Shown here one piece after another: positions 1-64,000 of a stretch of 64,000 bases of DNA; the stretch's first letter is position 1; each line of letters begins with the position of its first letter. Source of the DNA: Acidobacteriota bacterium (GTDB lineage: Bacteria; Acidobacteriota; Vicinamibacteria; Vicinamibacterales; UBA2999); NCBI GenBank assembly GCA_030650395.1, contig JAUSDY010000042.1:1-64000 (forward strand), read 5' to 3'. The translations under genes were made by a program, and so were the position numbers. Below the pieces are notes generated by a model, which was not told where the DNA came from, ran no database searches, and worked only from the letters and a program-made list of their open reading frames with translations.

Positions 1-2
1 TC

Positions 3-905
3 ACCCAGTCGCACCATTCTCTTTCCGTGCCCGCCCATCTCGCGCCGGCTGGCGGCGGCCGGCGGCCAATCGTGCGGGAGACGACGCTGGCTGCCTACGA
101 GAAGGATCCGGCGGCGGGTTCGCATGGGCACCACGCGCCGGGACCCGATCTGTGGCCGGCCGACCATCTCTACCCGGGCCACCGGTGGAAGATGGTGATC
201 GACCTGACGGCCTGCACCGGCTGTTCGGCGTGCGTAATCGCCTGCCAGGCGGAGAACAATGTGCCAGTGGTCGGCCGTGACGAAGTCCTGCGGTATCGCG
301 AGATGCACTGGATGCGCATTGACCGCTACTACGCCGACCGCGCGGACGGCGGTGTCGACGTCGTCCAGCAGCCGATGCTGTGCCAGCACTGCGAGAATGC
401 CTCCTGCGAGACCGTGTGTCCCGTGCTGGCGACGCTGCACAGCGACGAGGGACTCAACCAACAGGTCTACAACCGCTGCGTCGGCACGCGCTACTGCGCC
501 AACAACTGTGCCTACAAGGTTCGGCGTTTCAACTGGTTCGACTATCCGCGCGAGGACCGGCTGCAGAACCTGGCGCTCAATCCCGACGTCGTCGTCCGCT
601 CGCGCGGCGTGATGGAGAAATGCAGCTTCTGCGTGCAGCGGATCCAGGACGCCAAGGTCGAGGCGAGGCGGCAGGGCCAGGTGCTGCCGGCCGACGCGGT
701 GCAGACCGCCTGCCAGCAGTCGTGTCCGGCGCAGGCCATCGTGTTTGGCGATGCCAACAACCCAGAGAGCCGGGTCGCCCGGCTGCTGAAGGACCCGCGC
801 CACTACCGCGTGCTCGAGGAACTCAACGTCAAGCCGTCGGTGGGGTACCTGACGCTGGTCCGCAACCGGGCCGAGGGCGAGGGGGGAGAGACCCAACATG
901 AGTGA
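3..905 (+). CDS. actB: Alternative complex III iron-sulfur subunit ActB (C-terminal part, 5' truncated)
   Basis: This is the C-terminal ferredoxin part of the large iron-sulfur subunit of alternative complex III, which oxidises quinol and passes electrons to cytochrome c or an oxidase. The frame is open to the window edge, so the molybdopterin-oxidoreductase-like N-terminal domain lies outside. Four cysteine groups are visible: [36 protein letters not shown] and CSFC, as expected for three 4Fe-4S clusters plus one 3Fe-4S cluster. It overlaps actC by 8 bp, and actC, D, E and F follow in canonical order. GTG 27 is only an internal codon and not a believable start. The family assignment is firm because of the gene order. 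Confidence 0.93.
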
Positions 906-2271
906 GCACGCCGCGTCGCTTCGAGCGCCGCTGATCATGGGCGCCAAGTCGATCGGACAGGTGACCGATGACGTGTGCGCACCGATGGAGGGGCGGCCGA
1001 CGGCCCTGTGGTGGGGCGCTTTCGTGGTGTCGTTCAGCGTCCTGCTGGCCGGCGTGGCGGCGGTGTCGTATCAGATCGCCGTCGGCATCGGGACGTGGGG
1101 GGTGAACCGGACCGTCGGCTGGTCAATCGCTATCACCAACTTCGTGTTCTGGATCGGCATCGGCCACGCGGGCACGCTCATCTCGGCCATCTTGTTCCTG
1201 CTACGCCAGCGGTGGCGCACGTCGGTGAACCGCGCCGCCGAGGCGATGACGATCTTCGCGGTCATCTGCGCCGCGATCTTTCCGCTGATTCACATGGGCC
1301 GGCCGTGGTTCGCCTACTGGGTGTTTCCGCTGCCGAACACGCGAGGCTCGCTGTGGGTGAACTTCAAGTCGCCCCTCCTGTGGGACGTCTTCGCGATCAG
1401 CACGTACTTCACGATCTCGGCGGTGTTCTGGTACGTGGGGCTGCTGCCCGATCTGGCGACCGTGCGCGACCGGATCAAGGACGGCGCGCGGCGGAAGGTC
1501 TTCGCCTTCTTCAGCCTCGGCTGGAATGGCTCGTACCGCACGTGGCATCACTACGAATCGGTGTACCTGCTGCTTGCGGCGCTCGCCACGCCGCTGGTGG
1601 TGTCAGTCCACTCGATCGTCAGCTTCGACTTCGCCACTTCCTTGATACCCGGCTGGCACACGACGATTTTTCCGCCCTACTTCGTCGCGGGCGCGATTTT
1701 CTCCGGCATGGCCATGGTGCTGACGCTCATGATCATCGCTCGAAAGACCATGCGGCTCGAGGACTACGTCACCGTCCGCCACGTGGAGATCATGGCCAAG
1801 CTCGTGCTCACCACCGGCAGCATCGTCGGGCTCGCCTATGCCACGGAGTTCTTCATCGCCGCGTATTCGGACAACCCGTACGAACAGTTCGTGTTCATCA
1901 ACCGCGCGTTCGGGCCGTTCGCGTGGGCCTACTGGACCATGGTGAGCTGCAACGTGATCGCTCCGCAGCTGTTCTGGTTCAAGCGCGTGCGCACCAACCT
2001 CGCGGCCGTGTTCGTGCTCTCGCTGTTCGTGAACGTGGGCATGTGGTTCGAGCGCTTCGTCCTCATTGTCACCTCGCTGCATCGCGACTACCTGCCGTCG
2101 AGCTGGGCCGACTACACACCGACCGTGATTGAGCTCGTCACGCTCGCGGGCAGCTTCGGTCTGTTCTTCACCTGTTTTCTGTTGTTCTGCCGCTTCCTGC
2201 CGGTGATTGCCATCGGCGAAGTGAAGGCGGTGGTGGCGCACGATCGGCGCGCGTTGGGAGGTCGGGGATGA
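898..2271 (+). CDS. actC: Alternative complex III membrane subunit ActC (NrfD family)
   Basis: A 457-residue integral membrane protein of the NrfD/PsrC polysulfide-reductase family, with about ten hydrophobic segments. It anchors the quinol-oxidising side of alternative complex III. The start ATG overlaps the end of actB, and its own stop overlaps the actD ATG by 4 bp, so translation is probably coupled. Length and position (between ActB and the DUF3341 protein) match the family. It is paralogous in architecture to ActF, encoded three genes downstream. Nothing unusual is seen in the sequence. Confidence 0.93.
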
Positions 2272-2792
2272 GCCGGCGGATCTTCGTGGGCGTGTTCGAG
2301 CACGAGGCGGATGTCATCGAAGCTGCCGGCGCCTCACGCGAGCACGGGTTCGAGTTTGTCGATGCGTACACGCCGTACGCGGTGCATGGACTCGACCGGG
2401 CGATGGGACTGGAGCGGTCGTGGCTGCCCTGGGCCTGCCTGGGCCTGGGCGCGGCCGGCCTCGGCTTTGCCACGTGGCTTCAGTTCTGGACCATGACAGT
2501 CGCGTGGCCCATCAACGTGGGCGGCCGGCCCTGGAACTCGCTGCCCGCGTTCGTGCCGGTGATGTTCGAGCTGACGGTGCTGTGTGCCGGGGTGGGCGTG
2601 GTCATCACGTTTGTGATCGCCCGCCGGCTCGGACCTGGCCGCACACCCGAGATTCCGAACATCCGCGTCACCGACGACCGGTTCGTCCTCGTGCTCGACG
2701 CCGGGGCGTCCGACCCGCGGGTGGTGCGCCGTGTCTTCGAGCACTGCCATGCGGTGACGATCGAAGAGCGCGACGTGGAGGACCGGCGATGA
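2268..2792 (+). CDS. actD: Alternative complex III subunit ActD (DUF3341)
   Basis: A 174-residue protein of the DUF3341 family. A cytoplasmic N-terminal region with the usual FxxxxDAYTPY-like stretch ([13 protein letters not shown]) is followed by two transmembrane helices, around residues 53-75 and 95-122. In alternative complex III this subunit packs against ActC and ActF; it carries no cofactor. ATGA overlaps join it to actC upstream and to actE downstream. The last 50 residues form a soluble tail. The call rests on family resemblance and operon position. Confidence 0.9.
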
Positions 2793-3415
2793 GACTGGGC
2801 ATCAACGTGCTGCTGGGTCTGGTGCTTGCCGCGACGGTCGGCGCGCACTTCGGCTTGAGCGCGGATCCAACCCTGCCGAACCGGGAGTTCCTACCGAACA
2901 TGGTGCGGTCGATTCCCGCCGACGCGTTCGCACCGAGCGCCGTGCTGCCGGGTGGACAGACGCTGCAGGCGCCGCCCCCTGGTACGATCCCGCGCGGCCT
3001 GCTGCCGCTGCACTACGCCGCGACGCCCGAGGACGCCATCCGGGCCGGGCTCGAGCTGACCAACCCGTTCGCCCCGGACGATCAGAAGGCGATCAACCGT
3101 GGAACCGTGGTCTTCGGCAACTACTGCGCCGCGTGTCACGGCCCCGGTGGGCTGGGCGACGGTCTGGTGACGCGGCGCGGCGTACCGCCACCGCCATCGC
3201 TCCTGGTCGACAACGCGCTCAAGATTGCGGACGGCCAGATGTTTCACATCGTGACCTACGGCCAGAAGAACATGTCGTCGTACGCGTCGCAAGTCTCCAG
3301 GGAGGATCGATGGAAGGCCATCTTGTACGTGCGGTTGCTGCAGCGCCAGGCGACCGCACGGGTAGCGGCGCCGGCGCCGCCGTCAGCGCCGGCGTCGGCC
3401 CCGCAACCGCGCTAG
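2789..3415 (+). CDS. actE: Alternative complex III monoheme cytochrome c subunit ActE
   Basis: A 208-residue c-type cytochrome with one N-terminal membrane anchor (residues about 5-22) and a single heme motif CAACH. A Met ligand is likely in GQKNMSSYA. It carries electrons from the ActA/ActB side to the terminal acceptor. The start ATG 2789 is chosen because it overlaps the actD stop (ATGA) and begins directly with the signal anchor; the open frame extends further upstream but without sense. The C-terminus is a Pro/Ala-rich tail that overlaps the next gene by 106 bp, which is unusual. Confidence 0.9.
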   Translation: MRLGINVLLGLVLAATVGAHFGLSADPTLPNREFLPNMVRSIPADAFAPSAVLPGGQTLQAPPPGTIPRGLLPLHYAATPEDAIRAGLELTNPFAPDDQKAINRGTVVFGNYCAACHGPGGLGDGLVTRRGVPPPPSLLVDNALKIADGQMFHIVTYGQKNMSSYASQVSREDRWKAILYVRLLQRQATARVAAPAPPSAPASAPQPR

Positions 3416-4566
3416 ACGGGACCGGACGCCTGCGGGCCGCCGGACGATTCGGCACGGCGCTCGCCGTGACCGGTGCGCTCGCGCTCAGCGTCGGCGTGGT
3501 GCTGGCGCCCGAACGGGCGTGGGCCAACGTGCTGCTGGCCGGATACGCGCTCACCGGTCTGGGGCTTGCGGGCACCTTCTTTGTTGCGTTGACGTACGCT
3601 TCGGACGCGACATGGGCGACAGCGTTTCGCCGCGTGCCCGAATCGATGACACGAGTCCTGCCGGCCGCCGCCGTCGTCCTGGGGCTCCTCTTCGTGCTGC
3701 ACCCCTCGTTGTATCCCTGGACGCTGGAGGACGCCGCCGAGGTCGGCGGGTTCAAGCACCTCTGGCTGACCACGCCGTTCTTTCTCGTCCGGGCCCTGCT
3801 CTACTTCGGCGTCTGGATTTCATTCGCGGCGGCCCTGGTCCGTAATTCGCGGCGCCAGGATGAGGACGGCGACGCGGCTTGGACGCGACGGAACATCCGT
3901 CTGTCGGCCATCTTCCTGGTCCTCTTCGCCCTCACATGCTTCCTGGCGAGCGTTGACTGGGTCATGTCGCTGACGCCGCACTGGTACAGCACCATGTTCG
4001 GTGTCTACAATTTCGCCGGGCTCTTTCAGTCGGGACTGGCGACGATGATCCTGATCGTCATCTGGCTGCGGCGCGCGGGGCCGCTGCGGGGCGTCGTTCA
4101 CGACGACCACCTGCACGACCTCGGCAAGCTGCTCTTCGCGTTCAGCACGTTCTGGATGTACATCTGGTTCAGCCAGTACATGCTCATCTGGTACGCGAAC
4201 ATCCCCGAGGAGACCGTGTACTTCATCCCGCGGATGCAAGGGGCCTGGCAGCCGTTGATGATCGTCAACCTTGTGCTTAATTGGGCGGTGCCGCTCCTTG
4301 CGCTCATGGCGCGCCCGATGAAGCGGCACGCCGGCATGCTGACGAAGGTGGCGCTTGCCGTGCTGGTGGGCCGCTGGCTCGACCTCTACCTGATGATCCT
4401 GCCGACGGTGTCGCCCGCGGCCCCGCCGATCGGCCCTTCGGAAATCGGGGCCGCGCTACTGACGGCTGGGTTGTTCCTGCGCGTGTTTACGGGGGCGTTT
4501 CAGCAGGCGGCGCCGGTTCCCGTGAAGGACCCCTTCCTGTCCGAGAGCCTGCACTACCATTCGTAG
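3310..4566 (+). CDS. actF: Alternative complex III membrane subunit ActF
   Basis: A 418-residue polytopic membrane protein (about ten helices), the second quinol-site-like membrane subunit of alternative complex III, related to ActC/NrfD. Start ATG 3310 is supported by GGGAGG about 5 nt upstream, which places the first 35 codons inside actE in another frame. Starts further downstream would shorten the Ala/Gly-rich leader but lack a clear ribosome binding site. Motifs such as WFSQYMLIWYANIPEE are typical of ActF. It closes the act operon. The next gene converges from the other strand after 30 bp. Confidence 0.9.
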   Translation: MEGHLVRAVAAAPGDRTGSGAGAAVSAGVGPATALDGTGRLRAAGRFGTALAVTGALALSVGVVLAPERAWANVLLAGYALTGLGLAGTFFVALTYASDATWATAFRRVPESMTRVLPAAAVVLGLLFVLHPSLYPWTLEDAAEVGGFKHLWLTTPFFLVRALLYFGVWISFAAALVRNSRRQDEDGDAAWTRRNIRLSAIFLVLFALTCFLASVDWVMSLTPHWYSTMFGVYNFAGLFQSGLATMILIVIWLRRAGPLRGVVHDDHLHDLGKLLFAFSTFWMYIWFSQYMLIWYANIPEETVYFIPRMQGAWQPLMIVNLVLNWAVPLLALMARPMKRHAGMLTKVALAVLVGRWLDLYLMILPTVSPAAPPIGPSEIGAALLTAGLFLRVFTGAFQQAAPVPVKDPFLSESLHYHS

Positions 4567-4596
4567 CGCGGACCGGATATGACACGCGACACCCAT

Positions 4597-5226
4597 TCAC
4601 GCCAGCGCGTGCGGTCCGCGCGGCTCGGCGAGGCGCCCGTCCAGCCAGGCGTCGAGTCCACGTACGTAGCGATCGGCGTCCATCTCGAACACGGGTCGGC
4701 CGTCAAGGCGTGCGCCGCGGGCCGCCACCACCCCGGGCACCGTCGCGGCACGTTCGCCCGTGACCAGCGCGTCGGCGCGTGTGAGGCACGGTCCCGAAGA
4801 GGGCTTCCAGTCGGCCACCGACGGCGACACGATGAACAGCAGGATGTTTGGCAGGACGAGCCGGGCGATGCGATTCGACTCGACGATGACGCTCGTGCCC
4901 TCGGCGAGGAGGCCGCGAAGGAAGGTGGCCGTGTCGGCCAGCCGCGCGTCGGGTGTCCGGCACAGGAAGGCCCGGCACGCGCCGGCCTCGAGGTAGCGGC
5001 CGGTCTGCGTGAGCAGGGAGGGCGACACGGTCTCTTCCACGAGGGGCGGGCTGTCGTCGGCGGTCGCGTGCCGGTGAGCGGAAATCTTCACCGCGGCCCA
5101 CGGCTCACGCCGCCGACGGGAGCGCAGGATGTGCTCGACGACCGACGTCTTGCCGACGCCGCTGCTGTGGCCACCGACCACGATGAGGGTGGCCGGGCCA
5201 GTGGAGGCGGAGGGAAGTTCAATCAT
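4597..5226 (-). CDS. MobB-like P-loop NTPase (molybdopterin-guanine dinucleotide biosynthesis type)
   Basis: A 209-residue P-loop protein with Walker A GGHSSGVGKTS at residues about 18-28 and the KISAHRH strand typical of MobB-like GTPases. MobB binds GTP and assists insertion of guanine nucleotide into molybdenum cofactor. The C-terminal half is divergent from E. coli MobB, so a related SIMIBI-type NTPase role is possible. The gene is transcribed away from the porin/narK genes, which fits a link with molybdenum-dependent nitrate respiration (inference). A fragment of a close paralogue survives at 25330-25443. Confidence 0.65.
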   Translation of the reverse strand: MIELPSASTGPATLIVVGGHSSGVGKTSVVEHILRSRRRREPWAAVKISAHRHATADDSPPLVEETVSPSLLTQTGRYLEAGACRAFLCRTPDARLADTATFLRGLLAEGTSVIVESNRIARLVLPNILLFIVSPSVADWKPSSGPCLTRADALVTGERAATVPGVVAARGARLDGRPVFEMDADRYVRGLDAWLDGRLAEPRGPHALA

Positions 5227-5296
5227 GGATCCTCTCGGTTGCCTGTGTCGGCGATCCTTGCATGGAGCTACTTTGTTTGCTCCCGGTGTTTCGGGA

Positions 5297-5312
5297 TATG
5301 ACGGCGATCATA
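5297..5312. promoter_or_regulatory. ATGAC-N4-ATCAT box (CRP/FNR-type site) before porin
   Basis: The sequence TATGACGGCGATCATA is an inverted repeat of the form ATGAC-N4-(G/A)TCAT found at six places in the window. It sits about 40 bp upstream of the porin start and about 70 bp upstream of the divergent MobB-like start. It is likely bound by the CRP/FNR-family regulator encoded at 12995-13687 (inference). Confidence 0.6.
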
Positions 5313-5350
5313 GGCGTCCCTCTGCCCCTGTGACAGCGTTCGGGGCCGAG

Positions 5351-6874
5351 ATGGCTGCTCGCGCCCGATCTGCGCGCGGCGAACGACCACGGCATCGATC
5401 CCCCGGCCGCGTGGTTGCCGCTCTCGGCCTCGTGGTGCTGGCCAGTGTCATCACGCCGCCCGCCGCGCAGGCACAAACACCCGCGCCGGCCGCGTCGCAG
5501 GCCACGCCGCCTCCGCCGCCCACGTGGCGCTGGAATCTCATCAACCTCACGCGCGTCGAGTCGTGGCACTTCTTCGAGCCACCCGCGACCGGCGGGAATC
5601 CCGACTACACCTTCATCGCGAACCGGCTGCGCGTGGCCCTCACCGGAACCTGGAAGCGGTTCGATCTGAGCACGGCCGCCCAGTACGTGCAGTTCGGCGG
5701 GCTGCCCCCCAAGGCCGTCGGGCCCGGACCGCTCGGCACCGGCGCGCTCTACTACCAGCACGCCAGCCGCACCGACAGCTACGGTGCGTACGTCCGGGCG
5801 CTCAGCCTGCGCGCGCGGCTGCCGCACGGGGTCACCCTGCAGGGCGGACGATTCGGGTACACCTCCGGCAGCGAGGCGCCGTCGGGGCGCCCAAAGATAG
5901 AAGCTGTGAAGCGCGCGCGGGTCGACTCGCGAATGATCGGCGAGTTCGAGTGGTCGCTCTACCAGCGCACGTTTGACGGCTTGCGGGGAGATGTCGATCG
6001 CAAGGCGTGGCACGTCACCGGCACGTGGCTGCGCCCAACGCAGGGCGGGTTCGAGGAGCACGCGGGAGCGAGCCTCAGCGGCATCGACGTTCTTGCCGGC
6101 ACCGTCGCGCTCCGGCCCGACGTCGCGCTGCCGAAAACGGACCTTTCGATCTTCGCCTACCACTACGACGACGATCGCCAGGTCGCGGCCCGGCCCGATA
6201 ACTCCGGGCGCACGGCCTCACGCGTTGATGTGGGCATCACCACCCTCGGCGCCGCCGCGGTAGGCACCGCCCCGGCCGGCCGGGGTGATTTCGACTGGCT
6301 CGCGTGGTTCGCCGGCCAAACCGGCTCGTGGTACGGCCAGAACCACCAGGCGTGGTCACTGGTCCTCGAGACCGGCTACCAGTGGAAGGCCCGTTGGCAG
6401 CCATGGATCCGCGTTGGGTTTCTCGATGCCTCTGGCGACGGCAGTCCCTCTGACGATCGGCACAACACGTTCTTCCCGATGCTGCCGACCGTGCGGAAGT
6501 ACTCAATGACCACCGCCTACGCCACGATGAACCTGCGCGACCTGTTCGCCGAGTCCATCGTGAGGCCCACAGCCAAGATCACCGCTCGCGCGGCCATCCG
6601 CCGGCTCTGGCTCGCCAATGGCGGGGACCTCTGGTACGCGGGGAGCGGCGCCACGCAGAACACGGGCACCTCCTTCGGTTATGCGGGGCGGCGGTCGGGC
6701 GGCACCACCGACCTTGCGTCCGCCGTCATTGAGGGAGCCGTCGACGTCACGCTCGCGAGACACTGGTCGGCCAATGCGTTCCTTGGCGTGATTCACGGCG
6801 GCCAGGTCGTCGCGGCCTCGTTTCCGGGGCGCTGGCTCCGGTTCTTCTATCTCGAGAACGTGGTGCAGTGGTGA
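5351..6874 (+). CDS. Outer-membrane beta-barrel porin (alginate-export-like)
   Basis: A 507-residue secreted protein. Start ATG 5351 gives an Arg-rich n-region and a hydrophobic signal peptide ending PPAAQAQ near residue 42. The open frame extends upstream but lacks such a start. The mature part has alternating aromatic/polar strands, conserved RLRVALTG and RIRVGFLDASGDG-like segments and a C-terminal aromatic end, as in alginate-export-type 16-18-strand barrels. Such barrels often accompany NarK transporters and may admit nitrate through the outer membrane (inference). A CRP/FNR-type box lies 40 bp upstream. The exact substrate is unknown. Confidence 0.7.
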   Translation: MAARARSARGERPRHRSPGRVVAALGLVVLASVITPPAAQAQTPAPAASQATPPPPPTWRWNLINLTRVESWHFFEPPATGGNPDYTFIANRLRVALTGTWKRFDLSTAAQYVQFGGLPPKAVGPGPLGTGALYYQHASRTDSYGAYVRALSLRARLPHGVTLQGGRFGYTSGSEAPSGRPKIEAVKRARVDSRMIGEFEWSLYQRTFDGLRGDVDRKAWHVTGTWLRPTQGGFEEHAGASLSGIDVLAGTVALRPDVALPKTDLSIFAYHYDDDRQVAARPDNSGRTASRVDVGITTLGAAAVGTAPAGRGDFDWLAWFAGQTGSWYGQNHQAWSLVLETGYQWKARWQPWIRVGFLDASGDGSPSDDRHNTFFPMLPTVRKYSMTTAYATMNLRDLFAESIVRPTAKITARAAIRRLWLANGGDLWYAGSGATQNTGTSFGYAGRRSGGTTDLASAVIEGAVDVTLARHWSANAFLGVIHGGQVVAASFPGRWLRFFYLENVVQW

Positions 6875-7046
6875 GCGCCCAGGCCACAGCGATGGCGACG
6901 CTTCGTGTCGAGGTGCCCGGCGAGGGCTACCATGCCGGGCTCCTTGAACCGCTTGTCCGTCGAGAGCGTGAAGGTCTTCGTTCGATGCGGTGGCAGGCCG
7001 TTGGCGTCCCAGATCCCCGGCGAAACATCCGCCTGGAGGAATACCG
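6875..7046. other. Intergenic stretch between porin and narK
   Basis: These 172 bp contain no convincing gene. A 60-codon open frame from 6868 overlaps the porin end and shows no family resemblance. CTGGAGGA at 7033-7040 is the ribosome binding site for the downstream narK. No palindromic box was found, so narK may be read through from the porin promoter. Confidence 0.5.
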
Positions 7047-8579
7047 ATGAACGACAGAATCGTGTTACCCGAGCTGATCGATCTGCGGCTGGCGCGCATT
7101 CGGGTCCTTCACTGGACGTGGTTGGCCTTCTTCATCGCCTTCTTCACCTGGTTCAACATGGCGCCTTTGGCGACGACGATGTTGAAGAACATCGACTGGT
7201 TGACGAACGAGCATCTCAAAGTGCTGGCGATCTGCAACGTCGCTATGACGATCCCGGCGCGCATCGTCATCGGCGCGATCATCGACCGGTTCGGCCCGCG
7301 CATTACCTTCTCGGGTCTGCTCATCACCATGTCCGTGCCGACGCTGATCTTCGCGTTCGGCGATTCCTGGATCGTGCTGCTTCTTTCCCGCCTGGTGCTC
7401 TCGTCCATCGGCGCCAGCTTCGTGATCGGAATCCGGATCATTGCGGAATGGTTCCCGCCGAAGGATGTCGGCAAGGCCGAGGGATTCTATGCGGGCTGGG
7501 GCAATTTCGGGTCCGCCGGAGCGGCCCTGATCCTTCCCTGGTTCGCGCTTACCGCTTTCGGGGGCGAGAACGGATGGCGCTACGCGACCGCGCTCTCCGG
7601 CCTCTTCTGCCTGGGCTACGGAATCCTGTATTTCTTTGTGGTCCGAGACACGCCGCCCGGAAAGGACTTCATCGGGGCGAAGAAGACGCAGCCCATGGAA
7701 GTGAGCACGTGGAGCGACCTCGTTCAGTTGATTGTCTGGTCGTTCCCCCTGGTGGCCGCGTTGGGTGTCCTGGCCTGGCGCATGAACGGGCTCGGCTTCC
7801 TCAGCGATAATCTTCTCTACTTCACCTACGGATTGCTCGCCATCGTCTACATCGCTCACTGCGGTAAAACGCTTCAGGTCAACGTGCCTATTCTGCGCCG
7901 GGGAGTGCCGGAGGAGGATCGGTATCGCTTCACCGATGTGGCCGCCCTCAACACGACCTACATCGCCAACTTCGGCGCCGAGCTGGCCGTAGTCTCGATG
8001 TTGCCCGCGTTCTTTGAATCAACGTTCTCGCTCTCGCCGACCGTTGCAGGACTGATCGCGTCCAGCTTCGCGTTCGTTAATCTCTTTGCTCGGCCGTTCG
8101 GCGGTTGGATCTCGGACAAGATGCACAGCCGCAAGCTGATCATGCTGATGTACATGTTCGGAATCGCGCTCGGCTTTCTCGGCATGGGATTCATCAACTC
8201 GTCCTGGCCTCTCTGGATCGCGGTGGCGATCACGATTGGATGCTCGATCTTTGTTCAAGGCGCCGAGGGGGCGACGTTCGCCATCGTTCCGCTTATCAAG
8301 AAGCGGATGACCGGACAGGTGGCCGGCATGGCCGGCGCCTACGGCAATGTCGGCGCGGTTCTCTATACCATCCTCTACAGTTTCGCCTGGGTCACGTCCG
8401 AGCGGTTCTTCTTCATCATGGCTGCCGGCGCCTTCGTGAGTTTTGTCGTCTGTCTAATTTTCTTGAAGGAACCGAAGGACGCCTTCGCCGAGGATTATGC
8501 TTTGACGGCCGAGGATATCAAACACGTGGTCACGGATCGGCATCCGCATGTGCACTTCCCCCATCGAGGTGAAGAATGA
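7047..8579 (+). CDS. narK: Nitrate/nitrite transporter NarK (first copy)
   Basis: A 510-residue major facilitator superfamily protein. It carries both nitrate signatures: GWGNFGSAGA in the first half and GAYGNVGAV in the second. ATG 7047 is chosen because CTGGAGGA lies 6 nt upstream; upstream in-frame codons have no support. It is longer than E. coli NarK (about 460) because of an extended loop in the middle. It overlaps the second narK by 4 bp. Paired NarK proteins often combine nitrate/proton symport and nitrate/nitrite antiport. No nitrate reductase gene follows, which is odd for a narK pair. Confidence 0.92.
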   Translation: MNDRIVLPELIDLRLARIRVLHWTWLAFFIAFFTWFNMAPLATTMLKNIDWLTNEHLKVLAICNVAMTIPARIVIGAIIDRFGPRITFSGLLITMSVPTLIFAFGDSWIVLLLSRLVLSSIGASFVIGIRIIAEWFPPKDVGKAEGFYAGWGNFGSAGAALILPWFALTAFGGENGWRYATALSGLFCLGYGILYFFVVRDTPPGKDFIGAKKTQPMEVSTWSDLVQLIVWSFPLVAALGVLAWRMNGLGFLSDNLLYFTYGLLAIVYIAHCGKTLQVNVPILRRGVPEEDRYRFTDVAALNTTYIANFGAELAVVSMLPAFFESTFSLSPTVAGLIASSFAFVNLFARPFGGWISDKMHSRKLIMLMYMFGIALGFLGMGFINSSWPLWIAVAITIGCSIFVQGAEGATFAIVPLIKKRMTGQVAGMAGAYGNVGAVLYTILYSFAWVTSERFFFIMAAGAFVSFVVCLIFLKEPKDAFAEDYALTAEDIKHVVTDRHPHVHFPHRGEE

Positions 8580-9916
8580 GTAAGCCCGGATGGATCGAAG
8601 ATTGGCGGCCCGAAGATCCCGAATTCTGGAAGACGACTGGATCGAAGATAGCCTGGCGGACGTTGACCATCACCACGGTCAGCCTTGTTTTATCGTTCGC
8701 GTCGTGGTTCATGATGTCGGCGATCGTGGTGCGGCTTCCGGCGATCGGGTTCAAGTTCGACACGATGCAGCTCTTCTGGCTGGCGGCGATGCCTGGGCTG
8801 GCGGGCGGCACACTCCGCGTCATCCACACGTTTCTCATCCCGATCTTCGGCACGCGCAACGTCATCGCCATCGCGACACTGTTGAAGCTGATTCCCTGCA
8901 TCGGGATCGGCCTGGCCGTGATGAATCCGGAAACGCCTTTCTGGGTCTTCATGGTCCTGGCCCTGACGGCCGGCTTCGGCGGCGGCGACTTCTCCTCCTA
9001 CATGCCGTCGACGAGCCTCTTCTTTCCCAAGAAGCTTCAGGGCGCCGCTTTGGGCATACAGGCCGGCGTCGGCAACTTCGGCGTCTCCGTCGCGCAGTTC
9101 ATCACGCCCTGGATCATCGGATTCGCGATTCTCGGAGGCCCGATCGGCGCAAGCCAGGTCTTCACCAGCGGCCCGATCACCAAGCCGATCTGGCTTCAGA
9201 ACGCTGCTTTCTGGTACGCGCCGCTGCTGATGCTCATAGGCGTGCTGGCGTGGGCGATGCTCCGGAGCGTTCCGGTGAAGGCGTCGTTTCGTGAGCAGCT
9301 CGATATCTTCAAGAGCAAGCACACCTGGTTCTGCACGATCACGTATGTCATGACGTTCGGATCGTTCTCTGGATTCTCGGCGGCGTTTCCGCTTCTTATC
9401 AAGTCCGTGTACGGCGCGTTCCCTGACGCGCCCGATCCGTTGAAATATGCCTTCTACGGACCGCTCATTGGATCGCTGCTTCGCGTGGTCTTCGGATTCG
9501 TGGCGGACAAGACCGGCGGCGCGATTCTCACGCAGATCTCGGGGATCGGAATGATCGCGGCAGCAAGTGCGATGGTCTGGACCGGAGTTCTGACTCCGAC
9601 ATCGGCCGATCAGTTTCCGCTCTTTGTCGCGCTTGTGCTGACGATCTTCTTCTTCTCGGGCATCGGCAACGCCTCGACGTTCCGGCAGTATCCGATCATC
9701 TTCGCGCACTCGCCGCGGCAGGGGGCGGGCGTGCTTGGATGGACGGGCGCGGTTGCGGCGTATGGTCCCTTCGTGTTTGCCATGCTCATCGGAAAATCGA
9801 TTACCGGATTCGGTTCGGCCACGCCGTTCTTCATCGGAGCGGCCGTCTATTACGTCTTCGCGACCGCGATCAACTGGTGGTACTACACGCGCAGAGGGTG
9901 TGAGAAGCCATGCTGA
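8576..9916 (+). CDS. narK: Nitrate/nitrite transporter NarK (second copy)
   Basis: A 446-residue MFS transporter with the nitrate signature GVGNFGVSVAQ in helix 5 and a second glycine-rich motif GWTGAVAAYGPF. Its start overlaps the stop of the first narK (ATGA), so the two are co-translated. Together they resemble the NarK1/NarK2 arrangement of denitrifiers. A 21-codon open frame begins at 9909 within its 3' end and stops at 9974. It may be the beginning of a lost downstream gene, but shows nothing recognisable. Confidence 0.92.
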   Translation: MSKPGWIEDWRPEDPEFWKTTGSKIAWRTLTITTVSLVLSFASWFMMSAIVVRLPAIGFKFDTMQLFWLAAMPGLAGGTLRVIHTFLIPIFGTRNVIAIATLLKLIPCIGIGLAVMNPETPFWVFMVLALTAGFGGGDFSSYMPSTSLFFPKKLQGAALGIQAGVGNFGVSVAQFITPWIIGFAILGGPIGASQVFTSGPITKPIWLQNAAFWYAPLLMLIGVLAWAMLRSVPVKASFREQLDIFKSKHTWFCTITYVMTFGSFSGFSAAFPLLIKSVYGAFPDAPDPLKYAFYGPLIGSLLRVVFGFVADKTGGAILTQISGIGMIAAASAMVWTGVLTPTSADQFPLFVALVLTIFFFSGIGNASTFRQYPIIFAHSPRQGAGVLGWTGAVAAYGPFVFAMLIGKSITGFGSATPFFIGAAVYYVFATAINWWYYTRRGCEKPC

Positions 9917-9991
9917 ATCTCAAGACAACGCTTCCAGTACACCGGCTTCACCTCCGCGGCTTGCTGGACCGCTAAATCGTCGGAGAACTCG

Positions 9992-11005
9992 GTGTCTCAG
10001 AGATATTGGCTGCTGCTGTGCTGTGCGGTGGTGCTCGCCGTCGTGGTGGTGGGCGGCATTACGCGGCTCACGCACTCTGGCTTGTCCATCGTCGAGTGGG
10101 ACCCTGTCGTGGGGGCAATCCCGCCGATCAGCCAGACCCAGTGGACCGACGCCTTCGAGAAGTACCAGCGCACGCCGGAGTACGAGAAGGTCAACCGGGG
10201 CATGTCACTCGAGGCATTCAAGGACATCTTCTGGGTGGAATGGGTGCACCGCCTGCTGGGACGTCTCATCGGGGTTGTCTTTCTCGTGCCGTTTTTGTAT
10301 TGGCTGGCGCGCGGGCGCTTGCCCCGCGCCCTCGTGCCGAGGCTGGTGGGGCTCTTCGTCCTGGGCGGGTTGCAGGGCGCGCTCGGTTGGTACATGGTCG
10401 CCAGCGGGCTCGTCGACGTGCCACGGGTCAGCCCGTACCGGCTCGCGGCTCATCTCGGCCTCGCGGCCATCATCTTCGGCGGGCTGTTCTGGACGGCTCT
10501 CGATCTGTGGCGGCCCCAGCCGTCATCCGTCCCCGTCCCCGCCGCGGCGCGGCGCCTGGCCACTGCGGTAATAGCCCTGGTGTTTGTCACGATCATCTCC
10601 GGCGGCTTCGTCGCCGGCACGAAGGCCGGGTTTGCGTTCAACACGTTTCCGCTGATGGCCGGGCGCGTGTTTCCGGATCGCATGTATGCGGGGCGGCCGA
10701 TCTGGACCAACCTGTTCGAGAACATCGCCACCGTGCAGTTCAACCATCGCCTCCTCGCCGGCCTGCTGTGCGTGGCAATCCCCCTGCTCTGGTGTCACCT
10801 CACGCGTCCGGCGCGACCGGCGGCCACACGTGCGGCGGCGCATCTTCTGCTGGGGTGGCTGATCGTTCAGGTCACGCTCGGCATCGTCACACTCTTGTAC
10901 GTGGTGCCGGTGCCGCTCGCCGTGGCCCATCAGGGCAGCGCGCTCGTGCTGTTCGGCCTGGCCGTGCTCGTTCGGCACAGGGTGCGGCCCGCCCGTCCGT
11001 CGTAG
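9992..11005 (+). CDS. ctaA: Heme A synthase (CtaA/COX15)
   Basis: A 337-residue eight-helix membrane protein converting heme O to heme A for aa3-type oxidases. Diagnostic motifs are GGITRLTHSGLSIVEW near the N-terminus, FWVEWVHRLLGR and, in the second half, QFNHRLLAG and VAHQGSALVLF, which supply the heme-ligating histidines. The first half contains the COX15-type insert (FEKYQRTPEYEKVN), so it is the mitochondrial/alphaproteobacterial type. Start is GTG 9992 with CGGAGA 5 nt upstream. It follows narK by 75 bp and may share its transcript. Confidence 0.93.
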   Translation: MSQRYWLLLCCAVVLAVVVVGGITRLTHSGLSIVEWDPVVGAIPPISQTQWTDAFEKYQRTPEYEKVNRGMSLEAFKDIFWVEWVHRLLGRLIGVVFLVPFLYWLARGRLPRALVPRLVGLFVLGGLQGALGWYMVASGLVDVPRVSPYRLAAHLGLAAIIFGGLFWTALDLWRPQPSSVPVPAAARRLATAVIALVFVTIISGGFVAGTKAGFAFNTFPLMAGRVFPDRMYAGRPIWTNLFENIATVQFNHRLLAGLLCVAIPLLWCHLTRPARPAATRAAAHLLLGWLIVQVTLGIVTLLYVVPVPLAVAHQGSALVLFGLAVLVRHRVRPARPS

Positions 11006-11061
11006 CCGGCCGCGCCTCGCAGGCCCGCCCCGTGTGGCTGTCAGGGGCTCCGGTATCGCTG

Positions 11062-11162
11062 CAGGCTTCACGCGCGGCTCCGCTGGATCTGCGGCGGCTC
11101 ATCGTCGAGATGGCTCGGGCCAACCTCACATGGGGCGAGGAGCGCATCGCGGGCCCGGGCCG
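11062..11162 (+). mobile_element. Remnant of an integrase-core transposase
   Basis: In one plus frame this short stretch encodes LDLRRLIVEMARANLTWGEE, typical of the start of the integrase-core domain of IS481/IS3-type transposases (LRRLIxxMAxENPTWG). The frame has no start, and the rest of the transposase is missing. It marks an old insertion between ctaA and the decayed feoB region. Confidence 0.5.
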
Positions 11163-11170
11163 CACCCTAA

Positions 11171-11309
11171 TGACAATGCTCGTCGGGCTTCTTCTTGAGC
11201 TTGCCAATCGGCACGAACGTCATGGCTTTCGGCTCCTCTGACGCGCGGCCGAAGAGCTGGCGCGCGAGGAACGCCACGGCGCCAAACACGATCACCGCTA
11301 CGCCAACTC
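11171..11309 (-). other. Short membrane-segment remnant or small protein
   Basis: On the minus strand an open stretch encodes a hydrophobic helix (VAVIVFGAVAFLARQLF) followed by a basic tail ending KKPDEHCH. A TAA precedes it in frame, and only a GTG could start it, without a clear ribosome binding site. It lies where the 3' end of a feoB transcription unit would be, so it may be a small FeoB-associated membrane protein or a leftover tail. The function is not known. Confidence 0.3.
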
Positions 11310-11440
11310 TTGCTTATCCGGTTGTTTCAGCTACCCACTATCTGTTGCGCTCAACTTGCGGGCGCGACATCCTGGCGCCGCGAATCCGCTGGTCTGGCGT
11401 CGGCACCCGTCCGGTCATCGCGCAGGGAGAACCGCGTGAA

Positions 11441-11713
11441 CCGGCGAGGCGCCCGCGGCGAGCCGTCCCGGAGAGTCATCTCCCGGCGTTCGTGCGCCCT
11501 TGCGCCTCTTTGAATTCCCCGAGTCGGAGGGCTCTCGTTCGGCGGTCACATCTCCCTCGCCGCACCAAGCGCCCGTGCGATGGACGCCACCAACGCACGA
11601 CGCCTGCGTAGGCTTCGGTCGATGTGACGAGCCACGCCTGTCATCGCCTCACTCGACCTCACGCCGGGAGATGACCTCCGAGACGGCTCGCCGCGGGCAC
11701 CAGCATCGCCGGT
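11441..11713. repeat. Imperfect inverted repeat element (about 45-bp arms)
   Basis: The left arm (about 11441-11489) contains GCCCGCGGCGAGCCGTC then TCATCTCCCGGCG. The right arm (about 11661-11713) holds the same sequence in inverted orientation with a few differences and one 4-base gap. The arms are about 170 bp apart. This looks like a MITE-type or terminal-inverted-repeat element inside the decayed region. No open frame between the arms is convincing. Confidence 0.5.
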
Positions 11714-12055
11714 CGGGTCGCGCAGGCCTCGCGCGGAGAGGGGCCTCCCGGCGTGAGCGTCGAGCGAGGCGTCACAAGCATCCGTCGGCACATCGACCGG
11801 AGGCCACAGTACATGGCGAAGAGCAACACGGCGCCGGCGCTGAACACGCCGAAGCGCGCGCCCGGCGCAAACACGGTGGCCGTGCCTCGGGTTCGGCAAT
11901 GTCGACGTTGAGCGCTTCGGGCCGATCGAGAAAAGGAGCCTCGGACGGCGCCTTTGCGGCCGCGCGCCCGATGGCCGCCGCAAGCTCGCCGAAGCCGTCG
12001 CCCCGGGTGGCCACCGCGCGCACCACCTCGGTGCCGGTCAGCGCTTCGCCTCGGA
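11714..12055 (-). pseudogene. feoB remnant
   Basis: Directly after feoA, on the same strand, one frame reads ALTGTEVVRAVATRGDGFGE, resembling the end of the G domain of the ferrous iron transporter FeoB. The Walker A part that should precede it is absent, and the frame runs into low-sense sequence. A second frame further on gives a hydrophobic helix (FGVFSAGAVLLFAMYCGL). The transporter has thus lost most of its length through internal deletion and frameshift, and the inverted-repeat element lies against it. The assignment rests on the short G-domain piece and on the feoA neighbour. Confidence 0.45.
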
Positions 12056-12259
12056 CCGCCAGATCGACAGCGCGAAGTTCCGCACCTTCAGCTCGATCGG
12101 ATCGCCCAGCGGCGCGACCCGTCGCAGCGTGACTTTCGTGCCCGGCACCAGGCCGACCTCGAGCAGGCGGCGGACGACGGCGCGAGCGCCACGCACACGA
12201 GAGACGACGGCGGAGCCTCCAACGAAGAGGGCGGCGAGGGAACCGGGCTTTCGGGTCAC
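12038..12259 (-). CDS. feoA: Ferrous iron transport protein A (FeoA)
   Basis: A 73-residue SH3-like FeoA protein with the characteristic end GDPIELKVRNFALSIWRSEA and a middle LLEVGLVPGTKVTLRRVAPLG. FeoA is a cytoplasmic partner of the FeoB transporter. Start is GTG 12259 with AGGAG about 12 nt upstream. It reads divergently from the hemerythrin gene across a perfect ATGACGGCCGTCAT palindrome 42 bp upstream of its start, which suggests oxygen/NO-linked control. The downstream FeoB is only a remnant, so this copy may have lost its purpose. Confidence 0.85.
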   Translation of the reverse strand: MTRKPGSLAALFVGGSAVVSRVRGARAVVRRLLEVGLVPGTKVTLRRVAPLGDPIELKVRNFALSIWRSEAKR

Positions 12260-12300
12260 GATGGGGGCTGCTCCTGAAGTTGAGACTTAATCTCGGCCGT

Positions 12301-12314
12301 ATGACGGCCGTCAT
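12301..12314. promoter_or_regulatory. Perfect ATGAC-GGCC-GTCAT palindrome (CRP/FNR-type site)
   Basis: ATGACGGCCGTCAT is a perfect 14-bp palindrome between feoA (minus) and the hemerythrin-crp pair (plus). It is the best copy of a box repeated in the window. Its place directly upstream of the crp-containing operon suggests autoregulation. Confidence 0.65.
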
Positions 12315-12425
12315 GTTTCCCGCGCAGGGTTCCCGCTAGCGTAGGGGCAGGCGCGAACGCCTGCGGAAGAAGCAGGTTCGGTATCGCAGGTCCGCTCCGT
12401 TGTTGTGAGATGGAGAGGGGCACCG

Positions 12426-12977
12426 ATGGATCAGAATCCGCTGGGCGACGATTTCAGTGAGGACCCGAAGCGTCCCCTCGACGAGTTGTGCGACATCATC
12501 GTTGCGCGGCACCACGCGTACCTGCATCGCGCGCTCCCGCTCATTAGGGCGGAGCTTGCGAGGCTGACCGAGCCCGAGTGCGCGCCGGCCCGCTTGTTGA
12601 CCGACACGCGCGAGGCCTTCGCGGACGTCGCCCATCAACTGCAAGGGCATCTGGCCAAGGAAGAGCACGTGCTCTTTCCCGCGCTCGAGGCGCTGGCCAA
12701 GGCCGATCGCGAGGGCGGCAGCCGTCCCGCCCTTCCGTTTCCGACCGTCCTCTACCCGATTCGCCTCATGGAGTCCGAGCACGCGCGCATCGAAGCCGCG
12801 ATGGAACGTCTTCGACAAGTCACGCACGCGTTCGTCGCGCCAGAGGGCGCGTCCGAAAGCTGCCGCCACTGTTTGTCGGAGCTGTCGCGACTTGATGCGG
12901 ACCTGCGCGAGCACCACCGCGTGGAGAGCGAAGTTCTCTTTCCTCTCGCCCTCGAACTGGAGCGCCGGCTGCCGTAG
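12426..12977 (+). CDS. Hemerythrin-domain protein (RIC/YtfE-like)
   Basis: A 183-residue four-helix hemerythrin-like protein. Iron ligands are visible as RHHAYLHRALP, HLAKEEHVLFPAL, ESEHARIE and EHHRVESEVLFPL, the H-H/HxxxE pattern of the diiron domain in iron-sulfur cluster repair (RIC, YtfE, ScdA) proteins; the short N-terminal ScdA domain is missing. Such proteins repair clusters after nitrosative stress or release NO. ATG 12426 is preceded by GAGAGGGG. It is 17 bp upstream of crp, so the two form an operon controlled through the palindrome at 12301. Confidence 0.85.
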   Translation: MDQNPLGDDFSEDPKRPLDELCDIIVARHHAYLHRALPLIRAELARLTEPECAPARLLTDTREAFADVAHQLQGHLAKEEHVLFPALEALAKADREGGSRPALPFPTVLYPIRLMESEHARIEAAMERLRQVTHAFVAPEGASESCRHCLSELSRLDADLREHHRVESEVLFPLALELERRLP

Positions 12978-12994
12978 TCGGCTATCATTCGGGC

Positions 12995-13687
12995 GTGTCC
13001 ACGCAGCCGGACGACGATCTGCTTCGCCGTGTCGCGCTCTTTCGCCGGTTGTCGGCGGGCGCTCGCGCCCGCGTGGCGCAGGTCGCGCGCCTCAAGTCGT
13101 ACGAGCGCGGCGTCCTGATCTTCTCCGAAGGTGACGCCGGCGATGCGTTCATCGCCATCGTCTCGGGCCGGGTGAAGGTGTTCAAGTCCACTCCGGCGGG
13201 CAAGGAAATCATCCTCGAGATTTTTGGCGCCGGGGACCCGCTGGGCGCCGTTGCCGTCTACGAAGGCGTGCCGTTTCCGGCGTCGGCCCTGACGCTCGAG
13301 CCCACGCAATGCCTGCGGATTGAGCAGGCGGCGTTCTTCCACCTGCTCGAGCAGGATCCCGCGCTCGTGCGCGGGCTGCTGTCCAGCCTCACGTTCCGCC
13401 TCGCCGAGCTGACCCGTCGCCTGGCCGAACTTTCTGGCGCGCGGGTCGAGACGCGCTTCGCCCGCCTGTTCCTGAAGCTGTGCGATCAGATTGGCCGACC
13501 GGAGCGCGGCGGCGTGTTCGTGGCCATGCCGCTCTCGCGGCAGGAGCTGGCCGACCTGACGGGCACGACCATCGAAACCGCGATCCGCATCATGAGCCGC
13601 TGGCAGAAAGAAGACGTGCTGCACACGGAGAAGGACGGCTTCGTAGTGCTCGATCGAAATGCGCTTGACGAAGCCTCGGCGTCGTAG
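12995..13687 (+). CDS. CRP/FNR-family regulator (DNR/NNR type)
   Basis: A 230-residue regulator with an N-terminal cyclic-nucleotide-binding-like sensor domain (about 1-120), a dimer helix and a C-terminal winged helix. The recognition helix reads TTIETAIRIMSRW. It keeps the Glu and Arg that contact DNA in FNR (E and R of ExxSR) but has Ile where FNR has Ser. There is no N-terminal cysteine cluster, so it is not an oxygen-sensing FNR; DNR-type heme/NO sensing fits the nos and hemerythrin neighbours (inference). It probably recognises the ATGAC-N4-GTCAT boxes of the window. Start is GTG 12995. Confidence 0.85.
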   Translation: MSTQPDDDLLRRVALFRRLSAGARARVAQVARLKSYERGVLIFSEGDAGDAFIAIVSGRVKVFKSTPAGKEIILEIFGAGDPLGAVAVYEGVPFPASALTLEPTQCLRIEQAAFFHLLEQDPALVRGLLSSLTFRLAELTRRLAELSGARVETRFARLFLKLCDQIGRPERGGVFVAMPLSRQELADLTGTTIETAIRIMSRWQKEDVLHTEKDGFVVLDRNALDEASAS

Positions 13688-13691
13688 CTGT

Positions 13692-13708
13692 TGAAGGCTG
13701 AAGGCTGA
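13692..13708. repeat. Short heptanucleotide tandem repeat (TGAAGGC)
   Basis: Two full copies and a partial copy of TGAAGGC lie between the convergent ends of crp and nosY. It is the shortest of three heptamer tracts in the window; the others are at 17937 and 52373. Confidence 0.6.
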
Positions 13709-13711
13709 GTG

Positions 13712-14551
13712 TCAGATATCCGCGCGCGAGAGTGCGCGGACCGCCAGCCACAGCGGCGCGACGAACCAGGCCGCAAGAGACAGCACCACCAGCGTGGCGG
13801 CCATCCCGGCTCCACCAGTGAATCGCAAGAGCGCGAGCGACGCGGCGCCGAACGCGGCGGTCCCTTCGATCGCGAGCAACGCGCCCATGCGGGCCGCGTC
13901 CACCGGATTGACCAAGGTTGCGGAGATCAGGAGGCGCGAAGCCGGCCCCGATCGAAGCATCGACGCGACCCCAAGGACGACGACGTCGAACAAGACCACG
14001 GTCATGAACCAGACCACGAGCGCCGCCGCCAGGACGCGGGTCCTGCGTCCCGCGTTGACACTGGCGAGCAACGTCGCGATGGCCAGGAACACTCCTGTCA
14101 TCGCGATTGCCGTGAGCACGAGCGCGCCGTAGCGCCACAAACCATCGAGGCCCGCCTGCGTCTGCACCACCAGACCCGCCATTCCGAACCCGATCAGCTC
14201 CGCCGCGGCAAGAGCGAGCCAGACGCCCAGCATCCGGCCGATCAGGATGGCGCCACGAGGCACGGGTTGTGAGTACAGCAGCTCCGCGGCGCCGCGCTCC
14301 GGCGTGAGCGCGAGTCCCCCGAACACGAGGGACGCGAGGGGCACGAGCAGCAGCACGATCTGCACAAGCGAGACTGCCGTCCTCGAGAAGTCCTGGACGC
14401 CGTGCCCGCCTGAAAGGATGTAGCCGGCGCCCGCCACTGCCAGCGCGAGGCCTGCGAAGACAACGGCGAACGTTTGCAGCCAGCGCGAGCGGACGGCCAG
14501 CACCAGTTCGTATCTCGCGCAGAGCCAGAGCACCGATCGAAGAGACGTCAT
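13712..14551 (-). CDS. nosY: Nos ABC transporter permease NosY
   Basis: A 279-residue membrane protein with about six helices, matching ABC-2-type permease NosY. With NosF and NosD it forms the transporter that supports copper/sulfur centre assembly of N2O reductase. Motifs such as ERGAAELLYSQPVPR are typical. It is the last gene of the nos operon and overlaps nosL by 4 bp (ATGA). A heptamer repeat follows its stop. Confidence 0.92.
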   Translation of the reverse strand: MTSLRSVLWLCARYELVLAVRSRWLQTFAVVFAGLALAVAGAGYILSGGHGVQDFSRTAVSLVQIVLLLVPLASLVFGGLALTPERGAAELLYSQPVPRGAILIGRMLGVWLALAAAELIGFGMAGLVVQTQAGLDGLWRYGALVLTAIAMTGVFLAIATLLASVNAGRRTRVLAAALVVWFMTVVLFDVVVLGVASMLRSGPASRLLISATLVNPVDAARMGALLAIEGTAAFGAASLALLRFTGGAGMAATLVVLSLAAWFVAPLWLAVRALSRADI

Positions 14552-14988
14552 GGTGTGGCGCTCCGGCCAGGCAAGCCGAGAATGGCGCTGGCCGCAACTG
14601 AATCACCTCCCCGGGCAGCCGGGTCCGCATCGCGGGACGCGGCGTCCGCATGCGCCAGCAGGCCCGAGGCCATGGGTGTGGACACCGAGGTGCGTGTGAA
14701 CACCGCGGCACGCGCGTCCACCCACGCGCGCGTCCGATGGTCAGCGACAAACACCATCGCGCCGTCCGGCAGCAAGGCGTTGCTCAGGTACTCACGCAGG
14801 CAACCAATCTCGTCCAACATTGTCGGCTCTTCTCCGGGCGCCGCGATCTGCGCGGCTGTCGCCAGCGAGACGATCACCATGCGGCAATGCGCGCAGGGCT
14901 CCTGGCCCAGGGCGATGGCCGCCGGCCGGGCCGGCCCTCCCGCGCACGAGGACGCGACGAGGCACGCGCTCAGGATCCAGCGCGTCAC
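14548..14988 (-). CDS. nosL: Copper chaperone lipoprotein NosL
   Basis: A 146-residue exported protein with a short signal region and likely lipid-attachment cysteine in LVASSC. Its copper-binding signature is PCAHCRMVI near residue 33, and conserved Met and Asp positions appear in PTMLDEIGC. NosL delivers Cu(I) to apo-NosZ in the periplasm. It sits between nosF and nosY with ATGA overlaps on both sides. The C-terminal 30 residues are Ala-rich and poorly conserved. Confidence 0.88.
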   Translation of the reverse strand: MTRWILSACLVASSCAGGPARPAAIALGQEPCAHCRMVIVSLATAAQIAAPGEEPTMLDEIGCLREYLSNALLPDGAMVFVADHRTRAWVDARAAVFTRTSVSTPMASGLLAHADAASRDADPAARGGDSVAASAILGLPGRSATP

Positions 14989-15884
14989 GATTCGGCTCCA
15001 ATCAGCTCGCGATAAAACGCGTCGAGGCGTCCTTCCTGGGCGGTGAGGCCGCGGATCTCCGCGCCGGCAGCGCGGACAAGGTCGAGCACAGCCGGCCGGG
15101 TCGAGGCCGAGCCGGGTACGACGAGCTCGTCGCCAAACCAGACGGCTTCAGGCGATCGTTCGCGGATGCGCTCGAGCAGTCCTCCGACTCGCGCGGCCAG
15201 TCGCACGCGCATGACGCCGCGGTCCGCGAGCCGGGCCGCCAGCTCGCGTTCGGAGAGCACAGCCACGAGCTTGCCCTCCACGATCACGGCCACACGATCC
15301 GCCAGGCGCTCGATGTCGCCAAGTTGATGCGAACTAAAGAAGACCGTGCCGCCCGCGCGGCGGCGCGCTTCGACGAGGCCGTAGAAGGCGCACAGCCCGT
15401 CGGGGTCGAGCGCGGCCGTGGGCTCATCGAGCAGCAGGACGTCGGTCGTTCCGAGCGTGGCCACCGCAAGCCCCAGGCGCTGCACCATGCCGCCAGAATA
15501 TGTGCCGACTGGACGCTCCCCTGCGCCGTTGAGCGATGCGAACTTCAGCACTCGATCGGCCGCATCGGCCGGCGCTTCGCGCAAGCGCCTGTAGAAATCG
15601 ACGACCTCGCGGCCGGTGAGGGTCTCGGGAAACGACACACGCTGAGGCAGGAACGAGCAGGCCCGGCGCGCGCGAGGGTCGAGCGCGTTCAGGCGTTCGG
15701 CGCCGAGCACCACGTCTCCGGAGTCCGGTCGCAGGAGCCCCGCAGCCGCCTTGATCGACGTCGTCTTGCCGGAACCATTCGGGCCGAGCAGCGCCACCAC
15801 CGAACCAGCCGGCACCTCGAGGGTCAGAGAATCAACCGCCGTCCGGCCGTCGTACCGCTTCGTGAAGGCGCGGTACCGGATCAT
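14985..15884 (-). CDS. nosF: Nos ABC transporter ATPase NosF
   Basis: A 299-residue ABC ATPase with Walker A GPNGSGKTT, signature YSGGM, Walker B VLLLDEP and the switch histidine in FFSSHQ. It energises the NosDFY transporter needed for NosZ maturation. ATG 15884 is chosen because it overlaps the nosD stop (ATGA) and starts the domain at once; an earlier in-frame ATG at 15908 would add eight residues inside nosD. Confidence 0.93.
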   Translation of the reverse strand: MIRYRAFTKRYDGRTAVDSLTLEVPAGSVVALLGPNGSGKTTSIKAAAGLLRPDSGDVVLGAERLNALDPRARRACSFLPQRVSFPETLTGREVVDFYRRLREAPADAADRVLKFASLNGAGERPVGTYSGGMVQRLGLAVATLGTTDVLLLDEPTAALDPDGLCAFYGLVEARRRAGGTVFFSSHQLGDIERLADRVAVIVEGKLVAVLSERELAARLADRGVMRVRLAARVGGLLERIRERSPEAVWFGDELVVPGSASTRPAVLDLVRAAGAEIRGLTAQEGRLDAFYRELIGAES

Positions 15885-17269
15885 GATGCGCTCCGCGAGC
15901 GAACCCACGATCGCCCGCCCGTCGCGAGTAACCCGCCGCCGATCAGGAGGAGAAGGAGGGGCGGGCCAGTGCTCGCGACGGAGCGGACGGCCGCGGCCGG
16001 CGCCTCCGCCGGCACCGCGTCGAGAGCGGGAGGACGCGCCAGCGGATGCGCGTCGATCACGGGAATGGGATCGAGGATCGGAAACGACCGCTCGGCCGCG
16101 CCGAGAGCCGATGCCGCGATGCTGCGCGAGAACAGATCCGCGGCCGTCAGGTTGCCGCGGAGGTGATCGAACACGTTCGAGAGCCGGTACGGCCGGTCGC
16201 TGATGCCATCGCCATCCAGGTCCGGATCACCGTGATCCGACCAGTAGTTGCGATCGAACCGCGTATCGGTACGCTTACCCGACAGCGACAGCGGCGTCAG
16301 GTTCCCGATGAAGGCGTTCCCCTCGAAGACATTGGCGCCGCTCGAGTCGTAGATCACCAGCGCCATGTCCGACTTGGCGACGATGTTGCGGCGAAACTGG
16401 TTGCGGTACGAACCCTCAAGAAAGATGCCGCGCGCGTTGTCGGCAATCAGGTTGTCCTCGGCCACCACGTCGTCGCACGCCTTGAGCAACAGTCCGACCG
16501 ACGCGAACCCGCGATTGCGCACGAAGCGGTTGCGCCGGAACGTCATGCGGTTGGAGTACATCAGCGCCGCGCCCGCGGCTCCGTTCTCGAACACGTTGTC
16601 TTCGAACACGTTGTCATCGGAGAACATGTAGTGCAGGCCGTAGCGCAGATCGCCGGCGCGATTGCCGCGCACGAAGCCGTGAGACGAGGACTGGATGTAG
16701 AAGCCGTCGCGCGTGCCGGCCACCCAATTGCCGATCAGACGGAAGCGCTGGCTGTTCCAGACGTGGATGCCGCTGCCGTTTTCTCCGGGGTCGCGTCCGG
16801 AAATTCCCGTCACGGTGCTGTTCTCGACCACCGCATCGTCCGCTTCGCGAAGGTAGATGCCGAACAGCGCCTGGCGGATGCGGCAATCGCGGATGATAGC
16901 GCGCGGTGCGGCCACGTGAATGCCGGAGGTGTCGCGTCCGAGGTCGCCGGTGCCACGACCATCGATGTCGAAGCCTTCGATGGTGACGCCGGCCGCGCGC
17001 ACGCGCACGACGCTGCCCGTCCCCGATCCGATCAGCGTGGGGCGGCCGACGCCAGTCAGCGTGATTGCGCGATCGAGCAAGAGATCGCCCTCGTAGGTGC
17101 CGGCGGGAACTGTCACGCGGTCGCCGGGCTGCGCGCGATCGATCAGCGCCTGGATGGGCGACGTGTGATCGGCGTGCGGGCGCGCCTCGAGCCCGCCCTG
17201 CGGCGGAAGCGCATCCGTGCCTGCCGCCTGCAGGAGGCCCAGCACCAGCAACACCATGGCGGGCGTCAT
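15881..17269 (-). CDS. nosD: NosD periplasmic copper-assembly protein
   Basis: A 462-residue protein with signal peptide, then a right-handed parallel beta-helix (carbohydrate-binding/sugar-hydrolase repeats, about residues 50-380) with turns such as GIYLREADDAVVENSTVTG and FFRRNIVAKSD-like repeats, and a C-terminal transmembrane segment (about 435-452). NosD receives copper in the periplasm and feeds NosZ maturation. It lies between nosB and nosF, 4 bp from nosB and overlapping nosF. Confidence 0.93.
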   Translation of the reverse strand: MTPAMVLLVLGLLQAAGTDALPPQGGLEARPHADHTSPIQALIDRAQPGDRVTVPAGTYEGDLLLDRAITLTGVGRPTLIGSGTGSVVRVRAAGVTIEGFDIDGRGTGDLGRDTSGIHVAAPRAIIRDCRIRQALFGIYLREADDAVVENSTVTGISGRDPGENGSGIHVWNSQRFRLIGNWVAGTRDGFYIQSSSHGFVRGNRAGDLRYGLHYMFSDDNVFEDNVFENGAAGAALMYSNRMTFRRNRFVRNRGFASVGLLLKACDDVVAEDNLIADNARGIFLEGSYRNQFRRNIVAKSDMALVIYDSSGANVFEGNAFIGNLTPLSLSGKRTDTRFDRNYWSDHGDPDLDGDGISDRPYRLSNVFDHLRGNLTAADLFSRSIAASALGAAERSFPILDPIPVIDAHPLARPPALDAVPAEAPAAAVRSVASTGPPLLLLLIGGGLLATGGRSWVRSRSAS

Positions 17270-17273
17270 GGCG

Positions 17274-17924
17274 CTATCCCCGATCCGCCGCCACGGGCGG
17301 GACGCGCCGGCGGGCCTGCCACCAGGTCATGGCCAGGGCTGTCAGCAACAGCGCCGCCACGCCGGCCATGGCATAGGACCCGGCGCGCGGATAGGAGTAG
17401 ACCTCGAAGTTCGCAATCTGCTGGCCGCCGAACATCGGCGGCATGAACGGCGGCACCTGCACGGCCGCTTCCGGCGACAGGTCGTGGCCGTAGCGGTACA
17501 ACTTGTAGCCGAACGACCACAGCGAAAACCCGCCGAAGTAGACGAACAGCATCGTCACGTCGACCAGCGCGACCACCGTGCCGTGCGCCGCCGCCCGCAG
17601 CATGAGCAGGCCGAGCGCGCCGATCACGAACGGCATCCACTTGAACTCGGTGAACGACTCGTTCACCAGGTCCTGCATGCCGATGTAGTGGTTGAGGACG
17701 TTGATCTCCTTCACGTCCTGGCCGTTGTTGCCGCCGACGAGCGTGTAGGAGTAAATGTCGAGACGGAGCCCCTCCGGGTACTGCGGCGCGAACATGGTCA
17801 GGTTCCAGAGCGGGAAAAAGTAGGTGGCCACTAGCAAAGCCGCCGCGGCGAGGAGCATGAGTCTCGCCGCGAGGCCGATCGGTTCGTCGAGGAACCGGTT
17901 CGCGCGTTGGAGGAACGTCTGCAT
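17274..17924 (-). CDS. nosB: Clade II nos cluster membrane protein (NosB type)
   Basis: A 216-residue protein with about four transmembrane helices and a long periplasmic loop (FAPQYPEGLRLDIYSYTLVG). It directly follows nosZ, as the NosB membrane protein does in clade II (Sec-dependent) nitrous oxide reductase clusters; its role is unclear. ATG 17924 is preferred; a GTG at 17933 is possible. The gap to nosZ holds the 63-bp heptamer tract, so transcription between them may be affected by repeat length (inference). Confidence 0.8.
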   Translation of the reverse strand: MQTFLQRANRFLDEPIGLAARLMLLAAAALLVATYFFPLWNLTMFAPQYPEGLRLDIYSYTLVGGNNGQDVKEINVLNHYIGMQDLVNESFTEFKWMPFVIGALGLLMLRAAAHGTVVALVDVTMLFVYFGGFSLWSFGYKLYRYGHDLSPEAAVQVPPFMPPMFGGQQIANFEVYSYPRAGSYAMAGVAALLLTALAMTWWQARRRVPPVAADRG

Positions 17925-17936
17925 CGTGACCACCCA

Positions 17937-17999
17937 AACTCTGAACTCTGAACTCTGAACTCTTAACTCTGAACTCTGAACTCTGAACTCTTAACTCTG
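17937..17999. repeat. Heptanucleotide tandem repeat (AACTCTG)9 with 28-bp super-period
   Basis: Nine contiguous heptamers lie in the nosZ-nosB gap. The order is three AACTCTG then one AACTCTT, repeated twice, plus a ninth AACTCTG, so a 28-bp unit is itself duplicated. This indicates growth by slippage or unequal recombination. It sits just downstream of nosZ. Confidence 0.9.
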
Positions 18000-18008
18000 A
18001 ACTTCAGG

Positions 18009-19862
18009 TCACTTGACAACCATGTAGCCCTGCATCTCCTGGTGGAGCGCCGAGCAAAAGTTTGTGCAGTAGTAGGCGAAGACGCCGCTCTTCTTTGCGG
18101 TGAAGGTCACGGTCTTGGTTTCGCCGGGATCGATCACAAGGTTGATGTTGTAGTCGAGCAGCCCGAAGCCGTGCAGCTCGTCGGTGGTCTGCTCGATGTT
18201 GGTGATGGCCACGGTCACCTCGTCGCCGGCGCTGATCTCGAACGACGTCGGCGTGAACGTGGATCGCACCGCCACCATCTTGACCACCACCCTCTTGCCG
18301 TTGCGGGTGACACCGGCGTCTTTGACGTCCCAGACAGCCAGAGGGTGCTTGTTCTCTTCCTTGGGATACACCTCGATGGGGTGGATCTTGTCGGCCTTGA
18401 TGATTTGCGCGTAGTGCGGCTCGGGCTCGGTGAACGCGTCGTAGAGGAGCTTCATCTTCTCCTCGGTGATGTCGAGCAGCTGCGACGATTCGGGCTGCGA
18501 CGGCCCGACGCTGAGATGCCGGCCATGCGAGAGTTTGTTGAGGCCGACCAGGTAGTTGCCGTCGGGGCTGACGGTGTCGCCCTCGGCCGCGGCGAGGTGT
18601 CCGATCGAGTACGACATCGGCGCCTTGTCGACGACCTCCCACGTGCCGAGCTTCCATTTCGCGATGGCGCTGTCGACGAAGAGCGACGTGTAGGCCCATC
18701 CGTCGGTGCCGAACTGGGTGTGCAGCGGGCCCAGGCCCACCGGCACCTCGGCGTCTTTGATCGACTCGTACTTCAGGACAGGGATGCCGTCTTCGTCGCC
18801 CGTGAAGTCCTTGTTGCGGATGGCGGTCTGGATCTTCTCGAAGTTGAACGCCGTGGTCACGCCCTGCAGCTTGCCGGAGCCGATGATCCACTTGCCGTCA
18901 GGCGACACGTCGACACCGTGCGGCGACTTGCCGCAGGGCATGAGGTACACGATGCCGGGCACCTTCTTCGGATCGAGTACTTTCACGCCGCCGATCACGT
19001 CGCCCTTGCCCTCGGCGATGGCCTTCTCGGCGGCGCGCCAGTCGACGGCCGCGATGTAGTCTAGGTCGCGCTGCGATGCCGTGACCTCGAGCTTGCCGGT
19101 GGCCCGCTCCGAGTTGTAGGCGCTGAAAAACATCCAGCCGTCCGACGCCAGCTTGCCGGCGTCGCCGAGGTCGTAGTCGAACGGCGGCATCAGGATCTGC
19201 CACGCGAGCGACATTTTCCCGGATTTCGGATCGATCTTGACGCCGGCAATGATGCCTTTGTACTCCGTCGCGTACTTGTCGATCCCCACGACCCGGTTCG
19301 GCACGGGACGGGAGAAGCGGGTCGCCATCATCGCGTATTCCGTGTTCGGCGTGACGAACGACGAGGCGTGATTGCCGTGCAGGTTCGGCACCGGCCCGAG
19401 GATCTGCTTGGTCTTGAAGTCGCGCAGGTCGATGCGCGCGAGGCGGCCGTTCATCTCGTTGATGAACAGCCAGCGGCCGTCGTAGTCACCCTTGGTCTCC
19501 GACAGTGCGGGATGATGGGCATCGCCCCACGTCAGCTCGCCGAGCATCTTCTTGCTGTCATCGTCGAAGCCATAACCGGTCGCCGGGTACGGCGTGAACA
19601 CCGGGATCGTCGAGAGGTGGCGCATCGACGGAATGCCGTAGACGTAGATCTGGCCCGAATGCCCGCCCGACGAGAACATGTAGTACTCGTCGAGATCGCC
19701 CGGTGCCACGTAGGTCTTCTGCGCCGCCACGGCGGCGTCCGACTGCACGCCGCCGCCCGCGCGCCGCGAGGCGGGCTGGCTGGGCGTGCACTGGCTGGCC
19801 ACCAGGCCCAACACCACCAGGGCGGAAACCCTTGCCCACACCGCACGATTCTGTAGATTCAT
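18009..19862 (-). CDS. nosZ: Nitrous oxide reductase NosZ, clade II (Sec-type)
   Basis: A 617-residue periplasmic copper enzyme reducing N2O to N2. The N-terminal beta-propeller holds the CuZ histidines, for example DAHHPALSETKGDYDG. The C-terminal cupredoxin carries the CuA motif CTNFCSALHQEM. The signal peptide has no twin-arginine motif, which places it in clade II. A cysteine near residue 25 (LVASQC) is not a canonical lipobox. A strong ribosome binding site (GGAGGAGG) precedes ATG 19862. It lies after the electron-transfer genes and before nosB-D-F-L-Y. All copper ligands I could check are present, so the enzyme should be active. Confidence 0.97.
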   Translation of the reverse strand: MNLQNRAVWARVSALVVLGLVASQCTPSQPASRRAGGGVQSDAAVAAQKTYVAPGDLDEYYMFSSGGHSGQIYVYGIPSMRHLSTIPVFTPYPATGYGFDDDSKKMLGELTWGDAHHPALSETKGDYDGRWLFINEMNGRLARIDLRDFKTKQILGPVPNLHGNHASSFVTPNTEYAMMATRFSRPVPNRVVGIDKYATEYKGIIAGVKIDPKSGKMSLAWQILMPPFDYDLGDAGKLASDGWMFFSAYNSERATGKLEVTASQRDLDYIAAVDWRAAEKAIAEGKGDVIGGVKVLDPKKVPGIVYLMPCGKSPHGVDVSPDGKWIIGSGKLQGVTTAFNFEKIQTAIRNKDFTGDEDGIPVLKYESIKDAEVPVGLGPLHTQFGTDGWAYTSLFVDSAIAKWKLGTWEVVDKAPMSYSIGHLAAAEGDTVSPDGNYLVGLNKLSHGRHLSVGPSQPESSQLLDITEEKMKLLYDAFTEPEPHYAQIIKADKIHPIEVYPKEENKHPLAVWDVKDAGVTRNGKRVVVKMVAVRSTFTPTSFEISAGDEVTVAITNIEQTTDELHGFGLLDYNINLVIDPGETKTVTFTAKKSGVFAYYCTNFCSALHQEMQGYMVVK

Positions 19863-19877
19863 GATGACGGCCTCCTC

Positions 19878-21104
19878 CTACTTGCTGCTGATGGATGTCA
19901 CGGGTGTTCCGCGCTGGCGTTGGTACTCCGCAAACGCCTCGCGCAGCTTCTGAATGGCGACTTGCTTCTGCTCCGGCGTGAGAATGATTTGCCGCGACAA
20001 CACGACGCTCATCGTGCCGGTCGGGTTCGCGAGAAACGCGTCCAGCGTCATGCCGAAGCGGCTTTGCACGTCTTCGACCGCCGTCGAGAGGTCCGGTCCA
20101 ATCTGGGCCGGGCTCTTCACGCCGAGCGCCGAGATCGAGTGACACACGAAGCAGCCGGTCTGCACGAACCATCCGCCCGGCCCCGTCTTCATCGCGGCCT
20201 CGGCCTTCAGCTCGTCGGCGCTGCGCGGATCGGTGCGCGGCGCGCCCGCGACGTAGCGCGCGGGCACGTCGTTCCGGCGCCACGACAGCATGAGCATCGA
20301 CAGCGCCTGTGCCTGCTCGGTACTGAGATTGAAGTTCGGCATCACGGTCCCCTCGCTCAGCGCGCGCGGGTCCTTGAAGTGGGCCACGTGCCACGCAAAC
20401 GCGGTGCGCTGGCCCGACAGCCGGCTGAGTTCGTACTGTTCCGGCGGCTTCTCGCCGACGTTGGTGAGGTCGGGACCGATCGTGCCGCCGAACCCGTTGA
20501 TGACATGGCAGGCGCGGCAGCCCTTCTCGTTGACCAGGCTCTTCGCGAGGTTGATGGCCCCGGCGCCGGCGGTTTGCCGGTCGTAGCGATGACAGGTGTT
20601 GCAGTTCATCTGCATCAACGCGTTCTTGTTGCCCGCGAGGGTGTAGGTCTCGCCGAGCGCGCGGCTGAGGAGCGGCTCTTCCCAGTGCGCGACCTCGCCA
20701 TGCGCCGCTGCGGTATCGATGGCCCAGCCCTGGCCCCCGTGGCACGTCGTGCAGCCGTAGTCCTCCAGGGGGTGCTGCTTCAGCGGTTCGACCGGATGCG
20801 TGCGATACGGATGCTCCGCCTGTTCGAAGCCCTTGTAGTTCACGGCCTGGTGGCACGTGATGCAACGGTCCGCGCGCGACAGGTCCGCGGCCCAGACCTG
20901 CTGGACGCCGCCCGGCACCACGGCCGCCTTGTCGTCGCCGAACTTCTCGGCCACCATCTGCTTGAACTGCAACTGGTAATAGCGCCAGTCGTGGGCGCGA
21001 TCGCTCCACATGAACAGGCCCGTGCCGATCACGAGCACGACGCCGACAATGGCCAGCACGACGCGGTCGACGCGGGGATACGGAGAGGACGTTCGCTGTT
21101 CCAT
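19878..21104 (-). CDS. Pentaheme c-type cytochrome of the nos cluster
   Basis: A 408-residue protein with an N-terminal membrane anchor (about 17-33) and five heme motifs in order: CITCH, CTTCH, CNTCH, CRACH and CFVCH. The last two domains resemble monoheme class I cytochromes with Met ligands (VMPNFNLS). Between cytochrome b and NosZ, it is the likely electron carrier from the Rieske/cytochrome b pair to NosZ. It lies 15 bp before nosZ. Confidence 0.9.
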   Translation of the reverse strand: MEQRTSSPYPRVDRVVLAIVGVVLVIGTGLFMWSDRAHDWRYYQLQFKQMVAEKFGDDKAAVVPGGVQQVWAADLSRADRCITCHQAVNYKGFEQAEHPYRTHPVEPLKQHPLEDYGCTTCHGGQGWAIDTAAAHGEVAHWEEPLLSRALGETYTLAGNKNALMQMNCNTCHRYDRQTAGAGAINLAKSLVNEKGCRACHVINGFGGTIGPDLTNVGEKPPEQYELSRLSGQRTAFAWHVAHFKDPRALSEGTVMPNFNLSTEQAQALSMLMLSWRRNDVPARYVAGAPRTDPRSADELKAEAAMKTGPGGWFVQTGCFVCHSISALGVKSPAQIGPDLSTAVEDVQSRFGMTLDAFLANPTGTMSVVLSRQIILTPEQKQVAIQKLREAFAEYQRQRGTPVTSISSK

Positions 21105-21105
21105 C

Positions 21106-22455
21106 TCAGATCCTTCCGGGAATGTCGGGCCATGGTTCCCATGGCCAGTAGAAGTTCCAGTACGGCCCGCGCAGTTCCATGCCGACGTAGGTCAGCGCCA
21201 GTACGAACAGCACGACGAGCAGGAACACGAGGTTCTGCCGCCGGCGATCGCGCGGCAGCCACACGCCGGCCGCCAGGTGCGTCGACCGGTCGATCCAGGG
21301 CCAGAAGGTCATCAACCCGACCAGGAGGCCCGGCAGGATCACGCCGCCCACAAACGCGCCGTTGAGCGTGAACGAACCAATCCTGATGGTGGTGTCGGTG
21401 ACGATCTCCTGCAGCCACAGGAAGTACCACGGCGCCTTCGCGGGATTGGGCGTGATGAGGGCGTTGGCCGGCTCTTCGAGCGGCGACGCGATGAACACCG
21501 ACATGATGCTGACAACCGCGATCGTCCCGAGCGTCGCGATGAGCGCCCGTCTCGTCAGGTCCGGCACCGCGTTGACGGTCGTGTTCGCGGCTTCGAGCGT
21601 GCGCGTCGTCACCGTGGGCGCCGTGCCGCGGGCCACGCCCAGCAACGTGTAGGTCTTCGTCGGGACGACCTCGGTGGCGCGCGACGACTCCAGCACGCTC
21701 TCGGCGTCGGCGTCGGCGCGGGCGAGGCCGCCGTCTTTGCGCACGCGCCACATGTGATACGCGAACAGGACGCCCAACAGCCCCGGCAGGAACACGACGT
21801 GCAGCACGTAGAAACGGATCAGCGTGGCCTGGTCGATGTTGCGGCCGCCGATCAGCAGCTCGCGGACGCCCGGACCGATCATCGGGATGGATGACGCGAT
21901 GTTGGTGCCGACCGTCACCGCCCAGAAGGCGAGCTGATCCCACGGCAGCAGGTAGCCCGTGAACGAGAGGAACAGCGTGGCGAGGAACATCACGACGCCG
22001 ATCACCCAGTTGATCTCACGCTGCTGGCCGCGGCCGACGCCGTTCTTGTAGGCGCCGGTCAGGAACACCCGCACCAGGTGGAGCGCCACCACGATCACCA
22101 TCAGGTGGGCGGAGATGCGGTGGACCGCACGGATCCACGACCCGAACGTGATGACGAACTCGATGTCCTTGACCGATTGATACGCGCGCTCAATCGACGG
22201 CACGTAGAGAAACAGCAGCGGCAGGCCCGACAGGATCGTCAGGAAGAAGAGCGCCGCGGAGATCGTGCCCAGCCAGAACGAGTAGTTCCAGGCCATCGAC
22301 GCCTTGCTGATCTTCGCGGGGAACCAGTGCAGCGCGAAGTTGCTGACGATGGCGTCGCCGGCTTCGCGATCGGATTGCGGGCGGAAGCTCCAGAACGGTT
22401 CGGCATGGACGCCCGGCGCTTCGGGCTTGGTCCGCAGCAGGGTTGGCAGGCGCAT
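21106..22455 (-). CDS. Cytochrome b of the nos-linked Rieske/b complex
   Basis: A 449-residue membrane protein of the cytochrome b/b6 family. Heme-ligand histidines occur in IRAVHRISAHLM and FYVLHVVFLPGLLG. The quinol-site element PAKAPWYFLWLQE (PEWY-like) lies in the C-terminal part, so the cytochrome b and subunit IV halves are fused, joined by a long hydrophilic linker (about 245-300). It should take electrons from menaquinol and pass them through the Rieske protein toward NosZ. It ends 1 bp before the pentaheme gene. Confidence 0.92.
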   Translation of the reverse strand: MRLPTLLRTKPEAPGVHAEPFWSFRPQSDREAGDAIVSNFALHWFPAKISKASMAWNYSFWLGTISAALFFLTILSGLPLLFLYVPSIERAYQSVKDIEFVITFGSWIRAVHRISAHLMVIVVALHLVRVFLTGAYKNGVGRGQQREINWVIGVVMFLATLFLSFTGYLLPWDQLAFWAVTVGTNIASSIPMIGPGVRELLIGGRNIDQATLIRFYVLHVVFLPGLLGVLFAYHMWRVRKDGGLARADADAESVLESSRATEVVPTKTYTLLGVARGTAPTVTTRTLEAANTTVNAVPDLTRRALIATLGTIAVVSIMSVFIASPLEEPANALITPNPAKAPWYFLWLQEIVTDTTIRIGSFTLNGAFVGGVILPGLLVGLMTFWPWIDRSTHLAAGVWLPRDRRRQNLVFLLVVLFVLALTYVGMELRGPYWNFYWPWEPWPDIPGRI

Positions 22456-22459
22456 CGCA

Positions 22460-22978
22460 TTACCCCACAGTCAGGCGGAAATCGTGCTCGACCGCATCGG
22501 CCAGGTCGACGACCAGCTGGCCGTCGTCCGGAGCGAGCGACAGGCGGAACCACGCCAGCGGTTTTGGCGCCGGCCCAGAGACGTTGGCGCCATCGCCGCG
22601 GTAGCGGGAACCGTGGCATGGGCACAGGAATCGATGCGTCAACTTCACGGCCGCGCCGTCGTCGTCCACCGTTTGCGGATTGGCGAGCGGCTCGGCGTGG
22701 ACGGTGCAGCCCAGATGCGTGCATACCGCCGAGACGGCATGGAAGGTGTTGCCGTCGCGGAACACGAAGAGGCGTTCGTCGGGCAGGAACTTCAGGCCTT
22801 CGGGAAATTCAGACGTCGGCCCGAGCTTCACCGTCGTCGGCGAGTCGTAGGAGACATTCGGCACGAGCGAGCGCATCGACGCGCCGGCCTGAACCGTGAT
22901 CGCCGCAATGCCGGCGCCGGTGCCGAGCTTCAACAGAAAATCACGCCGATCGGTTCCGGTCCCAGGTTTGTCACTCAT
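22460..22978 (-). CDS. Rieske iron-sulfur protein of the nos cluster
   Basis: A 172-residue protein with a Tat-like N-terminus (DRRDFLLKL) and the 2Fe-2S motifs CTHLGC and CPCHGS. ATG 22978 overlaps the stop of the upstream flavoprotein gene (ATGA). With cytochrome b it forms a small bc-like complex specific to the N2O pathway, as seen in many clade II nos operons. Confidence 0.93.
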   Translation of the reverse strand: MSDKPGTGTDRRDFLLKLGTGAGIAAITVQAGASMRSLVPNVSYDSPTTVKLGPTSEFPEGLKFLPDERLFVFRDGNTFHAVSAVCTHLGCTVHAEPLANPQTVDDDGAAVKLTHRFLCPCHGSRYRGDGANVSGPAPKPLAWFRLSLAPDDGQLVVDLADAVEHDFRLTVG

Positions 22979-24930
22979 GACGCCGCTTCCTCCCGCGTTG
23001 TCGCGGCTTGCGCCCAGCGCTCGGTGATGGTGAATCGCTCCATCGTCATGGCCTCGGTGGGACAGCGAATCGCGCACAGGCCGCAGCGAATGCAGCGGTC
23101 GTCGTCCTTGATCAGCGCGGTGAGCGGGAAGCCTTCCGCCTGCGCGCGGGCCTCGATCGCCGCACGCTCGGCGGGATCGAGATCGAGCGCGTCCAGCGGA
23201 ACGAACGACAGGCAGTATTCGGGACAGACATCGACGCAGCGATTGCAGAGCACGCACTTGTCCGGGTCGTAAATCGTCTGCACGTGGCAGACCAGACAGC
23301 GCGCAGCCTGCCGCCGGGCGGCGGCCGCGTCGTAACCGGTTTCAACCTCGGTGATGCCGGTGCGGCGTCCAAGATCCAGCGTCGGCGGCGCCTCGCGATC
23401 AACGCGCTCGAAACCCGCCGCCATCCGGTAGCGCGTGGTCATCAGCGTTTCGATCTCGAGGTGCGTCTCGAGCGTCGCGCGGCCTTTTCCGAGGTACTCG
23501 TGGATCGAGCGGGCGGCGCGCTTGCCGTTGGCGACCGCGTCGATCAGGTTGCGCGGGCCAAACGCCACGTCGCCGCCGGCATACACGCCGGCCGCGGAGG
23601 TCGCGAGCGTCGACGGATCGATCTGAATGGTGCCTCCTGCCATGAGCGCGACGCCGTCTTCAGCTTTCAGGAATGACAGGTCGGCCTTCTGGCCGATCGC
23701 GAGGATGCATGCATCGGCGTCGATCGCGTCGACCACCGCATCGTCGTAGACCGGGGCGAAGCGGCCGTTGGCGTCGAACACGGACGTCACGCCGCGCAGT
23801 TCGACCTTCTCGAGATGCTTCGTGCCGAGGAACTGGCGCGGCCCGCGCCGCGTGATGAAGCGGACGCCTTCGCGCTTCGCCTCCTCGAACTCTTCGTGGC
23901 CTTGCATGGTGCGCAGCACCGGCATCTCAGAGAAGTCCTCGAGCGAGACGACCGTGACCTCGCTGGCGCCGCCACGAATCGCGGCGCGCGCGGAATCCAT
24001 CGCTTCCTTCACGCGCGCATCAGTTTCCGCAGGGTCGGGCATCGGTGCCGGCTCGTCGCGACCCGCGCGGAGGGCTGTGCGCGCCGCGTCGAAAGCGACA
24101 AATCCACCACCGATCACCACGACCCTTCGGCCGAGATCCATCCGGAAGCCGCGATTGACGTTGAGCAGGTAGTCGATCGCCTTGACCACGCCGTCGAGCT
24201 CGACACCGGGCGCCTGCAGGTCGCGGCCGCGTGATACGCCGACGGAGAGGAACACGGCGTCGAATTCCGACTGACGAAGCTCCGCGAGACCGAATGCCGG
24301 CGACAGCGGACTGTTGAGACGAAGCTCGACGCCGAGGCCGACGATGCGATCGATTTCCGCGCGCAGGAGCGTGCGCGGCAGGCGGTACTCGGGGATGCCG
24401 AAACGCATCATGCCGCCGGGTTCGGCGGCGGCCTCGAAGATCGTGACGGCGTAATTCAATAACGCGAGGTCGTGAGCGGCGGCGAGTCCCGCCGGTCCGG
24501 CACCAATCACCGCGACCCGGCGGCGCGGGCCCGTCACTGCCGGCGGCGCCGATCGATGGAAGGGCAGCGGCAGGTGACCCGCATAACGGTTGCCCTCGTC
24601 AATGCCGGCATCGAGCAGGCGATCCTGCGTATCGGGCCGCATCGATTCCACACCGTATTGCTCGGTGACGTAGCGCTTCAGCGCGCGAATCGAGATCGGC
24701 GCGTCAATCGCGCCGCGGCGGCACGCGTCTTCGCATGGCGCGGCGCAGACGCGCCCGCACACCGACGCCAGAGGGTTGGGGGCACGCGCCACGAGAAAGG
24801 CCTCTTCGAGGCGGCCGTCCGCGATCAACTGGACGTAACGGCCCGCGTCAGTGGCGACCGGACATCCGGCCTGACATTTGACCTGGGCCTTCCAATGCGC
24901 GAGATCCGGCAACTCCGTGCGAATGCCCAT
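22975..24930 (-). CDS. GltD-like NAD(P)-binding flavoprotein with C-terminal ferredoxin domain
   Basis: A 651-residue protein and the first gene of the nos operon. The N-terminal Fe-S region has CQAGCP and CGRVCAAPCEDAC as in the glutamate synthase small subunit. An FAD site VIGAGPAGLAAA follows near residue 140 and an NAD(P) site VVVIGGGFVAFDAA near residue 285. The C-terminal 100 residues carry two 4Fe-4S motifs (CVLCNRCVDVCP, CIRCGLCAIRCP). It could link NAD(P)H or ferredoxin to the quinone pool or to the Rieske/b complex (inference). ATG 24930 lies 45 bp downstream of a CRP/FNR-type palindrome. Confidence 0.85.
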   Translation of the reverse strand: MGIRTELPDLAHWKAQVKCQAGCPVATDAGRYVQLIADGRLEEAFLVARAPNPLASVCGRVCAAPCEDACRRGAIDAPISIRALKRYVTEQYGVESMRPDTQDRLLDAGIDEGNRYAGHLPLPFHRSAPPAVTGPRRRVAVIGAGPAGLAAAHDLALLNYAVTIFEAAAEPGGMMRFGIPEYRLPRTLLRAEIDRIVGLGVELRLNSPLSPAFGLAELRQSEFDAVFLSVGVSRGRDLQAPGVELDGVVKAIDYLLNVNRGFRMDLGRRVVVIGGGFVAFDAARTALRAGRDEPAPMPDPAETDARVKEAMDSARAAIRGGASEVTVVSLEDFSEMPVLRTMQGHEEFEEAKREGVRFITRRGPRQFLGTKHLEKVELRGVTSVFDANGRFAPVYDDAVVDAIDADACILAIGQKADLSFLKAEDGVALMAGGTIQIDPSTLATSAAGVYAGGDVAFGPRNLIDAVANGKRAARSIHEYLGKGRATLETHLEIETLMTTRYRMAAGFERVDREAPPTLDLGRRTGITEVETGYDAAAARRQAARCLVCHVQTIYDPDKCVLCNRCVDVCPEYCLSFVPLDALDLDPAERAAIEARAQAEGFPLTALIKDDDRCIRCGLCAIRCPTEAMTMERFTITERWAQAATTREEAAS

Positions 24931-24974
24931 GCACCCTCTTCGGCCAAGCGTGCCGTGTTTGGGGGCACCGGGCC

Positions 24975-24988
24975 ATGACACGCGTCAT
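24975..24988. promoter_or_regulatory. ATGAC-ACGC-GTCAT palindrome upstream of the nos operon
   Basis: ATGACACGCGTCAT lies 45 bp upstream of the first nos gene, a usual position for an activating CRP/FNR-family protein. It shares its half-sites with the boxes at 12301 and 34178. Confidence 0.65.
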
Positions 24989-25066
24989 ACGCGTGCGCGG
25001 AGTAGTGAGGCAAGGCGCGTACCGCGTGGATCTGGCGCGATTGTCAGAAGCTGGGGTGATCGAAGC

Positions 25067-25099
25067 GGGAAATTTTCCCCAAGGCGCGGGTTTTTCCCG
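25067..25099. promoter_or_regulatory. Pair of GGGAAA/TTTCCC palindromes (orphan activator sites)
   Basis: GGGAAATTTTCCCC (25067-25080) and CGGGTTTTTCCCG (25087-25099) resemble the paired activator sites seen before sigma-54-type promoters elsewhere in the window. No -24/-12 element follows here. What follows is a fragment of a radical SAM gene, so the pair is probably left over from a deleted copy of the radical SAM locus. Confidence 0.4.
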
Positions 25100-25102
25100 G
25101 CC

Positions 25103-25138
25103 GCTGACAAGACTCTTACAGCTGACAAAACCCTTACA
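25103..25138. repeat. Two tandem 18-bp direct repeats
   Basis: GCTGACAAGACTCTTACA and GCTGACAAAACCCTTACA are adjacent 18-bp copies differing at two positions. They lie just before the radical SAM gene fragment. Confidence 0.6.
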
Positions 25139-25141
25139 GTT

Positions 25142-25325
25142 GGTGCACATCGTGAAGGGTGAAGGGGTGGCGTGGCTAAGCGAATACCTGGGCGAGGATC
25201 CGGAGGGCCGCTTCGAACACCCGCTGATTCCCTCGTCGTTCGGGTTTCGCCTGATGGGGCTGCCGATGCTGCGTGGCGGCGGGAATGCGGCCGCCACCAT
25301 CCTGCCGTCGGTGGGCTGCCCGGCT
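25142..25325 (+). pseudogene. Fragment of a B12-binding radical SAM gene
   Basis: About 60 codons read HIVKGEGVAWLSEYLGED, HPLIPSSFGFRLMG and GGGNAAATILPSVGCP. They match closely (about three quarters identical at DNA level by eye) codons of the intact gene at 32934-33117. The fragment stops exactly before the CxxxCxxC cluster motif, where the reverse-strand MobB-like fragment begins. It cannot encode an enzyme. It shows a duplicated locus that was deleted internally. Confidence 0.8.
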
Positions 25326-25329
25326 CGCC

Positions 25330-25443
25330 CTGCCTGGCGCGCAGGACATGCTCGATGGTCGAGGTCTTGCCCACCGCCCGGCTTTGGCCCCCGACCACGA
25401 TGAGGGTTGCCGGCCGCGCGGACGCGAGTGGAAGTCCAGTCAT
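25330..25443 (-). pseudogene. 5' fragment of a MobB-like NTPase gene
   Basis: The minus strand reads MTGLPLASARPATLIVVGG and then QSRAVGKTSTIEHVLRARQG, closely matching residues 1-38 of the MobB-like protein at 4597-5226, including the Walker A. After this point the frame enters the reversed radical SAM fragment. Its ATG overlaps the ATG of the plus-strand gene at 25442. It is a chimeric relic, not a gene. Confidence 0.75.
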
Positions 25444-26587
25444 GGGTCGTCTCGGCGGGCCGATCCGCGATATCGCACTCGTGCATCTGATGACGCTCGG
25501 ATGGATCTCGGGGTCGATTCTCGGCGCGCTCTACATCGTCGGGCCGCTGGCGCTCGACGTGCCGCTTCCCGGCGCCAAGGCGGATGTCGTGGCCTGCCTC
25601 TCGTTCTGGTTGGGCGCGTTCGGCATGGCCGCGGGTTTCTGGACGAACCGGTTTCACACGGTTGGCACGGCATCGGTGTTCGTGCTGGGCGCCATCGTCT
25701 TTGTGGGCGTCCGCACGATGCGAGGTCTATCACGGTCACGCGTGCCGCGCGGCGTCGCCGTGCATGTGGGATTAGCGTTCGCCAATGCCGCTCTCGCCGG
25801 GCTGGCTGGGCTCCTCCTGACCCTGCGCCACCTGCGTAGCGGCCTGCCATGGTCGTCGCTATCGCTGGCCGTGGCTCACGCCCACCTGGCCGTGCTCGGG
25901 TGGGCGGTCATGATGATCTTCGGAATGGCTTACCGGCTGATCCCGATGGTGCTGCCCACCGCGATGCCGGCGGGTCCGACCCTGGCGATCAGCGCCGTAC
26001 TTCTTCAAGTGGGCACACTCGGTCTGAGCGGGTCGCTGGCGGTCGGATGGGATGTCCGCCTCTGGGTGCTCATCGTAATCGCCGCGTTTGCGAGCTTCTT
26101 CGCGCAGGTTTACCGCATGCTTCGCATGCGCCGCCCGCGGGCCGTCGAATTGCCGACTCCCGACTGGTCGACGTATCACACCGGCCTGGCCCTGCTCTAC
26201 GGGTTCGTGGCGGCTGGCCTCGGAACGTGGCTGGTGTTCGGTAGCGCGCCGCCCGATGTCGGTTGGGTGTACGGTGCCGCGGGCCTCCTCGGCTTCGTGT
26301 CGCAGATGGTCATCGGCATCCAGGGGCGGCTTTTTCCACTGCAGGCGTGGTTCCGGGCGATGGTGCGGAACGAGGGGGAGCCGCCCGCGCGGTCCTCGCA
26401 TGCCCTGGTCGATTGGCGGCTCGCGCTGACCGTGCTTCTGTTGTGGCTGGCGGGGCTGCCCCTGCTTATCGCCGGCATTGCCGGTCAGCGGGCACACCTC
26501 GTGGCGACCGGGGCTGCCCTGCTTCTCGGCGGGACGCTGGCCAACGCCTGGCATGGATGCATCATGATCGCGCGCGCCCGGCGCTAG
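25442..26587 (+). CDS. Twelve-helix membrane protein, heme-copper-oxidase-I/NnrS-like
   Basis: A 381-residue polytopic membrane protein. It repeats the pattern H-L-x-x-L-G-W: HLMTLGWISGSILGALY at the N-terminus and AHAHLAVLGWAVMMIFGMAY in the middle. Histidines in such contexts bind heme or copper in heme-copper-oxidase-like and NnrS-like proteins. No oxidase partner subunits are near. ATG 25442 overlaps the start of the relic MobB fragment on the other strand. It is divergent from the nos operon, so a role in NO/N2O metabolism is possible but only inferred. Its stop overlaps the end of pdxH by 4 bp. Confidence 0.55.
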   Translation: MGRLGGPIRDIALVHLMTLGWISGSILGALYIVGPLALDVPLPGAKADVVACLSFWLGAFGMAAGFWTNRFHTVGTASVFVLGAIVFVGVRTMRGLSRSRVPRGVAVHVGLAFANAALAGLAGLLLTLRHLRSGLPWSSLSLAVAHAHLAVLGWAVMMIFGMAYRLIPMVLPTAMPAGPTLAISAVLLQVGTLGLSGSLAVGWDVRLWVLIVIAAFASFFAQVYRMLRMRRPRAVELPTPDWSTYHTGLALLYGFVAAGLGTWLVFGSAPPDVGWVYGAAGLLGFVSQMVIGIQGRLFPLQAWFRAMVRNEGEPPARSSHALVDWRLALTVLLLWLAGLPLLIAGIAGQRAHLVATGAALLLGGTLANAWHGCIMIARARR

Positions 26588-27252
26588 GGCGCGAGCCTTG
26601 CGATCCGCCACCCTGCCTCGTCACGAGTGTACAAGAACCGGTCGTGAAGCCGATGCGGGCCGCCCTGCCAGAATTCGATCGTTCCTGGCGCCACGCGATA
26701 GCCGCCCCAGAAGGACGGCACGGGGATCTCGCCCTCGCCGAACTTGCGCAGCATCTCCTCGAACTTCATCTCGAGGAGTCGCCGCGCGTCGATGACGCGG
26801 CTCTGCGGCGAGACCCACGCGGCGATCCGGCTCTCGCGCGGACGCGAGAGAAAGTAACGCGCCACCTCGGTCATCGGCACGCGCGCCGCCGTGCCGTTGA
26901 TGATCACCTGACGCTCCAGCGTAATCCACGGGAATAACAACGAGACGTGTGGGTTCTCCGCGATCTGCTTCGCCTTCGTGCTCTCCAGGTTCGTGAAGAA
27001 CAGAAAGCCCTCGTCGCTGTAGCCCTTGAGGAGTACGGTGCGCAGCGTGGTCTCGCCGGAGGACGTGGCGGTGGCCAGGCTCATCGCGTTGGGTTCGACG
27101 ACGCCTTCGGCCGCAGCCTCGTCGAACCAGTGCTTGAATTGGGCAATCGGGTCAGGCGCCAAATCCTCAACCCGGAGTTGCGCGCGCTCGTAGTGCCGCC
27201 GGAGGCCGCCGATGTCGTCAGTCATGTTCGCGTCGGGTCTGGTCGTGCCCAT
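26584..27252 (-). CDS. pdxH: Pyridoxamine 5'-phosphate oxidase PdxH
   Basis: A protein of up to 222 residues converting pyridoxamine/pyridoxine 5'-phosphate to pyridoxal 5'-phosphate with FMN. Diagnostic parts are RTVLLKGYSDEGFLFFTN, SRIAAWVSPQS, and the end WGGYRVAPGTIEFWQGG followed by RLHDR. Start may be ATG 27225 (MTDDIGG) or 27252. The cytosolic enzyme looks complete. It overlaps the convergent gene at 26587 by 4 bp. Confidence 0.95.
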   Translation of the reverse strand: MGTTRPDANMTDDIGGLRRHYERAQLRVEDLAPDPIAQFKHWFDEAAAEGVVEPNAMSLATATSSGETTLRTVLLKGYSDEGFLFFTNLESTKAKQIAENPHVSLLFPWITLERQVIINGTAARVPMTEVARYFLSRPRESRIAAWVSPQSRVIDARRLLEMKFEEMLRKFGEGEIPVPSFWGGYRVAPGTIEFWQGGPHRLHDRFLYTRDEAGWRIARLAP

Positions 27253-27414
27253 ACGTGCAGACCGGGTCGCGTCCCGGGTGCCGCGGGCATCTCAGTAGTG
27301 TGGCGATTATAGAGGCACAGCCCCTCGAGCGCGTATTATGGCGCCATGGGTATGACGATGTGGTTGGTGCCGCCGCGGCGGCCGTGAGCATGCCAGGGCC
27401 GAGGACAGCAGTCG
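27253..27414. other. Intergenic stretch between pdxH and arsN2
   Basis: These 162 bp hold no supported gene. A 60-codon plus-strand frame (27255-27437) overlaps the end of arsN2 and has no family resemblance. Confidence 0.4.
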
Positions 27415-27855
27415 TCATCCCAGCCGCAACCGCATGACGGCGGCCGTCGCGCAGCACGCGCCCTTGAACTCCACAGAGGCGGTAACGGCCTCGGGCGCCT
27501 CGGCACGGGTGATGGGCTCGAAACCGAATCTCGGGAAGTAGGTCAGCGCGGTCTCGGTCAGGAGGATGACCTCGTGCACTCCCTGGGCCCGCGCGCGGTC
27601 GAGCACTCGGCCAACCAGCGTGGCGCCCAGGCCCTTGCCGCGGTCGCTGGCGGCCACGGCCACCGAGCGCAACAACCCGCTCCGGCCGTAGACCTCCATC
27701 CCGGCGCATCCCACGAGCGCGCCGTTCGAGAAGGCCAGCACGAACTGCGACAGGTGATCGGCCGCGCCGGCCTCGGGCAGCCCGGCCTCGCCCAGCAGCG
27801 CTGCCACGAGCGGCCAATCCTCACTCAAAGCGTTCCGGAATGCCAGGGCAGACAT
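27415..27855 (-). CDS. arsN2: GNAT N-acetyltransferase, ArsN2-like
   Basis: A 146-residue GNAT protein. The acetyl-CoA loop is seen in SVAVAASDRGKGLGATLVGR, followed by LLTETALTYFPRFGFEP and a C-terminal CCATAAVMRL that is typical of the ArsN2 arsenic-resistance acetyltransferases. No other arsenic gene is nearby, so the substrate remains uncertain. Transcribed alone. Confidence 0.8.
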   Translation of the reverse strand: MSALAFRNALSEDWPLVAALLGEAGLPEAGAADHLSQFVLAFSNGALVGCAGMEVYGRSGLLRSVAVAASDRGKGLGATLVGRVLDRARAQGVHEVILLTETALTYFPRFGFEPITRAEAPEAVTASVEFKGACCATAAVMRLRLG

Positions 27856-28012
27856 CCGGCGATTCTAGGCCCGGCGGTTCGGGTCGTCAACGGCGCGGCT
27901 CGTCCCCTCGGGAAGCCGCATAGGACGCCGGTCATGGACCGACACGGCGTGATGCGCGCACGATGGCGGCGCCGGCCACCCGTGGCGTCCGGCAATGGGA
28001 GACCTTGCCGCC

Positions 28013-28651
28013 ATGACTGTCCACACCTACGACGACACGCTCCGTGCCTTTGACTGGTTGCAGCCCGGCCAGGTGTTCGTGATGACCACCGGCGACAATC
28101 CGAGGCCGGTGCTCCGCCGGCTGCAGTCGGATCGGCCGCGCCAGTTCGAGTGGGGCATCCTCGAAGATGGTCCGGCACGGTACCGCGTCGAGATCCGCCG
28201 GCGGGCAGCGGATGAGCCGCGCGCCGTGTCGGAGTATCTCGGCTGGGATCACCAGCGGCTCAGCGCCATTCTCGACGAAGTGTCCCGTCTTGTCCGCAAG
28301 GAGGCGTGCCAGGACGCGGCGCGATCGTTCGCCGAGTTCGCGTGCGGACTCAACTGGCACATCAACGCGGAAGAGACCACGCTGTTCCCGGCCTTCGAGC
28401 AGACCATCGGGATTGTCGACGGGCCGACCACGGTGCTGCGGGAGGAACACCGGCTGATCCGACGTTGGATGGACGAGGTGTCCGCGGCCCTGAACGACCC
28501 GACCGCGGCCGAGCGGGCGATCACCGGCCTGGAGGAGATCCTCAGCGAGCACAATATCAAGGAGGAGCAGGTGCTCTATCCGATGACGGACGGGGCGCTG
28601 GCCGGCGGGCGGGAGCGGGACGATCTGGTCAACCGGATCCAGGTCACCTGA
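28013..28651 (+). CDS. DUF2249-hemerythrin fusion protein
   Basis: A 212-residue protein. The N-terminal DUF2249 domain (about 1-70: RAFDWLQPGQVFVMTTGDNP and FEWGILEDGPARYRVEIRRR) is followed by a hemerythrin domain with ligands DHQRLSAIL, HINAEETTLFPAFE, EEHRLIRRWM and EHNIKEEQVLYPM. Such proteins are linked to NO and oxygen stress in denitrifiers. ATG 28013 is preferred; ATG 27995 is in frame. Downstream, 28700-28733 may hold the decayed tail of a crp gene, mirroring the hemerythrin-crp pair at 12426-13687. Confidence 0.85.
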   Translation: MTVHTYDDTLRAFDWLQPGQVFVMTTGDNPRPVLRRLQSDRPRQFEWGILEDGPARYRVEIRRRAADEPRAVSEYLGWDHQRLSAILDEVSRLVRKEACQDAARSFAEFACGLNWHINAEETTLFPAFEQTIGIVDGPTTVLREEHRLIRRWMDEVSAALNDPTAAERAITGLEEILSEHNIKEEQVLYPMTDGALAGGRERDDLVNRIQVT

Positions 28652-28760
28652 TGCCCACGGGGTTGACCGCGTGGCGGTGATCAGCAGGCGCGACGCCGTG
28701 CCCGATCGCAGCGTCGAGGCGACGGCTTCTTAGCTGGCTGGCCTGGGCGCCTTATCCGAT

Positions 28761-30569
28761 TCAGCGAGGCAGCGGTCGCACCTCCCTGAAAAGCACATAG
28801 TCGGAGCTCCGCATCTCGGCGAGCGCTTGTTCGTAGGATCGCCGCGACGCCGGCGAACGGGTGTCGCGGAGGTGGCGCGCGAGGCTGACCACGTGGAACG
28901 CGTCAGGGCGCACGATCACGCTGCCGACGATGGCGACCGTCCCCGGTGGCAGCGGGCCGGCGTACTCGAGCGTGGCCGACTCGTCCTGGTCGAGCCGCGT
29001 GTCGCTCCGCTCCGTCCACTGGCCGCGCTCGAAGACGACCGTTCGCGCAATCAGCCGCTCAGCGACGATCGGGCCCACCCCGTACCTGCCGGCCATTTCG
29101 ATTCGCATCCACACTTCCGGCACGACGTAAGTGGGGAACGCATGGCCCGTGTTGATGTTGGTCAGTGTCAGCCGGCTGGTGACCCGGTCGCCCACCAGAC
29201 CGGCGTCGAAGCTCCATTGGACGCCGCTCCGAACCGTGTCCGGATCGTGAATGCCGCGAAACAGGTGCCGGCGGTCCGGCATGTGGCAGCTCTGGCAGGT
29301 CTTGCCCTCGCGCGCCGCCCTGGACGTTCGCCATTCCTCGAGCGTGTTCTCCAGGAAGGCCCCGTTGACCTTGGGCGCTCGCCCCTCGGCAAACTGGTGG
29401 CAGCCGGCGCAGAAGTCGGCCTGCTCGAAGAAGTCCCTCGTGTTGACGCGGCCATGAGGCGCCGGGTACTGCGCCACGAGCGGCGCGACGGTCGTCGGCA
29501 GGCCCGGCGGCCCGAATTTCTGGCCCGCCCGCGAATGACAACCCGAACACCCCACGCCATCGGCGTTGAGGTACGGGCTGGTCCACTGATCACGAAGGGG
29601 GGTGTGACAGCCGGCGCACATCCCGCTCAATTCAGGCTGGTCGTTCATCTGTGCCCAGACACCCGGCGCCATGGCCATCGCATGGCGCGTGCGCGACCAG
29701 TCGCTGAACTGCGCCGCATGACAGGCGGCACACGACACGGAGGACAGTTCGCCCCCCTGCGCGGGAACCGGCAGGGTCCAATACCCGGCCACCGTGGCCG
29801 TGTCGGTCGCGGCGGCGGGTGGGAATTCCAGCGGTCGCTGCAGGGACCAGAGGTAGGCGGCCAGATCCCAGACGCCGCTCTCGATGCCCGGCTGGTCCGC
29901 ATAGCCGGGCATGGTCGTGCCGTTGAAGCCGGTCAACACCGAACGCACCAGGCCGACGTCGTCGCGGCCTCCCTTGAACGTCGACGGGCGTGTGAGATCG
30001 GTCGGGATCTCGGGCTGGCCGCGCGCATTGCGCAGTGTCTTCGCGCGGGGGCCGTTGCCCTCACCCGACGGACCGTGACAGTCGGCACAACCCAATGCGT
30101 GGTACCCGCGTTTGCCTCGGCGTGCGTCGCTTGCGGCGCGGCGCGGCAGCACGACGTCGGGTGGCGCCTGTTCGCGCTGCCACCGTGACGAGAAGGCCTT
30201 GACTCGCTCGACGAGGCGGTCCACGTCACGGCCCGCGAGGAAGGAGAACGACGGCATCGCGCCATCACCGCCAGCCCCACGCCGGATCACCGCGGCCAGG
30301 TCGGCATCGCTCGGGAGCGAGCCGGTCGGCGTCGAGCGCACTTTGAACTCCGCGCGCGTAAGGTCCGCCGGCGACACACGGCAGAACGGCGCGGCGATCC
30401 CATCGCCGCGCCCCCCGGGCCCGTGGCAGGCGGCGCAGAAAGTCGAGTAAAGCTCCTCGCCGGTCGCCCCGAGGCGCGTGGCAGGTGCTGGAGGCGCCGG
30501 CGTGTCCCGGCACGACGCAACGGCAAGTCCCGTCGCGGCCAGCAACACCACGACGCGAGTGGCGTTCAT
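28761..30569 (-). CDS. Heptaheme c-type cytochrome lipoprotein
   Basis: A 602-residue exported protein with a lipobox LAVASC. Seven CXXCH motifs occur in order: CAACH, CADCH, CAACH, CAGCH, CSGCH, CAGCH and CQSCH. The first two lie in class I cytochrome c domains, the rest in a cytochrome c554-like multiheme domain with HxAFPT near the end (INTGHAFPTYVVPEVW). It should carry electrons at the outer or inner membrane surface. Control by oxygen/NO is suggested by a CRP/FNR-type box 80 bp upstream. The physiological partner is not visible; reduction of a nitrogen oxide is possible but not shown. Confidence 0.8.
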   Translation of the reverse strand: MNATRVVVLLAATGLAVASCRDTPAPPAPATRLGATGEELYSTFCAACHGPGGRGDGIAAPFCRVSPADLTRAEFKVRSTPTGSLPSDADLAAVIRRGAGGDGAMPSFSFLAGRDVDRLVERVKAFSSRWQREQAPPDVVLPRRAASDARRGKRGYHALGCADCHGPSGEGNGPRAKTLRNARGQPEIPTDLTRPSTFKGGRDDVGLVRSVLTGFNGTTMPGYADQPGIESGVWDLAAYLWSLQRPLEFPPAAATDTATVAGYWTLPVPAQGGELSSVSCAACHAAQFSDWSRTRHAMAMAPGVWAQMNDQPELSGMCAGCHTPLRDQWTSPYLNADGVGCSGCHSRAGQKFGPPGLPTTVAPLVAQYPAPHGRVNTRDFFEQADFCAGCHQFAEGRAPKVNGAFLENTLEEWRTSRAAREGKTCQSCHMPDRRHLFRGIHDPDTVRSGVQWSFDAGLVGDRVTSRLTLTNINTGHAFPTYVVPEVWMRIEMAGRYGVGPIVAERLIARTVVFERGQWTERSDTRLDQDESATLEYAGPLPPGTVAIVGSVIVRPDAFHVVSLARHLRDTRSPASRRSYEQALAEMRSSDYVLFREVRPLPR

Positions 30570-30647
30570 GCGTCAACCCTTCCAGCCGTGGCGGCGGCTG
30601 CGCCGGACGGCATCGCGGAATTATTGGTGAACCCGCAAGATCGCCGA

Positions 30648-30663
30648 TATGACGCCGATCATA
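30648..30663. promoter_or_regulatory. ATGAC-GCCG-ATCAT box upstream of heptaheme cytochrome
   Basis: TATGACGCCGATCATA is nearly identical to the box before the porin (5297). It lies about 80 bp upstream of the heptaheme cytochrome start on the minus strand. It could also be the original promoter of the decayed crp copy that begins just to its right. Confidence 0.55.
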
Positions 30664-30688
30664 GACCGGAGCCCGATTTGCGGACGAG

Positions 30689-30727
30689 ATCGATCGCAAC
30701 GCGCTGGACGAGGTGTCGGCGTCGTAG
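30689..30727 (+). pseudogene. 3' end of a decayed crp/fnr gene
   Basis: The sequence encodes DRNALDEVSAS followed by a stop. The intact regulator ends DRNALDEASAS at 13687, with clear identity at DNA level over about 38 bp including the stop. Everything upstream of these codons is missing; the box at 30648 is about 25 bp away. This is the remnant of a second CRP/FNR paralogue. Confidence 0.7.
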
Positions 30728-30801
30728 CTCATAGGCGTTCCATGACAGGGCTGCCCATCCGCGGGCTTTCAGTTCGCCGGGGCCGAGTTATTTCGCGATG
30801 G

Positions 30802-30817
30802 AGGGGAAAATTGCCCT
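30802..30817. promoter_or_regulatory. Activator-type palindrome AGGGGAAAATTGCCCT
   Basis: An imperfect palindrome of the GGGGAAA/TTTCCCC type. It lies about 56 bp upstream of the sigma-54-type promoter of the radical SAM operon, as expected for an upstream activating sequence. Confidence 0.5.
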
Positions 30818-30872
30818 CACGCCATTGCCGGCGAGCCTGAGCTCGTGAGCCTTCTGACGACCCGATGTTTGG

Positions 30873-30887
30873 CGGCATCGAGATTGC
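30873..30887 (+). promoter_or_regulatory. Sigma-54-type promoter for radical SAM operon
   Basis: CGGCATCGAGATTGC fits the -24/-12 consensus TGGCAC-N5-TTGC with correct spacing. The predicted start (about 30899) is 2 nt before ATG 30901, so the message would be almost leaderless. Confidence 0.55.
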
Positions 30888-30900
30888 ACAATCGAGCTAG

Positions 30901-32442
30901 ATGGCTTTCAGAACGTCGATGCGCATTCACTTGATCAACCCCAGCGATGCGTCGTTTGGAGCGGCCGTGATCACGCCACGATGGCTGTACGTGCTGGCCG
31001 GGGCCACACCGCCCGAATCGGGCGATCTCCAGATTGTCGACGAAACTCTCGAGCAGCTCGACCCGGCGTCGGTATCGGCCGGCGACGTGGTCGGCATCGG
31101 CATTCATACGCTGAACGCCCTGCGCGGCTACGAGGTGGGCCGCGCGGCGCGATCGCGGGGTGCCTATGTCGTCTACGGCGGCATCCATGCGACGTTGTTC
31201 CCCGACGAGCCGTTCGAGCATGGCGGCGCCCACGCGGTGGTCAAGGGCGACGGCGATCGCGTCTGGGGGGAGGTCATCACCGACTGTCACGCCGGCGCAC
31301 CGCGACGGGTGTACGACGGTGGCAAGGTCGAGGGCTGCGCGATGCAGTCGGCCCGCTGGGATCTGCTGCCGCGCGCCAATTACATGATCGCGTCGGTCCA
31401 GACCTTGCGCGGATGCCCAAAGCACTGTTCGTTCTGCTCGGTGTGGCGGACCGACGGCCAGAAGCCGCGCGTGCGCGAGTCGGACGCGGTGATTGACGAG
31501 ATCGTCCAACTCCGCCGAATGGGCTTTCGCTTCGTCGCGCTGGCCGACGACAATTTCTACCCGGTGACGCTGGGCGACCTGCGGATGGCCGATCGGCGCG
31601 CCGACCGGACCGCCTACGACCGGCTCGTGGGGATTCGCAACCAGCGCTTCGAGCTGATGGAACAGCTGTCGAAGCTGCCGTCCGATATGGTGTTCTTCAC
31701 GCAGATCACCATGGAGGCCGCGGAGGATCCGGAGTATCTCGACGCCATGCGCCGTGCCCGCATTCGCGGTGCGCTGGTGGGTGTCGAGTCGGTCACGCCG
31801 GAGGGCTTGAAGGACATCCACAAGGATTTCAACCTCTCCGGTGACGCGCTGGTCGAGCGGCTGCAGCAGTTCAAGGCGCGCGGCGTGCACGTCCTTGGGT
31901 CGTTCATCTTCGGCTTGCCGAGCGACAAGCCGCTGACCTTCGATGCCACCGCGGTATTCGCGCAAAAGGCCAACGTCACCTTGGCGCAGTTCGTGATGCT
32001 CACGCCGTTTCCCGGCACGCACGATTTCGAGAAGTGGGAAGCGTCGGTCGCGGACCACGCGCCGACCATCGCCGGCGTGCCGGTGACGCGTTACTGGCTG
32101 ATCCCCAAACATCTCCGGCCGAAGGTCTACACGCCGCATCCGGTGATGTCACCCGCGGAGATCCGGCAGCGAACGCAGCGGGTGTGGGACGAATTCTACC
32201 GGCTGCCGCTCGTGTGGGAGCGCGCCAAGTGCGTGAAGTCGCTCAAGTCGCGCGTCGCGTTCGTCATGGCTTCGAAGCTCTATCGGCAGATGTACGCCAA
32301 CACCGGTATCTCGACTGACAGCGCCCGCTCCCACCGGGCGCATCGCATGACCCGCCTGATGGCCCGGCCGCTCGTGAAGTTGTTCGCGGGCCGGCCGATG
32401 CCGTCGCTCCAGAAAGCCCCTCGCCTTTCCGTCCCAACCTGA
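30901..32442 (+). CDS. B12-binding radical SAM protein (first)
   Basis: A 513-residue protein. A cobalamin-binding-like Rossmann domain occupies about residues 1-140 (VVYGGIHATLFPDEP). A radical SAM core follows with CPKHCSFC (CxxxCxxC) near residue 173, and typical strands FVALADDNFY, ALVGVESVTPEG and GSFIFGLPSDKP. The chemistry (often methylation or C-C bond formation) cannot be fixed from sequence. ATG 30901 or 30919 may start it. It is 75 bp upstream of a second such gene, likely one operon under a sigma-54-type promoter. The C-terminal 120 residues are basic. Confidence 0.8.
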   Translation: MAFRTSMRIHLINPSDASFGAAVITPRWLYVLAGATPPESGDLQIVDETLEQLDPASVSAGDVVGIGIHTLNALRGYEVGRAARSRGAYVVYGGIHATLFPDEPFEHGGAHAVVKGDGDRVWGEVITDCHAGAPRRVYDGGKVEGCAMQSARWDLLPRANYMIASVQTLRGCPKHCSFCSVWRTDGQKPRVRESDAVIDEIVQLRRMGFRFVALADDNFYPVTLGDLRMADRRADRTAYDRLVGIRNQRFELMEQLSKLPSDMVFFTQITMEAAEDPEYLDAMRRARIRGALVGVESVTPEGLKDIHKDFNLSGDALVERLQQFKARGVHVLGSFIFGLPSDKPLTFDATAVFAQKANVTLAQFVMLTPFPGTHDFEKWEASVADHAPTIAGVPVTRYWLIPKHLRPKVYTPHPVMSPAEIRQRTQRVWDEFYRLPLVWERAKCVKSLKSRVAFVMASKLYRQMYANTGISTDSARSHRAHRMTRLMARPLVKLFAGRPMPSLQKAPRLSVPT

Positions 32443-32517
32443 ACATCGAAAACTAGTACAGAACCATTACAGTCGGGCGGTGTCCGCATCACTACCATCG
32501 GGGTAGGAGGCTTGCTC

Positions 32518-34164
32518 ATGCAGCCACATCCGAAAGGCACCCGCGCCCGTGTTCTCTTGTCGTCCGTTTTCAAACCCTTTGCGCAAGACGATGAGTTCGG
32601 CAGCCGGGCGATCAACCCCGTGGAGCTCTATCACAACCAGGTCACGCGCGAGCAGGGACCGTTTTCGCTCCGCATGTTCCATCGCACCTGGAGTCTGATG
32701 CTGCTGCAGCAGAACATCTCGGCGCCCTGTACCGTGCTGGATTTCCCGACGCGTGAGCATTTCGTGCGCGAGCTGACATCGCACACCTACGATGTCGTCG
32801 GCCTGACCGGAATCATCGTCAACGTCGGCAAGGTCCGCGAGATGTGCCGGCTGGTCCGGCTGCATTCGCCGCACTCGACGCTGGTGGTCGGCGGCCACGT
32901 GACCGCGATCCCGGGCATCGAACGGATGCTCGATGCCGATCACATCGTCAAGGGCGAAGGGGTGGCGTGGCTGCGCGCCTATCTCGGTGAAGACGAGGGC
33001 CACCGCATCGAGCATCCGCTGATTCCCTCATCGTTCGGCTTCCGGCTGATGGGGATGCCGGCGCCTCGCGGCGGCGGCAACGCCGCGGCCACCATCATCC
33101 CGTCGGTCGGGTGTCCGATGGGCTGCAACTTCTGCACGACGTCCGAGTTCTTCGGCGGCAAGGGCAAGATGGTGACCTTCCTCGAGCGCGGGGAAGATGT
33201 GTTCCGCGTGATGTGCGAGGCCGAGGCGGGCCTGGGCGCGCGCTCGTTCTTCATGATGGACGAGAACTTTCTCCTCTACAAGAAGCGGGCCCTCGAGCTG
33301 CTCGAGCTGATGAAGGCCCACGGCAAGGCCTGGTCGTTGTACGTGTTCTCGTCGGCCAACGCGATCCGCAAGTACGACGTGCGGCAGCTCGTCGAGTTGG
33401 GCATCGAGTGGATCTGGCTGGGGCTCGAATCGTCCGGCAACCGCTACCAGAAGTTGAAGGGGACCAACACGCTGGCGCTGGCGCGCGAGCTGCAGTCGCA
33501 CGGCATTCGCGTCCACGGGTCGACGATTGTCGGCCTCGAGCACCACACGCCCGGCAACATCGATGAGGTCATCGAGCACGCGGTGGCGCACGAGACGGTG
33601 TTTCACCAGTTCATGCTCTACACGCCGGTCCCCGGTACGCCCCTCTACCGCGAGGTGGAGGCGGAGGGACGGTTGCTCCAGGGCGTGGACCTGGCCGATA
33701 TCCACGGCCAGTTCAAGTTCAACTTCCGGCACGCCGCAATCTCGCGCGACCAGTCGAAGGCCTTTCTCGACCGCGCGTTTCGCCGCGACTTCGAGGCCAA
33801 CGGCCCAAGCCTCTACCGGCTGATCGCCAGCATGCTCACCGGGTGGCGCCGCTACCGCGACGATCCCGACCCCCGGGTGCGGGCCCGCGTCCGGGGAGAG
33901 GGCGCGCAGTTGCGCTCGGGTTACGGCGCCGCGCTGTGGGCCATGGAGAAGTTCCTGAAGGAGTCGAACCGTGCGGTCAGCGATCGCATCGCCGAGCTGC
34001 GACGGCAGGTCGAGCGTGAGGTCGGCGGGCTGTCGCCGGTGATCGACCGGCTGGCGGGCCCGATGCTGTTGTGGAGTGCCCGCCGCGACGCCCGCCGCGC
34101 CCCCGCCGGGCGCGTCCTCGAGCCGCGGACCTTTGTCGATCGCCGCCACTGGCAAGGCGCCTGA
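32518..34164 (+). CDS. B12-binding radical SAM protein (second)
   Basis: A 548-residue protein with a B12-binding domain (HTYDVVGLTGIIVNVGK, TLVVGGHVTAIPG) and a radical SAM core with CPMGCNFC at about residue 200, then FFMMDENFLLYKKRA, GLESSGNRY and GSTIVGLEHH. The linker HPLIPSSFGFRLMG plus GGGNAAATIIPSVGCP is also found as a fragment at 25142-25325, so a paralogue once existed. ATG 32518 is chosen; TTG 32512 is in frame. It probably acts together with the first radical SAM protein. The substrate is unknown. Confidence 0.8.
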   Translation: MQPHPKGTRARVLLSSVFKPFAQDDEFGSRAINPVELYHNQVTREQGPFSLRMFHRTWSLMLLQQNISAPCTVLDFPTREHFVRELTSHTYDVVGLTGIIVNVGKVREMCRLVRLHSPHSTLVVGGHVTAIPGIERMLDADHIVKGEGVAWLRAYLGEDEGHRIEHPLIPSSFGFRLMGMPAPRGGGNAAATIIPSVGCPMGCNFCTTSEFFGGKGKMVTFLERGEDVFRVMCEAEAGLGARSFFMMDENFLLYKKRALELLELMKAHGKAWSLYVFSSANAIRKYDVRQLVELGIEWIWLGLESSGNRYQKLKGTNTLALARELQSHGIRVHGSTIVGLEHHTPGNIDEVIEHAVAHETVFHQFMLYTPVPGTPLYREVEAEGRLLQGVDLADIHGQFKFNFRHAAISRDQSKAFLDRAFRRDFEANGPSLYRLIASMLTGWRRYRDDPDPRVRARVRGEGAQLRSGYGAALWAMEKFLKESNRAVSDRIAELRRQVEREVGGLSPVIDRLAGPMLLWSARRDARRAPAGRVLEPRTFVDRRHWQGA

Positions 34165-34177
34165 CGCCGCGGCAGGC

Positions 34178-34191
34178 ATGACCGGCGTCAT
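34178..34191. promoter_or_regulatory. ATGAC-CGGC-GTCAT palindrome upstream of polyferredoxin
   Basis: ATGACCGGCGTCAT lies 51 bp upstream of the ATG of the (broken) polyferredoxin gene. It has perfect half-sites of the recurring CRP/FNR-type box. Confidence 0.6.
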
Positions 34192-34241
34192 ACGGCCCGC
34201 CCCGCCCCGGCGGCTACTCTGAGAATGGGAGGCGCCGGAGC

Positions 34242-34924
34242 ATGGCGCGCACTTACGAGAAACGGCTGCCTGAACAAACCGCTCTGATTCGCTTCAGCGC
34301 CCAGGTCGCGTTCCTGCTGCTGAACCTGTGGATTGGCGTGCGGTTCTACCTATGGGTTCGCTTCCACGAAACGGCGGGGGCCACCGTGTACGTGCGTTCC
34401 TCGCCAGCCCTTATGGGCTGGTGGCCGACGTCAAGATGCTCGACTTCTTCCGCGACGCCGGCCGCCTCACCATCCAGGTCTGCCTGGTCCTGATGGTGCT
34501 GTCGATCGTGACGAAGAACTTCTGGTGCCGCTACCTGTGTCCGTACGGCGCGCTGATGGGATTGGTGTCGATGCTGAGCCCGACGCGCATCACGCGCGAC
34601 CCGATCTCGTGCATCGACTGCGGCAAGTGCGCGAAGGCATGCCCGTCGTTGATTCCGGTCGACCGGCTGATGACCGTGCGCACTCCCGAGTGCAACGGTT
34701 GCCTCACCTGCGTCACCGTGTGTCCGGTGAAAGACGCGTTGGAGATGCGGACGCTGATCAATCGCCGCCGCGTCACCGCTCCGCGGATTGCCATCGGTGT
34801 CGCGGCAATCTTCCTGGCCGTGGTCGGTTATGCGAAGCTCTCGGGCCACTGGCACGGCAACACGCCCGAAGCGGTGTTCTTCCAGTTGATCCCGAATGCT
34901 TCGTCGTTCTCACACCCGCGATGA
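34242..34924 (+). pseudogene. Polyferredoxin-type 4Fe-4S membrane protein (NosR/NapH/CcoG-like), internal deletion
   Basis: The first frame begins well (RFSAQVAFLLLNLWIGVRFY, after GGAGGCGCCGGAGC) and loses sense after TVYV at about 34395. Sense resumes at once in another frame with FLASPYGLVADVKMLDFF, NFWCRYLCPYGALMG, CIDCGKCAKACP and CNGCLTCVTVCP. In intact relatives about 100 residues with a further FCSWLCP motif lie between these parts. So an internal deletion with frameshift has broken the gene. It retains its regulatory box. The product would have moved electrons across the membrane, possibly to N2O reductase maturation. Confidence 0.75.
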
Positions 34925-34925
34925 G

Positions 34926-35276
34926 CTAAACCGCGGGTTTCGGCTCCCTCAGCATCACCAGCAGCATCCGCGACGGTGATGCGGCTTCCACCGCATGCGG
35001 CAGGTTGGCCGGCATGCGCACGATGGTGCCGGGCCGCGCGACGACCGCCGTGCCGTCGATGGTCAGCGAAAGCAGACCCTCGAGGACCAGCACCAGCGCG
35101 TCAAATGGCGTCGTGTGCTCACTCAATCCCTGCCCCTGATCGAAGGCGAAGAGCGTCAGGTTACCGCCGCCGTTCTTGGCCAGCACGCGGCTGGCGATGC
35201 CGCCCTCGGTGAAGGCGATGAGATCGCCGAGGGGCAGCGCCTCTGACGCAGGAATGGTGCCAGGTGTTGTCGTCAT
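34926..35276 (-). CDS. Cupin-domain protein
   Basis: A 116-residue single-domain cupin. Metal ligand positions appear in GQGLSEHTTPFDALVLVLEG and MPANLPHAVEA (motif 1 H-E, motif 2 H). It likely binds a metal and may be a small-molecule sensor or enzyme; the substrate is unknown. It lies 10 bp downstream of a methyltransferase gene on the same strand, so they form an operon. Confidence 0.75.
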   Translation of the reverse strand: MTTTPGTIPASEALPLGDLIAFTEGGIASRVLAKNGGGNLTLFAFDQGQGLSEHTTPFDALVLVLEGLLSLTIDGTAVVARPGTIVRMPANLPHAVEAASPSRMLLVMLREPKPAV

Positions 35277-35286
35277 TGGTGGTTCC

Positions 35287-35952
35287 TCACTGATTGCGGA
35301 AGGCGCCCTCGAAAATAACCGGACCGCCGGCTGTGCGCAGGCCTGGCGCCGGGCGATTGAGCTCTCGCAAGGGCAACTCGCGATCCGGGACGAAGTCGGC
35401 GGCGTGCAGTTCGTCCAGCAGCTGCGCCTCGGTCAGAAAGCACTGCGGCGCGCCCGAGAACTGCGTGAAGACGAAGGTCTCACCGGCCACCGGTTTCGCT
35501 TCCGCCGGCAACGTGTGCCGCGAGAACGTGAAGACGAACAACGCCGCGCCCTTCACCGCGACGCGCGCGGCTTCGGCGATCGCCTGGCGGAACTCGGCGC
35601 CGGAGCGCGCGAGGTTCCAGATGCCGTGCGCGACGATTAGATCGATCGAGCGATCGCGCACCGGGAGCGCGTGCATGGCCGCAAGCGCGAGGTGCAGCCG
35701 TCCGTCCGCGTGCCGTGCCTGGGCCGCTTGCAGCATCGGCAGCGACAGGTCCGTTGCCATCACGTCGGCTCCCGACAACGCCAGCGGCACCGCGTTTCGA
35801 CCTGCCCCGCAGCCGATATCCAACACTCTCAACGCTGATGAGCTGCGAGGCTGGCGACCCGCGTAATCGATCAGCTGGAGATTCGGCGGCGAGGCGGCGA
35901 AACCGGCGACAACGCCGGGATCGACCCAAGAAGATGTCCTGCCCGGCCCCAT
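35287..35952 (-). CDS. SAM-dependent class I methyltransferase
   Basis: A 221-residue methyltransferase with motif I VLDIGCGAGRNAVPLA near residue 40, motif II GADVMATDLS and motif IV RSIDLIVAHGIWNLA. ATG 35952 is used because the next candidate (ATG 35988) is overlapped by the palindromic box at 35987-36000, and the domain is complete without it; the longer start is possible. It is upstream of the cupin gene. The substrate is unknown; thiopurine/tellurite-type methyltransferases look similar. Confidence 0.75.
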   Translation of the reverse strand: MGPGRTSSWVDPGVVAGFAASPPNLQLIDYAGRQPRSSSALRVLDIGCGAGRNAVPLALSGADVMATDLSLPMLQAAQARHADGRLHLALAAMHALPVRDRSIDLIVAHGIWNLARSGAEFRQAIAEAARVAVKGAALFVFTFSRHTLPAEAKPVAGETFVFTQFSGAPQCFLTEAQLLDELHAADFVPDRELPLRELNRPAPGLRTAGGPVIFEGAFRNQ

Positions 35953-35986
35953 CACTCCAGCATGCACGATCTGCCTCGCCGCGGAC

Positions 35987-36000
35987 ATGACCGTCGTCAT
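35987..36000. promoter_or_regulatory. ATGAC-CGTC-GTCAT box between methyltransferase and cytochrome c genes
   Basis: ATGACCGTCGTCAT has perfect outer half-sites of the recurring CRP/FNR-type palindrome. It lies immediately upstream of the methyltransferase coding region (minus) and 130 bp upstream of the cytochrome c gene (plus). Confidence 0.5.
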
Positions 36001-36018
36001 TCCCGGGCATTCGCTCGT

Positions 36019-36032
36019 GGGGAATAATCCCC
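36019..36032. promoter_or_regulatory. Activator-type palindrome GGGGAATAATCCCC
   Basis: The arms GGGGA and TCCCC flank ATAA. It lies 33 bp upstream of the sigma-54-type promoter of the cytochrome c-multicopper oxidase operon, which is closer than in the other examples. Confidence 0.45.
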
Positions 36033-36065
36033 GCTGGCTGCAAGGGTCCAGCCTTCCTGTCACCG

Positions 36066-36080
36066 TGGCCCTTGATTTGC
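36066..36080 (+). promoter_or_regulatory. Sigma-54-type promoter for cytochrome c/multicopper oxidase operon
   Basis: TGGCCCTTGATTTGC keeps the TGGC and TTGC blocks at correct spacing. The predicted transcription start is about 38 bp upstream of ATG 36130. Confidence 0.55.
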
Positions 36081-36129
36081 ACAGTCCGCATCGTCGTCTC
36101 CGGTTGACACATCAAAGGAGGGGCTCCAA

Positions 36130-36540
36130 ATGATCAGACATGTCCTCGTCGCCTCGGCAATCCTCGCGTTTTCCGCTGGCGCCGCGATCGCGCAGCCAAA
36201 GATCGAGAAAGGGCCAATCAAACCGGTCGCCGCCTCGGACGCACCGTTGATGTTCAGCACCTACTGCGCCGTCTGTCATGGCAAGGAAGGCAAAGGCAAC
36301 GGCCCGGCCGCGGCCGCGCTCGCGAAGGTCCCGGCAGATCTCACACGGATAAGCGCGCGGAATGGAGGCAAGTTTCCGGACGTCAGGGTCAGGCGCTATA
36401 TCGAAGGGCTTGACGAGGTTGCGGCACACGGCACGCGAGACATGCCGATGTGGGGGGGCCTGTTCAACGCGCTGAGCCGCGACACCGCCCAGCTGCGCGT
36501 GGCGGCGCTGGCCGACTACGTCAAGTCGCTGCAGCAGTAA
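36130..36540 (+). CDS. Small periplasmic cytochrome c
   Basis: A 136-residue class I cytochrome c with signal peptide (ending AIAQ near residue 22), heme motif CAVCH and Met ligand region RDMPMWGGLF. AAAGGAGG precedes the ATG. It lies 68 bp upstream of a multicopper oxidase and is probably its redox partner, passing electrons to or from the copper enzyme (inference). Confidence 0.9.
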   Translation: MIRHVLVASAILAFSAGAAIAQPKIEKGPIKPVAASDAPLMFSTYCAVCHGKEGKGNGPAAAALAKVPADLTRISARNGGKFPDVRVRRYIEGLDEVAAHGTRDMPMWGGLFNALSRDTAQLRVAALADYVKSLQQ

Positions 36541-36608
36541 AAGGTCAGGAGCGCGCGAGGAGGGAGCCTCTCGCCTCACCTCGCGCGCCCGTGCTAGGGT
36601 CAGACGGC

Positions 36609-37973
36609 ATGACGCGTCGCGAGCTCCTCGCGCTGACCTGTTGCTGGACCTCTTCAGCCGCGTTGGGGCGCGCCCAACACGGAAGCGGTCCGGCACGGCA
36701 GGCCACGCAACCGCCGGCAGAGTTTGCTGGAGCGGCCGACGTCACGCTTCGTATCGCACCGTTGACGCTGGAGCTGAAGCCCGGTCGCACGGTCAGAACC
36801 CTCGCGTACAACGGCCAGGTCCCCGGCCCGGTGCTTCGCGCGCGACAAGGGCGGCCCATCGCGGTCGACATCTGGAACGACACCAGCGATGAAGACATCG
36901 TCCACTGGCATGGGTTTCACATCCCATCAGACGTGGATGGGGCGTTCGAAGAGGGCACTCCGGGTGTTCCGCCGAACGGGGGCCGCCGGCGCTACCACTT
37001 CACCCCGGATCCAGCCGGGACCCGTTGGTATCACAGCCACACCACCGCCGGGCGAAACCTCAAGAAAAGCACCTACACCGGTCAGTTCGGCTTGTTCGTC
37101 GTCGAGACGGGTGACGAACCGGGCGACTACGATCTGGAGGTGCCGATCATGCTTCACGAATGGGAGCCGCGTTTCACGACCCAGGGCCCGTCGGACATCG
37201 CATTCCGGTACTTCTCGATCAACGGCAAGATGCTCGGGGGTGGTGAACCGGTCCGCGTACGGGAAGGCCAGCGGGTGCTGTTCCGCATCGTCAATGCCAG
37301 TGCGACGCTGCACCACAAGCTGGCGTTGCCGGGACATCTGTTCTTCGTCACGGCCCTCGACGGCAACGCCGTTCCAAATCCATCCAAGGTCCCGGTGCTG
37401 GACCTCGGCCCGGGCGAGCGCGTCGACGCGATCGTCGCGATGGATCGGCCCGGCGTGTGGATCTTCGGGGAAGTGAGAGCGGAGCAACGCGCCGCCGGCT
37501 TGGGCATCGTCGTCGAGTACGCTGGCAGGAACGGGGCGCCTGTGTGGGCGCCAACCCGGCTTGACCCCTGGAACTATCTGACATTCGGACGCCACGATGT
37601 CGTCCCGGAGCCTGACGGCCGGCTGTCACTGGCGTTCAGAGCCACTGGCGACGGGCATCACTGGACGATCAACGGCAAGTCGTATCCACGCACCGATCCG
37701 ATCGTCGTCCGGACGAACAAACGCTACCGTTGGCTCCTGGACAACCAAAGCGCGGACGCGCACCCGGTGCATTTGCACCGCCATCGATTTGAGCTCGTCC
37801 GATTCGCCGGTCAGCCAGTCTCCGGAATCTGGAAGGACGTGGTGGTCGTGCCGGCCTGGAGCCAAGTGGAGATTGACGTCCCGACGACCCAGCCCGGACT
37901 CTCGCTGTTTCACTGCCATCAGCAGTTCCACATGGACATGGGGTTCATGGCGATGATGCGGTACGCGGAGTAA
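36609..37973 (+). CDS. Laccase-like three-domain multicopper oxidase
   Basis: A 454-residue exported multicopper oxidase with a Tat-like start (MTRRELLAL). All four copper motifs are present: HWHGFH, WYHSHT, HPVHLHRH, and HCHQQFHMDMGF near the C-terminus. Phe occupies the axial type-1 copper position, suggesting a high potential. It reduces O2 to water while oxidising a substrate such as a metal ion or phenol. It is not a two-domain nitrite reductase (NirK). It shares an operon with the cytochrome c upstream. Confidence 0.9.
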   Translation: MTRRELLALTCCWTSSAALGRAQHGSGPARQATQPPAEFAGAADVTLRIAPLTLELKPGRTVRTLAYNGQVPGPVLRARQGRPIAVDIWNDTSDEDIVHWHGFHIPSDVDGAFEEGTPGVPPNGGRRRYHFTPDPAGTRWYHSHTTAGRNLKKSTYTGQFGLFVVETGDEPGDYDLEVPIMLHEWEPRFTTQGPSDIAFRYFSINGKMLGGGEPVRVREGQRVLFRIVNASATLHHKLALPGHLFFVTALDGNAVPNPSKVPVLDLGPGERVDAIVAMDRPGVWIFGEVRAEQRAAGLGIVVEYAGRNGAPVWAPTRLDPWNYLTFGRHDVVPEPDGRLSLAFRATGDGHHWTINGKSYPRTDPIVVRTNKRYRWLLDNQSADAHPVHLHRHRFELVRFAGQPVSGIWKDVVVVPAWSQVEIDVPTTQPGLSLFHCHQQFHMDMGFMAMMRYAE

Positions 37974-38045
37974 AGGCACCCGCGCTCGCATCTGCGTGTC
38001 AGCGGCGCTGCGACCGCCATGGGTCGCGAACTAGTTCGCGTAGCA

Positions 38046-38059
38046 GGGGAATTTCTCCC
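38046..38059. promoter_or_regulatory. Activator-type palindrome GGGGAATTTCTCCC
   Basis: Another GGGGAA/TTTCCCC-type element. It lies about 55 bp upstream of a weak sigma-54-type promoter at 38113-38127. Confidence 0.45.
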
Positions 38060-38112
38060 GCCTCGACCCGGCGCACGTTCGTGGAATCGGCCTGATTCCC
38101 GGGCGCCGCCGG

Positions 38113-38127
38113 CGGCACCGTTCTCGC
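38113..38127 (+). promoter_or_regulatory. Weak sigma-54-type promoter
   Basis: CGGCACCGTTCTCGC has a good -24 block and an imperfect -12 block (TCGC for TTGC). The predicted transcript would begin near 38139, inside the hairpin that covers the ribosome binding site of the next gene. Confidence 0.35.
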
Positions 38128-38133
38128 TCTGAA

Positions 38134-38151
38134 GACCTCCGACCGGAGGTC
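38134..38151 (+). promoter_or_regulatory. Hairpin masking a Shine-Dalgarno sequence
   Basis: GACCTCC-GACC-GGAGGTC is a perfect 7-bp stem with a 4-nt loop. The right arm contains GGAGG, the ribosome binding site of TTG 38156, so folding would hide it. It could be a translational control element. Confidence 0.45.
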
Positions 38152-38155
38152 ATCT

Positions 38156-38647
38156 TTGCATTTCAGAAACTTCGCTTTCATCGCGCTCGCAGGGTCGCTG
38201 TTCCTCGCGTCGCCGGCCGCCGCCGCTAATGGCGCGTGCTGTGGTGAAAAGATGGACAAGGCCTGCTGCGACATGCCGTGCTGCAAGGACCATGTCATGG
38301 CGCCGAAGACCAACGCCGAGGCCATTGCCCCAGCGGCGGCGCCGGCGCGCCAAGCCGTTTACGTGTGGTTCCAGCGTCCGGTCAAGGTCGGCAGTCACAT
38401 CCTGCACGGCCGTTATGTCATCGAGCACGACAACGACCGGATGGCACACGGCGAACCTTGTACGCACATCTACGCGTACGACGATCAGAAGTTGCCCGTG
38501 GTGGAGTTCAACTGTATCCACCTCGAGCGGAACAACGCCAAACAGCACCAGGCGGTGTTGGCGTCGATGAGCGACGGGATGCAGCAGTTCCTCGAGTTCC
38601 AGTTCGCGGGCGAAACCGCGGCGCACGGACTGCCGAAGGTCCGCTGA
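38156..38647 (+). CDS. Cys-rich secreted protein of unknown function (first of a related pair)
   Basis: A 163-residue exported protein starting at TTG 38156 (GGAGG 6 nt upstream, signal peptide ending PAAAA). The mature N-terminus has CCGEKMDKACCDMPCC, a likely metal-binding (copper or zinc) stretch. The conserved core RMAHGEPCTHIYAYD, VVEFNCIHLER and LEFQFAGETAAHGLPKV is shared with the next gene (RMARGEPCTGVYRF, IVSFHCKP, TEFQFAADEEAHRVP). I do not recognise a named family. The neighbours are copper enzymes, so a role in periplasmic copper handling is a guess. Confidence 0.7.
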   Translation: MHFRNFAFIALAGSLFLASPAAAANGACCGEKMDKACCDMPCCKDHVMAPKTNAEAIAPAAAPARQAVYVWFQRPVKVGSHILHGRYVIEHDNDRMAHGEPCTHIYAYDDQKLPVVEFNCIHLERNNAKQHQAVLASMSDGMQQFLEFQFAGETAAHGLPKVR

Positions 38648-38691
38648 TGTAACCCTCAAGCGTAAACGCGTTGAGCACAAGGAGGTCCAAG

Positions 38692-39099
38692 ATGCAGTCA
38701 CGAATTCTCGTCGCAACGCTCGCCCTGCTTGCCAGCCTGGTCGTCGGCGTCGCGGCCACGAAAAGCGCTCCGGATCCGGTTCGGAAATGGGCCATCGTCA
38801 ACCTGATGGAGCCGACATCGATCGCCGGGATGTTCGTCTCAGGGTCGGTGATGTTCGTGCACGACGATGCAAGAATGGCAAGGGGAGAGCCGTGCACGGG
38901 CGTGTACCGATTCAACCCGGGACAGGGTCCCGCGGAAGAGATCGTCTCGTTCCATTGCAAACCACGCTGGGGCCGGGCGCCGCAGAAGTTCACGGCGTCG
39001 ACCGCGCGTGACCCCATGGGCCCACGCGTCCTCACCGAGTTCCAGTTCGCCGCCGACGAGGAGGCGCACCGGGTTCCGGACCGGTTGAATAAGTACTGA
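38692..39099 (+). CDS. Secreted protein of unknown function (second of the pair)
   Basis: A 135-residue exported protein. ATG 38692 has AAGGAGG 6 nt upstream and a clean signal peptide. The core motif ARGEPCTGVYRF and the end TEFQFAADEEAHRVPDRLN match the preceding protein, but the Cys-rich N-terminal stretch is absent. The two conserved cysteines (EPC and FHC) may form a disulfide or a metal site. It is in an operon with the gene 44 bp upstream. Confidence 0.7.
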   Translation: MQSRILVATLALLASLVVGVAATKSAPDPVRKWAIVNLMEPTSIAGMFVSGSVMFVHDDARMARGEPCTGVYRFNPGQGPAEEIVSFHCKPRWGRAPQKFTASTARDPMGPRVLTEFQFAADEEAHRVPDRLNKY

Positions 39100-39126
39100 G
39101 AGGACGAGCGCTCGTAATATCAGTAC

Positions 39127-39965
39127 ATGCGCCGTGCCGTCGTCTTCGTCGCAATCGTCTCGACCTTGTGGCTGCCCCAGGCGGCCGCCGCCCAGACCAC
39201 CGCCACACTGACCGGGCGCGTGGTGGATGACAGTGGTGGCGTGCTGCCTGGCGCAACGATTACGGCAAGACACACCCAAACGGGCCTGCAGCGGAGCACG
39301 GTCTCCGACGCGCAGGGACGCTACACGCTGGCGTCGCTGACGCCGGGATCGTACCAGGTTCACGTGGAATTGTCCGGCTTCCGGCCGCTCCAGCGGACCT
39401 GACGTTGAGCGTCGGCGGCGTCGCCGAAGCCGTCACGGTGCGGGCCGATGCGTCGGCGGTCAACGCCCGGTCCGGTGAGCTCAGTTACCTGGTGGCGGAG
39501 CAGGCGATCGAGGATCTGCCACTGAACGGTCTGTCGGTGCGGCCGATCCAGTGGGACATCGAAACGCCTCAGGTGCGGGTCTGGAACCTCAACCTGCAGC
39601 GCGAAATGCTCGGCACCGCACTGACGATCGGTTACGCTGGCTCGCGTGGCCGGCATCTGCTACGCAGCAACGACGTCAACACGGCGATGCCGATCACCGG
39701 CACCGACGGCCTGCCGTTTTTTCCAGCCGGCGCGCCGCGCATCAACACCGCGTGGACGACGATTGAGCTCAAGAGCTCGGACGGCGACTCGTGGTATCGA
39801 GCGCTGATTCTCGAAGCGCGCCGCCGCTGGTCCAACGGCGTCATGTTCCAGTCTGCCTACACGTGGTCGAAGTCGGAGGACACGACGCAGGCCTCGACGT
39901 TTTTCTCGGATGCCACCAACGGCACGACATCGGCCTTTCCCGAGTTCATTCCCGCGACAGGTTCA
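39127..39965 (+). pseudogene. TonB-dependent receptor, internally deleted and frameshifted
   Basis: A signal peptide and carboxypeptidase-regulatory domain (TLTGRVVDDSGGVLPGATI) are followed by a frameshift at about 39396, after PLQR. The new frame reads SVGGVAEAVTVRADA and EDLPLNG, then jumps directly into late barrel sequence (SVRPIQWDIETPQVRVWNL, LTIGYAGSRGRHLLRSNDV, YTWSKSEDTTQASTFFSDAT). The plug and most of the barrel are missing, and the C-terminus is lost after FPEFIP. This receptor type is characteristic of Acidobacteriota. Confidence 0.8.
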
Positions 39966-40010
39966 GCTCGGGATCCGGGTGCGGTTCTAGAGAAGCGTTG
40001 CCGCTGTCGG

Positions 40011-40493
40011 CTACCGATGCTTCGCGAAGACGGTCTTCTTGCCGTCCTTCGTGAACGCGATCACGTCGAACGGCTCTTTCCGGCCGCCCTGTTCCATGCC
40101 GGGCGAACCCATCGGCATGCCGGGCGCGGCGATGCCGGCAATCGTGGGCTTTTCTTTCAGCAGCCGCTGGATGTCGGCCGCGGGCACGTGCCCCTCAATC
40201 ACATAGCCGCCGATTGTCGCGGTGTGGCATGACGCGAGCTCGTCGGTCACACCTGCGCCGGCGCCGATCGCGCGCAATTGTGCATCGTTGACGTGCTTGG
40301 CTTCCACCTGGAAGCCGTGCGCCTGGAGGTGCTCCACCCAGGCGCTGCAGCATCCTCAAGTTGGGGACTTGTAGACCACGACGCCGGTGCGTGCGGACAC
40401 CGGCTTGGACTGAGCGAAGACCCCCAGGCCGAAGCTCGCGGTGGCCGCGATGGCGATGGCCGAGACGGCGAGCGTGATCGTTCGAATTCCCAT
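40011..40493 (-). CDS. DUF411-family protein with in-frame UGA at the active-site Cys (candidate selenoprotein)
   Basis: From ATG 40493 the frame encodes a signal peptide (28 residues, ending GVFAQ), then GVVVYKSPT, then TGA (40356-40358, codon 46), then GCCSAWVEHLQAHGF, ELASCHTATIGGYVIEGHVP and PGMPMGSPGMEQG to the stop. DUF411 proteins normally read KSPTCGCC here, so the UGA replaces exactly the first conserved Cys. A perfect 8-bp hairpin follows 10 nt after the UGA. Read through, the product is 160 residues with all other family motifs intact. DUF411 proteins are periplasmic and thought to bind copper or other metals. The alternative is a point nonsense mutation. Confidence 0.7.
40319..40358 (-). 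promoter_or_regulatory. Possible bacterial SECIS hairpin
   Basis: On the minus strand, UGA is followed by 10 nt, then GCGCCUGG, an 11-nt loop GUGGAGCACCU and CCAGGCGC. The 8-bp stem is perfect. The loop starts 18 nt after the UGA and begins with G, which fits the bacterial SECIS pattern read by SelB. The codons involved (for AWVEHLQA) are GC-rich, so chance pairing is possible. Confidence 0.5.
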
Positions 40494-40539
40494 ACGAAAT
40501 GCTACTCCAATCCGGGGAAGGTGTACTCGATCGCCGTGT

Positions 40540-40554
40540 GCAAAGGGTGTGCCC
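40540..40554 (-). promoter_or_regulatory. Sigma-54-type promoter for the DUF411 gene
   Basis: The minus strand reads GGGCACACCCTTTGC, with a near-consensus -24 block and TTGC at the right spacing. The predicted 5' leader is about 35 nt. Confidence 0.5.
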
Positions 40555-40621
40555 CGGGGTCAGGTCAAGAAAATCACTGTTCGGGATGATTGGGGACAGG
40601 TCCCGACGCAAATGGCACTGC

Positions 40622-40652
40622 GGGAAAAACTCGCACGTTGCGAAATATTCCC
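40622..40652. promoter_or_regulatory. Two activator-type half-palindromes shared by divergent genes
   Basis: GGGAAAAACTCGC (40622-40634) and GCGAAATATTCCC (40640-40652) resemble the recurrent activator sites. They lie between the divergent sigma-54-type promoters of the DUF411 gene and the universal stress protein gene. Confidence 0.4.
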
Positions 40653-40693
40653 AACCCTCGACTTCCTCCATTAGCAAATTCGCGCGATCCGGC

Positions 40694-40708
40694 TGGCGGC
40701 GTTTTTGC
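40694..40708 (+). promoter_or_regulatory. Sigma-54-type promoter for universal stress protein
   Basis: TGGCGGCGTTTTTGC has both consensus blocks at correct spacing. The predicted start is about 9 nt before ATG 40729. Confidence 0.5.
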
Positions 40709-40728
40709 TCTTCCCCGGATGGAAACTC

Positions 40729-41634
40729 ATGACCGCCCGCCCGTTACTGCTCTGTCCGATAGATTTTTCCAGCGCATCGCGCGCCGCGCTGCGGCACGCC
40801 CTGGCGATCGCCGATCACTTCAGCATGCGACTGCTGCTCTTGACGGTCGATGATCCGATCCTCGAAGCCGCGGGCGATGCGAAACTGGGCGCCGGATGGA
40901 ACCGCCGTGTCAGCGAGCGCGAGCTACGGCTCCTCCTCGCGGAAACGCTGGGGCCGCATCCATCCCCTCGCGATGTGGAGGTCGAGGTCGTCACAGGGAA
41001 GCCGGCGGTGGAGATCCTGCGCATCGCGCGAGAGCCCAGGTGCCTGGCGATCGTGATGAGCACGCACGGCCGATCGGGCCCGAGGAAGTTGTTCTTTGGG
41101 TCGACGGCGGAACGCGTGCTGCGTGAGACCACGGTGCCGGTGCTGTTGACCCCGGCCGACGACGGGGGAGCGATTTCGATCGATGCGCTGACGCGCTCAG
41201 GGGCGCCCGTGCTGGTGCCGGTCGATCTGAGCGGCGCGAGCGCACGCCAGCTGGAGTACGCGCGGACGATCGCGGCCGTGCTGAAGCTGCCGCTGCTGCT
41301 CGCGCACATCGTCGAGCCGCTCCACCCGCCGGCGGAGCTCGACCTGCCCGAACTGACTGCAGAACGACTGCTTCGTGCCCGGGTTGCCATCGCCGCGCTC
41401 ACCAACGCGACGCCGCTGTCGACGCCGCGAGACTCGGTGATCGAGGTCGGCGATGCGGCCGGCGCGATTGCACGCCTTGCGCGCGATCGCCACGCCGGTT
41501 TGATGGTGATCGGCCTCCACGGGTCGCAGTCGTTTGGCCCCCGCATGGGATCGGTGACCTACCGGGTGCTGTGCCAGGCGCCAGTGCTGACGCTGGCCCT
41601 GCCGCCGGAGTGGAACCCGTCTGGCTTCAACTGA
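40729..41634 (+). CDS. Tandem-domain universal stress protein
   Basis: A 301-residue protein with two Usp domains (about 1-150 and 160-300). The first has the ATP-binding type motif STHGRSGPRKLFFGSTAERVL. The second has LHGSQSFGPRMGSVTYRVL. It starts LLLCPIDFS. Such proteins act in hypoxic and stationary survival. ATG 40729 is chosen; a TTG at 40705 lies inside the promoter. Its stop overlaps the convergent gene by 8 bp. Confidence 0.88.
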   Translation: MTARPLLLCPIDFSSASRAALRHALAIADHFSMRLLLLTVDDPILEAAGDAKLGAGWNRRVSERELRLLLAETLGPHPSPRDVEVEVVTGKPAVEILRIAREPRCLAIVMSTHGRSGPRKLFFGSTAERVLRETTVPVLLTPADDGGAISIDALTRSGAPVLVPVDLSGASARQLEYARTIAAVLKLPLLLAHIVEPLHPPAELDLPELTAERLLRARVAIAALTNATPLSTPRDSVIEVGDAAGAIARLARDRHAGLMVIGLHGSQSFGPRMGSVTYRVLCQAPVLTLALPPEWNPSGFN

Positions 41635-42160
41635 CCGGGCGCGTGAACACAGTGCCGACGGCTGCAATCAGTCCGAACGATAACATCCACGCGATCACGC
41701 AGACGGCGACCGCCCGCCACGTGGTCGTGTAATCGAGCGCCTGCCGGACGGCAATGACCGTTGCGGCGATCATCCACAGCGAGACCAGGCCGAAGACGAA
41801 TGGGGCCACCGCCGGCATCGCCGCGAGGGCATAGAGCGTTCCGGGCGCGGCCGCAAAGCCGATTGAGCGCAACAACTCGCTCGGGTTGCTGCGGGTCTGC
41901 GGCTCCGGCAGCAGCCGCGTGCCGATGGCGGTAATCAGCATCGCCCACACGACCCACCACCCAAGCATCATCGCCATCGCGATGGCAAAGCCGGGAGAGC
42001 CGGCGATGCTGAGGCTTTTAGCCGCGAATGCGCCAGCAGCGCACGCCAGCGCGATGACGAGAATCGCGGAGGCGCCGGCGCGCCGGTCTGACTCGATGTC
42101 CTCGTAGGCGCCGGCATCGAGCATCAGCGCGCCGATGAAACGACGCACGAAGAGGGTCAT
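41627..42160 (-). CDS. YIP1-family membrane protein
   Basis: A 177-residue protein with five hydrophobic segments. The pattern (RRFIGALMLDAGAYEDIESD, SIGFAAAPGTLYALA, VRQALDYTTTWRAVAV) is typical of bacterial YIP1-like proteins of unknown role. It lies 12 bp downstream of the DUF2383 gene, likely one operon. Confidence 0.65.
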   Translation of the reverse strand: MTLFVRRFIGALMLDAGAYEDIESDRRAGASAILVIALACAAGAFAAKSLSIAGSPGFAIAMAMMLGWWVVWAMLITAIGTRLLPEPQTRSNPSELLRSIGFAAAPGTLYALAAMPAVAPFVFGLVSLWMIAATVIAVRQALDYTTTWRAVAVCVIAWMLSFGLIAAVGTVFTRPVS

Positions 42161-42172
42161 GATGCGCCGATG

Positions 42173-42625
42173 CTACATCACCTGCTGCGAGGGCCGACCG
42201 AGATCGGCGAAGCGGAGGTGAGACTCGCGCACGACCGCATATTCGTGCTCGACGAGGTCTCGAACCGTCGCCGGCAGCGCGCCCTCGACGGCGCTCTTGA
42301 ACGCCAGAACGGTGACGCTGTCGCCGCGCCGGGCCTCCGCAACCACCGCGCCGTCGTCGTGGCCGCTCCAGGCGCTCCTGACGTCCATCCACCGCCGGTG
42401 TATTGAGGCCGCCGCCGTGCCGTCGGCGGTCGCCGCCCCGCCGAGCCGCTGCGCATACGGCAATAGATTCGTCGCGAACTGGGCGCGCCGGTAAGCGGTG
42501 TCCGTGAAGAACGATTTCAACTCCGGATTCGACACGAGCTCCGCGGCATGAAGGAGACCCCGTTCTCCGTCCTTGCAGGTTTCGATCAACGTATTCAGTA
42601 CCGCGCGTGGGCTCAACTCTGTCAT
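42173..42625 (-). CDS. DUF2383 (PA2169-family) four-helix-bundle protein
   Basis: A 150-residue protein with ferritin-like helices. Diagnostic parts are LNTLIETCKDGERGLLHAAE, FFTDTAYRRAQFATNLL and RDLVEHEYAVVRESHLRF. The function is unknown; it is common in stress-induced gene sets. ATG 42625 has AGGAGG 5 nt upstream. It is the first gene of a two-gene operon with the YIP1-like gene, behind a sigma-54-like element at 42683. Confidence 0.75.
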   Translation of the reverse strand: MTELSPRAVLNTLIETCKDGERGLLHAAELVSNPELKSFFTDTAYRRAQFATNLLPYAQRLGGAATADGTAAASIHRRWMDVRSAWSGHDDGAVVAEARRGDSVTVLAFKSAVEGALPATVRDLVEHEYAVVRESHLRFADLGRPSQQVM

Positions 42626-42682
42626 CACGTCCTCCTGGCGTCACTCGCGGACCGCCCGCGCCGCGACGTCACCACCCTCACT

Positions 42683-42697
42683 GCATGTTGCGGGCCA
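42683..42697 (-). promoter_or_regulatory. Sigma-54-like promoter for DUF2383 gene
   Basis: The minus strand reads TGGCCCGCAACATGC. The -24 block is good; the -12 block is ATGC instead of TTGC. The leader would be about 46 nt. Confidence 0.4.
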
Positions 42698-42748
42698 TCA
42701 GGCGGCGCCTGATGTGGGCGCGAAGTGCAGACGGCGGCGCGGCCCGCC

Positions 42749-42782
42749 GGGGATTTCCCCGGGTTTCGCGGGGAAACTCCCC
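42749..42782. promoter_or_regulatory. Pair of activator-type palindromes between divergent operons
   Basis: GGGGATTTCCCC (42749-42760, perfect arms) and GGGGAAACTCCCC (42770-42782) form the clearest pair of this type. They are 21 bp apart, on the same face of the helix. They lie 65-100 bp upstream of the strong sigma-54 promoter at 42846 and 50-100 bp from the one at 42697. Confidence 0.6.
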
Positions 42783-42845
42783 GCCGCGTCGCTGCTCACC
42801 GCGATGAAACCCGGTAAAGGTGGTGAGAAACTCGCAGCGCGCAGG

Positions 42846-42860
42846 TGGCACGGCTGTTGC
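42846..42860 (+). promoter_or_regulatory. Consensus sigma-54 promoter
   Basis: TGGCACGGCTGTTGC is a full match to TGGCACG-N4-TTGC. The following CCTT is shared with the promoter at 54385. The predicted start is about 3 nt before ATG 42875. Confidence 0.75.
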
Positions 42861-42874
42861 CCTTACAGGATTAG

Positions 42875-44917
42875 ATGACCATCGTGACCGCACCCCCGTT
42901 GCCCGTCGAAGAGTCCGATCCGCGCGCTTATCTCCGCGACGGCAGCGTCGCTGTGCTCCGCGTCAGCCGGCCGGCAGACCAGAACGCGCTGCGGCGTTTT
43001 TTCCACGAGCTGTCGCCCGGCTCGCGGCAGTCCCGCTTCTTCAGTCTGGCGGAACCGGCCGAGACGCTCATCGACGCATTCTGCGATTCGAGCGACCCCA
43101 CGCGTCAGGCGACCGTGGTCGCGGTTCGCCTGGAAGACGAAGGGCTTCGACCCGTTGCCGTAGGCTCCTATCTCGACCTCGGTAACGGCGTAGCGGAGGC
43201 TGCATTCGCCGTCGCCGATGCGGTCCAGGGCAGGGGACTCGGGACGATTCTCCTCCAGCGGCTTGCGAAGCTCGCCGCGGCGAATGGGTTCCGGCGCTTC
43301 AACGCGATCGTTCTCTGCGAGAACACGGCGATGCTCGACGTGTTCCGTGCGTCCGGGTTTCAGATCGGATCGAAGACCCAGCACGGCGTCGTGACCGTTG
43401 CTCTAGCACTCGGCCCGCCAGATGCCCGTCCAGCTCGAAATATTGCACCGCCCGTGGGAAGATATTTCGAGAATCCCATGTTGTTCGCGCTGCTCATTGT
43501 TTGCGTGCTCGTTCCCGGCTCCACATGGGCGCAGTCATTTGCGCCGCCCGGATGGAGCGACGGACTGAAATTGAATGAACCGGCCGACCTCAACCCGGAT
43601 CCGCGCATTGTCGAGGTCAATCTCACGGCGAGGCTCGCGGACGTCGAGATCGCCCCGGGCAAGCGCGTGCACGCCTGGACCTACAACGGCGGCTTGCCCG
43701 GCCCGCTGATCAAGACGCGAGTCGGCGATCGCTTGATCGTTCACTTCACGAACGAGCTGAAGGATCCGACGACGGTGCATTGGCACGGGGTGCGCGTGCC
43801 GATCGAGATGGACGGCGTACCGGGCGTCTCGCAGGAAGAAGTGAAGCAGGGTGACTCGTTCACCTACGACTTCGTGGTTCGCGATGCCGGGTTGTATTGG
43901 TATCACCCGCACGTCATGTCGGCTGCGCAAGTTGGCTTCGGTCTCTACGGCGCGCTGCTCGTCGAAGATCCCGACGACGGCGTTGGCGTGGCGGATCAAG
44001 TCACGATCGTGTTGAGCGACATCGGGTTCGACGCGAAGGGCCGGCTTGAGCCCGCGGAGAGCGGCGGGTCCGCAGGAATGGTGTTCGGCCGCGAAGGGGC
44101 GTACGTGCTGGCCAACGGCCGGACGAAACCCGTTCTGCGCGCTCGGCCGGGCGCGCCGCAGCGCTGGCGCATCGTCAACGCCTCAAAGAGCCGCTACTTC
44201 TATCTCGATCTGGAGGGGCAGGCGATGACGGTGATCGGCGGCGACGGCGGCCTTCAGGAGCGTGCGGTCACGACCGACATCCTGCTGATCACCGCCGGTG
44301 AGCGCGCCGATGTGATCGTCAGCCCGAAGGGCAAGTCCGGCACGCCATTGATGCTGCGCGCCATGCTTTACAACCGTGGTTACGGCAGCGTCGAGTACCG
44401 CAGTGTCGAAGAAGTGCTGACGATCGAGTTCACCAAAGAAGCGCCGGTCACCAAGACCGCGCCCGTGACGGTGGGCCGCGCCATTCCACGTCTGTCTGCC
44501 GCCGGCGCGACGCCGGTGAACATCGAGCTGACGCTACCGCCGATGGAACACTTCAAGTCGGAGTTTCGTGTGAACGGCGTCCCGTTCTGGAAGGCGAAGC
44601 CTTATCTGGCGAAGCTTGGCGAGACGCAGCTGTGGATCGTCAGGAACGACACCGACTGGGACCATCCGTTCCACCTGCACGGCTTCTTCTTCCAGGTCGT
44701 CAATGAGAAGGGCGAGCCCGTCGGGCCGCTGGCGTGGAAAGACACGGTGAACGTCCCGATGAAAACGACGGCGCGGTTCCTCGTGAAGTTCGACGAACGT
44801 CCAGGCGAGTGGATGTTCCACTGCCATATCCTGGATCACGCCGACGGCGGACTAATGGGCACGGTCCTCGTCGGGCCCGTGTCGCCCTCCACCCACGTCC
44901 ACACGAAGAAACAGTAG
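42875..44917 (+). CDS. GNAT acetyltransferase fused in frame to a multicopper oxidase
   Basis: One open frame of 680 codons. Residues about 1-182 form a GNAT domain (AFAVADAVQGRGLGTILLQR, LCENTAMLDVFRASGF) like that at the N-terminus of GNAT-acyl-CoA synthetases. At residue 202 a full signal peptide begins (MLFALLIVCVLVPGSTWAQ), then a multicopper oxidase with HWHGVR, WYHPHV, HPFHLHGF and HCHILDHADGG. An exported domain behind a cytosolic one is hard to reconcile, so either ATG 43478 starts a separate 479-residue oxidase or the fusion is recent. TCGAAATAT and ATATTTCGA arms flank the junction. A consensus sigma-54 promoter lies upstream. Confidence 0.75.
   Translation: MTIVTAPPLPVEESDPRAYLRDGSVAVLRVSRPADQNALRRFFHELSPGSRQSRFFSLAEPAETLIDAFCDSSDPTRQATVVAVRLEDEGLRPVAVGSYLDLGNGVAEAAFAVADAVQGRGLGTILLQRLAKLAAANGFRRFNAIVLCENTAMLDVFRASGFQIGSKTQHGVVTVALALGPPDARPARNIAPPVGRYFENPMLFALLIVCVLVPGSTWAQSFAPPGWSDGLKLNEPADLNPDPRIVEVNLTARLADVEIAPGKRVHAWTYNGGLPGPLIKTRVGDRLIVHFTNELKDPTTVHWHGVRVPIEMDGVPGVSQEEVKQGDSFTYDFVVRDAGLYWYHPHVMSAAQVGFGLYGALLVEDPDDGVGVADQVTIVLSDIGFDAKGRLEPAESGGSAGMVFGREGAYVLANGRTKPVLRARPGAPQRWRIVNASKSRYFYLDLEGQAMTVIGGDGGLQERAVTTDILLITAGERADVIVSPKGKSGTPLMLRAMLYNRGYGSVEYRSVEEVLTIEFTKEAPVTKTAPVTVGRAIPRLSAAGATPVNIELTLPPMEHFKSEFRVNGVPFWKAKPYLAKLGETQLWIVRNDTDWDHPFHLHGFFFQVVNEKGEPVGPLAWKDTVNVPMKTTARFLVKFDERPGEWMFHCHILDHADGGLMGTVLVGPVSPSTHVHTKKQ
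43435..43470. promoter_or_regulatory. Inverted repeat at the GNAT/oxidase junction
   Basis: TCGAAATAT (43435-43443) and ATATTTCGA (43462-43470) are perfect 9-bp arms 18 bp apart, lying 8 bp before the internal ATG of the oxidase. GGGAAGATATTTC within it resembles the activator sites. It may be the original control region of the oxidase gene. Confidence 0.4.
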
Positions 44918-44924
44918 GCGCCGG

Positions 44925-45515
44925 TCAGCGCCCGACGCAGCGAATAGCGTCGGGAATCTCATCGAGGATGATGTTCGCCCGGGTGTCGTGCAGCACGAGG
45001 TCGCGCCCCAGGAATCTGTAGTGAACATCGGGCGGCAGCTCGGGCAGCGCGGCGAGCAGGTTGGGCGGCACCGTCGAGAGCGGCTCCCGCTTCGGATAGG
45101 TCCCGTTGATTTGATACTTGAAGTCGCCCGGGTTGCCGTCGCCTTGAAGGGCGGCACACGTGCCGCCGTCGGTCTCGGCGCGGAGCGCCCTCCGGAACGC
45201 CGTGCGAACCCGCCTCGAGAAAATGTCACCACGCTTGGCTTTCGCGCGCGCCACCCGGATGCGTGCGGCCAGCGCGTTTTCGGCTTGAAGAATTTCCACG
45301 GGCTTCTCGGTAACCGCGAGCGCCTTCAGTCCCTGCTCGAGCTTGCCGCGCAACTCGGCATACGAATTCATGCGAGCGATGAACGTCGCCGCGGCATCGC
45401 CCCAGATCTGCACTTGGAAGTCAGGTTTCTGCGGCGTCTGACCTGGCGAGGCCTGGAGTCCCGCGATCGACGCGAGGGCGATCATGGCGAAGCCCAGCAT
45501 GGGCCGAAGAGTCAT
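44925..45515 (-). CDS. Secreted protein of unknown function (family with 60702-61190)
   Basis: A 196-residue protein with signal peptide (ends LQASPGQ). Its C-terminal part, ALPELPPDVHYRFLGRDLVL then DTRANIILDEIPDAI, matches the C-terminus of the protein at 60702-61190 (LPAPLEYRLIGRDLVVRDVQ, DVIIGVLRDAV). A third, truncated copy lies at 56277. The family is not one I recognise. It converges on the GNAT-oxidase gene, with 7 bp between the ends. Confidence 0.65.
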   Translation of the reverse strand: MTLRPMLGFAMIALASIAGLQASPGQTPQKPDFQVQIWGDAAATFIARMNSYAELRGKLEQGLKALAVTEKPVEILQAENALAARIRVARAKAKRGDIFSRRVRTAFRRALRAETDGGTCAALQGDGNPGDFKYQINGTYPKREPLSTVPPNLLAALPELPPDVHYRFLGRDLVLHDTRANIILDEIPDAIRCVGR

Positions 45516-45598
45516 CCCTTCGAGTGTACGCCCGAAGGATCAGAAAGGGTGTGCAAACTCGAACACTTACCGACCCTTTGCGCTGGTAACCTCCCCTT

Positions 45599-46397
45599 GT
45601 GGTTCCCCTTGTGCTTTGTGCTGTTGACCTGGGCCCGACGTCGCCCCGAGTCCTCTTGCACGCCTCTGGTTTTGGCGCGGTCCTCGGCGCCGCGCTGAAA
45701 GTGGTGCACGTTGCATCCGATACTCACCCCGAAACCCAGCGACGTGTTGCAGCCGAATGCCTGAGGATGGCGCCCTATCTATCAGGCGATGTTCGAGGAG
45801 TCGGACGTCCTGGTGCGCCTGGGTCCGGTTTCGGAAGCCATTCACCGGGAGGCGGTGCAGCTCGGCGCCACGCTCCTGGTCATTGGCAGCGGCAGCCACG
45901 CGAGCCTCGTGAAACTACTGATGGGATCGACGACCGACGCGATTCTTCGGAGCACCCGCACAAATACGCTGCTGGTCCCGCCGAATAAGTTCGACATCAT
46001 CAGCGTCATCAGTGACGCCGCCCTGACCTGCGGTCCGGTGCTGGCAGCCGTCGACCTTGCCGAAGACTGCCGGCATCAGCTCGAAGCCGCGAGCCATCTC
46101 GCCGGCATTGCCCGGCAACCGCTCTTGATCATGACGGTCGCGGACAGCTCGACGACGGACCACGATGCGTCTCAGGCGATCCGGGATCGCGCCCACGACC
46201 TGTCACCGGTCAAGCCCACGTCGATCATCGTGCGTCGTGGCGGCGTTGCGGAAGAGATCTCCCGCTGCGCCAAGACGGAGGATGCGGGCCTGGTCGTGAT
46301 GGGGCTTCGCCAGAACAGCCGAGGGCGTCCGGGCGTGATCGCGCAGGCCGTTCTCGACACCGGTCGCGCGTTCGTGCTGGCGGTTCCGGCCGGCTAG
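45599..46397 (+). pseudogene. Universal stress protein with a 4-bp duplication frameshift
   Basis: Sense begins in one frame (VVPLVLCAVDLGPTSPRVL ... ECLRMAPY) and continues in another (QAMFEESDVLVRLGPVSEAI, LLVIGSGSHASLVKLLMGST, LVVMGLRQ) to 46397. At the switch, CTAT is tandemly duplicated (45775-45782). Removing one copy restores MAPYQAMFEES. The gene is a two-domain Usp inactivated or phase-switched by this slippage. The downstream frame has an internal ATG at 45789. Its end overlaps the convergent nonaheme gene by 4 bp. Confidence 0.7.
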
Positions 46398-47662
46398 GCG
46401 CGCAGGCTGCGGATCTTGAGCGCGAGCGCGACCACAACCAACAGGATGGCGCCGAGGGAAACGGCGAGGCCCGTGCGCCGGTACGAAACCTCGGCCAGAG
46501 CGGCCTGGCCCTCCGAGTCGACCTTGGCGGTGATGCCCAGGCCTGCCTGCAGCACGGCGCTCACCGGTTTCGGATCGAAGGCGTGCATCTCGGTGCGGGC
46601 CAGAGTCAGTTGGTTGGCCGCTTCGCGCAACGCGAGCGATTGTTCGCCCATTTCCATGCCCGCGTTCTCGGCTGATGCAACCAGCGCTTGCGAATGGCTG
46701 ATGGCCTCTTTCAACTTCTCGATCTCCGAACGCATGGCGGTGGCAGCCTTACTCCCGTTGTCGCCTTCGGTATGGCAGTTCGTGCAGAGCGCCGCCTTAT
46801 CGGTACCGAGCATGGCGTCGGTCGGCTCGGCGATGTCGTGATTGCCGTGGCACTCGACGCAGCTGCGGTCGAAGATCTGGCTGTGCGTGCTCAGCGCGAA
46901 CTTCGTCGCGAAGACGGTGTGGCAGGTGCCACAGACGTTGGCGATGGCGCCGACGCCCGGCGGCGCCGCGCCGTGGTTGCCGTGGCAGTCGTTGCAGGTC
47001 GGCGCCGATAGATCGTTCCCCTTCACCATCGCGGCATGGTGAACGCTCTTCTCGTATTTCGCGCGCTGGTCCGTCGGCAGCGGCGATCCGTCCGGCAGCA
47101 TGTAACCCTTCATGCGATCGGCATCGGCATGGCATTTCGTGCACGTCGTGGCGACGTTCAGCACGTAGACGGGTGACTGCGCGTCGCCGACCAGCCGCAC
47201 GCCGTGCGCGCCGTGGCAGCTGACGCAGGTCGCCACTTTGGTATCGCCCTTGGCGAGCTGCTGCCCGTGCACGCTGGTGGCGTACTCGACCGCCTGATCG
47301 ACGCGCTGTTTCGGCGCGTACTTGCGCATCAGCGCCGCGTCGGAATGACAGCGCGAGCACACGGCGATCACCATCTGTCCGGCCGGCTTGCCCTTGAACC
47401 CCGTGGCAGGCGCCTTGGCTTTCGCCTTGTCGGTCTCGTTGGGGTTGCCGCCATGGCAATCGACGCAGGTGAATCCGCGGTCGCGGTGCACATCAGTGCC
47501 GGCAAAATCGCGCGCCGGGGCCGCCAGCGCCGGCTGCGCCTGATCCCCATGGCAGGTCTGGCAACCGGACGGTGGCGCGGCCTGCGCCGCCGCCGGGGCC
47601 GCCGAAGCCAGGACTCCGCCGACGAGGGCGGCGAAGAGGAAGTTACGCGGCCAGGTAGCCAT
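46394..47662 (-). CDS. Nonaheme c-type cytochrome with C-terminal membrane anchor
   Basis: A 422-residue exported protein. Nine CXXCH motifs occur: CQTCH, CVDCH, CSRCH, CVSCH, CTKCH, CNDCH, CGTCH, CVECH and CTNCH. A helical region (about 315-375) and a C-terminal transmembrane helix (about 397-415) follow. The architecture resembles cytochrome c3/doubled-CXXCH proteins of respiratory complexes. It is the last gene of a seven-gene minus-strand operon and overlaps cytochrome b by 20 bp. It probably takes electrons from, or gives them to, the Rieske/b pair. Confidence 0.85.
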
Positions 47663-48722
47663 AAATGGTGAAGACGATTAGATAAACGACCGCGACGACT
47701 CCGGCGAACGTGATGAACGGGTTTTGCCGGCCGTCAGGATTCTTGCGATCGAGAAAGGGCACCAGAAACAGAAGCACGGCGGCGACGTTGAAGCCCATCA
47801 CGCCAAGCATCTCGCCTTCGAACCCAAGCACGTGGCTCGGTATCAGCTTCAGGGTCTGGAACATCGCCAGGAAGTACCACTCGGGCCGGATGCCGGCGGG
47901 CACGGCCGCAAACGCATCAGCCTTCTTACCCAGCTCCCACGGCAGAAAGAGCGCCAGCGCTGCGAGTACCGCCAGCGCGACATACCACCACATCACGTCG
48001 TGCAGCACGTAGTTGGGGAAGAAGGGCTCCTGCGGGATTGTCTCTCCCGCCTTTTCGCGCTTCTCGACGCTCGGCGGCACGCTCATGCCCTGCCGCTGGA
48101 TGAGCAGCAAGTGTGTTCCAAGCAGCGCCGTGGTCATCGCCGGAAGAATCGCGACGTGAATCCCGTAGAACCGCGTCAATGTTGCGCCGGTGACGTCGTC
48201 GCCGCCACGCAGGAAGCGCACCATGAAATCGCCGACGAACGGCAGCGCGCCGGCGATTCCGGTTCCCACCTTGGTGGCGAAGAAGGCCAGCTCGTTCCAC
48301 GGCAACAGGTAACCGCTGAAACCGAAGCCCATCATGATGAACAACAGCAGCACGCCGGTGATCCACGTCAGTTCGCGCGGCTTGCGATACGCGCGGAGAA
48401 AGAACGTGCTGAACAGATGCACGAACGCCATCAGGATGAGGAGGTTCGCCGACCAGCTGTGGAGGTTGCGAATCAGCCAGCCGAACTCAACCTGGCTGAC
48501 GATGAACTGGACGCTTTCGTAGGCCTCGCTGGCGCTCGGCCGGTAGTACAAGAGGAGCAGGATGCCGGTGGCGACCTGGACGCCGACCAGGAACAAGGTG
48601 ATGCCGCCCATGTAGTACCACACGCTGTGGCGATGCACGGGTACCGTCTTTTCGGCGACGAACGCGCGAAGTCCGCTCAAGTCAAGCCGCTCGTCGAGCC
48701 ACGCGAACAATTGTTCGGTCAC
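47643..48722 (-). CDS. Cytochrome b (b6/subunit IV fused) of the multiheme operon
   Basis: A 359-residue membrane protein. Heme ligands are in [14 protein letters not shown] and [13 protein letters not shown], and the quinol motif PEWYF is present ([16 protein letters not shown]). It should exchange electrons between the quinone pool and the adjacent Rieske protein. This is the second Rieske/b pair in the window, separate from the nos-linked one. It lies 20 bp after the Rieske gene. Confidence 0.92.
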
Positions 48723-48742
48723 GATTCAATGCCCGCGCTGTT

Positions 48743-49180
48743 TCACGCTCGGGAAATCACGACGTCTTCCTGCCCGGGCTCGCCGCGCAGGTTGACCTTG
48801 AAGACCTCGAGCGGGCGCGGCGGCGGCCCCGAGACGACACTGCCCGAGAGGTCGTAGAGGCCGTTGTGACACGCGCACCAGATCTGCGAAGTCTCCGCTT
48901 TGTACTGCACGGTGCATTCGAGATGCGTGCACACGGCGTTGAACGCCTTGAATTGCCCGTCGCTGGTGCGCACCAGGATGGCGGGCTTGGTGCCGAACTT
49001 CACGAGCGCGCCCGTGTTGGGCTTGAATTCCGCAATCTTCCCGGCGATGACGCTATCAGTGGCTGGCTCGGCGGCGGCCGGCGGAATGATGTACCGCCAC
49101 ACCGGATAGAGGATCGAGACCGCCGTCGAGACGAAGCCGAGGGCGAGCAGCCGGTCGAGAAAGTTGCGTCGCGTCACCAT
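48743..49180 (-). CDS. Rieske iron-sulfur protein of the multiheme operon
   Basis: A 145-residue protein with Tat-like start TRRNFLDRLL and Rieske motifs CTHLEC and CACHNG. In the second motif, Ala replaces the usual Pro between the cysteine and the last Cys-His, and Asn-Gly follows. Its start overlaps the end of the beta-barrel gene by 7 bp. Confidence 0.92.
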   Translation of the reverse strand: MVTRRNFLDRLLALGFVSTAVSILYPVWRYIIPPAAAEPATDSVIAGKIAEFKPNTGALVKFGTKPAILVRTSDGQFKAFNAVCTHLECTVQYKAETSQIWCACHNGLYDLSGSVVSGPPPRPLEVFKVNLRGEPGQEDVVISRA

Positions 49181-51366
49181 AGGTACGTCAGCCTGACAAG
49201 CCCCGCGTGCGCCGTATACGGGCGATACAGGTAGCCGAGCAGCAACGCATTGGTGGCCGCGACCGGCTGACCCTCCTGGACGGCCGGCAGTGCGATGCCG
49301 GAAATCGTCGTCGGTCCCAGGGCGAAGTCCTCCACATTGTAGTCGTCAAACCAATACGCCACGCCGAAGCGGAGGTTGCGGGAGATCTCGTAGCTGACGT
49401 CGACTTCGCTCCGCAGCAGCTCGTTCTTCACCGGGGGGAGCTGTTCCGGCACCGCCAGCGGCGAGCCGGCGGCGAGGCCGTAGAGATACGCGTCGTTCGA
49501 TCGGTTCCAATCGGCCGACAGCCGGATGACCGTCCGCTCGATGGCCCGGTCGATGTCGACCGCGGCCTCGAGAAAATTCACCTTGCCGGTGTAGTCGGTG
49601 GTCCAGTCACGCAGCGGATTGACCTGGTCGGCCGCGGTGGTCGCGCCGCGCGATCGCTGGAGCGATCGGTACTTTTCCCATCCGTAACTGGCCGTCAGGT
49701 TGTAGCGATCGTCGGGCGTTACCGAGAAGCCGACGGAATACTGATCGGACTCGTACGACTGCAGACCGTGCGCGCTGTCCGGATATTCGTCGCGGCCGAC
49801 GCCGGCCGACGCGGTGAGCCCGAACATGCCGCCGGGCATGAGGTTGCCGATCAGCGTCAGCCTCTGGCGGTCGCGGTCGGCGACGTCGTAATAGCGCATG
49901 CCGGCCAGCTCGCCGATCTCCGGCAGCAGGTGCGCGTCGAATCCCTCGCCCTCGCGCTTGCGATTTTCGTACAAGCCGCGTACCGACGCCCACGCCGTTC
50001 CCGTGGTGTCGACCGAGACGCGGAAGACGTTCTCGCCCGTCTTCTCAAAGATGCGGTTCTGGTAGTCGGTAGCCAGCCTGCTGAATCCGACCTTGACCGA
50101 CGTCGACGGCGCCACCTGGAAGGCGCCATCCGCGTCGAAGGTCGCGCGCTTGACACTGAAATACGCCGACGGCCCGGCCGCGGCCTGGAAGCTCGAGTCG
50201 TATGCGACGGTCCCGCCCGGCCGGTCGAAGACCGGCGTCTGCACGTCCACGTCCGCGTAGCGGTACTTCGCGTTCACCGAGAACAGGCGCGCCGGGCGCA
50301 TCGCCAGGGTGAACTGGGCGATCGTCATCTGGTTCTTGGCTTCGGCGGTCGGCCGCGCCAGCGCAGGCGACGCAATCGCCGTGTTGATCGTGAACGGCAG
50401 CAGATCTTCGTTGCTACGGCCTTGTCCCAACGCGACGTAGCCGGTGAGCCGCCCGCGCCACGGCACGGCCACGGCGCCGGTGCCGTGCAGATACGTCAGG
50501 GTATTACCCGGCCACAGCGCCATGCGGCCTTGCGACGGTGTGGCCGCGAGGTCCGGGCCGTAGCGCACCGGGTTGTCCCAAGTGACACTCTCGACATTGC
50601 TATCGAATGTCGATCCGTCCCAGCCGATGCGGAACATGCCTGAGGCGTTGCCCCATTCGAGCGCGGTGCGCAGATCGGTGGTGCGCGTGTCGACCGGCAC
50701 GGGCAGCTCCACGGCGTTGCCGTGGCCGAAGGTGCCGCCGAACGGAATGGCGCCTTCCTTCGTCGTGTTCGTGACGTTGACCAGGATGTCGGTCGAGCGA
50801 TCGACGTGGAAGACGATGTCGGCCCGGCCGATCTTGCGGGTGGTACGAAGGTCGAACCGCACCGCTTGATCTTCGAAATTGCGCAACGTCCTGGTGCCGC
50901 CCTGAATCTCCTGCTGCAGGGCGTCCTCGAGCCGGAACACGCCGGGCGCCACCTGCGTGAACAGCATGCGCGTGTCGCGGCTGATGAACATCGGGATCTG
51001 ATCCCACAGGAACGTCGCCGACAGCCGGCCGACCCGCTGAAAATCGAGCAGGTAGCGCTGATCGCGATAGCCGGCGTTCCAGGCTTGCGCCTCGAAGTTC
51101 CAGTCTTCGGTGCGCCGGCCGAGCAGCAGGTTGTTCGCGTAGAGGCCGCCGCGCAGGTCGCGATAGCGCTGGAAGCGCGCCTCGTCGCCGTCGACCTGGT
51201 TGATGCGCCCGCCGAAATCCAGCGAGCCGTAGACCTTGCCGGTCGTCTCGCTCCGCGCGATCTCCACCGGGTCGGTGCGTGCCGCCAGCGTCGGCGGATC
51301 CTGCGCGCGCGCGACGGCGGCGCTCATCAGCACCAGTCCTGCGGTCATCCAAAGTTGGTTGCGCAT
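49174..51366 (-). CDS. MtrB/PioB-family outer-membrane beta-barrel
   Basis: A 730-residue protein with signal peptide (ends AVARAQ) and a long run of amphipathic strands ending in aromatic residues, in the style of decaheme-associated outer-membrane proteins MtrB/PioB. Typical pieces are GSLDFGGRINQVDGDEARF, RDLRGGLYANNLLLG and the last strand HAGLVRLTYLW. It lies directly after the decaheme MtrA-like gene. MtrB forms the barrel around MtrA, carrying electrons across the outer membrane. The N-terminal CXXC of Shewanella MtrB is absent. Confidence 0.8.
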   Translation of the reverse strand: MRNQLWMTAGLVLMSAAVARAQDPPTLAARTDPVEIARSETTGKVYGSLDFGGRINQVDGDEARFQRYRDLRGGLYANNLLLGRRTEDWNFEAQAWNAGYRDQRYLLDFQRVGRLSATFLWDQIPMFISRDTRMLFTQVAPGVFRLEDALQQEIQGGTRTLRNFEDQAVRFDLRTTRKIGRADIVFHVDRSTDILVNVTNTTKEGAIPFGGTFGHGNAVELPVPVDTRTTDLRTALEWGNASGMFRIGWDGSTFDSNVESVTWDNPVRYGPDLAATPSQGRMALWPGNTLTYLHGTGAVAVPWRGRLTGYVALGQGRSNEDLLPFTINTAIASPALARPTAEAKNQMTIAQFTLAMRPARLFSVNAKYRYADVDVQTPVFDRPGGTVAYDSSFQAAAGPSAYFSVKRATFDADGAFQVAPSTSVKVGFSRLATDYQNRIFEKTGENVFRVSVDTTGTAWASVRGLYENRKREGEGFDAHLLPEIGELAGMRYYDVADRDRQRLTLIGNLMPGGMFGLTASAGVGRDEYPDSAHGLQSYESDQYSVGFSVTPDDRYNLTASYGWEKYRSLQRSRGATTAADQVNPLRDWTTDYTGKVNFLEAAVDIDRAIERTVIRLSADWNRSNDAYLYGLAAGSPLAVPEQLPPVKNELLRSEVDVSYEISRNLRFGVAYWFDDYNVEDFALGPTTISGIALPAVQEGQPVAATNALLLGYLYRPYTAHAGLVRLTYLW

Positions 51367-51377
51367 GATCTCTTTCC

Positions 51378-52361
51378 TCACTGCCGCGTGAATCTCGAAC
51401 CGCCCGGATGGTTCGAACCGTGAATGGCTGAATGACATGTGACGCAGCTGCGACTGTAGAAGTGGTTGTTGCTCTTCGCGACCTTGTTGTCGTAGATGGT
51501 CGACGGATGCCGCGTGAAGTTGTGGCAGCGCTGGCACAGGAACGGCAGCTTGGCCACCAGCATCCGATCGTTGTTGGAGCCGTGCGGATCGTGACACGTC
51601 GCGCAGCTGTCGCCGCTGATGCCGCCGTGCTCGAACAGGAACGGCCCGCGCTTCTCGGTGTGGCAGGTCGCGCACGCCTCGTTGATCGTGTTGCCCGTTT
51701 TCAGCAGCCGCACATTGGTCGTCCCGTGGGGGTTGTGGCACGACGCGCATTCCATCTTGCCCTCGCGCACCGGCATGTGACCCGACCGATCCAGCTTGGC
51801 GACCTTGTCGCGATGGCAGGACATACAGGTCTGCTGCTGGCTGACGGCCTTCAGCTGGGACCGGTCCGACTTGGGCTGGTGCACGCTGTGACAGGTCACG
51901 CACGACACGTTGCGGGCCTCGTGCTGGCTGCCTTTCCACAGCGCGTGCGGCCCGCGGTTGTGGCACGTCGCACACGTATCGGTCACGGCCTTCGCCGAGA
52001 TCTTGTCGAACTGCCGCGGCTTGATCTTTTCGGGATCGCTGGCGTGCGCTTCGCCCGGGCCATGGCAGGTTTCGCAACCCTGCGCCGCCCATGGCGTACG
52101 CGGATCTTTTGCCTGTCCGTGCTTGGTCGCCTTAATGGACGCCTCGAATCCTTCGTGGCACGTCGCACAGGCTTCGCCGCCGATGTAGCCGGGCTGCGGC
52201 GTCTGCGGCGCGGTTTGATCGGGCGCGGCCGTCTCGATCGCCGCGGGCGGTGGCGCCGGCGCCGCCGCAACCGGCGTGGTCCGCAGGACGCTCGTTGCCA
52301 GCGCGCCCGCGAATACGATCGCGGCCGCTGCGTTCAGAAACGCGATGGGGCGGATTCTCAC
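51378..52361 (-). CDS. Decaheme c-type cytochrome, MtrA/DmsE family
   Basis: A 327-residue periplasmic cytochrome with ten CXXCH motifs: CATCH, CETCH, CATCH, CVTCH, CMSCH, CASCH, CATCH, CATCH, CQRCH and CVTCH. The signal peptide is followed by a Pro/Ala-rich linker. Length, heme number and the adjacent MtrB-like barrel identify it as the electron wire of a porin-cytochrome conduit. It sits 11 bp upstream of that gene. Direction of electron flow (metal reduction or oxidation) cannot be told. Confidence 0.88.
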   Translation of the reverse strand: MRIRPIAFLNAAAAIVFAGALATSVLRTTPVAAAPAPPPAAIETAAPDQTAPQTPQPGYIGGEACATCHEGFEASIKATKHGQAKDPRTPWAAQGCETCHGPGEAHASDPEKIKPRQFDKISAKAVTDTCATCHNRGPHALWKGSQHEARNVSCVTCHSVHQPKSDRSQLKAVSQQQTCMSCHRDKVAKLDRSGHMPVREGKMECASCHNPHGTTNVRLLKTGNTINEACATCHTEKRGPFLFEHGGISGDSCATCHDPHGSNNDRMLVAKLPFLCQRCHNFTRHPSTIYDNKVAKSNNHFYSRSCVTCHSAIHGSNHPGGSRFTRQ

Positions 52362-52372
52362 GTCATCCTCTT

Positions 52373-52428
52373 TTCTGCCTTCTGCCTTCTGCCTTCTGCC
52401 TTCTGCCTTCTGCCTCTTGCCTTCTGCC
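52373..52428. repeat. Heptanucleotide tandem repeat (TTCTGCC)8
   Basis: Eight contiguous heptamers TTCTGCC, the seventh degenerate (TCTTGCC), fill the gap between the NapC-like and decaheme genes. It is the same unit length as the tract at 17937 but a different sequence. Confidence 0.9.
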
Positions 52429-52433
52429 TTTTC

Positions 52434-53789
52434 CTACGGCATCGCATGACATGACTCGCAGTCCTGCTTGATCGCCGTGCCATCAGCAGCCTTGTGATTC
52501 TCGTCGTGACATCGGAAGCAACCCGGGAAGGCGACGTGGCCGATGTTGTTCGGATACGTGCTCCACGCCACCTTCATCGCGGGGAAGACGTTGCGGGCGT
52601 AGACGCCCTGCACGCCGGCGATGATGCGCGCGAGCGCTTCCGGCGACGCGCCGGCCTGCGGGCGATACGCCTCGCGGAGACGCGCGTCGATGCCGGCCAT
52701 CGCGGCGTCCGTCGACGCGTAGTCCGCCTTGAGAGCGGTCACCGCTTCACGCCGGGCAAACGGCAGGTCGCGTGGCATCTGGCCGAGCGCCATGGCCGTG
52801 TCTGCCGCGCGCTCCGCACTGGGATCGAAGGTGTGAGCCGGCCGGTTATGGCAGTCGATGCAGTCCATCGTCCGCCGCTCGCCCTGGGCGAGCTGTTCCG
52901 GTGTCGTGCCCTCGACGGTGTATTCCCTGGTCCGGCCGCTGCGATCGGTGAACTTGACCCAGGGGATCGTCTGGCGCTCGGCCTCGGTGGCGATGTACTC
53001 GACGCGGTTATCGATGTTCATGTGCCAGTGAATGCCGCTGCCGACGCCGAGCTCGGCCCGTCCGCCGCCGACGTGCAGCTGCAAAGTCGTCACGGTCTCG
53101 GTGCTCTTTTCGTCGTCTGCGTATTCGCGGATCTGGCGGAGCTTGTCGCCGTGGGATTTCTCGGGCCAGTGGCAGTTCTCACAGGTCTCGCGCGCCGGCC
53201 GCATCGTCCGCACCGGCGCGGGCACGGGGGCAGGCACGTTGTTGGTGAACAACTGCCAGAGCTGCCGCGTGCCGGCAACCTTCGATTCGACGAGGGCTCC
53301 CGCGCCCGGCCCGACATGGCAAGACACGCATGCGACGCGCGCGTGCGGGCTCACCTGGTACGCGGCGTACTCTGGTTCCATCGTCGAGTGGCACGTTGTG
53401 CCGCAGAACTCCGCCGACTCCATGTGATGGACGGCACCGTACGCGGCGAGCGAGAACACGAGAATGTTGAAGCAGGTCATCAGCGCCACGGTGAACATGA
53501 CCGTTCGCGTCCGCGGCAGCCGCAGATCGATGACGGGCCACTCCTCGGCGGCCCGCCCGGCGGCCCTGCGCCGGTGCTGCCGCCAGATCCCCAGCGGGAT
53601 CAGGAGCAGGCCGATCAGGAAGCCGGCCGGCACGGCGACGAACAGCAGCAGCCCCAGGTAGGGGTTCCTCAGCTGTCCGCCCATTTCGAGCGCGAGCAAT
53701 ACGAAGAACACGACCGCCATCGCGGTGGCGATGGCGACGCCGATCAGGCTGATCGGGTTGCGTGCGGCCGAAGGCAGGTCGAGGCGCAT
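52434..53789 (-). CDS. NapC/NirT-type multiheme membrane cytochrome
   Basis: A 451-residue protein with three N-terminal hydrophobic segments and a periplasmic heme domain. The first heme site is CGTTCH (CX3CH rather than CX2CH), followed by CVSCH, CENCH, CIDCH, CFRCH and CESCH. The arrangement EFCGTTCHSTMEPEYAAY then HARVACVSCHVGPGA is typical of NapC-like quinol dehydrogenases such as ImcH. It should connect the quinone pool to the periplasmic MtrA-like cytochrome. It lies 12 bp after the monoheme cytochrome gene. Confidence 0.85.
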   Translation of the reverse strand: MRLDLPSAARNPISLIGVAIATAMAVVFFVLLALEMGGQLRNPYLGLLLFVAVPAGFLIGLLLIPLGIWRQHRRRAAGRAAEEWPVIDLRLPRTRTVMFTVALMTCFNILVFSLAAYGAVHHMESAEFCGTTCHSTMEPEYAAYQVSPHARVACVSCHVGPGAGALVESKVAGTRQLWQLFTNNVPAPVPAPVRTMRPARETCENCHWPEKSHGDKLRQIREYADDEKSTETVTTLQLHVGGGRAELGVGSGIHWHMNIDNRVEYIATEAERQTIPWVKFTDRSGRTREYTVEGTTPEQLAQGERRTMDCIDCHNRPAHTFDPSAERAADTAMALGQMPRDLPFARREAVTALKADYASTDAAMAGIDARLREAYRPQAGASPEALARIIAGVQGVYARNVFPAMKVAWSTYPNNIGHVAFPGCFRCHDENHKAADGTAIKQDCESCHAMP

Positions 53790-53801
53790 GACGACCGCCG
53801 G

Positions 53802-54170
53802 TTACTTTTTTTTCTTCGCGTGCAGAAACGCGACGAGCGCATCGAGATCTTCCTTCGGAAGACTTGCAAACGCCTTCATCGCGGGCTTGCGCGTGGCCTG
53901 GGCCTTGGCGCCCATCTCCGCCGGCGTGACGATCCACTGGCGGATCTCATCGGCGCTCCACTTCAACCCGACCCCGTCGAGCGGGCCTTTGGCGTTGCCC
54001 TTGCCGTCCAGCGAGTGGCACAGGGAGCACTTTTGCGCCACGTACACCACCGCGCCCTTGTCGGCGGCCGGCGCGCCGCCTGGTGCGGGCGCCGCCTGTG
54101 CCGAAGCGCCACCGCCGCCGGTGATTAGCGCCACGATCAAGAACCCGCCAACCTGCTTCAGTCTCATCAT
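53802..54170 (-). CDS. Small monoheme cytochrome c
   Basis: A 122-residue exported cytochrome with signal peptide (ends GASAQA), heme motif CSLCH and a probable distal Met in KPAMKAF. The ATG at 54170 has GGAGG about 10 nt upstream. It is the first gene of the minus-strand multiheme operon. Confidence 0.85.
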   Translation of the reverse strand: MMRLKQVGGFLIVALITGGGGASAQAAPAPGGAPAADKGAVVYVAQKCSLCHSLDGKGNAKGPLDGVGLKWSADEIRQWIVTPAEMGAKAQATRKPAMKAFASLPKEDLDALVAFLHAKKKK

Positions 54171-54250
54171 GTCATCAGCCTCCGAGCGCGACTCGTTACC
54201 CGATAGTTCAATACGCTGGCACAAACCGCTGTCTCTTCCAGCACACTGCT

Positions 54251-54265
54251 GCAAAGTTCTCGCCG
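54251..54265 (-). promoter_or_regulatory. Possible sigma-54-type promoter for multiheme operon
   Basis: The minus strand reads CGGCGAGAACTTTGC. The -12 block is consensus; the -24 block is partial. The activator-type pair at 54305-54338 lies 40-75 bp upstream, shared with the divergent P-type ATPase. Confidence 0.35.
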
Positions 54266-54304
54266 ACAACCCGCTGGGTGAAGGTGATGGGCAACGAGCC
54301 GCGC

Positions 54305-54338
54305 GCGGGAGATTTCCCTCGTCAGAGCGAAAGATTCC
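54305..54338. promoter_or_regulatory. Pair of activator-type palindromes
   Basis: GGGAGATTTCCC (54305-54316) and GCGAAAGATTCCCC (54325-54338) lie about 50-80 bp upstream of the sigma-54 promoter of the P-type ATPase. Confidence 0.55.
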
Positions 54339-54384
54339 CCACTACGGCGAATCGGTTTCGGGGCGTGCAGATGCCCAAGTACGG

Positions 54385-54399
54385 TGGCATGCCCGTTGC
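54385..54399 (+). promoter_or_regulatory. Sigma-54 promoter for P-type ATPase
   Basis: TGGCATGCCCGTTGC matches the -24/-12 consensus. With the flanks GG before and CCTT after, it is very similar to the promoter at 42846. The predicted start is about 3 nt before GTG 54414. Confidence 0.65.
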
Positions 54400-54413
54400 C
54401 CTTGAACGGGTCT

Positions 54414-56267
54414 GTGCAGCTGAGAGCCGTCCGTCACAATACCACGCTCATTGCGAGTTTCTGTCTCGCCGCCATCGCCGCACACCTGTTATTACGCTTT
54501 GGCGTGCAGGCCAGCCGGTCGACCGCAAACGTGCCGTTGTTGGCGGCCATCGTGCTCGGGGGCACGCCGCTGCTGTACGGGTTGCTGCGGAAGTTTCTGC
54601 ACCGCGAATTCGGCTCTGACCTGCTGGGCGGCATTGCGGTCGTGACGTCGGTGTGGCTGGGCGAGTATCTGGCCGGCTCGATCATCGTGCTGATGCTGTC
54701 TGGCGGCGAGGCGCTCGAAAGCTACGCGGTGCGGAGCGCTTCGTCCGTTCTGGCAGCGCTGGCCCGGCGTGTTCCCGCCGTCGCGCACCGCCGATCGGCG
54801 AGCGGCATCGAAGATATCGCGCTCGACGAGGTTGCCGTCGGCGACACGCTCGTAATCTACCCGCACGAGATCTGCCCGGTTGACGGCACGGTGCTCGATG
54901 GGCACGGCGTGATGGATGAGTCGTACCTGACCGGCGAGCCGTTCGAGATCACCAAGACGCGCGGGTCGACGGTGATCTCGGGCGCGGTCAACGGTGCGTC
55001 TGCTCTCACGATCCAGACGACACGACGCGCCGCCGATTCGCGCTACGCGAAGATCATGCTGGTGATGCGCGAGTCCGAGCAGAGCCGGCCGCGGCTGCGT
55101 CGGCTCGGCGATCGCCTCGGAGCAATTTATACGCCGGTGGCGCTTGGCGTCGCGCTGGCGGCGTGGGGCCTGAGCGGCGATGCCACCAGGTTCCTGGCCG
55201 TGCTCGTCATCGCGACACCGTGCCCGCTGCTGATCGCGATTCCGGTCGCGATCGTCGGCTCGATCTCGCTGTGCGCGCGGCGGGCGATCATCGTGAAGAG
55301 TCCCGTCGTGCTCGAGCAGATCGCGACGTGCCGCACCGCGATCTTCGACAAGACCGGCACGCTGACCTACGGCGAGCCGACGCTGACCGACGTGATGCTC
55401 GCGCCGGGCCGCTCGCGCCGCGAGGTCGTCGCGCTGGCGGCCAGCGTGGAGCGCTACTCGAAACATCCCCTCGCGGTGGCCCTGCTCGATGCCGCGTCGG
55501 CCGAGGATGTCGCGCTCGTCGACGCGACGGAGGTCACCGAGCCGCCTGGCGAGGGTCTGCGGGGCATTGTGGGCGGCCGTCACGTCCGCATTGCCAGCCG
55601 AGTGAAGGTGCTGGCCGAGGATCCGTCGGCGGCGGCGCTCTTCCCGCCCATCGCGGGCGGACTCGAGTGTGTGGTCGCGGTCGACGGCCGTTACGCGGCG
55701 ACGCTCCGGTTTCGCGACGCCCCGCGACCCGAGAGCCGCTCGTTCGTGGAGCACCTGGGTCCAAAGCACCAGTTCCGCAAGACGATGATCGTGTCGGGCG
55801 ATCGGGAGTCGGAGGTCCGTTACCTGGCGGAGCAAGTCGGCGTGAGCGAAGTGCACGCGCAGCAAAGCCCCGAACAGAAACTGGCCTTGGTGCGGCGTGA
55901 AACCACCGCCGCCAACACCCTCTATGTCGGCGACGGCATCAACGACGCGCCGGCCATGATGGCGGCCACGGTCGGCATCGCGATCGGCGAGCACAGCGAT
56001 GTCACTGCCGAAGCCGCCGGCGTGGTCGTGATGGAGAACTCGCTGAAGAAGATCGACGAGTTCATGCACATCAGCCGGCGGATGCGATCGATCGCGCTGC
56101 AGAGCGCGGTGGGCGGCATGGCGCTCAGCATCGTGGGCATGGCGCTGGCGTCAGCCGGATGGCTGAGCCCGGTGAGCGGCGCACTCGCGCAAGAAGCGAT
56201 CGATGTGCTCGCCGTATTGAACGCGCTCCGCGCGGCGTTTCCCCCTGCCGTCATTCACGATTTCTGA
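54414..56267 (+). CDS. Heavy-metal P1B-type ATPase without N-terminal metal domain
   Basis: A 617-residue metal-translocating ATPase. It has the TGE loop (MDESYLTGEPFEI), the membrane metal motif TPCPL, the phosphorylation site FDKTGTLTYG, the P1B hallmark SKHPLAV and the hinge VGDGINDAPAM. No HMA domain precedes the first helix. TPC rather than CPC leaves the metal uncertain. GTG 54414 is preferred because an upstream ATG at 54384 lies in the sigma-54 promoter. Expression with stress proteins suggests metal homeostasis under low oxygen (inference). Confidence 0.88.
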   Translation: MQLRAVRHNTTLIASFCLAAIAAHLLLRFGVQASRSTANVPLLAAIVLGGTPLLYGLLRKFLHREFGSDLLGGIAVVTSVWLGEYLAGSIIVLMLSGGEALESYAVRSASSVLAALARRVPAVAHRRSASGIEDIALDEVAVGDTLVIYPHEICPVDGTVLDGHGVMDESYLTGEPFEITKTRGSTVISGAVNGASALTIQTTRRAADSRYAKIMLVMRESEQSRPRLRRLGDRLGAIYTPVALGVALAAWGLSGDATRFLAVLVIATPCPLLIAIPVAIVGSISLCARRAIIVKSPVVLEQIATCRTAIFDKTGTLTYGEPTLTDVMLAPGRSRREVVALAASVERYSKHPLAVALLDAASAEDVALVDATEVTEPPGEGLRGIVGGRHVRIASRVKVLAEDPSAAALFPPIAGGLECVVAVDGRYAATLRFRDAPRPESRSFVEHLGPKHQFRKTMIVSGDRESEVRYLAEQVGVSEVHAQQSPEQKLALVRRETTAANTLYVGDGINDAPAMMAATVGIAIGEHSDVTAEAAGVVVMENSLKKIDEFMHISRRMRSIALQSAVGGMALSIVGMALASAGWLSPVSGALAQEAIDVLAVLNALRAAFPPAVIHDF

Positions 56268-56276
56268 TGAGACGCC

Positions 56277-56350
56277 TCACCGCTTGATCGTTGAAATGCC
56301 GCCGATGGCGTCGCGCAAGACGGCGATGATCAGGTTCGCCTCGATTCGGA
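56277..56350 (-). pseudogene. C-terminal remnant of the secreted-protein family
   Basis: The minus strand encodes IRIEANLIIAVLRDAIGGIS then TIKR and a stop. This equals the C-terminus of the protein at 60702-61190 (VQSDVIIGVLRDAVSAISTL). No start or signal peptide is left. The rest of the gap to the next gene (up to 56624) contains regulatory elements only. Confidence 0.6.
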
Positions 56351-56453
56351 TGCCGCGGTGACCAGGCGTCGGGGGCGCATCGTTCGCGCCAGAGTTCTGC
56401 GGCCTGATTGACGGGAGCGTGCGCCGATTCGTGTCACGAGCGCTACGCCGGTG

Positions 56454-56485
56454 CGGAAACTTCCGCATCGATGGGGAAACTTGCC
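56454..56485. promoter_or_regulatory. Pair of activator-type palindromes
   Basis: CGGAAACTTCCG (56454-56465) and GGGGAAACTTGCC (56473-56485) lie about 80-110 bp upstream of the sigma-54-type promoter of the stress-protein gene. Confidence 0.55.
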
Positions 56486-56562
56486 GTGCTCACCAGGCTT
56501 CGCCGGCCCGGCTCGGACGTGCCTTGGCGGCAACGAGTTGTGCCCTCCCACTCGATTGTGTC

Positions 56563-56577
56563 TGGCATGGGTTGTGC
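56563..56577 (+). promoter_or_regulatory. Sigma-54-type promoter for stress-protein operon
   Basis: TGGCATGGGTTGTGC keeps TGGCA and GC at the right spacing with one mismatch in the -12 block (GTGC). The leader to ATG 56625 would be about 36 nt. Confidence 0.5.
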
Positions 56578-56624
56578 TGCCCGAACAAGTAGCGGCGCGA
56601 GTGCCGCCCAGTGGTGAGGTTGTC

Positions 56625-57116
56625 ATGGTTGTCCTCAAGAACATCCTGGTGGCGACAGATTTCAGCGAGCCGTCGACCGTGGCGATGGCTTACGGACGGG
56701 ACTTCGCGCGGTCGTATGGCGCAACGCTGCACGTGCTTCACGTCGTGGAAGACGTCACGATGCGGTATAGCCCCGAGATCGCGTTCGCGATCCCGGACCT
56801 GCAGAAAGACTTCGAGAAGGCCTCGAGGCGCGATCTGGACGCGCTGATCACCGCCGACGACAAGCAGACGTTGAAGGTTGTTCCCGTCGTCGAGACGCAT
56901 CTGAACGTCGCCCGCGGCATCACCGACTACGCCAAGGCCAATGCCATCGACCTGATCATCGTCGGCACCCACGGCCGCGGCGCCGTGAAGCAGTTCCTGA
57001 TAGGGAGCGTGGCCGAGCGTGTGGTGCGCACCGCGCCGTGTCCGGTGCTCGCCGTGCGGACGAACGAACGCGAGTTCATCGCGCCCGATGCGCTCGCGAT
57101 TGCGGCGAAAGCGTAG
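56625..57116 (+). CDS. Single-domain universal stress protein
   Basis: A 163-residue Usp with ILVATDFSEPS at the N-terminus and the nucleotide-binding motif GTHGRGAVKQFLIGSVAERV. GAGG lies 6 nt upstream of the ATG. It is 8 bp upstream of the kinase gene, so they form an operon. Confidence 0.92.
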   Translation: MVVLKNILVATDFSEPSTVAMAYGRDFARSYGATLHVLHVVEDVTMRYSPEIAFAIPDLQKDFEKASRRDLDALITADDKQTLKVVPVVETHLNVARGITDYAKANAIDLIIVGTHGRGAVKQFLIGSVAERVVRTAPCPVLAVRTNEREFIAPDALAIAAKA

Positions 57117-57124
57117 CGGGCTCG

Positions 57125-58690
57125 ATGATCACCGAAGACCAAACGGCCGTCGTGACTTTTCTCGCCGCGCCCTCCACGCATGGCGGCGTCGCGGTGGAGC
57201 GGATCGACACGCACGCGGCGGTCGTCTTCCTGGCGGGCGATCGCGCCTTCAAGCTCAAGCGCGCGGTTTGTTACGACTACCTCGATTTTTCGACGGTCGA
57301 GCAGCGCCGGGAGATGTGCGAGGCCGAGGTGCGAATCAATCGTCGTACCGCGCCGGCGCTCTATCGCGGTGTCGTCGCGGTCACCCGCGAGGCCGATGAA
57401 TCGCTGGCGTTTGGCGGATCCGGCGCGCCGGTGGACTGGGTCATCGAGATGACCCGCTTCGATCAGGACGGTCTCTTCGATCGGCTGGCCGCGCGCGGAG
57501 CGCTCGGTCTCGAGCTCATGGCGCCGTTGGGGGCCGCCATCGCCCGGTTCCATAACGGCGCCGGGTCCCGGTTCGATCATGGTGGACGCGCCGGAATGGC
57601 GTGGGTCGTCAACGGCAACGCCGAGGGATTGACGAGCGAGGGCACGGGCATTCTGCCGCGAAACGGGTGCGCCACCATAACCAGCAACACTCGGTATGCG
57701 CTCGATCTTCAGAGCGATCTGCTGGATGCGCGGCGCAACGCCGGGTTGGTGCGCGACTGCCACGGCGATCTGCATCTGCGCAACATCGTGCTGATCGACG
57801 GCCGGCCGACGCTGTTCGACGCCATCGAGTTCAACGACGAGATCGCGTGCATCGACGTGCTCTACGATCTGTCGTTCCTGCTGATGGATCTCTGGCGCAG
57901 GCAATTGCCGGAACATGCCAACCATGTCTGGAACGCCTACCTGGCCGAGACGGTGGACCTCGACGGCCTGCCCTTGTTGCCGCTATTCCTGTCGTGCCGC
58001 GCGGCGGTCAGGGCGAAGACCAGCGCGGCGGCCGCGAGGGTGCAGGTTGATGTGACTCGCCGGGCCGGCCTGGAAACGCTGGCGCGCGATTACCTCGCGA
58101 TGGCGGGGAGACTGCTGCAGTCATCACCGCCGTGCCTGATCGCCGTCGGAGGGTTTTCCGGATCCGGCAAGTCATCACTGGCACTGGCGCTCGCGCCTTC
58201 GCTCGGCGGCGTCCCGGGCGCCGTCGTGATCCGCAGCGACGACGTGCGGAAGCGGCTGTGCGGCGTCAAGCCACTTGATCATCTTGGGCCCGAGAGTTAC
58301 ACGGCCGGCGTGAACGATCGCGTCTACGCCGCCGCCGCCGGGCTTGCCGGCGCGGTCGTCCGCGGCGGATATGTGGCGATCGTCGACGCGGTGTTCGGGC
58401 GGCCGGCCGATCGCGACGCGATTCGCCGCACGGCGTCTGCCGCGGGCGTGCAATTCGCCGGCGTGTGGCTGGATGCGCCCGAGCCGGTCCTGATCGTGCG
58501 GGCCGAGGCGCGCCGTGCCGATCCGTCGGACGCCGACGCGACCGTGATTCGACGCCAGCTCGCCGAGCCGACGGGCGCGATCGACTGGCAGCGGCTCGAC
58601 GCGTCGGTGCCGATGGCGGGTGTGCGCGAGGCCGCGACGGCGCTGTTGAGCGAGGCGCACATCGCCGCTTCACCAGGCTCGATGCGCTGA
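57125..58690 (+). CDS. Bifunctional phosphotransferase-like / P-loop kinase protein
   Basis: A 521-residue protein. The N-terminal two thirds resemble aminoglycoside-phosphotransferase-type kinases (catalytic loop CHGDLHLRNIVLID, then FDAIEFNDEIACIDVLYDLS). The C-terminal part is an AAA_33-type P-loop domain with GGFSGSGKSSLAL and IRSDDVRKRL. This fusion is common next to universal stress proteins in hypoxia-induced gene sets; its substrate is unknown. It follows the Usp gene and precedes a broken ATPase gene. Confidence 0.82.
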   Translation: MITEDQTAVVTFLAAPSTHGGVAVERIDTHAAVVFLAGDRAFKLKRAVCYDYLDFSTVEQRREMCEAEVRINRRTAPALYRGVVAVTREADESLAFGGSGAPVDWVIEMTRFDQDGLFDRLAARGALGLELMAPLGAAIARFHNGAGSRFDHGGRAGMAWVVNGNAEGLTSEGTGILPRNGCATITSNTRYALDLQSDLLDARRNAGLVRDCHGDLHLRNIVLIDGRPTLFDAIEFNDEIACIDVLYDLSFLLMDLWRRQLPEHANHVWNAYLAETVDLDGLPLLPLFLSCRAAVRAKTSAAAARVQVDVTRRAGLETLARDYLAMAGRLLQSSPPCLIAVGGFSGSGKSSLALALAPSLGGVPGAVVIRSDDVRKRLCGVKPLDHLGPESYTAGVNDRVYAAAAGLAGAVVRGGYVAIVDAVFGRPADRDAIRRTASAAGVQFAGVWLDAPEPVLIVRAEARRADPSDADATVIRRQLAEPTGAIDWQRLDASVPMAGVREAATALLSEAHIAASPGSMR

Positions 58691-58734
58691 TTCAAAAGAT
58701 GTTCTCATCGCAGCGCCGCCACGAGCCGAAGCCC

Positions 58735-59421
58735 AGCGGCCTCCCGATCGCATCATACCGAGGACGGCCGCGAATTCTGGCTGGCGGCGCGCGGCCGCAA
58801 CGTTCTCATCACCGGCGACACCAAGTCCGGCAAGTCGTGGGTGGCCGGGCTGCTGTGCGAGCAACTGATTCTTCACGGCTACTGCCTCTGCGTCATCGAT
58901 CCGGAAGGCGACTATCAATCGCTCGAGGGGTTGCCGGGGGTGACTGTCCTGGGCGGCGAGGATCCGCCGCCGTCGCCGCGCGACTTGACGCGGGCACTGC
59001 GGTATCCGGATCGCTCGCGCTGCCGATCACCGCCGAATCGGAAGGGCAGCTGCGCTTGTTCACGGTCGCACGCCGTCTGACGCCGCACGTGCGGCATCGC
59101 CAGAAGTATGTGGACGTGCCGGTCTCGGAGCCGCGCGCCTTCGTGTTCACGACGACGCCGGTGGTGCGGGCGCGGACGCTGCGGCAATTCGTCGCCGAGC
59201 TCGAGCGCAGCGCGGCGCGGCCGCTCGAGCCGTTCGTCGATCGCGGCGACTTCTCACGATGGATCAGGGACGTGTTTGGCGATCACGCGCTCGCCGCCGA
59301 ACTGCGCGCGATCGAATCGCGCCATCGCGGCAGGCCCGGCCCCGACACGATTCCTGTCTTGATCGATGCGATTCGCGCGCGCTACGACCTGCGCGAGGAC
59401 CTGCTGGCGGCCGTCAGTTGA
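58735..59421 (+). pseudogene. HerA-like ATPase-domain protein with internal deletion
   Basis: One frame reads EFWLAARGRNVLITGDTKSG then KSWVAGLLCEQLILHGYCLC and DPEGDYQSLEGLPGV to about 59015. The sense then changes frame to SLALPITAESEGQLRLFTVA, VSEPRAFVFTTTPVVRARTL and ends at 59421. The Walker B part between is missing, and the expected N-terminal part is absent too. Junction sequence is GATCGCTCGCGCTGCC. The product would have been an ATPase with a helicase-type P-loop (GDTKSGKS). Confidence 0.65.
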
Positions 59422-59462
59422 GACGCGGCGATGCATGCGGACAGGGCGGCTCTGATCTCTTC

Positions 59463-60383
59463 CTAGGACGCGACTCTCACTGCGGTGCGCCGGCGTGACG
59501 CCGGAACGACCAGCACCGGGCAATGCGCCTCCCTGATCACGTCCTTCGAATTCGAGCCGAAGAACGCCAGGTCGAAGGCACTGCGGCCGTGGACGCCCAA
59601 CACAATCAGGTCCGCGTTCCGCGCCGAGGCCATGCGCAACAGCTGGCGTGATACGCCACCTTCCAGCACGGCGGTCTCAATGGTGCAATAGTCTCGTGCC
59701 TGTTCCGGAATCAGCTCGCGCAGGCGTTCGTGCGCTGCCGCTTCGGCCTTGACTCGTATGGGGGCCACGTCGAAGTCGGGCGGCTGCGGGGCGTGGCTGA
59801 GCTCCGGCGGCTTCTCGATCACGTGCAGCAGTGTCAGCGCCGAATTCGTCTCTTCGGCAATCGAGAGCGCATGCGCGAGAGCGTTCAGGGATGATGGTGA
59901 GAAATCGATCGCGCAGACGATGCGGGAGAATGAGATGACCCGTGTCCCGTGCGACGGGTCGACATGACTCGGAACGGTCAGCACGGGGCGGCTGCAGCGG
60001 TGCAGTAGCGGTTCGACCACGGAGCCGAGCAGCACGCGCTGCACGCCTGACCTCCCGTGACTGCCGGTGACGATCAAATCGGCATCGCAGCTGTCGGCGC
60101 ATTCGAGGATCCGGGCGGCCGGCTCAGCGGATTCCATCAGCTCGGTGGCGACGTCGGCGGCGGGCAACCGATAACGCTCGACCGTTTTCTCCAGGTTGCG
60201 CCTGGTCAATTGGCGGCTCGTTTCCGCGAGCTCGCTGGTGGTCGACGGCGGCAGCGGGGGCATGACGTGCAGCACCTGCAGCTTTGCGCCGTACCACACC
60301 GCCATCTTCATCGCGTAGGCGAGCGCCCGCTCGGAAAAGGCGGAAAAGTCGATCGGGCAGAGAATGGAGTTGATTTCGATCAT
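59463..60383 (-). CDS. Tandem-domain universal stress protein
   Basis: A 306-residue protein with two Usp domains. The first starts SILCPIDFSAFS and has VTGSHGRSGVQRVLLGSVVE; the second has VCAIDFSPSS and LGVHGRSAFDLAFFGSNSKD. ATG 60383 is chosen since it begins the domain; an ATG at 60410 is in frame. It is the last gene of a minus-strand operon beginning at 61451. Confidence 0.88.
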   Translation of the reverse strand: MIEINSILCPIDFSAFSERALAYAMKMAVWYGAKLQVLHVMPPLPPSTTSELAETSRQLTRRNLEKTVERYRLPAADVATELMESAEPAARILECADSCDADLIVTGSHGRSGVQRVLLGSVVEPLLHRCSRPVLTVPSHVDPSHGTRVISFSRIVCAIDFSPSSLNALAHALSIAEETNSALTLLHVIEKPPELSHAPQPPDFDVAPIRVKAEAAAHERLRELIPEQARDYCTIETAVLEGGVSRQLLRMASARNADLIVLGVHGRSAFDLAFFGSNSKDVIREAHCPVLVVPASRRRTAVRVAS

Positions 60384-60420
60384 CGCTTGTACCTGATCGC
60401 ATCCGGGCAACTGTCAGGCT

Positions 60421-60675
60421 TTAGTAGTCGCCGTGGCTGCGTGCGTAAAGGCCGTTGCGGTCGCGGCGCAGGAAACCCGATCTGACCAGTCCGTCGAGCA
60501 TGTCCGCGCAGCGATCGCAATCGATAGACCAGAGGCGAGCCGCCTGCCGCGGGCTGAGCCGCAAGCCCGGCATCTCCTTGTACTCGCCTCGAACCCGCCG
60601 TTCCAGCAGCTGCTCGGCCGTTGGGTGAAACACCTGGATGGTGCAGGTTTCGACTGAGCTCGTCATTGTCGCCAT
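60421..60675 (-). CDS. Small conserved protein, helix-turn-helix-like
   Basis: An 84-residue protein. The middle segment LRLSPRQAARLWSIDCDRCADML then LDGLVRSGFLRRDRNGLYAR resembles a small winged helix of uncertain function. Two cysteines (CDRC) are present. It lies between the secreted protein gene and the Usp gene with short gaps (26 and 37 bp). I do not recognise a named family. Confidence 0.6.
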   Translation of the reverse strand: MATMTSSVETCTIQVFHPTAEQLLERRVRGEYKEMPGLRLSPRQAARLWSIDCDRCADMLDGLVRSGFLRRDRNGLYARSHGDY

Positions 60676-60701
60676 CGTTCGTCCTCCGCCCGCGAGCGCG
60701 G

Positions 60702-61190
60702 TTACCGTCTCAGGGTTGATATGGCGCTGACGGCGTCACGCAGGACACCGATGATCACATCCGATTGGACATCCCGCACCACCAGGTCGCGGCCGATCAG
60801 CCGGTATTCGAGCGGTGCCGGTAACACCGGTAGTGCATCCGCCATGACCTCTGGGAATTCGAGTAGCTCGTCGGCGGGAAATGGCTCGAGCACAACGGGA
60901 TGCCGGCGCGGCCAGTTGGCGACGCCGCTCATCGCCGTGCCGGGCGCGCGGTCCTGTAAGGCCTCGACGATGAGCTGCCGGAACACCATCGCCACCGGCA
61001 GCGTGAAGACTCGTGGCGACGGTTCAAGCACGGGCGCATGCACAGGATCGAGGCATTGATAGCGCTCGGCGTAGTTCGCGATGTTCCGGTCGAAATCGCG
61101 AAGGACCCGCGCGCGCTCCTCGACGGTCTGTGCGGCGGCCACGCCTCCGCTCAGCACGATCCCCAGCAAGCCGATGGCGATGATTCTCAT
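60702..61190 (-). CDS. Secreted protein of unknown function (family with 44925-45515)
   Basis: A 162-residue protein with signal peptide (ends GVAAAQ). The C-terminal ALPVLPAPLEYRLIGRDLVV then RDVQSDVIIGVLRDAVSAIS matches the proteins at 44925 and 56277. The N-terminal half differs (helical, RARVLRDFDRNIANYAERYQ). It is the second gene of the operon, 2 bp after its neighbour. The function is unknown. Confidence 0.65.
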   Translation of the reverse strand: MRIIAIGLLGIVLSGGVAAAQTVEERARVLRDFDRNIANYAERYQCLDPVHAPVLEPSPRVFTLPVAMVFRQLIVEALQDRAPGTAMSGVANWPRRHPVVLEPFPADELLEFPEVMADALPVLPAPLEYRLIGRDLVVRDVQSDVIIGVLRDAVSAISTLRR

Positions 61191-61192
61191 GA

Positions 61193-61451
61193 TTACGCTC
61201 TCCGTCTCTCAGGCTTCGCATCTTGGAGAGCATCCTTCGTGCCAAATCGGTACGGTCGCGTCATATCAGTGGCGGCCTCCAGTTGATCGTGGAAACAGGC
61301 GTTCAGGCGGTCGCACGCGTCTGCAGCGGCGCAAATGAGCTGCTTCGATCCAGTGCAGAGCGTGCCGCTCATCGTGGTGTCCCGATACGCCAGGGAAGCG
61401 ACGCGGAGGGCTTGCTGAAGCACGCGCACATCTGCCGCGCTTAAGTTCATT
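61193..61451 (-). CDS. Small protein of unknown function
   Basis: An 85-residue protein starting MNLSAADVRVLQQALRVA with four cysteines, two of them in ICAAADACDRLNACFHD. The frame is open further upstream to 61657, but that part contains the regulatory elements and shows no family features. It is probably helical and small. First gene of the operon 61451-59463. Confidence 0.5.
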
Positions 61452-61499
61452 ACCATGGGCCGGTCTCCAAGTTCGGACGTCAATCCCGCCGGGCGTAAA

Positions 61500-61514
61500 G
61501 CATCTTCAATGCCA
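61500..61514 (-). promoter_or_regulatory. Sigma-54-type promoter for the 61451-59463 operon
   Basis: The minus strand reads TGGCATTGAAGATGC. The -24 block is good; the -12 block is ATGC. The leader would be about 37 nt. Confidence 0.45.
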
Positions 61515-61569
61515 AGAGAGCCAAGGGAGCCTTCGCGAAGCGTGGGCGGGCGCGCCCGTGCCGACGACG

Positions 61570-61602
61570 TGGAAACCTCCACACCGGCTGGGGAATATTT
61601 CC
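61570..61602. promoter_or_regulatory. Pair of activator-type palindromes
   Basis: GTGGAAACCTCCAC (61570-61583) and GGGGAATATTTCC (61590-61602) lie about 55-90 bp upstream of the sigma-54-type promoter at 61514, in the order expected for the minus strand. Confidence 0.5.
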
Positions 61603-61614
61603 TGCCCGACTGGC

Positions 61615-62223
61615 TCACTTTCCCTCGGCGCCCAGGATCCGCATCCGGCGGAGCCACTGCTCTCTCTTCGACCCATCCGTCGCCTCAACAAAGCCGATTA
61701 GCGTTTCCTTCACGGGCGCTGCTCCTCCGAGACGAAGCGCGCTCGCTTCCTGGTGGGGGCGGAAGTACCAGCGATAGACGAAGGCCGGCATCTGCATGGT
61801 CGCCACAACCCGCGCGGTCTTGTCCCTGAGCCTTTTCTGTTCCCTGAACGCGGCTGAGAATCCCAGATGCTCGCCAGGTTTCAAACCCGGGAAGATGAAC
61901 GAGGGACGAAATGTCTGTTCCATGAACGCCCGAAGGAGGGCGGGTGCTCCGCCGTTCCAGATCGGGTGCACCACGACCACGTGGTCGGCCGCGGCGATCG
62001 TCTGCTGCGCCAGTTGGATCTGCGGTGGCGTCTCGTCGTATTCGAGGGCGTTTCGGCTGCGCAGGAATGGCACGTCGAGCGCGGCCACCTCAATCAGATC
62101 GACGTGATGACCTGCGGCGCGCGCGCCGGCCGTGTACGCCTCGGCGAGGGCATTACAGAAGTGGCCGCCCGCCGGGTCGGGGTGGCCCTGGATGAGCGCG
62201 ATTCGCCGACACATTCCGGCCAT
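61615..62223 (-). CDS. NAD(P)H-dependent flavodoxin-like quinone reductase
   Basis: A 202-residue flavodoxin-fold oxidoreductase of the NQO/KefF/MdaB group. It starts RRIALIQGHPDPAGGHFCNAL, has HVVVVHPIWNGGAPALLRAF and FGF-like FSAAFRE. It transfers two electrons from NAD(P)H to quinones with bound flavin. ATG 62223 or 62214 starts it. A TGGCACG promoter block lies directly upstream. Confidence 0.82.
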   Translation of the reverse strand: MAGMCRRIALIQGHPDPAGGHFCNALAEAYTAGARAAGHHVDLIEVAALDVPFLRSRNALEYDETPPQIQLAQQTIAAADHVVVVHPIWNGGAPALLRAFMEQTFRPSFIFPGLKPGEHLGFSAAFREQKRLRDKTARVVATMQMPAFVYRWYFRPHQEASALRLGGAAPVKETLIGFVEATDGSKREQWLRRMRILGAEGK

Positions 62224-62236
62224 GTGAATACCGCGA

Positions 62237-62251
62237 GCATCGTTCGTGCCA
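62237..62251 (-). promoter_or_regulatory. Sigma-54-type promoter for quinone reductase
   Basis: The minus strand reads TGGCACGAACGATGC. The -24 block is perfect and the -12 block is ATGC. The predicted start is about 2 nt before ATG 62223. No activator-type palindrome was seen nearby. Confidence 0.4.
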
Positions 62252-62268
62252 TGGCGGGCAATAGCCAG

Positions 62269-62283
62269 CGGCAACGACTTTGC
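62269..62283 (+). promoter_or_regulatory. Sigma-54-type promoter for the 62310 gene
   Basis: CGGCAACGACTTTGC has TTGC and a good -24 block. The predicted start is about 15 nt before ATG 62310, leaving room for the ribosome binding site. Confidence 0.45.
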
Positions 62284-62309
62284 AACGCCAGGCAGCGAAG
62301 AGAGGATTC

Positions 62310-62747
62310 ATGTCACTCCCCGCCACAGCCCCTCGCGCCCTGCGACGCGCGTTTGCGGCAGATGAAGCGCGGCATGACGCCCGCAGACAATCGCGGGCCG
62401 CGCGGCAGCTTGCTCAACGTAACGCGGCGGTGCGCGCCGGCCATCGCCGGCTGCGCATGGGGCTGTGGCCCTATTTTCGACGCCGCGCCTGCTTTGCGAT
62501 CGATCGCCACAAGCTCGCCTATCTCAACGCCTTCGAGAAATTCAACTGCCTGTTCTGCCGTTATGCAAACGGATTGATCGCCTGCGTCGGCGAGGTCGCC
62601 GCTCGAACGGAACAGTACTGGTGCCCGATTCGCCATGCCCGGCGCACGCGGCAGCCGCATCAGCATTACGATGCATTTGTGGATTACGGCGACTCCGCCG
62701 CCTACCGGCGCCAGCTGCCGCGGCTGCGCGCCGCCCTCAAGGAATGA
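62310..62747 (+). CDS. Conserved protein with CxxC motif, unknown function
   Basis: A 145-residue protein with AGAGGA before the ATG. The Arg-rich N-terminus is followed by the conserved block FEKFNCLFCRYANGLIACVG then EVAARTEQYWCPIRHARR. CxxC plus a third cysteine may bind metal. I have seen the block as a widespread conserved protein but know no function for it. Aromatic residues and Arg suggest membrane or nucleic acid contact. It lies 50 bp before the kinase gene. Confidence 0.65.
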   Translation: MSLPATAPRALRRAFAADEARHDARRQSRAARQLAQRNAAVRAGHRRLRMGLWPYFRRRACFAIDRHKLAYLNAFEKFNCLFCRYANGLIACVGEVAARTEQYWCPIRHARRTRQPHQHYDAFVDYGDSAAYRRQLPRLRAALKE

Positions 62748-62797
62748 GCCGCCCGGCTTTCCTTGCCTCGTCCGATCTGCTATTGGTGTAACTGCCA

Positions 62798-63892
62798 ATG
62801 GCCGACCCAAGCGACACGACGCCAGCCGATCAGCCGGCGCGCGTGGCCGAAGCGCGCTGGCGCGCGGTGATCGACGCCGCCGTCGACGGGATCATCGTGA
62901 TCGATGCCCTCGGCCAAGTCGAGGTCTTCAATTCGGCGGCGCAGCTGATGTTCGGCTACGCAGAGACCGACGTCATCGGGCGCAACGTCAGCATGTTGAT
63001 GCCCGAGCCGGATCACTCCCGCCACGACGGTTACATCAAGCATCACCTCGACACCGGAGAGCGGCGCATCATCGGCATCGGCCGCGCCGTGACCGGCCGG
63101 CGCCGCGACGGCACGACCTTTCCGCTGCACTTGTCGGTCGGCGAGATGACGATCGATGGTGAGAGGCACTTCACAGGCATTCTCCATGACCTGTCGCGCC
63201 GTCACGAGCTCGAGGATCGCCTGCGCGAGGCGACGGCGATGGCGCGGATTGGCGAGATGGCGGCGGTGATCGCGCACGAGGTCAAGAACCCGCTGGCCGC
63301 TGTGCGTGGCGCCATCCAGGTGATCGGCGGCAGGATGCCGGCCGGCAGCGCCGACGCCGCGATCGTCAAGGAGGTCATCGCGCGGCTCGATGGGTTGAAT
63401 GATCTCGTGCAGGACCTGCTCGTCTTCGCGCGGCCACCGGCGCCGAAGCTGGCCCGGACCGATCTGCGGCACGTGCTGGCCGGGGTCGTTGGCCTGCTCA
63501 AACGCGACCCGGCGTTTGCCGCGCTCGAAGTCACGGTCGCGGGGCCGCAGGCGATTGTTTCGGGTGACGCCAACCTGCTCACTATCGTGTTCCAGAACCT
63601 GGTGATCAATGCCGCGCAGGCGATGCAGGGCCGCGGCGTCGTCGACGTAACGATCGCGCCAATCGAAGGCTGGCAGCGGGTCGAAGTGATCGACTGCGGC
63701 CCCGGTATCCCGCCGGAGATCAAGGCCGCCTTGTTCCGGCCGTTCAAGACGACGAAGGCGCGCGGGACCGGCCTGGGGATGGCGACCGCGAAGCGTCTGG
63801 TCGAACTCCACGGCGGCCGCATCGCCGTGTCGTCACCCGACGGCGGCGGCACCACCATCACCGTCGACCTGCCGGCCGCCCCTACGAACTGA
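62798..63892 (+). CDS. FixL-like heme-PAS sensor histidine kinase
   Basis: A 364-residue cytosolic kinase. The PAS domain (about 15-135) closely follows Fix[36 protein letters not shown] and [16 protein letters not shown]. The heme-ligand His of FixL corresponds to H76, and the O2-contacting Arg to R96. The kinase core has the H box AHEVKNPLA (H160), the N box [10 protein letters not shown], and G boxes DCGPGIP and GTGLGMA. No transmembrane segment is seen. It probably senses oxygen or NO. The NtrC-type regulator gene converges and overlaps its end by 11 bp. Confidence 0.9.
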
Positions 63893-64000
63893 TGGGGTGC
63901 CGCTCGAGCTTGAACTTCTCGATGCGGTAGCGGATCTGATCGCGGTTGAGGCCGAGCAGCGTCGCCGCTTTCGTCTGGTTCCACCCGCTCCGCTCGAGTG
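63882..64000 (-). CDS. NtrC-family sigma-54-dependent regulator (C-terminal end)
   Basis: Only the last 38 codons are inside the window. They read [20 protein letters not shown] then [16 protein letters not shown], the Fis-type DNA-binding helix-turn-helix at the end of NtrC-type activators. Its stop overlaps the kinase end, so the pair is convergent. The receiver and AAA+ domains lie beyond the window. It is the best candidate to activate the sigma-54 promoters listed here. Confidence 0.85.

Follow-up and report, generated by a model that had tools for sequence, protein, structure and literature searches.

The DNA analysed here (the window) comprises bases 1-64000 of contig C143, which is 86,803 bases long and belongs to a genome of 5.4 Mb. 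At the end of the window lie two convergent genes whose 3' ends overlap by 11 bp. One encodes a sensor histidine kinase with Pfam matches to PAS, HisKA and HATPase_c. The other, of which only the 3' end falls within the window, encodes an NtrC-type response regulator, and beyond it on the contig lies an orphan receiver, REC2 (Table 1). The named close matches come mostly from metagenome-assembled Acidobacteria.

An island of putative target genes accompanies the pair. It holds universal stress proteins (USPs), single and tandem (at 40705, 45789, 56451, 59463 and 65816), multicopper oxidases (36450 and 42875), a DUF411 protein (40011) and a P-type ATPase (54384). Further members encode cytochrome c, a flavodoxin-fold oxidoreductase (61615), and BON-domain and CoA-ligase-like proteins. 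Inspection of the translations adds cytochrome b and multiheme genes in the 46-54 kb region, and a set of efflux genes of the TolC-CusB-CusA type between 71 and 77 kb. Some of the genes listed lack a sigma-54 site of their own. Two proteins in the window have unusual architectures. The product of 42875-44917 (680 aa) joins a GNAT acetyltransferase, a hydrophobic segment and a multicopper oxidase in an apparent cytoplasm-periplasm fusion, and 57038-58690, right after an island USP gene, encodes a kinase-like protein that matches AAA_33 and the zeta-toxin family.

Table 1. Coordinates of the genes, candidate promoters and candidate enhancers discussed in the text (window numbering, which is also that of contig C143)
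Feature	Position	Strand	Remarks
FixL-type heme-PAS sensor histidine kinase (putative heme)	62798..63892	+	364 aa; PAS about residues 20-142; H76 proximal, R96 distal; H160
NtrC-type sigma-54 response regulator, 3' end in window	63882..64000	-	Whole gene C143 63882-65255, 457 aa
Orphan receiver REC2	C143 65255-65755, outside window	-	166 residues; upstream of the regulator, reading frames abut
Sigma-54 promoter TGGCACGGCTGTTGCC	42846..42861	+	GNAT-multicopper oxidase gene 42875-44917
Sigma-54 promoter TGGCATGCCCGTTGCC	54385..54400	+	P-type ATPase gene 54384-56267
Sigma-54 promoter TGGCATGGGTTGTGCT	56563..56578	+	USP gene; inside called ORF 56451-57116
Sigma-54 promoter TGGCACGAAGGATGCT	61229..61244	-	Gene 60702-61190 (without Pfam match); lacks a good in-register enhancer pair
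Sigma-54-like site TGGCATTGAAGATGCT	61499..61514	-	
Sigma-54 promoter TGGCACGAACGATGCT	62236..62251	-	Flavodoxin-fold oxidoreductase gene 61615-62274; lacks a good enhancer pair
Palindrome, perfect GGGGAATAATCCCC	36019..36032	+	Followed by sigma-54-like site 36066 and cytochrome c gene 36130-36540
Paired enhancer GGGGATTTCCCC / GGGGAAACTCCCC	42749..42782	.	Common to divergent sigma-54 sites 42682(-) and 42846(+)
Paired enhancer	54306..54340	+	Upstream of P-type ATPase gene 54384-56267
Paired enhancer	56453..56486	+	Upstream of USP gene
Paired enhancer	61569..61603	-	Upstream of sigma-54 site 61499-61514

The PAS domain and the transmitter of the kinase

A first-pass annotation, made from the letters of the window, had assigned to the kinase PAS domain the heme histidine and distal arginine of FixL. 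Alignment agrees: H76 (in SRHDGYI) falls on His200 of BjFixL, the heme-iron ligand, and R96 (in RIIGIGR) on Arg220, which forms a hydrogen bond to the bound ligand (PMC10765370). The distal arginine and the hydrophobic pocket residues of FixL are likewise retained. The closest solved structures to the domain are the BjFixL heme domains (E about 1e-39). A structure prediction gives the same picture: the AlphaFold model overlays 1drm, the BjFixL heme domain, with a TM score of 0.92 and an rmsd of 1.3 A, at 53% identity over the modelled domain. Among 20 kinases (this one and 19 relatives 46-76% identical to it) neither H76 nor R96 varies, and both are present in 33 of 33 orthologous PAS rows, a few of which are duplicate records of one genome. 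As far as computation reaches, then, the heme assignment stands, the FixL pocket ligands being kept in every orthologue examined.

The histidine-arginine signature is found in many PAS kinases that lack proof of heme binding. At the position of BjFixL Arg206, this kinase has a histidine, as do those of three of the four sister species. In Sinorhizobium FixL the equivalent change, R200H, leaves the heme spectra near wild type, and R200 variants autoxidise in air (PMC10765370). We infer that the PAS domain would bind heme, with O2 as its ligand.

Could a heme-bearing domain of this kind report something other than low oxygen? It might sense redox state, NO or CO, and the regulon would then answer those signals. 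A precedent exists in Brucella NtrY, a heme-PAS kinase that works with an NtrC-family partner and is described as sensing redox state (PMC7240162), and redox or copper stress would also be in keeping with copper and cytochrome genes among the targets. We nevertheless consider this reading unlikely, because the distal arginine and hydrophobic residues kept in the pocket are those that serve O2 in FixL (PMC10765370). Moreover, passages of a report on another acidobacterium, Acidobacterium capsulatum, describe universal stress genes and one sensor kinase as strongly up at trace O2, and name no regulator that controls the response (PMC11636273).

Outside the sensor, the affinities of the kinase lie elsewhere. 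The FixL equivalog model (NCBIfam NF041777) scores it at 243.7 bits against a curated cut-off of 850, its best stretch covering residues 12-190. The AtoS and ZraS models match the transmitter, with scores far below their curated cut-offs, and the top-scoring solved structure for residues 133-360 is ZraS (9jfj). The phospho-acceptor H160 lies in AHEVKNP, and the transmitter motif reads HEVKNPL; in FixL-like kinases of two alphaproteobacterial records it is HELNQPL, and the adjoining receivers there occupy ORFs of 214-231 codons. Judged by sequence, the transmitter is AtoS/ZraS-like, not FixL-like. NtrC-type regulators are the established partners of AtoS, ZraS and NtrB-class kinases, AtoS and ZraS acting with AtoC and ZraR. 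At several related loci (L044, L046, L047, L049, L051, L052, L055 and L056), one kinase carries FixL-type heme-PAS domains in duplicate, arranged in tandem and each with the histidine and the arginine.

The NtrC-type regulator and the orphan receiver

From the Fis-type helix-turn-helix at its end, the convergent partner had been taken for an NtrC-type regulator whose receiver and AAA+ domains would lie past position 64,000. Both are there. The whole gene matches Response_reg (PF00072), Sigma54_activat (PF00158, 218 bits), AAA_lid (PF25601) and HTH_8 (PF02954), and the GAFTGA loop (GHERGAFTGADRQ) and Walker motifs can be read in its translation. It belongs to none of the NtrC, AtoC and NtrX equivalogs by their cut-offs (407, 462 and 390 bits against 558.6, 714 and 600). 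The genome encodes a single rpoN (one PF04552 match, E 1.8e-65), and about 20 of its proteins match the regulator, the nearest paralogues at 46-48% identity. A FixJ-type partner, with a receiver and a LuxR-type helix-turn-helix, was rejected because no such gene lies beside the kinase, whose neighbours are the NtrC-type regulator and the lone receiver.

The kinase and the regulator travel together. Among nine genomes of the genus, orthologues of both are present in five and absent in four. Sister kinase orthologues are 72-77% identical and regulator orthologues 81-89%, the latter found only in genus members that have the kinase; in the four members without it, the best regulator match reaches just 46-48%. 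At 13 or more loci, the kinase has an NtrC regulator next to it or no more than a few kilobases away. Their arrangement is convergent (L006, L038-L042, L061 and L249), divergent (L055 and L057) or same-strand (L044, in the order kinase-REC2-regulator, L248 and L252). The L252 kinase, 43% identical, comes from a distant family of the phylum. NtrC-adjacent FixL-type PAS kinases were found in Acidobacteria only, in a contig survey that sampled no further than the peptide patterns of a single query could reach.

What ties REC2, which the first-pass annotation had missed, to this pair is a short stretch of its receiver fold. The specificity residues by which receivers recognize their kinases are located in helix alpha-1, which reads DDEPLIRWSL in the regulator and DDEALIRWSV in REC2. 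LIRWS occurs in none of the 13 readable receivers of the other NtrC-type regulators in this genome. In relatives it is nearly always kept in both partners of the heme kinase, a few distant relatives having LVRWS, LIRWT, LLRWS or LIRRA instead. The tandem heme-PAS kinase of locus L056 continues at its C-terminus into a fused LIRWS receiver. Because both carry the LIRWS docking helix, and because a receiver with this helix is fused to the kinase in L056, the regulator and REC2 are both predicted substrates of the kinase. A second REC2 copy on the contig (C143 77800-78285, minus strand; L227:2801-3286) has LIRWS too; it, again, is divergent from a USP gene that has a sigma-54 promoter and an enhancer pair. 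The nearest paralogue of the regulator (46%; G000:C168:29800-36300, L230) has its own HEIKNP kinase and a receiver without LIRWS.

Which of the two receivers is the primary partner is the main uncertainty in the wiring. REC2 may be the chief partner of the kinase, with the regulator taking its signal from a different kinase or, via REC2, from a relay, as in the Myxococcus Nmp network. At seven related loci, the kinase adjoins REC2 or is fused to it (the fusion being that of L056) with no NtrC gene alongside, so REC2 could be the main partner in those relatives. Here this arrangement seems rather unlikely: the regulator shares the docking helix and tracks the presence and absence of the kinase in the genus, and no gene for a hybrid kinase relay was seen beside the regulator. 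Most likely, by analogy, REC2 would be a phosphate buffer or branch, as has been proposed for Myxococcus NmpT (PMC11841059).

Sigma-54 sites and paired palindromes

The first-pass annotation had also described a set of stress, cytochrome and copper genes with sigma-54 promoters, and this set is real: the gene domains matched, and the sites exceed expectation. A generic -24/-12 matrix, applied to 76 kb, gave 13 sites scoring at least 13 (2.4 expected) and 8 scoring at least 15 (1.0 expected). Most of the best-scoring sites immediately precede genes of the 36-71 kb region. The real start of the P-type ATPase gene is probably downstream of the called GTG.

A strict pattern, TGGCAYGNNNNNTGCY, matches the genome at 19 positions. 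Contig C143, which makes up 1.6% of the genome, accounts for 8 of these; the binomial P of 3e-10 for this clustering is optimistic, because the pattern was chosen once the island sites were known. Genome-wide there is no excess (19 matches versus 26 in the control), so that only the clustering on the contig is informative.

Upstream of the sigma-54 sites lie AT-centred palindromes of the form GGGGA-N2-4-TCCCC, which the first-pass annotation had missed. They usually come in twos; about 18-21.5 bp separate the two centres, and the distance to the -24 element is 50-110 bp. We scored pairs in the 150 bp preceding each strict sigma-54 site with available sequence in this genome, its sisters and the kinase-less genomes. 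Pairs were present at 14 of 20 island promoters (5 of 8 in this genome, 9 of 12 in the sisters) against 1 of 54 sites elsewhere, giving a Fisher P of about 1e-9 from counts that are not fully independent because the sister promoters are homologous. The control sites with a pair numbered 0 of 11 in this genome, 0 of 18 in the sister genomes and 1 of 25 in kinase-less genus members, and random windows had one in 1.5% of cases. Sister islands alone, against all controls, give P 6e-8. Three of the eight strict island promoters have no good pair at the standard position. The bare GGGGA-N4-TCCCC, allowing one mismatch, is not selective genome-wide (92 sites versus 63 for the reversed control), and pairing and a nearby sigma-54 site are therefore needed. 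As an alternative enhancer, the NmpR-type GCGCA-N5-TGCGC was rejected: it occurs just once in the first 76 kb of contig C143, at 72041, away from the sigma-54 sites identified here.

We infer that the regulator would bind the paired palindromes. They might instead belong to another enhancer-binding protein or DNA-binding factor, the kinase and regulator controlling something else. With some 20 regulator-matching proteins in the genome, there are other candidates, and the lone control pair comes from G006 (80% complete), in which no kinase was found; it lies before a gene resembling island gene 41627-42160, whose G004 homologue likewise has a pair. We judge this alternative improbable, however, since the pairs concentrate round the regulator in this and the sister genomes and are nearly absent at other sigma-54-like sites and in kinase-less genomes, and since the nearest regulator paralogues are only 46-48% identical.

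Fusions of a USP, a hydrophobic stretch and a cytochrome c-like domain occur twice on the contig, at 68719-69660 (L006:6720-7661) and 78475-79224 (L227:3476-4225). Each follows a sigma-54 promoter and an enhancer pair, and looks like a two-compartment membrane protein.

A candidate hypoxia switch and its relatives

The model that we favour, and think probable, is a hypoxia two-component system in which a heme-PAS kinase acts through an NtrC-type regulator, together with REC2, on paired palindromes to drive a sigma-54 stress-copper-cytochrome regulon. O2 bound to the heme would inhibit the soluble kinase; when oxygen falls, O2 would leave, as it does from FixL, and the kinase would autophosphorylate at H160. 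The phosphoryl group would pass to the convergently encoded regulator and, by the same docking surface, to REC2, which probably buffers or competes for phosphate. On the paired palindromes, the phosphorylated regulator would remodel sigma-54 polymerase, as the promoter anatomy suggests, and so drive the universal stress proteins, multicopper oxidases, P-type ATPase, cytochromes and related genes. The sign of the response, the phosphotransfer and the role of REC2 are, like heme binding and recognition of the palindromes, predicted parts of this scheme. We lean, less firmly, towards its narrower form, an acidobacterial hypoxia switch with a direct single step from heme-PAS kinase to sigma-54 regulator, and REC2 tuning the flow. 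That the PAS domain has the signature and no heme, being merely a dimerisation or linker PAS, is very improbable: the histidine at the Arg206 position, and a signature that by itself is no proof, would allow it, but H76 and R96 stay invariant while identity among the kinases drops to about 46-60%, in a domain with 53% identity to a proven heme domain.

Acidobacteriota are soil bacteria exposed to sharp oxygen swings. The locus, in members of the phylum other than A. capsulatum, presents a complete candidate switch, with named residues, a partner, enhancers and target genes. A low-oxygen gene cluster with universal stress genes is also known from Burkholderia, as the low-oxygen-activated (lxa) locus.

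How does this system compare with those already described? NmpRSTU of Myxococcus xanthus, for which hypoxia induction has been shown, likewise has a soluble heme-dependent kinase (heme being putative here), an NtrC-like sigma-54 regulator, a receiver-only accessory and paired dyad enhancers, and the NmpR regulon is similar in kind to the island, with a USP, a P-type ATPase and an oxidase, cbb3 in that case (PMC11841059). The Nmp sensor, however, is a protoglobin and not a PAS domain; a hybrid kinase, NmpS, stands there between sensor and regulator, whereas a single kinase was found at the present locus (L006); and the enhancer is GCGCA-N5-TGCGC rather than GGGGA-N4-TCCCC. Rhizobial FixL-FixJ shares the heme-PAS domain with the His200 and Arg220 equivalents, and our kinase, like FixL, is predicted to be active in the deoxy state; it differs in its AtoS/ZraS-like transmitter (HEVKNP versus HELNQP), its NtrC-type AAA+ partner and its sigma-54 target promoters. 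The Rhizobium pair hFixL-FxkR also joins a FixL-type sensor to a non-FixJ regulator, but FxkR, reported as no homologue of FixJ, acts on fixK via K-boxes, and a sigma-54 AAA+ partner is not described (PMC7888657). NtrY-NtrX of Brucella and Rhodobacter combines a heme-PAS kinase with an NtrC-family regulator in a low-oxygen role (PMC7240162); NtrY, though, is described as a redox sensor, and our regulator, at 390, falls short of the NtrX cut-off of 600. Escherichia coli AtoS-AtoC and ZraS-ZraR provide the nearest transmitter and regulator models and, in ZraS, the fold (9jfj), but have another input domain and other target genes, and their models score our proteins far under the curated cut-offs.

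Heme-based O2 sensing that leads to an NtrC-like regulator is thus already known with a globin (NmpRSTU), as are a redox heme-PAS route (NtrY-NtrX) and a FixL-type sensor with a non-FixJ regulator (hFixL-FxkR). The pairing of a FixL-type heme-PAS kinase with a sigma-54 AAA+ regulator was not found in the open-access literature searched, which is weak evidence, as most subscription papers lie outside it; within that literature, the direct route from one to the other appears to be new. It would represent a modular re-wiring, in which a FixL heme sensor sits on an AtoS/ZraS-like transmitter and works with a sigma-54 activator, in parallel to the globin Nmp route of Myxococcus, and it makes the partner specificity of heme sensors, and their choice of promoter, open to direct test.
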